Shown piece after piece: positions 1-14,043 of a stretch of 14,043 nucleotides of DNA (positions within the stretch are counted from its first letter, which is position 1; each line of letters begins with the position of its first letter). The stretch is from assembly GCA_029932675.1 (NCBI GenBank), contig JAOZPP010000079.1, forward strand, positions 1 to 14,043, given 5' to 3'. Source of the stretch: a bacterium. GTDB lineage: Bacteria > SM23-81 > DAOVCL01. A program made the translations under genes and the position numbers. The notes under the pieces are model-generated. The model saw only the letters and a list, made by a program, of their open reading frames with translations, did no database searches and had not been told where the DNA came from.

Positions 1-443
1 GTAAATTCTTCTCTTACTTTTACTCTACCTGATTGCCCTTCCTCAAAACGATAATCCATTTTCACTAAAGAAAACCGCCAGTCTTCTTCATTAGGAGAGA
101 CAAAAGCGACTAAGGCTGCATCTTTTAATTTTCCACCTCTACTCCCCTTAAGATACCAGGCGATAAAATTTCTCTGCATAGTTCTTGCTCTTTCCAGGGA
201 AGTTTCTCTTTTGAGTTTTACTATCAATAAATCGATTTCACTCTCACCTTCAGTATATTTTCCAATACGTTCTAATGTGCTAATATATTGCTTAAAAGCA
301 TCCGGGATAAAGTTTCCCCTGTATATAAAAGGAGATTCCTCTATGCGATTAAGAAGGTTTTTGATAAAGACAACAAATTTTTCTTTATCAAATGGTGATT
401 CAAAAGTATCTCTGATAAGCTCTTTCGCCTGTTCTCTATTCAT
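1..443 (-). CDS. Eco57I-like (type IIG) restriction-modification protein, N-terminal part, runs off the window
   Basis: The frame is open from ATG at 443 to the window edge, 147 codons without a stop. The visible residues begin [18 protein letters not shown] and contain a segment with [30 protein letters not shown] recognise this as the N-terminal nuclease-side region of large Eco57I-type proteins that fuse a restriction domain to an adenine-N6 DNA methyltransferase; [10 protein letters not shown] looks like the D/E-x-K core strand of a PD-(D/E)xK nuclease. The methyltransferase motifs would lie beyond base 1, so methylation is inferred from family knowledge and not seen. The start overlaps the end of the HepT-like gene by 8 bases (ATG inside its last codons), suggesting coupled translation; only a weak GGGG precedes it. 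It is probably the last or next-to-last gene of the defence operon. A plain restriction enzyme without a methyltransferase is the main alternative. Confidence 0.75.
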
Positions 444-798
444 TTGACCCCACTGTATTCTCAAAATCTTTTATCATCTTCTTTATAACATCTTCTAACT
501 CTGGTATCCGCTCTCTTACGGTTTTCCATACCACTCTATAGTCAATTCCGAAGTATTCATGTATTAAAATATCTCTCATTCCTGATATGTTCTTCCATTT
601 TATTTGGGGATAACAATTTCTTATATCATCGGGTATCTTCTTCGCTGCCTCACCAATAACTTCAAGACTCCTGACAAACGCCTTTTTCAAGTCTTCATTT
701 TTTATAAGCTCTTCATACGTAATATCCCGCATCCTCTTTAGCAAATATTCGCACTCACTCTTTATATCCATGATATAATCCATGACTTCGCGCTTCAT
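436..798 (-). CDS. HepT-like HEPN-domain ribonuclease toxin (DUF86 family)
   Basis: A 120-residue, mostly helical protein of the usual HepT length. The HEPN catalytic signature R-x4-H-x-Y is intact at R75, H80 and Y82 (within [14 protein letters not shown]), so the active site appears competent. In characterised HepT/MntA pairs the HEPN protein is an RNase that cleaves cellular RNA, and its partner nucleotidyltransferase inactivates it by AMPylating the tyrosine of this motif; that mechanism is family knowledge, not seen here. The gene starts at ATG 798 with GGAGG ten bases upstream, and its ATGA overlaps the stop of the MntA-like gene by four bases, the standard order of this pair. Its own stop overlaps the start of the restriction-modification gene. 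The placement inside a helicase-restriction operon suggests a guard or abortive-infection role. Confidence 0.88.
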
Positions 799-1088
799 AA
801 GTAAACTACCTCCTTCAGAATCCTTTTCCCAATGTTCGGCTTAAGTACACTTTTCATCACAAGATCAACCTTCATTCGAAGCAGATCGGATAGGTAATCC
901 TGCAGATCAATAAAGGTTATCAAATCAGGTACTTCAGAATATTCTATAAGAATATCTATATCACTTCCTGTCCTTTGCTGGTTTCTAATATAAGAGCCAA
1001 ATATTCCTATAGTCTTAACCTTATATTTATCCTGTAGTTCTTGTTTATGTTTTTCTAAAATTCTTTTTACTTCTTCAATCCGTTTCAT
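795..1088 (-). CDS. MntA-like nucleotidyltransferase antitoxin
   Basis: A 97-residue minimal nucleotidyltransferase of the polymerase-beta fold. The motif G-S-x10-D-x-D is visible at G31, S32, D43 and D45 ([19 protein letters not shown]), and a third acidic residue sits at D75 (KVDLV), so the metal-binding triad is complete. The length and the adjacent HepT-like gene identify it as the antitoxin of a HepT/MntA pair; known members transfer AMP onto HepT and silence it. The start at ATG 1088 has AGGAG about nine bases upstream and lies 14 bases inside the end of the helicase gene. The stop overlaps the HepT start (ATGA). Antitoxin-first order fits keeping the toxin silent during synthesis. A stand-alone nucleotidyltransferase is unlikely given the partner. 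Confidence 0.88.
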
Positions 1089-4000
1089 TTCTATCTTCTC
1101 CTGTTAAATACAATGATAATATAACCTCTCTTTTCCCTGAAAACCTGTGTGGATATTCGGCATAATGGCTTTCTAAAAGCCTTTCTGGAATGGTATGTTG
1201 AACAACAGCAAGAGCTTTTAATGGGTTGGTTAAATCTGATTTTAAATTATTCAATGCCTTCAGTGTCTTTTTAGTTGTCTGCTTGGGGATAGCACCTTCT
1301 TCGAGTTGCCTTATGACTTTCTTCAGATAATCTTCCTGTTCATCTGTAAACCTCTGAGCAGTTTTTAGCGTGGCTTTCAGTATCTTTAGAACTTGCGTTC
1401 CACTATCCCTTCCCCGCCTCTGATCTGACATTAAATGTTCCTCAGTTGTAGCATCTATGAATGCTCTTTTATTCTTATCCAGTAGTTCATAAAAATCCTT
1501 AGACCCGTCTGCCGTGCCACTGGCACAGGCAGGTAGATTTCGCTTCTTCTCATCAAGGGAACATTCAAAAACCTTTGCCGCGCTAATAAAATCAACTTCC
1601 TGAGGTTCCTTACTCTTGTTTGCAATAAAGAACTTCTGAAGTTTCCCCAGTCTGAAGTAGGTTAAAAGAGAACCTGCAAATTCCTTATTTTCTTTAGCAG
1701 AGCGCGCCTTTTTGGGAAGACGTTTTATCTTCTCAAAAAGTTGAGGGTTTTTATCCCTGATATCTTTTATAACATTTAGATATTTTAATTCGCTTTCTTC
1801 TATCTCTTCTTCACCCAATAGGGTCTTCTTTGAAATTAACCTATTGAACAATTCATGTGAGCCAACTGGTTCACCCTCTGTTAATATAGCTGCATCACCT
1901 CCGAGAAGGGTTAAGAATGCATTGATCTTTGATTCGGCAGTTTTTCGAAGTTGGATTTCATCTTCAGATTGAATAGTTGGGAAGAAGTTAAATGTATATA
2001 TTTTATCAAATTTTGTATCTATGCGATTTATTCGCCCTACCCTTTGCATCATACGAGTTGGATTCCAGGGAATATCGTAATTTATTACTATATTTGAACG
2101 ATGCAGATTTACACCTTCAGACAATACTTCAGTCGAGACTAAAATCATATAGTCATCTCTGGGCTTTCTTGCTCTGGCATCAAAGTTTTCAATGACTTTA
2201 TCCCGAACTGCCTCACTCGAATCTCCATGATAACAAAGGACTCTGTCCCTACCTGCCAAGGTCTTGGCACAGGCAGGTCCGATTTTCCTTGTGAGATACT
2301 CTGCGGTCTCTTTTGATTCGGTGAAGATAATGAGTTTCTTATTTTTCAAAATTCTATTTTTCGATAACTCATCCTGCAACTTTTGAAGTTTCGGGTCTCG
2401 TTTAACCCTTTCCCAGAGAGATCTTATTCTTTTCAATATTTCAAGATCGTTTTGTAAATCCTTTTTAAACTCATCTGTGAAGTCCTTACTATCATACCTT
2501 TCGGCTTTGCCTTCATCTACCAACTGCTGAACAACTTCGTCATCATCATTTTCTAAGAGTTCAAAGATCTTATTGATGTATTTTTTGCTCACATAAACAT
2601 TACCGTTATCGAATTCCTTGAGAAACATATCGTAGGAACGAATAAATCTATCAATTGAATTGCGGAATGCATAAAAACTACTTTCAAGCCTTTTGACAAG
2701 AAGTATCTTCATAAATTTTCCCATATTTCTCTGGGATATTTCTTCGGGTTGAGTTATTTTGCCCTTGGAGTATAAAAGAGGAGTATAACGGGCATATTTG
2801 AATCTTTGGGTAATCAGGTGAATCGTCTCATTAAAGATTTCATCCTCTGTCTCATTTAATTGGTAATAAAGAGGGACTGGATCTTGAACCTCAGGGAACT
2901 TTAGTTTTTGCTTTTTAATATCCTTGCAGAAGTATTTTTCAATTTCATCCCGCGTGCGGCGAACCATAAGATACTTTAAGACTTTTTCCCTTATCTCTTT
3001 TGCATTTTCTTTCACCCCCTTGAGATACTCCTCATAATTTTTCTGTTTATCGATCCTCTTCAATTTTCTATCGAGTCTATTGAAAAATCTTTCTATGTCA
3101 GAAAGATTTGGGACTGTGCTTTTTCTCGGATTCTGAAAGAGCTTTATTTGGTTCAGAATATCCTTGGGAGAATTGTTGTAAGGAGTAGCAGTAACAAGGA
3201 TAACTCTTTTGCCTCGGCAGATTTGAGCAAGTTTCTCGTATCCAATGGTCGTCTCTGTCCTAAAACGGTGTGCCTCATCTACGATGACATTTGTATATTT
3301 TTCTACCCCTCGATTTAATACCCCCTCAAGTTTACCAACGGATTCAAAGTCAGCAGGAATGTGGAAATCAGAAAATACATTAGGCCAGGAGCCAGGATTA
3401 TTTTTATTCAACAGGGAAGGTGGGGCGACAACAAGAGTTCTGCCATCAAGTTGTCCTGCAAGCATAGCGGCAATATAAGTTTTTCCTAACCCGACAACAT
3501 CTGAGATGAAAACCCCTCCATACTCTTCTAATATCTTTTTAGCATTCAAAACCGCTTGTTCTTGGTATTCAAATCTCTTAAAATCTTGCGGTAAATACTT
3601 TATGAAGACCTCCTCAGTGAGACTTAGTTCATCTTTGAAATATTCGTATAGGAATTTTAAATACAACTCATAGGGGGTTATATTCCGATTAAGCCAGGTC
3701 TTTGTCTGGATTGTGTTAATATATCTATCTTTTACATCTACAGCATCTTTCCAAAGCTCATTAAACTTTTGTAAAGCAAAATCGTAGTCAGCTCTGGTCT
3801 TTAATTCTACATTGAATTCAAGATTATCTATGAGCCCGGCTTGGGTAAAATTACTTGAGCCAGTAATAACTCGACCTACATCCCTATCTCCTTCTTTAAA
3901 AGTCATAATGTAAAGCTTTGCATGTATATTTTCGGTAGGATAAGCTCTGATTTCCAACTTGCCATTTTTAAGCCATTCAATAAATTTAAAAACACCCTCT

Positions 4001-4425
4001 TCAACAGTAGCATTATCTTCCGACTCTTCCATCTCACAGGTTACAGAATTTTCAAACTCTTGCTTTACCTCTGCATGTGAAAATCGACCTGTCTGCCGTA
4101 GCACAGGCAGGAGGGTAGACTGTGTTTCAATTTTTGACCTGTCTGCGTGTGACGCACAGGCAGATTCTTGAAGTAATCTTATCACCTCTTTGTTTGTGCT
4201 GATTCCTATTAAAATTCTGATTTTTTCAGTTGATTCCAGTGATTTATATAGAGCATGGAATCCACTTGTATAAAAATATCCGACTAATACATCGAAGAGG
4301 CGAGTATCTTTTATAAGCACCTTGAATCTATCAAGAAGTCTCTTGTTTCTTTCGTTTGTTATAAAAGTTAAATCTGACCCGCCTGGGCTGTTTGCACGAG
4401 AGAGAGGTGTTATATTGTTATCCAT
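1075..4425 (-). CDS. Phospholipase D-like nuclease domain fused to SNF2-type DEAH helicase
   Basis: About 1116 residues. Numbered from ATG 4425, a PLD-like domain comes first, with H-A-K at about 168 (ENIHAKLYI) and GSSNFTQAGL at about 190. Next come helicase motifs: Walker A DVVGLGKT near 310, DEAH near 385 (IVDEAHRF), LVTATP, then the second lobe with LIIFTESKETAEYL, STEVLSEGVNLH and QRVGRINRI near 795. A long helical C-terminal part follows. One H-x-K half-site is visible, as in dimeric or one-sided PLD nucleases. The role is inferred to be ATP-driven DNA translocation with DNA cleavage in phage defence. The frame extends to 4506, but 4426-4506 codes for the end of a helix-turn-helix protein in another frame. 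I therefore place the start at ATG 4425, with GGAG ten bases upstream; ATG 4434 is the alternative. Four palindromic inserts interrupt it in frame. The stop overlaps the MntA-like gene by 14 bases. Confidence 0.88.
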   Translation of the reverse strand: MDNNITPLSRANSPGGSDLTFITNERNKRLLDRFKVLIKDTRLFDVLVGYFYTSGFHALYKSLESTEKIRILIGISTNKEVIRLLQESACASHADRSKIETQSTLLPVLRQTGRFSHAEVKQEFENSVTCEMEESEDNATVEEGVFKFIEWLKNGKLEIRAYPTENIHAKLYIMTFKEGDRDVGRVITGSSNFTQAGLIDNLEFNVELKTRADYDFALQKFNELWKDAVDVKDRYINTIQTKTWLNRNITPYELYLKFLYEYFKDELSLTEEVFIKYLPQDFKRFEYQEQAVLNAKKILEEYGGVFISDVVGLGKTYIAAMLAGQLDGRTLVVAPPSLLNKNNPGSWPNVFSDFHIPADFESVGKLEGVLNRGVEKYTNVIVDEAHRFRTETTIGYEKLAQICRGKRVILVTATPYNNSPKDILNQIKLFQNPRKSTVPNLSDIERFFNRLDRKLKRIDKQKNYEEYLKGVKENAKEIREKVLKYLMVRRTRDEIEKYFCKDIKKQKLKFPEVQDPVPLYYQLNETEDEIFNETIHLITQRFKYARYTPLLYSKGKITQPEEISQRNMGKFMKILLVKRLESSFYAFRNSIDRFIRSYDMFLKEFDNGNVYVSKKYINKIFELLENDDDEVVQQLVDEGKAERYDSKDFTDEFKKDLQNDLEILKRIRSLWERVKRDPKLQKLQDELSKNRILKNKKLIIFTESKETAEYLTRKIGPACAKTLAGRDRVLCYHGDSSEAVRDKVIENFDARARKPRDDYMILVSTEVLSEGVNLHRSNIVINYDIPWNPTRMMQRVGRINRIDTKFDKIYTFNFFPTIQSEDEIQLRKTAESKINAFLTLLGGDAAILTEGEPVGSHELFNRLISKKTLLGEEEIEESELKYLNVIKDIRDKNPQLFEKIKRLPKKARSAKENKEFAGSLLTYFRLGKLQKFFIANKSKEPQEVDFISAAKVFECSLDEKKRNLPACASGTADGSKDFYELLDKNKRAFIDATTEEHLMSDQRRGRDSGTQVLKILKATLKTAQRFTDEQEDYLKKVIRQLEEGAIPKQTTKKTLKALNNLKSDLTNPLKALAVVQHTIPERLLESHYAEYPHRFSGKREVILSLYLTGEDRNETD
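1503..1534. repeat. Palindromic insert a, in the helicase gene
   Basis: Imperfect inverted repeat inside the helicase reading frame. Its right arm TGGCACAGGCAGGT is identical to that of insert b. Read on the coding strand it gives PACASGTADGS, low-complexity residues in a linker of the C-terminal part, between KKRNL and KDFYELL. It is one of four related elements in this gene. Confidence 0.7.
2251..2278. repeat. Palindromic insert b, in the helicase gene
   Basis: Inverted repeat with perfect outer arms ACCTGCC and GGCAGGT and an inner CCAAG/CTTGG hairpin. On the coding strand it gives GPACAKTLAGR, lying between the helicase strand with TESKETAEYLTRKI and the following VLCYHGDSS, where related helicases normally have a short loop. 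It shares 14 bases exactly with insert a and is in the same reading frame. Confidence 0.7.
4086..4111. repeat. Palindromic insert c, in the helicase gene
   Basis: Inverted repeat with arms CCTGTCTG and CAGGCAGG (one mismatch that could pair as G-T in RNA). It begins GACCTGTCTGC like insert d, 50 bases away. On the coding strand it reads LPVLRQTGR, a different frame from the other three copies. It lies in the PLD part just before the FSHAEVKQEF segment. Confidence 0.65.
4136..4164. repeat. Palindromic insert d, in the helicase gene
   Basis: Inverted repeat beginning GACCTGTCTGC with right arm CGCACAGGCAGA. On the coding strand it gives SACASHADRS, in the same frame as inserts a and b (shared ACA). 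It forms a near-tandem pair with insert c in the N-terminal PLD region, right after NKEVIRLLQE. Confidence 0.68.
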
Positions 4426-4627
4426 TTTCTTCATACTCCAATTTGGTTGACCTATTCCGTGTCCATTCATCAATTTCTCTCCCCCAGAATCTCCAGGTGC
4501 CTGCAACTTTGAAACACGGGATCCTTCCGACTTGAGCTAACTTATAAATAGTTCTCTCACTCACCTATAGATATTCAGCAACCTGTTTTACTATAAGTGC
4601 CTTCTCTTTCCTAAGGCTTCTATCCAA
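4418..4627 (-). pseudogene. Helix-turn-helix (excisionase/MerR-like) DNA-binding protein, interrupted by TAG
   Basis: The minus frame ending at TAA 4418-4420 reads ALIVKQVAEYL, then TAG (4565-4567), then VSERTIYKLAQVGRIPCF and KVAGTWRFWGREIDEW. This is the full core of the short excisionase-family helix-turn-helix domain, with helix 1, recognition helix SERTIYKLA and wing KVAGTWRF. The only upstream limit is TAA 4628-4630, followed directly by TTG at 4627; I see no ATG start. One in-frame stop in the turn of the motif splits it, so it is either a recent pseudogene or a sequencing or strain variant. GTG at 4564 could restart after the stop, but that would lose the first helix. Its 3' end overlaps the helicase start by eight bases. 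An intact copy would be a plausible operon regulator. Confidence 0.72.
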
Positions 4628-4635
4628 TTAGCTAC

Positions 4636-4664
4636 ATTATAATCAAAAACCCTTTAGAAAACAA
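4636..4664 (-). promoter_or_regulatory. Promoter of the defence operon
   Basis: A perfect TATAAT at 4636-4641 (minus strand) is preceded after 17 bases by TTGTTT at 4659-4664, a partial match to TTGACA. It points into the helix-turn-helix frame and the four-gene operon. Transcription would begin around 4628-4630, almost on the TTG at 4627, so translation of that frame would be nearly leaderless. Confidence 0.6.
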
Positions 4665-4722
4665 GAAATCCATTTTTTTGAAAAGTCCATCTAATCCAAT
4701 TACCCCGACGTTACCACCTTTG

Positions 4723-4836
4723 ACCCGAATTATTCACAAACCGGGAATAAAAGCAGTTTTCCTAACACAGCAAAGTTGCAACAAATAAAGGCAGTAGATT
4801 GCAGGACCAAATGGGAAATTTATGAATAATCCGGGT
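4723..4836. mobile_element. 114-bp MITE-like unit or paired IS ends
   Basis: The left end ACCCGAATTATTCACAAA (4723-4740) and the right end TTTATGAATAATCCGGGT (4819-4836) are inverted copies matching at 16 of 18 positions. The 78 bases between hold no gene. No transposase is present, so this is either a miniature element mobilised in trans or an internally deleted insertion sequence. I cannot point to a clear target-site duplication. It sits at the border between the AT-rich operon and the core genes. Confidence 0.5.
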
Positions 4837-4956
4837 ATTAACCATAATATTAAAAAAATTGGAGAGTGTCAAATTTTTTTCACAAAATGTCTATTCAATC
4901 TGAACCAACTCAAGGGTGGGTCAAACCTGAACTTGGCCGCTGGGGCAGGGCTCTTT

Positions 4957-5059
4957 GACAGGATAAACAGGATCTATATCCATCCAGCCCCATCGGCTTA
5001 GGGACAACCCATATGGGGGGAGAAGTCTTATTTATCCCGGCCATCCTGTTAATCCTGTC
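4957..5059. repeat. Inverted pair of a 17-base GACAGGATWAACAGGAT repeat
   Basis: GACAGGATAAACAGGAT at 4957-4973 and ATCCTGTTAATCCTGTC at 5043-5059 are inverted copies with one mismatch, 69 bases apart. Very similar intergenic repeats recur in many environmental bacterial genomes as far as I remember; I could not check that here. The copies could fold into a long hairpin or mark a small mobile unit. Confidence 0.55.
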
Positions 5060-5241
5060 CAAAAACGGATGCCGAGGGAGCCAAAAGCTCTGAGAGGTAA
5101 ACGAAGTTGGCAGGGTTGTTGGGAGGACGAGTATGGGTTTTGGCCTGGATGAATAATGAGGGCCCTCGGAATGCCAAATAACGAAGTCCTAAATCCCACC
5201 GACGAAATCGGAAGCAAAACCTAAGAGACCCACTTCATCGC

Positions 5242-6621
5242 TTGACGGAAGGGTCAAAGGGGGTTATCTTGCCGGAGATGGAAAGGTTAGGCCACATAGA
5301 TCTGGAAAGGCCAACGATCCTGAACATCTGGGGCGTAGGCTGGCCGGTAATGATTAGCATTATCTCCTCGACCATCCTCACCTTGGTGGATGTCTTCTGG
5401 ATCGGTAAGTTAGGGGCCTCTCAAGTGGCAGGAGCATCGCTCTCCAGTGCCCTATTTGCTGTAATTACTTCCTTTGGCCAAGTCATCTCTGCGGGCACCT
5501 TGGCCATAATCGCCAGGTATACAGGGGCAGGCGAGAAGGAGAGGATAAACATGGTACTTGATCATTCCCTCATCCTCGCCCTATTGGTCTCCCTCCCTAT
5601 TCTGGGAGCGGGCCTCAGTTGGGGGCCCTCGCTTTTAACGGCCTTGGGAGCTGAGGAGAAGGTAGTATGGATCGGCCTTCCCTATCTGAGGTTACTATTA
5701 GTTGCTGTCCCCTTCCTCTACTTCGCACTGGTCACCTCTACCGCTCTTTATGGCTTAGGAGACACGAAGACCCCAATGAAGATTAACCTATACACGGGCC
5801 TGGTGAACCTTGGTCTGGATCCCCTTCTCATCTTTGGCTGGATAGGTTTCCCCCGCTGGGGGGTGGCCGGAGCCGGAGCGGCTACACTTGTCTCCTTAGC
5901 TTTGAATGCCATCCTCAACCTGAGGTTTGCAATTAAGGCGGGGATCCTAACCACTCAACTGCCCCATCTACGTTTCTCCCTCCTTAAGAAGATACTTGGG
6001 GTGGGCTTCCCCGCCAGCATTGCTGCGGTGACCAGGCCACTGACCGGGATGGTAATGTTCAGAATTGTAGCTCTTTTCGGCACTGCCGGGATTGCTGCCT
6101 TTGGTATTGGCGTCAGGGTAATAGGGATTCCTTTCATCTATCTAATGGGACTGGGAACTGCAGCGCAGGCCTTGGTTGGCCAAAACCTGGGGGCGGATAA
6201 ATCTGATCGGGCGGAGGATGTAGTAAAAAAGGTCATTAGCATTGGCCTCCTGCTCCAGGTTGCACTTACTGCCCTCTATTCCCTTTGGGCCCCCCAGATT
6301 ATAGCGGCCTTCAATTCGCACCCAGAAGTGGTGAGAATGGGGAGCTCATATCTAAGAATTATCTCCCTTTCCCTCTTGGCAGTTCCCCTCTCTACTGGTT
6401 GGGGTGGTGCACAACGGGGAGCGGGAGAAACTACTCCTCCAATGATCGCTGCTCTGGTCTCTAATTGGGCAGTGAAGATTCCCCTTGCTTTTCTGGTAGC
6501 TAAGGGGTTAAATTTCGGGGTAAAAGGGGTCTGGTTAGCTATTGGGTTCTCCGTCCTGGTGGAGGCAGGAGTGCTGGGGGCATTCTACCGAGGAGGAAAA
6601 TGGAAGAGGAAGAAGTTATGA
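5242..6621 (+). CDS. MATE-family multidrug/toxin exporter
   Basis: 459 residues of polytopic membrane protein with about twelve hydrophobic segments, the normal MATE length. Recognisable MATE features include GWPVMISIISSTILTLVDVFWIG in the first helix, GAGEKERI after the second pair of helices, ALYGLGDTKTPM at the middle of the N-half, and GLGTAAQALVGQNLGA at the equivalent point of the C-half. These proteins export cationic drugs or metabolites using a Na+ or H+ gradient; the substrate here is unknown. Starts are uncertain. TTG 5242 is the longest and has no clear ribosome site; TTG 5269 has AAAGGGGG upstream with about five bases spacing; ATG 5278 gives a protein beginning MERLGHIDLE. All leave the membrane domain intact. 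The stop overlaps the acetyltransferase start region, so the two genes are likely cotranscribed. Confidence 0.9.
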   Translation: MTEGSKGVILPEMERLGHIDLERPTILNIWGVGWPVMISIISSTILTLVDVFWIGKLGASQVAGASLSSALFAVITSFGQVISAGTLAIIARYTGAGEKERINMVLDHSLILALLVSLPILGAGLSWGPSLLTALGAEEKVVWIGLPYLRLLLVAVPFLYFALVTSTALYGLGDTKTPMKINLYTGLVNLGLDPLLIFGWIGFPRWGVAGAGAATLVSLALNAILNLRFAIKAGILTTQLPHLRFSLLKKILGVGFPASIAAVTRPLTGMVMFRIVALFGTAGIAAFGIGVRVIGIPFIYLMGLGTAAQALVGQNLGADKSDRAEDVVKKVISIGLLLQVALTALYSLWAPQIIAAFNSHPEVVRMGSSYLRIISLSLLAVPLSTGWGGAQRGAGETTPPMIAALVSNWAVKIPLAFLVAKGLNFGVKGVWLAIGFSVLVEAGVLGAFYRGGKWKRKKL

Positions 6622-7475
6622 GGATTAGATTCAGGGAGGCCACCCCCTTGGATAAAGAAGGGATACTGAAGATTGCCTCCCGTACCTGGGAGGGATGGGA
6701 TTATGTTCCCCTCATTATAGATGATTGGTTGAGGGAGGGGGGACTCTTTTTGGCTGAGAAAGAAGGGAAAATCGTAGGGCTGACCAAGACGACTCTCCTC
6801 TCCCCGGGTGAGCTCTGGCTGGAAGGTCTAAGGGTGAGGGAAGATTTACGCGGTCAAGGGATTGGCCAGAGGTTGGCCAAGTTCCAATTAGATGAAGCCC
6901 TCTCCCGGAAACCCAGCTCCCTGAGGCTCTCCACAGCAGAGGTTAATCAAACGAGCATGCGCATAATTGAGAGGCTAGGATTTCATCACCTATGCACCTT
7001 CACTTACTTGGAGGCTAAGGTAAGGGAACCACGAATGGCCTCCCTCCTCCGGCCTTTGAGGTCTGCTGAGGAAGGCTGGAGAACCGTTGAAGGATCGGAG
7101 TTCCTCCGCTTCTCCCAAGGGCTCCTACCTGCAGGTTGGATTTTCTATGAGGCAACAAGGGATCTGGTGGCCAATTTAGTTCGTGCGGGGATGATGTTTC
7201 GCTCCCAGAACGGGGTGGCTATCCTCCAACCCTACCGCTATGATCCGCAGAAAGCGGCGGAAATCACCTTCTTCTCCACCTCGCGGGAAGACATCTCTGA
7301 ACTGTTAAACGAATTGAATTCATTGGCCTTCGATATAGGGTATAAGGAGTTTTCCTGTTTTCTTCCTCAAGATTATGGAGTAGAGGGTTTTACCAAATGG
7401 GGATTCCAGCAGAAGTTAAAGTTCAGATATGTCTTCGTCTACCAATATCCCCTTAACTTCCGGGGTCAGCCTTAG
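6600..7475 (+). CDS. GNAT-family N-acetyltransferase with extra C-terminal domain
   Basis: 291 residues. The first half is a typical GNAT domain: IRFREATPLDKEGILKIA at the start, then LEGLRVREDLRGQGIGQRLA, in which R-G-Q-G-I-G is the acetyl-CoA pyrophosphate-binding motif A, and later MRIIERLGFHHLCTFTYLEA (motif B). The second half, from about residue 150, is not a standard GNAT region and may be a second, degenerate acetyltransferase-like fold; I do not know its substrate. Start choice: ATG 6600 lies three bases after AGGAGG, which is close spacing; ATG 6618 overlaps the MATE stop as ATGA, has GAGGAAGAAG ahead of it, and gives the more usual beginning MRIRFREATP. I favour 6618 slightly but report the longer form. 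It may act with the exporter, for example by acetylating an exported compound, but this is only suggested by the overlap. Confidence 0.85.
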   Translation: MEEEEVMRIRFREATPLDKEGILKIASRTWEGWDYVPLIIDDWLREGGLFLAEKEGKIVGLTKTTLLSPGELWLEGLRVREDLRGQGIGQRLAKFQLDEALSRKPSSLRLSTAEVNQTSMRIIERLGFHHLCTFTYLEAKVREPRMASLLRPLRSAEEGWRTVEGSEFLRFSQGLLPAGWIFYEATRDLVANLVRAGMMFRSQNGVAILQPYRYDPQKAAEITFFSTSREDISELLNELNSLAFDIGYKEFSCFLPQDYGVEGFTKWGFQQKLKFRYVFVYQYPLNFRGQP

Positions 7476-8755
7476 GAAAATTTCCGGAGGCGCCTTAAAT
7501 AGCTCATTGCCTCCCCTACTGTATAGTGAGAACCGGTAATACAGAGTAACTCTCCGGAGGAAAGATATTCAAGGGAAAAGTCTATTGCCCGCGGAATATC
7601 CTCCTCCACTTGGTAGTCCTTTCCCCTAAGCTCTTGGGCCACCTCAAGGGGAGAAGCAGCCCTATCCATAGAAGGTCTGGTGAAAACGAAAAGATCTGCC
7701 ATTTCCTCCAGCTTCCTGATCATCTTGGGGTAATCTTTGTCCTCCATCACCCCAAAGAGGAAAACCCTCCTTCTCCGGGGGAAGATTTCCTCCAATGATT
7801 TGCCTAAGACTTCCACCCCCGCGGGGTTATGGGCGACATCGAGAATTATAAGTGGATGGTCACACCAGATCTGAAACCTCCCTGGCCAGTCCACCTCCCT
7901 CAACCCTTCCCTTATGCTCCCCTCGTCAACCCTCCATCCCTTCTTGCCCAGCTCCTCGACGGCGATTATCGCCAAGGCCCCATTTCTTATTTGATGTCTG
8001 CCTAATAGATTCAGCCAAAGGCCCTTATAATGGTAGGACCCAGTCTGCAAGGAGAACTCAGTTCCCTCAGAAGTAACCCTCGCGCTCTGAAAACTTGCCT
8101 CCTTCCCTAAGAGGAGGAGGTTTGAGCCTTGCTCTCTACATCTCTCCTCAATCACCTCTCGGGGTTCCCTCTCCCCCACCCCACAAACAGTGGTTACCCC
8201 CGGTTTGATGATCGCTGCCTTCTCCCGGGCGATCTCTGCCAGAGTGGAACCAAGGTATTGGGTATGTTCAAGTGAAATGTTGGTAATCAAACAGATCTCT
8301 GGGGAAAGCACATTTGTAGCATCAAGCCTTCCCCCCATCCCTGTCTCCACCACAGCTATATCCACCCCCTCCTGGGCAAATTGGTGGAAGGCTAAGGCTG
8401 TGGATGCCTCAAAGAAGGTTATCCCCTTTCTGCTCATATAGTCCATCTGTCCCTGGACGAATTCGAGCACCTCCTCCTCGGGGATCATCTCCCCATTCAC
8501 CCTAATCCTCTCTCGAAAGTCAATTAGGTGGGGGGAAGTGAAGAGACCGGTCTTGTAACCAGCTCTTCTCAGGATGGACTCAATTATTGCCGCCGTAGAG
8601 CCCTTGCCATTTGTTCCCGCTATGTGAATGGATTTGAACCTGTAGTGGGGATCGCCCAACCTTCTCAGAAGAGCGGAGATTTGAGAGAGGCCTAACTTGA
8701 TGCCAAACCAGCGCAGGCCGTAGAGGTATTGGAGAGCTGTTTGATAGTCATCCAA
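7472..8755 (-). CDS. folC: Bifunctional folylpolyglutamate synthase / dihydrofolate synthase
   Basis: 427 residues, normal FolC length. It adds glutamate to dihydropteroate and/or tetrahydrofolates using ATP, in the cytosol. Visible signatures are YLYGLRWFGIKLGL near the N-terminus, the P-loop HIAGTNGKGST (G47-S53), SPHLIDFRERIRVNG, VVETGMGGRLDATNV, ITNISLEHTQYLG, the Mur-ligase-type H-N-P region (DVAHNPAG) and FGVMEDKDYPKM. The start is TTG 8755: an in-frame TGA lies only a few codons upstream and the next ATG is out of frame. There is no good ribosome site, suggesting modest expression. It is the last gene of the tsaB-rimI-accD-folC block, 85 bases after accD. Its stop shares the bases TTAG (7472-7475) with the stop of the convergent acetyltransferase gene. 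Confidence 0.95.
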   Translation of the reverse strand: MDDYQTALQYLYGLRWFGIKLGLSQISALLRRLGDPHYRFKSIHIAGTNGKGSTAAIIESILRRAGYKTGLFTSPHLIDFRERIRVNGEMIPEEEVLEFVQGQMDYMSRKGITFFEASTALAFHQFAQEGVDIAVVETGMGGRLDATNVLSPEICLITNISLEHTQYLGSTLAEIAREKAAIIKPGVTTVCGVGEREPREVIEERCREQGSNLLLLGKEASFQSARVTSEGTEFSLQTGSYHYKGLWLNLLGRHQIRNGALAIIAVEELGKKGWRVDEGSIREGLREVDWPGRFQIWCDHPLIILDVAHNPAGVEVLGKSLEEIFPRRRRVFLFGVMEDKDYPKMIRKLEEMADLFVFTRPSMDRAASPLEVAQELRGKDYQVEEDIPRAIDFSLEYLSSGELLCITGSHYTVGEAMSYLRRLRKFS

Positions 8756-8840
8756 GGAATTTGGTCACTTACCCGGAATTGATTTTGCTGGGTTGATTAG
8801 GATTAGGGGTTTTATCCATTCATCTGCCTAAGAAACCGAC

Positions 8841-9677
8841 CTAAAGTAGATGCCTGAGACAGAGGGCAATGGTCCGCTTTAGCTGAGAACGGGGGGTAAC
8901 TATATCCACAAAGCCATGCTCTAAGAAGAACTCCGAGGTCTGAAATCCCGGTGGTAAATCCTCACCAATCGTTTGCTTGATAACCCGCGGGCCCGCGAAA
9001 CCGAGAAGTGCCTTTGGTTCGGCGATGACGATGTCCCCTAAGGAGGCGAAGCTGGCCATTACCCCCGCAGTGGTGGGATTGGTGAGGACCGATATATAAG
9101 GGAGAGAATGGTCTCCCAATACGCCCAACAGGGCAGAGGTCTTAGCCATTTGCATAAGGGAGAGTATGCCCTCCTGCATCCTCGCCCCTCCGGAGGCGGA
9201 GACAATGACCAGGGGAAGCTTCCGATGAATCGCCCTCTCAATTGACCTAGCCACCTTCTCTCCCACCACAGACCCCATACTCCCCCCAATAAACCTAAAA
9301 TCCAAGATTGTGAAGCTCACTGGAATCTGATCGATCTGCCCCAACCCCGTAATGGCTGCCTCTTTAAGATTCGTCTTCTTTTGCGCGGCCTTTACCCGAT
9401 CGGGGTATTTTTTTGAATCCCTAAAGTTGAGGGGATCCTGCGGTTGAAGGTCAGCGTCATGCTCCTCTAACCTCCTTTCATCCAAGATGATTCCTATGTA
9501 ATCCTGACTCGAAATGCGAAAGTGGTAGCCACACTGCGGGCAGACCGAAAGGTTTTTCTCCAGCTCCTTCTTATAGATAATCTCCCCACACGATTCACAT
9601 TTTGTCCAAAGGCCATCTGGGATCTCCCTCTTCTTCTGGGGCTTGAGCCCTAGTCTAACCTTCTTAAACCATTCCAT
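8841..9677 (-). CDS. accD: Acetyl-CoA carboxylase carboxyltransferase subunit beta
   Basis: 278 residues. With AccA it forms the carboxyltransferase that moves CO2 from biotin-BCCP to acetyl-CoA, making malonyl-CoA for fatty acid synthesis. The N-terminal zinc ribbon is complete (C27, C30, C46, C49 within CESCGEII and CPQCGYHF). The crotonase-like core follows, with FRFIGGSMGSVVGEKV, SASGGARMQEG, TNPTTAGVMASFASLGD and EPKALLGFAGPRVI, all family hallmarks. The start is ATG 9677 (MEWFKKVR), with AAGGAG seven bases upstream; an upstream in-frame TTG at 9683 is a poorer choice. The start lies inside the last codons of rimI, so translation is probably coupled. AccA is not in the window. Confidence 0.97.
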   Translation of the reverse strand: MEWFKKVRLGLKPQKKREIPDGLWTKCESCGEIIYKKELEKNLSVCPQCGYHFRISSQDYIGIILDERRLEEHDADLQPQDPLNFRDSKKYPDRVKAAQKKTNLKEAAITGLGQIDQIPVSFTILDFRFIGGSMGSVVGEKVARSIERAIHRKLPLVIVSASGGARMQEGILSLMQMAKTSALLGVLGDHSLPYISVLTNPTTAGVMASFASLGDIVIAEPKALLGFAGPRVIKQTIGEDLPPGFQTSEFFLEHGFVDIVTPRSQLKRTIALCLRHLL

Positions 9678-10119
9678 CCCCAATCTCCTTAATCATCACT
9701 AAGGCATCTTCCTTAGGGTGTTGATAATAACCCTTCCTTAGGGCCACAGGTCTGAATCCCTCCTTTAGATATAGGTTAAGGGCTATCTGGTTGGATTCCC
9801 TCAACTCCAAGGTGGCCATTCTACATCCCTTCTCCACCCCGTGACCGATGAGGGAAGCTAAAAGCCTTCTCCCTATTCCCCGATTCCTCCTTTGGGGATG
9901 AACCGCTAAGTTCCCAATATGAAGCTCATCTAAGACCACCCAAGCGATAGCATAACCAATGATTTTTTCCTCTTCCTCAGCCACCAAGAAGAGACAAGCA
10001 GGATCAAAGAGGGACTGTTGAAAATTAAGCTTAGACCAGGGTTCAGTAAAAGATCTCTTCTCGATCTCCTCCACAGCGGCCAAGTCCCCAGCAAGGGCTG
10101 ACCTAATCCCCACCTTCAT
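9664..10119 (-). CDS. rimI: Ribosomal protein S18-alanine N-acetyltransferase
   Basis: 151 residues, the usual RimI length. It is a GNAT enzyme that acetylates the N-terminal alanine of ribosomal protein S18 in E. coli; related RimI proteins in other bacteria may have broader N-terminal targets. Hallmarks are EKRSFTEPWS near the N-terminus, IGNLAVHPQRRNRGIGRRLL (acetyl-CoA-binding R-x-x-G-I-G), LELRESNQIALNLYLKEGF, and the closing KGYYQHPKEDALVM. The ATG overlaps the end of tsaB by four bases (ATGA), and its 3' end overlaps the accD start. The tsaB-rimI neighbourhood is common in bacteria and strongly supports this identity over a generic GNAT. Confidence 0.94.
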   Translation of the reverse strand: MKVGIRSALAGDLAAVEEIEKRSFTEPWSKLNFQQSLFDPACLFLVAEEEEKIIGYAIAWVVLDELHIGNLAVHPQRRNRGIGRRLLASLIGHGVEKGCRMATLELRESNQIALNLYLKEGFRPVALRKGYYQHPKEDALVMIKEIGDGMV

Positions 10120-10796
10120 CCCTTACGTGGTTTAACCTTGGGCCTCCTCAGGTAGAGCGGCTCGACTTCATCCAGCCCTTTCCCACCCTCCTCTTTTAGC
10201 CTCTCCTTGGCCAGCCAAGCAATATTTGCTGCTGAAGGTTCAAACCACCCATCCGGAGCAAAGTGAGCTTTCTCGCCCAGTATATCCTTCAGTTCCTCCC
10301 GGTAAATCCGGGCGCCCTCACCTAAGAAGATCGTCTTCCTCACAATGTGAGAGGCAAGCTCCTTTATCCCTACAACCAACCAAGGAGATTTCCTCTCTAA
10401 GTCTCCTTCCTCCCTCCTATAAAGGGCGGCATAGACCTCTCCCCGACGGGCATCCAAGAGGGGGCAGATAGAATGGGAGGTGGGGGGGAAACCAAATGCC
10501 AGCCCATCAAGGGTAGGAATCCCCACCAGAGGGACCCCCTGGGCCAAGCAGATGCCCTTTGCGGTAGCCAGGCCAATACGCAGCCCAGTAAACGAACCAG
10601 GGCCCAGGGAAACTGCCAAGCAATCTATATCCCCAATCTTCAGCCCTACCTGGGAGAGGGACCAGTCCATTAGGGAGAGGAGCCTCTGGGAGTGACCAGT
10701 ATCTACCCTTAGCTGGCAATTAGCCAGGATCCGATCATCAGAAAGAATGGCCACCCCCTCCAGGTCGGAGGATGTCTCCAAGGCCAATATCTTCAT
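10116..10796 (-). CDS. tsaB: tRNA threonylcarbamoyladenosine biosynthesis protein TsaB
   Basis: 226 residues with the ASKHA-type fold. TsaB pairs with TsaD (and TsaE) to transfer the threonylcarbamoyl group onto A37 of ANN-decoding tRNAs; TsaB itself is a scaffold and not the catalyst. Seen are the N-terminal MKILALETSS, GHSQRLLSLMDWSL, and the highly conserved VSLGPGSFTGLRIGLATAKG, then PLLDARRGEVYAALYR. The last residues RRPKVKPRKG lie over the rimI start. The start at ATG 10796 is preceded by a weak GGGTGA. It is separated by 52 bases from the aldo/keto reductase on the same strand, so the two may or may not share a transcript. TsaD and TsaE are not in this window. Confidence 0.95.
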   Translation of the reverse strand: MKILALETSSDLEGVAILSDDRILANCQLRVDTGHSQRLLSLMDWSLSQVGLKIGDIDCLAVSLGPGSFTGLRIGLATAKGICLAQGVPLVGIPTLDGLAFGFPPTSHSICPLLDARRGEVYAALYRREEGDLERKSPWLVVGIKELASHIVRKTIFLGEGARIYREELKDILGEKAHFAPDGWFEPSAANIAWLAKERLKEEGGKGLDEVEPLYLRRPKVKPRKG

Positions 10797-10848
10797 TCAC
10801 CCAAAGTTACCAACCAAAGGCCAAAAGTCAAGCCAAAAGTTGTAGGGG

Positions 10849-11916
10849 CTAACTTCCGATAGTCATAGCTTCTTTCAGTTCGGAAGGGGGCATTTTCCCT
10901 AAACCGACCACCCTCAAGTTTTCTTTGACATGTTCGGGGTTTTTCATCCCCACCAAGCAAGAGGTAACCCCCCTAAGGGAACGGATCGCCTGAATCCTTT
11001 TGGCAATAGAAATCCCCGGATATTCTCTCCCCTTGTCTATGGTGCGACTGGAGAAGACAACAAGTCCCAATCTCTCAGCTAATTCCAATGTTGTATACCA
11101 TTTCCCCCTAAACCGCTGGTTTCTCTTCAAGTAGGCCTCTGGCATCAGTAGGCTTATTGGCAGTTGGATAACCCTGAAATGATGGTTCTTGCCCGCTGTG
11201 GTAGTCTGGGCCGCTTTTCGCACCCTTTCCAAGGAAAGATAATCGGGGGCATTACAATCGGCCCTATACCCAGACCAAGTGGCTGCTCCATACATCCTCA
11301 GCTTCCCTTCCCTCACAAGATCTTCAAGGCACTGGAAGGCCTCCCTTAGGCTCCCGTAGAACTCCTCCGGAGTCCACCTTTCCAGTTGAGTTTCCGGATT
11401 ATGGAGAAAGTAAATGTCAATGGTCTCCAATTGTAGATTTTCCAGGCTTAATTCAAGGGATTCACGGATAAATTCGGGGTTTATTGAGTGTCCAAACTCG
11501 ATATCCTCCTGGTCAATTACCCCCCTTTCCAAGAAGAGGCGATCTTTGACAGGCGATTTACACCTCTCCCCATCCACAGGGATGAAACCACTTTTGCTTG
11601 ATATGATGAGCCCCTCCCGTATATGGCTATGTTCCTTAGATAGAGCTCGTAGTGCCCTTCCAATAATCCGTTCGCTTCTCATCCCTCGATAATTCAACGC
11701 CGTGTCTATAACATTACATCCCTCGACGATGGCTACCTTAATCGCCTCAAAGTAGAGATCATCAACCTCATCGCTTGCCTCCCCCAAGTAGGTTCCGATT
11801 CCCACAGTAGAAAAGTATAGTCCTTCCCTTTCACAAAAGTGGTCTCTACCTCGCAGGTGAGTATCCCGATAATGGCCCATTCCCCTCCTGGTGGCATACC
11901 CCTTTAATAAACTCAT
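10849..11916 (-). CDS. Aldo/keto reductase family protein
   Basis: 355 residues of an (alpha/beta)8 NAD(P)H-dependent oxidoreductase. The catalytic tetrad of the family is visible: D71 and Y76 in NVIDTALNYRG, K108 in ISSKSGF, H172 in IYFLHNPE. The YFSTVGIGTYLG start of the barrel and the C-terminal SCLVGMKNPEHVKENL fit the family well. The N-terminal 33 residues (rich in Arg, His and Gly) and the long stretch of about 40 residues between K108 and NPEFIRESLE are more unusual. Substrate unknown. The start ATG 11916 has GGAGGA eight bases upstream, a strong ribosome site. It lies 52 bases upstream of tsaB on the same strand. Some family members have lost reductase activity and act as channel or scaffold proteins, but the complete tetrad argues for an enzyme. 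Confidence 0.9.
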   Translation of the reverse strand: MSLLKGYATRRGMGHYRDTHLRGRDHFCEREGLYFSTVGIGTYLGEASDEVDDLYFEAIKVAIVEGCNVIDTALNYRGMRSERIIGRALRALSKEHSHIREGLIISSKSGFIPVDGERCKSPVKDRLFLERGVIDQEDIEFGHSINPEFIRESLELSLENLQLETIDIYFLHNPETQLERWTPEEFYGSLREAFQCLEDLVREGKLRMYGAATWSGYRADCNAPDYLSLERVRKAAQTTTAGKNHHFRVIQLPISLLMPEAYLKRNQRFRGKWYTTLELAERLGLVVFSSRTIDKGREYPGISIAKRIQAIRSLRGVTSCLVGMKNPEHVKENLRVVGLGKMPPSELKEAMTIGS

Positions 11917-11957
11917 ACCAGCTCTCCTCCATATACTGTTTAAGAAAAAGATTTTGA

Positions 11958-12167
11958 GGTTGCAAAGACGAACGCCCCTGTTACTACAAGGTGGACCGGG
12001 CCTTAGATTCCCTGCTGAAAGTCCCTTATCAAGGGCGAAAACTAAAAGCCAAACCCTTTGCCAAATGGCGTTGGGTGGCCTGGCCCTACCGTATTAGGTA
12101 TGACATTGAGGGCGACCAAATTATTATCTACACCGTCCGACACCGGAAAGAGATATACAGAAGTTGA
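11958..12167 (+). pseudogene. Decayed RelE/ParE-type toxin, C-terminal part
   Basis: The plus frame after TGA 11955-11957 encodes 69 residues, with ALDSLLKVPYQGRKLKAKPF, WRWVAWPYRIRYDIEGDQ and IIIYTVRHRKEIYRS. This matches the central and C-terminal strands of RelE/ParE toxins, including the usual PYQGKKLKG, W-R-x-R-x-G-x-Y-R-I-x-Y and GHRKEIYR segments. The first roughly 20 residues are missing. A fragment FKKKILRLQ that could be the first helix is in another frame just upstream, pointing to a +1 shift near 11960-11990. No ATG with a ribosome site and no antitoxin gene are present, and GTG 11991 is the only possible internal start. It lies divergent from the aldo/keto reductase, whose 5' region it touches. 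Confidence 0.65.
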
Positions 12168-12261
12168 ACATTATCCATCACTGACATTGAAACACCGTAG
12201 ATTTGAGAAAATAACTCGGCCCTTCAGATCTTTCCCCTTTCCTCGGGCAACGCACTATCTC

Positions 12262-12960
12262 TCACAATGCCCTATTATATCTGTGCCTAAGCTCATCCTC
12301 GGAGATAAGCGGGCGGCTTATCGCCTCAAGGGTTTCCTTCCTCATTACACCCTCTTTGACCAGCTCATAGCCCGCCCTCCTTACCTCCTTCAGGACATCT
12401 TCCCCATCCTTGGTCAATTTCCCCCCTTTCTTCATGAGGAATGCGTGGGGTCTAAGCACCGCGCCAGCGAATTCCACGCTCGCATCCGCGGCAAGCTCCT
12501 GGGCGATGCGCAAAACCGTTCCGAAGTTCCCTATCTCCCACCATCCACCAGTGGAAACGAGCACGATCTCCCGGACCTCCACCCCTTTGCGAAACCTACC
12601 CCGTGTGCGTCCCTGGCGTGTTTCCAGTAAGGGTTCAAGCAATGGGCACAATCTGTTGATAATTTTCTGCATCTCACCAGGGAGCGGAATGTAAACTGGG
12701 GTGGCCAGGATAAAAATATCCGCCCCTCTTAGCTGGGGATAAAGCAACTCCATATCATCCTTGATGTAACATTCCCCAGGGCTCTTATACCAGCAGTACA
12801 TCTCACTACAAGTGCAGGGCTTGACCTTGAGGCGGCTGGCGTAGAATAGCTCGACATCAGATCCGGCATCCATCATCCCTTGGATGAAAGGGGCAAGGAC
12901 CATAGCCGTGTTCCCCTTTTCCATACGAGGGCTACCATTAATGGCAACTGCCTTGCTCAT
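12262..12960 (-). CDS. Flavodoxin-fold NAD(P)H-dependent oxidoreductase (FMN reductase/iron-sulfur flavoprotein-like)
   Basis: 232 residues. The N-terminal KAVAINGSPRMEKGNT is the FMN phosphate-binding loop of the NADPH-dependent FMN reductase family, followed by IKDDMELLYPQLRGADIFILATPVYI, typical of flavodoxin-fold flavoproteins of anaerobes. Between them is a cysteine cluster C49-x-C51-x4-C56-x7-C64. Iron-sulfur flavoproteins have a compact four-cysteine motif at this place; the spacing here differs, so cluster binding is possible but unproven. The C-terminal half is helical and charged. The start is ATG 12960, preceded by GTG and by a G-rich GAGGGGGG ribosome site. An 18-codon frame (12960-13016, MGLALNKCAVDKLLERGV) ends TGATG on this start. 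Substrate unknown. Confidence 0.85.
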   Translation of the reverse strand: MSKAVAINGSPRMEKGNTAMVLAPFIQGMMDAGSDVELFYASRLKVKPCTCSEMYCWYKSPGECYIKDDMELLYPQLRGADIFILATPVYIPLPGEMQKIINRLCPLLEPLLETRQGRTRGRFRKGVEVREIVLVSTGGWWEIGNFGTVLRIAQELAADASVEFAGAVLRPHAFLMKKGGKLTKDGEDVLKEVRRAGYELVKEGVMRKETLEAISRPLISEDELRHRYNRAL

Positions 12961-13089
12961 CACACCCCCCTCTCTAAAAGTTTATCAACTGCGCACTTAT
13001 TCAATGCAAGACCCATCGCCCCCCATCCCCTAAGTTGCTCTGAGCTTATCCTCCATATCAGCTAATTCCGAGACCACACCTCGTCCCAA

Positions 13090-13638
13090 CTACACCCCCA
13101 ATGGCAAGGTGCGAGCAATTCCAAAGCGAAAATCAGAATCCGGTACAATAAAAGCAATCTCTGTGCACTGGAATGAACCTCCCACAACCACACCCCTGAG
13201 GTCCTCAAAGATCTCTTTGGTCCGGATGATATCCGGACGCCCATCGGTGATACTCATGTGGGGCACAAAATCATCCGTATGTGGTAACTCCAAATTGAAC
13301 ATACCCGTTTTGTGCAATGCCCGACGGATCTCCAATACCCTTTCAGCCGGGTGAATCTCGTAGTAAATGCATGGATAAGGCAGAAAGGTATTTAATGGTC
13401 CATAACGAATTGAGAAAGGTTCAAATCCAGCGATAATCCCTTCAAGCTGATGCCAATCGTTTTCGCTGGGAGGATGGAGAAATGGTTGGGTAAGCGTGAT
13501 GTGAGCTTCGCATACGCTATGGGAAATGGGATCGTATTGCTTCCGTAATTGATTTACTACTCTTCTGACCTTGACTGGAGGCCAGACTGCAAGAGTGCCG
13601 TTCACATATGTCCTTCGCCACTTAGTCCAATCGTCCAT
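13090..13638 (-). CDS. 2'-5' RNA ligase-like (2H phosphoesterase) family protein
   Basis: 182 residues, the size of the 2H phosphoesterase superfamily. Both catalytic H-x-T/S motifs are present: H46-I-T48 in CEAHITLTQPF and H127-M-S129 in FVPHMSITDG. In the family these two histidines act on 2',3'-cyclic phosphates or 2'-5' linkages of RNA; the actual substrate here is unknown, and members such as ThpR-type RNA ligases, cyclic phosphodiesterases and degraded enzymes cannot be told apart from sequence. The start is ATG 13638, with upstream GGGGTTTACCCC, a small perfect palindrome that overlaps the likely ribosome site and might occlude it. It is separated by 129 bases from the flavoprotein start, on the same strand. 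Confidence 0.87.
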   Translation of the reverse strand: MDDWTKWRRTYVNGTLAVWPPVKVRRVVNQLRKQYDPISHSVCEAHITLTQPFLHPPSENDWHQLEGIIAGFEPFSIRYGPLNTFLPYPCIYYEIHPAERVLEIRRALHKTGMFNLELPHTDDFVPHMSITDGRPDIIRTKEIFEDLRGVVVGGSFQCTEIAFIVPDSDFRFGIARTLPLGV

Positions 13639-13707
13639 GGGGTAAACCCCGTTGTTTAGATAATGGTTTAAAAAAACAGAGTGGGGTTGCTGCCGGAAAG
13701 AAAGTTT

Positions 13708-14030
13708 TTACAGGCCAGATTGATCTTGGTGCGGCCAACGACTACCCAAACGCCGGCAGTGCAACAAAACATCATTCCCAACCTGCTGATGTAAATCGCT
13801 CCAGCGACTGTCCATAAAAAGTTTAGTATCCCACCCCCTCGCTACGGCAACTCCTCCTTCATCTGCCGCAGACGATTCAAAGCCTGGGTATAGGCTGTGC
13901 TCTCCTTTGCCCACTCTGCCAACCTCTGGCAAGGAAATGTCTCACACTGGTAGCAGAACTCTAATCCTTTCTCGTCAACACAACACTTAAACGCTTGGTG
14001 TGAATTATCTGTTTGACAAAAGAGCATCTA
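13708..14030 (-). pseudogene. Frameshifted DUF3795-type cysteine-rich protein fragment
   Basis: A minus frame from ATG 14027 to stop at 13842 encodes FKCCVDEKGLEFCYQC, ETFPCQRLAEWAKES and ALNRLRQMKEE, the closing cysteine-rich segment and helix of DUF3795 proteins (usual pattern C-x-x-C-x-x-F/Y-P-C). An in-frame TAG lies directly before the ATG (14028-14030), and I see no N-terminal half in the 13 bases that remain. After KEE, a one-base frame change at the GGAGGAG run continues as GVAVARGWDTKLFMDSRW and on to the stop at 13708; this resembles how such proteins carry on after the RLKEMKE helix. I read it as a broken gene cut further by the window edge. A genuine 61-residue protein is the alternative. 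Confidence 0.45.
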
Positions 14031-14043
14031 TGTAGTAGAGTCA

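Follow-up and report, generated by a model that had tools for sequence, protein, structure and literature searches.

Four in-frame hairpins in a helicase gene belong to a cross-phylum family of very small, probably mobile palindromes

The four short palindromes that interrupt one helicase gene in the window (the whole 14,043-nucleotide stretch of bacterial DNA analysed here) are very probably inserted copies of one cross-phylum family of very small non-autonomous mobile hairpins, which would be inserted by a trans-acting activity, tolerated in protein loops, and carried by phages, insertion sequences (ISs) and defence islands. The family is a cross-phylum counterpart of the 'protein-coding palindromes' of Rickettsia. 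An earlier note on the window had likened the helicase palindromes to the Rickettsia palindromic elements (RPEs) while assigning them to another sequence family, and this comparison is supported by homologues that lack the inserts and by the same hairpin at unrelated sites elsewhere. The spread across phyla, the bias towards lengths in multiples of three both in and outside genes, the presence of the hairpin in genes of phages and ISs, and its nesting within hairpin loops go beyond that note.

The helicase gene and its surroundings

The helicase motifs are intact, including Walker A (VVGLGKTY), DEAH, VTATP, QRVGRINR and the PLD HxK motif (HAKLYI..GSSNF), and comparison with homologues (pN 0.12-0.19, pS near-saturated at 0.77-0.79) indicates purifying selection. 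The protein resembles several defence helicases (PADLOC HKD+Snf2, DrmD and HmaA), with scores below the NCBIfam cut-offs. The gene is part of an AT-rich block (Table 1). The GC content of the helicase island, 37% against 50.5% in the rest of the sampled genome, points to horizontal acquisition, and the helicase probably arrived by horizontal transfer within this AT-rich defence island.

Two other repeats were observed in the window. An imperfect long palindrome (GACAGGATAAACAGGAT ... ATCCTGTTAATCCTGTC, about 4957-5062), spotted by eye, lies downstream of the island, and a 20-base direct repeat (TGGTCAATTNCCCCCCTTTC) has copies at 11510-11529 and 12411-12430 that are 95% identical and 901 bases apart.

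Table 1. Positions in the window of the AT-rich block, its genes and the four helicase hairpins (E1-E4)
Feature	Position	Strand	Description
AT-rich block	3-4506	-	36-39% GC, at the contig end; probable horizontally acquired island holding a partial type IIG restriction-modification ORF, HepT, nucleotidyltransferase and helicase
Type IIG restriction-modification gene	3-464	-	Start only (partial ORF)
HepT RNase toxin	436-798	-	In the AT-rich defence block
Probable MNT-type nucleotidyltransferase	about 800-1090	-	In the AT-rich defence block
PLD-domain + SNF2/DEAH helicase	1078-4506 (1075-4506 counting the stop codon)	-	ORF of 1143 aa
E1, 30 bp	1504-1533	+	CCCGTCTGCCGTGCCACTGGCACAGGCAGG; residues 992-1001 PACASGTADG; covariance model 34.9 bits; predicted coil 981-1002
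E2, 30 bp	2248-2277	+	CCTACCTGCCAAGGTCTTGGCACAGGCAGG; most diverged; residues 744-753 PACAKTLAGR, inside Helicase_C; 26.1 bits; predicted coil 743-755
E3, 24 bp	4088-4111	+	CCTGTCTGCCGTAGCACAGGCAGG; about residues 132-140 LLPVLRQTG; 31.4 bits; predicted coil, pLDDT below 50
E4, 27 bp	4138-4164	+	CCTGTCTGCGTGTGACGCACAGGCAGA; residues 115-123 SACASHADR; 39.2 bits

Four hairpins inserted in frame

The window protein was aligned with 78 homologues from many phyla (60-76% identity), and a run of at least two residues absent from at least 70% of them was taken as a window-specific insertion. Between residues 44 and 1137 only four such insertions occur (residues 117-125, 133-140, 748-753 and 993-1002), and these are the four palindromes; the lone residue D1138, at the far end of the alignment, was also flagged. 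About 37 of some 1,090 residues are inserted, and by our own estimate the fourfold coincidence would arise by chance about once in a million. Removal of the elements restores a close alignment with the homologues (e.g. QE/SKIETQSTL, with the slash at the removed element, against QESRNQPQSTL in L080). Homologues with the same residues at the insert sites, which would have spoken for conserved protein sequence, were not found among the 78.

All four palindromes reported in the earlier note are present, with the corrected bounds of Table 1, and its reading of them as in-frame insertions holds: each has a length divisible by three (3n) and keeps the frame open, and all share one orientation. E3 is read in a different phase from E1, E2 and E4, the three copies that share the ACA tripeptide as first described. 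When hairpin folding was compared with 200 dinucleotide shuffles, two of the four beat all shuffles and the other two were weaker (z -1.6 and -1.9). Run over the window, a covariance model built partly from these copies detects exactly the four helicase hairpins, with no other credible match.

The inserts had also been assigned to loops of the helicase. In an AlphaFold model (overall pLDDT 67, pTM 0.39) all four fall in predicted coil that separates secondary-structure elements, either within segments of pLDDT below 50 or next to them; at this moderate model quality the placement is only moderate evidence. The insertions are exact, and no consistent target duplication is seen at the four sites. 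A four-base repeat, TCTA, flanks E1; reading it as a target duplication would make the insertion 34 bp long and break the frame of the empty gene, and this reading was therefore rejected. On this comparison of sequences, the insertion of four DNA hairpins in frame into one helicase gene is confirmed.

Sequence and distribution of the hairpin family

Members of the family are imperfect hairpins of the form CCTGTCTGC-(variable inner stem-loop)-ACAGGCAGG, with a consensus 30-bp form CCTGTCTGC-GTGCGNNCACGC-ACAGGCAGG, a 27-bp form CCTGTCTGCGTGCAACGCACAGGCAGG, and further forms that differ in the inner stem. The outer arms (also written CCTGTCTG(C)/(A)CAGGCAGG) hardly vary between copies and depart slightly from perfect symmetry; a G-T pair is conserved in them, as is a bulge of two bases. 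Inner stems differ from copy to copy but still pair better than shuffled sequences.

Genomes were searched with an exact pattern of 17 fixed bases, using the reversed pattern as control. The pattern is present in 18 of 56 genomes of a set mostly bearing the helicase (0 matches to the reversed pattern). Among 386 bacterial genomes that were sampled, 41 have it (3 matches to the reversed pattern). The largest copy number is 38, in an Atribacteria metagenome-assembled genome (MAG), followed by 31 for G139 and 18 apiece for two Desulfobacteraceae, and the named hosts further include Aminicenantes, Neomarinimicrobiota and Brocadia; the genomes surveyed are mostly MAGs, in which contigs break at repeats and binning errors are possible. 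A search of the source genome for the hairpin, proposed in the earlier note, yielded 11 distinct loci with the covariance model (which contains the window copies), four of them in the helicase. The same model gives about 6 loci in another genome of the same genus, and no hairpin in two other genomes of the phylum.

A first, specific pattern (GGCACAGGCAGG), with three sites only, had suggested that the family is confined to the helicase gene, a view overturned by the wider pattern and covariance searches. A 14-mer search allowing three mismatches returned mostly noise, and a loose pattern was kept for finding candidates only, since its control counts (14 each way) exceeded its matches. A consensus search of annotated phage and plasmid records gave no match. 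Copies are present on IMG/VR contigs, where about 80 raw matches are expected by chance (our own estimate), and so only those with inner stems of at least 3 bp were used. A literature search on the sequence and on coding palindromes shared across phyla, with most subscription journals and bioRxiv preprints outside its coverage, returned nothing.

Two local accumulations were observed. Ten near-identical copies of 31 bp (a length other than 3n) in G274 (L467-L476) have flanks like CTTCGGTCT / ATCCGTCTTC and share a larger repeat context, which revealed no mobiliser. The 27-kb contig IMGVR_UViG_3300044786_000060 (L353/L393/L407), filed as viral, matches the element's pattern in at least nine places, which could make it a hot carrier, unless it is host DNA filed wrongly.

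In-frame copies in other genes

In-frame copies occur in a ResIII helicase and an N6/N4 DNA methylase of the same-genus genome (G001), and in another DNA methylase of the source genome itself. In NadA, the main gap relative to solved quinolinate synthases is 11 residues long and has the element within it (LPVRDRTQTG). Sir2 carries a nested double insert, HsdR an insert immediately ahead of Walker A, and a hybrid histidine kinase two inserts. Among IS genes, in-frame copies are found in DDE and Mutator transposases, and on IMG/VR contigs in a head protease/capsid fusion, a terminase large subunit and a primase. Two in-frame copies were also seen in the gene of a BrxC-like (BREX) protein, again on an IMG/VR contig (L412:2-3052).

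Some homologues of the window helicase (L059, L062, L074 and L079) have independent copies of their own, which differ in phase and orientation; that of L079 is two codons away from the E4 site and is oriented oppositely. Separately, the loop matching residues 939-945 of the window helicase carries in-frame palindromes of different, unrelated families in several homologues (L045, L059, L074, L076, L085, L089, L094, L098, L121 and L123), examples being CACAAGCAAGATGCTTGTG (which encodes HKQDAC), CAAGGGGTTGCAACCCCTTG and CCTCTCCC..GGGAGAGG. This loop behaves as if it were a palindrome hotspot.

Length in multiples of three

The element is 21-35 bp long over 123 distinct sequences from 26 genomes, and 101 of these sequences have a length of 3n. 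The bias is found in 25 of 27 copies inside ORFs of at least 120 aa and in 55 of 60 copies outside them. As it is equally strong outside detected ORFs, local coding selection at each site does not explain it. In addition, 48 of 62 distinct copies have no stop codon in any of the six frames, a state reached by 26% of composition shuffles. Length in threes and six-frame freedom from stops together make insertion into genes tolerable.

Proposed mechanism and alternative explanations

The presence of the same sequence at unrelated sites, together with the exactness of the insertions, points to a mobile hairpin. Copies are found in the apical loops of other palindromes, including those of their own kind, and the flanks of copies are complementary to a mean of 6.09, against 5.40 for shuffled flanks (sd 0.16). 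In G095 the element often interrupts a second repeated palindrome (GTAGGGGCGTATTG..CAATACGCCCCTAC) at its midpoint (L197, L215 and L223), and one unfilled outer palindrome (L211:2309) represents the empty site; the evidence for a hairpin-loop preference comes mostly from this one MAG. Such nesting, taken with the absence of a consistent duplication of the target, favours a single-strand mechanism.

It is suggested that a trans-acting activity recognises the hairpin and inserts a copy, most likely on single-stranded DNA. The insertions that survive would be those that are 3n in length, free of stops and located within protein loops, where the element would be translated as a harmless loop extension of 8-10 residues. 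The copies in phage structural genes and IS transposases indicate a possible carrier for cross-phylum spread, in which phages, IS transposases and defence islands would take copies from one phylum to another. The helicase inserts could have entered either before or after horizontal transfer of the gene. A search for a mobilising enzyme found none, and no copy flanks any of the approximately 50 Y1 loci examined. More tentatively, and with somewhat less than even confidence, we propose the full scheme of a single 27/30-bp selfish hairpin family that has evolved neutrality to coding through its 3n length and six-frame freedom from stops, is moved between bacterial phyla by phages, ISs and defence islands, is inserted into single-stranded DNA hairpin loops by a trans-acting enzyme, and adds loop peptides even to essential enzymes and capsids.

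An alternative that we regard as unlikely is that the hairpins are a GTAG/CGTC REP family mobilised by RAYT (REP-associated tyrosine transposase). A hairpin size of 20-40 bp, the conserved G-T pair and bulge of the stem and the nesting in hairpin loops are all consistent with REPs, as are the Y1_Tnp genes in 12 of 12 element-bearing genomes tested. However, of 17 genomes in which the exact pattern does not find the element, 14 have such genes too, the Y1 loci examined lack flanking copies, the GTAG/CGTC tag is at neither end (flank column counts, 71 distinct sites), and the copy number reaches a maximum of only 38 per genome.

Conservation across phyla, the four copies of one orientation in a single gene and the 3n lengths would also suit functional hairpins, acting in regulation or recognition (mRNA structure, DNA uptake or protein-binding sites) and kept by selection rather than selfishly. 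We find this improbable, since homologues of the helicase do without the inserts, position, phase and orientation vary among those homologues, and presence is patchy, with most genomes lacking the family.

Origin in place, by template switching or hairpin-primed slippage, with the likeness between copies due to convergence on GC-rich repeats, would account for the short length and the free variation of the inner stems. This reading is largely refuted by the fixed asymmetrical outer arms common to unrelated genes and phyla, and the exact placement of insertions between conserved residues and the near-zero reversed-pattern controls also oppose it; we give it very little credence. Ribosomal bypass is known from T4 gene 60 and the yeast mitochondrial byp elements, and a programmed skipping of mobile hairpins inside coding sequence can practically be dismissed here, because the helicase inserts, 3n and stop-free like nearly all copies in ORFs are 3n, do not need it.

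Significance and comparison with known systems

Protein-coding palindromes have been pictured as peculiar to Rickettsia and Wolbachia, in addition to scattered intragenic REPs elsewhere. If our preferred reading, a family of mobile hairpins inserted in trans, is true, a much smaller family is common to many phyla and phages, and in-frame hairpin insertion would be a general route of loop lengthening. Two testable questions would then follow, the identity of the inserting enzyme and the reason for a 3n length even outside genes. For annotators, the family explains odd peptides of 8-10 residues in conserved proteins (PACASxxADR, LPVRxxTQTG, TCLRAxTHRQ and LSACxxAQAG).

Bacterial MITEs (Correia, ERIC and others) are non-autonomous repeats, some of which add in-frame peptides (PMC10969869). 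The hairpin family is like them in this. It may differ in its ends and target sites: neither terminal repeats of a known IS nor a parent IS was seen, and the insertions at the four helicase sites show no consistent target duplication. REPs tagged with GTAG/CGTC are 20-40 bp hairpins with G-T pairing, of which some are intragenic, including cases in DNA repair and helicase genes (Di Nocera 2013, PMC3733652). The palindrome size, conserved stem, G-T pair and intragenic copies are shared, whereas the hairpin family has no such tag and no linked RAYT at the Y1 loci examined, and is distinguished by its low copy number, its length quantised in threes, and a single sequence family across many phyla. 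The small dispersed repeats (SDRs) of filamentous cyanobacteria, which Elhai is said to have described in 2008, are reportedly about 21-27 bp long and apparently mobile with no enzyme of their own. The hairpin family is like them in its very small size and apparent mobility without its own enzyme, a likeness at the level of description.

RPEs and the Wolbachia WPEs are palindromic repeats that interrupt various unrelated conserved genes without breaking the frame, are tolerated there in exposed loops, and also occur in intergenic DNA; RPEs are about 84-150 bp long, are described in Rickettsiales, and have an ATGAC motif in RPE-4/6/7 (PMC2229807, PMC3767692, PMC10969869). The hairpin family likewise adds in-frame palindromes to genes that are unrelated to one another and whose homologues are free of them (the helicase, NadA, Sir2, HsdR and others). 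In contrast, its copies are only 24-30 bp in the window and 21-35 bp overall, its CCTGTCTGC/ACAGGCAGG arms are without the ATGAC motif of RPE-4/6/7, the RPE families compared, and its hosts are many phyla and phage contigs. Judged by these sequence features, the family appears to work like RPEs and is, by length, sequence and host range, distinct from them.
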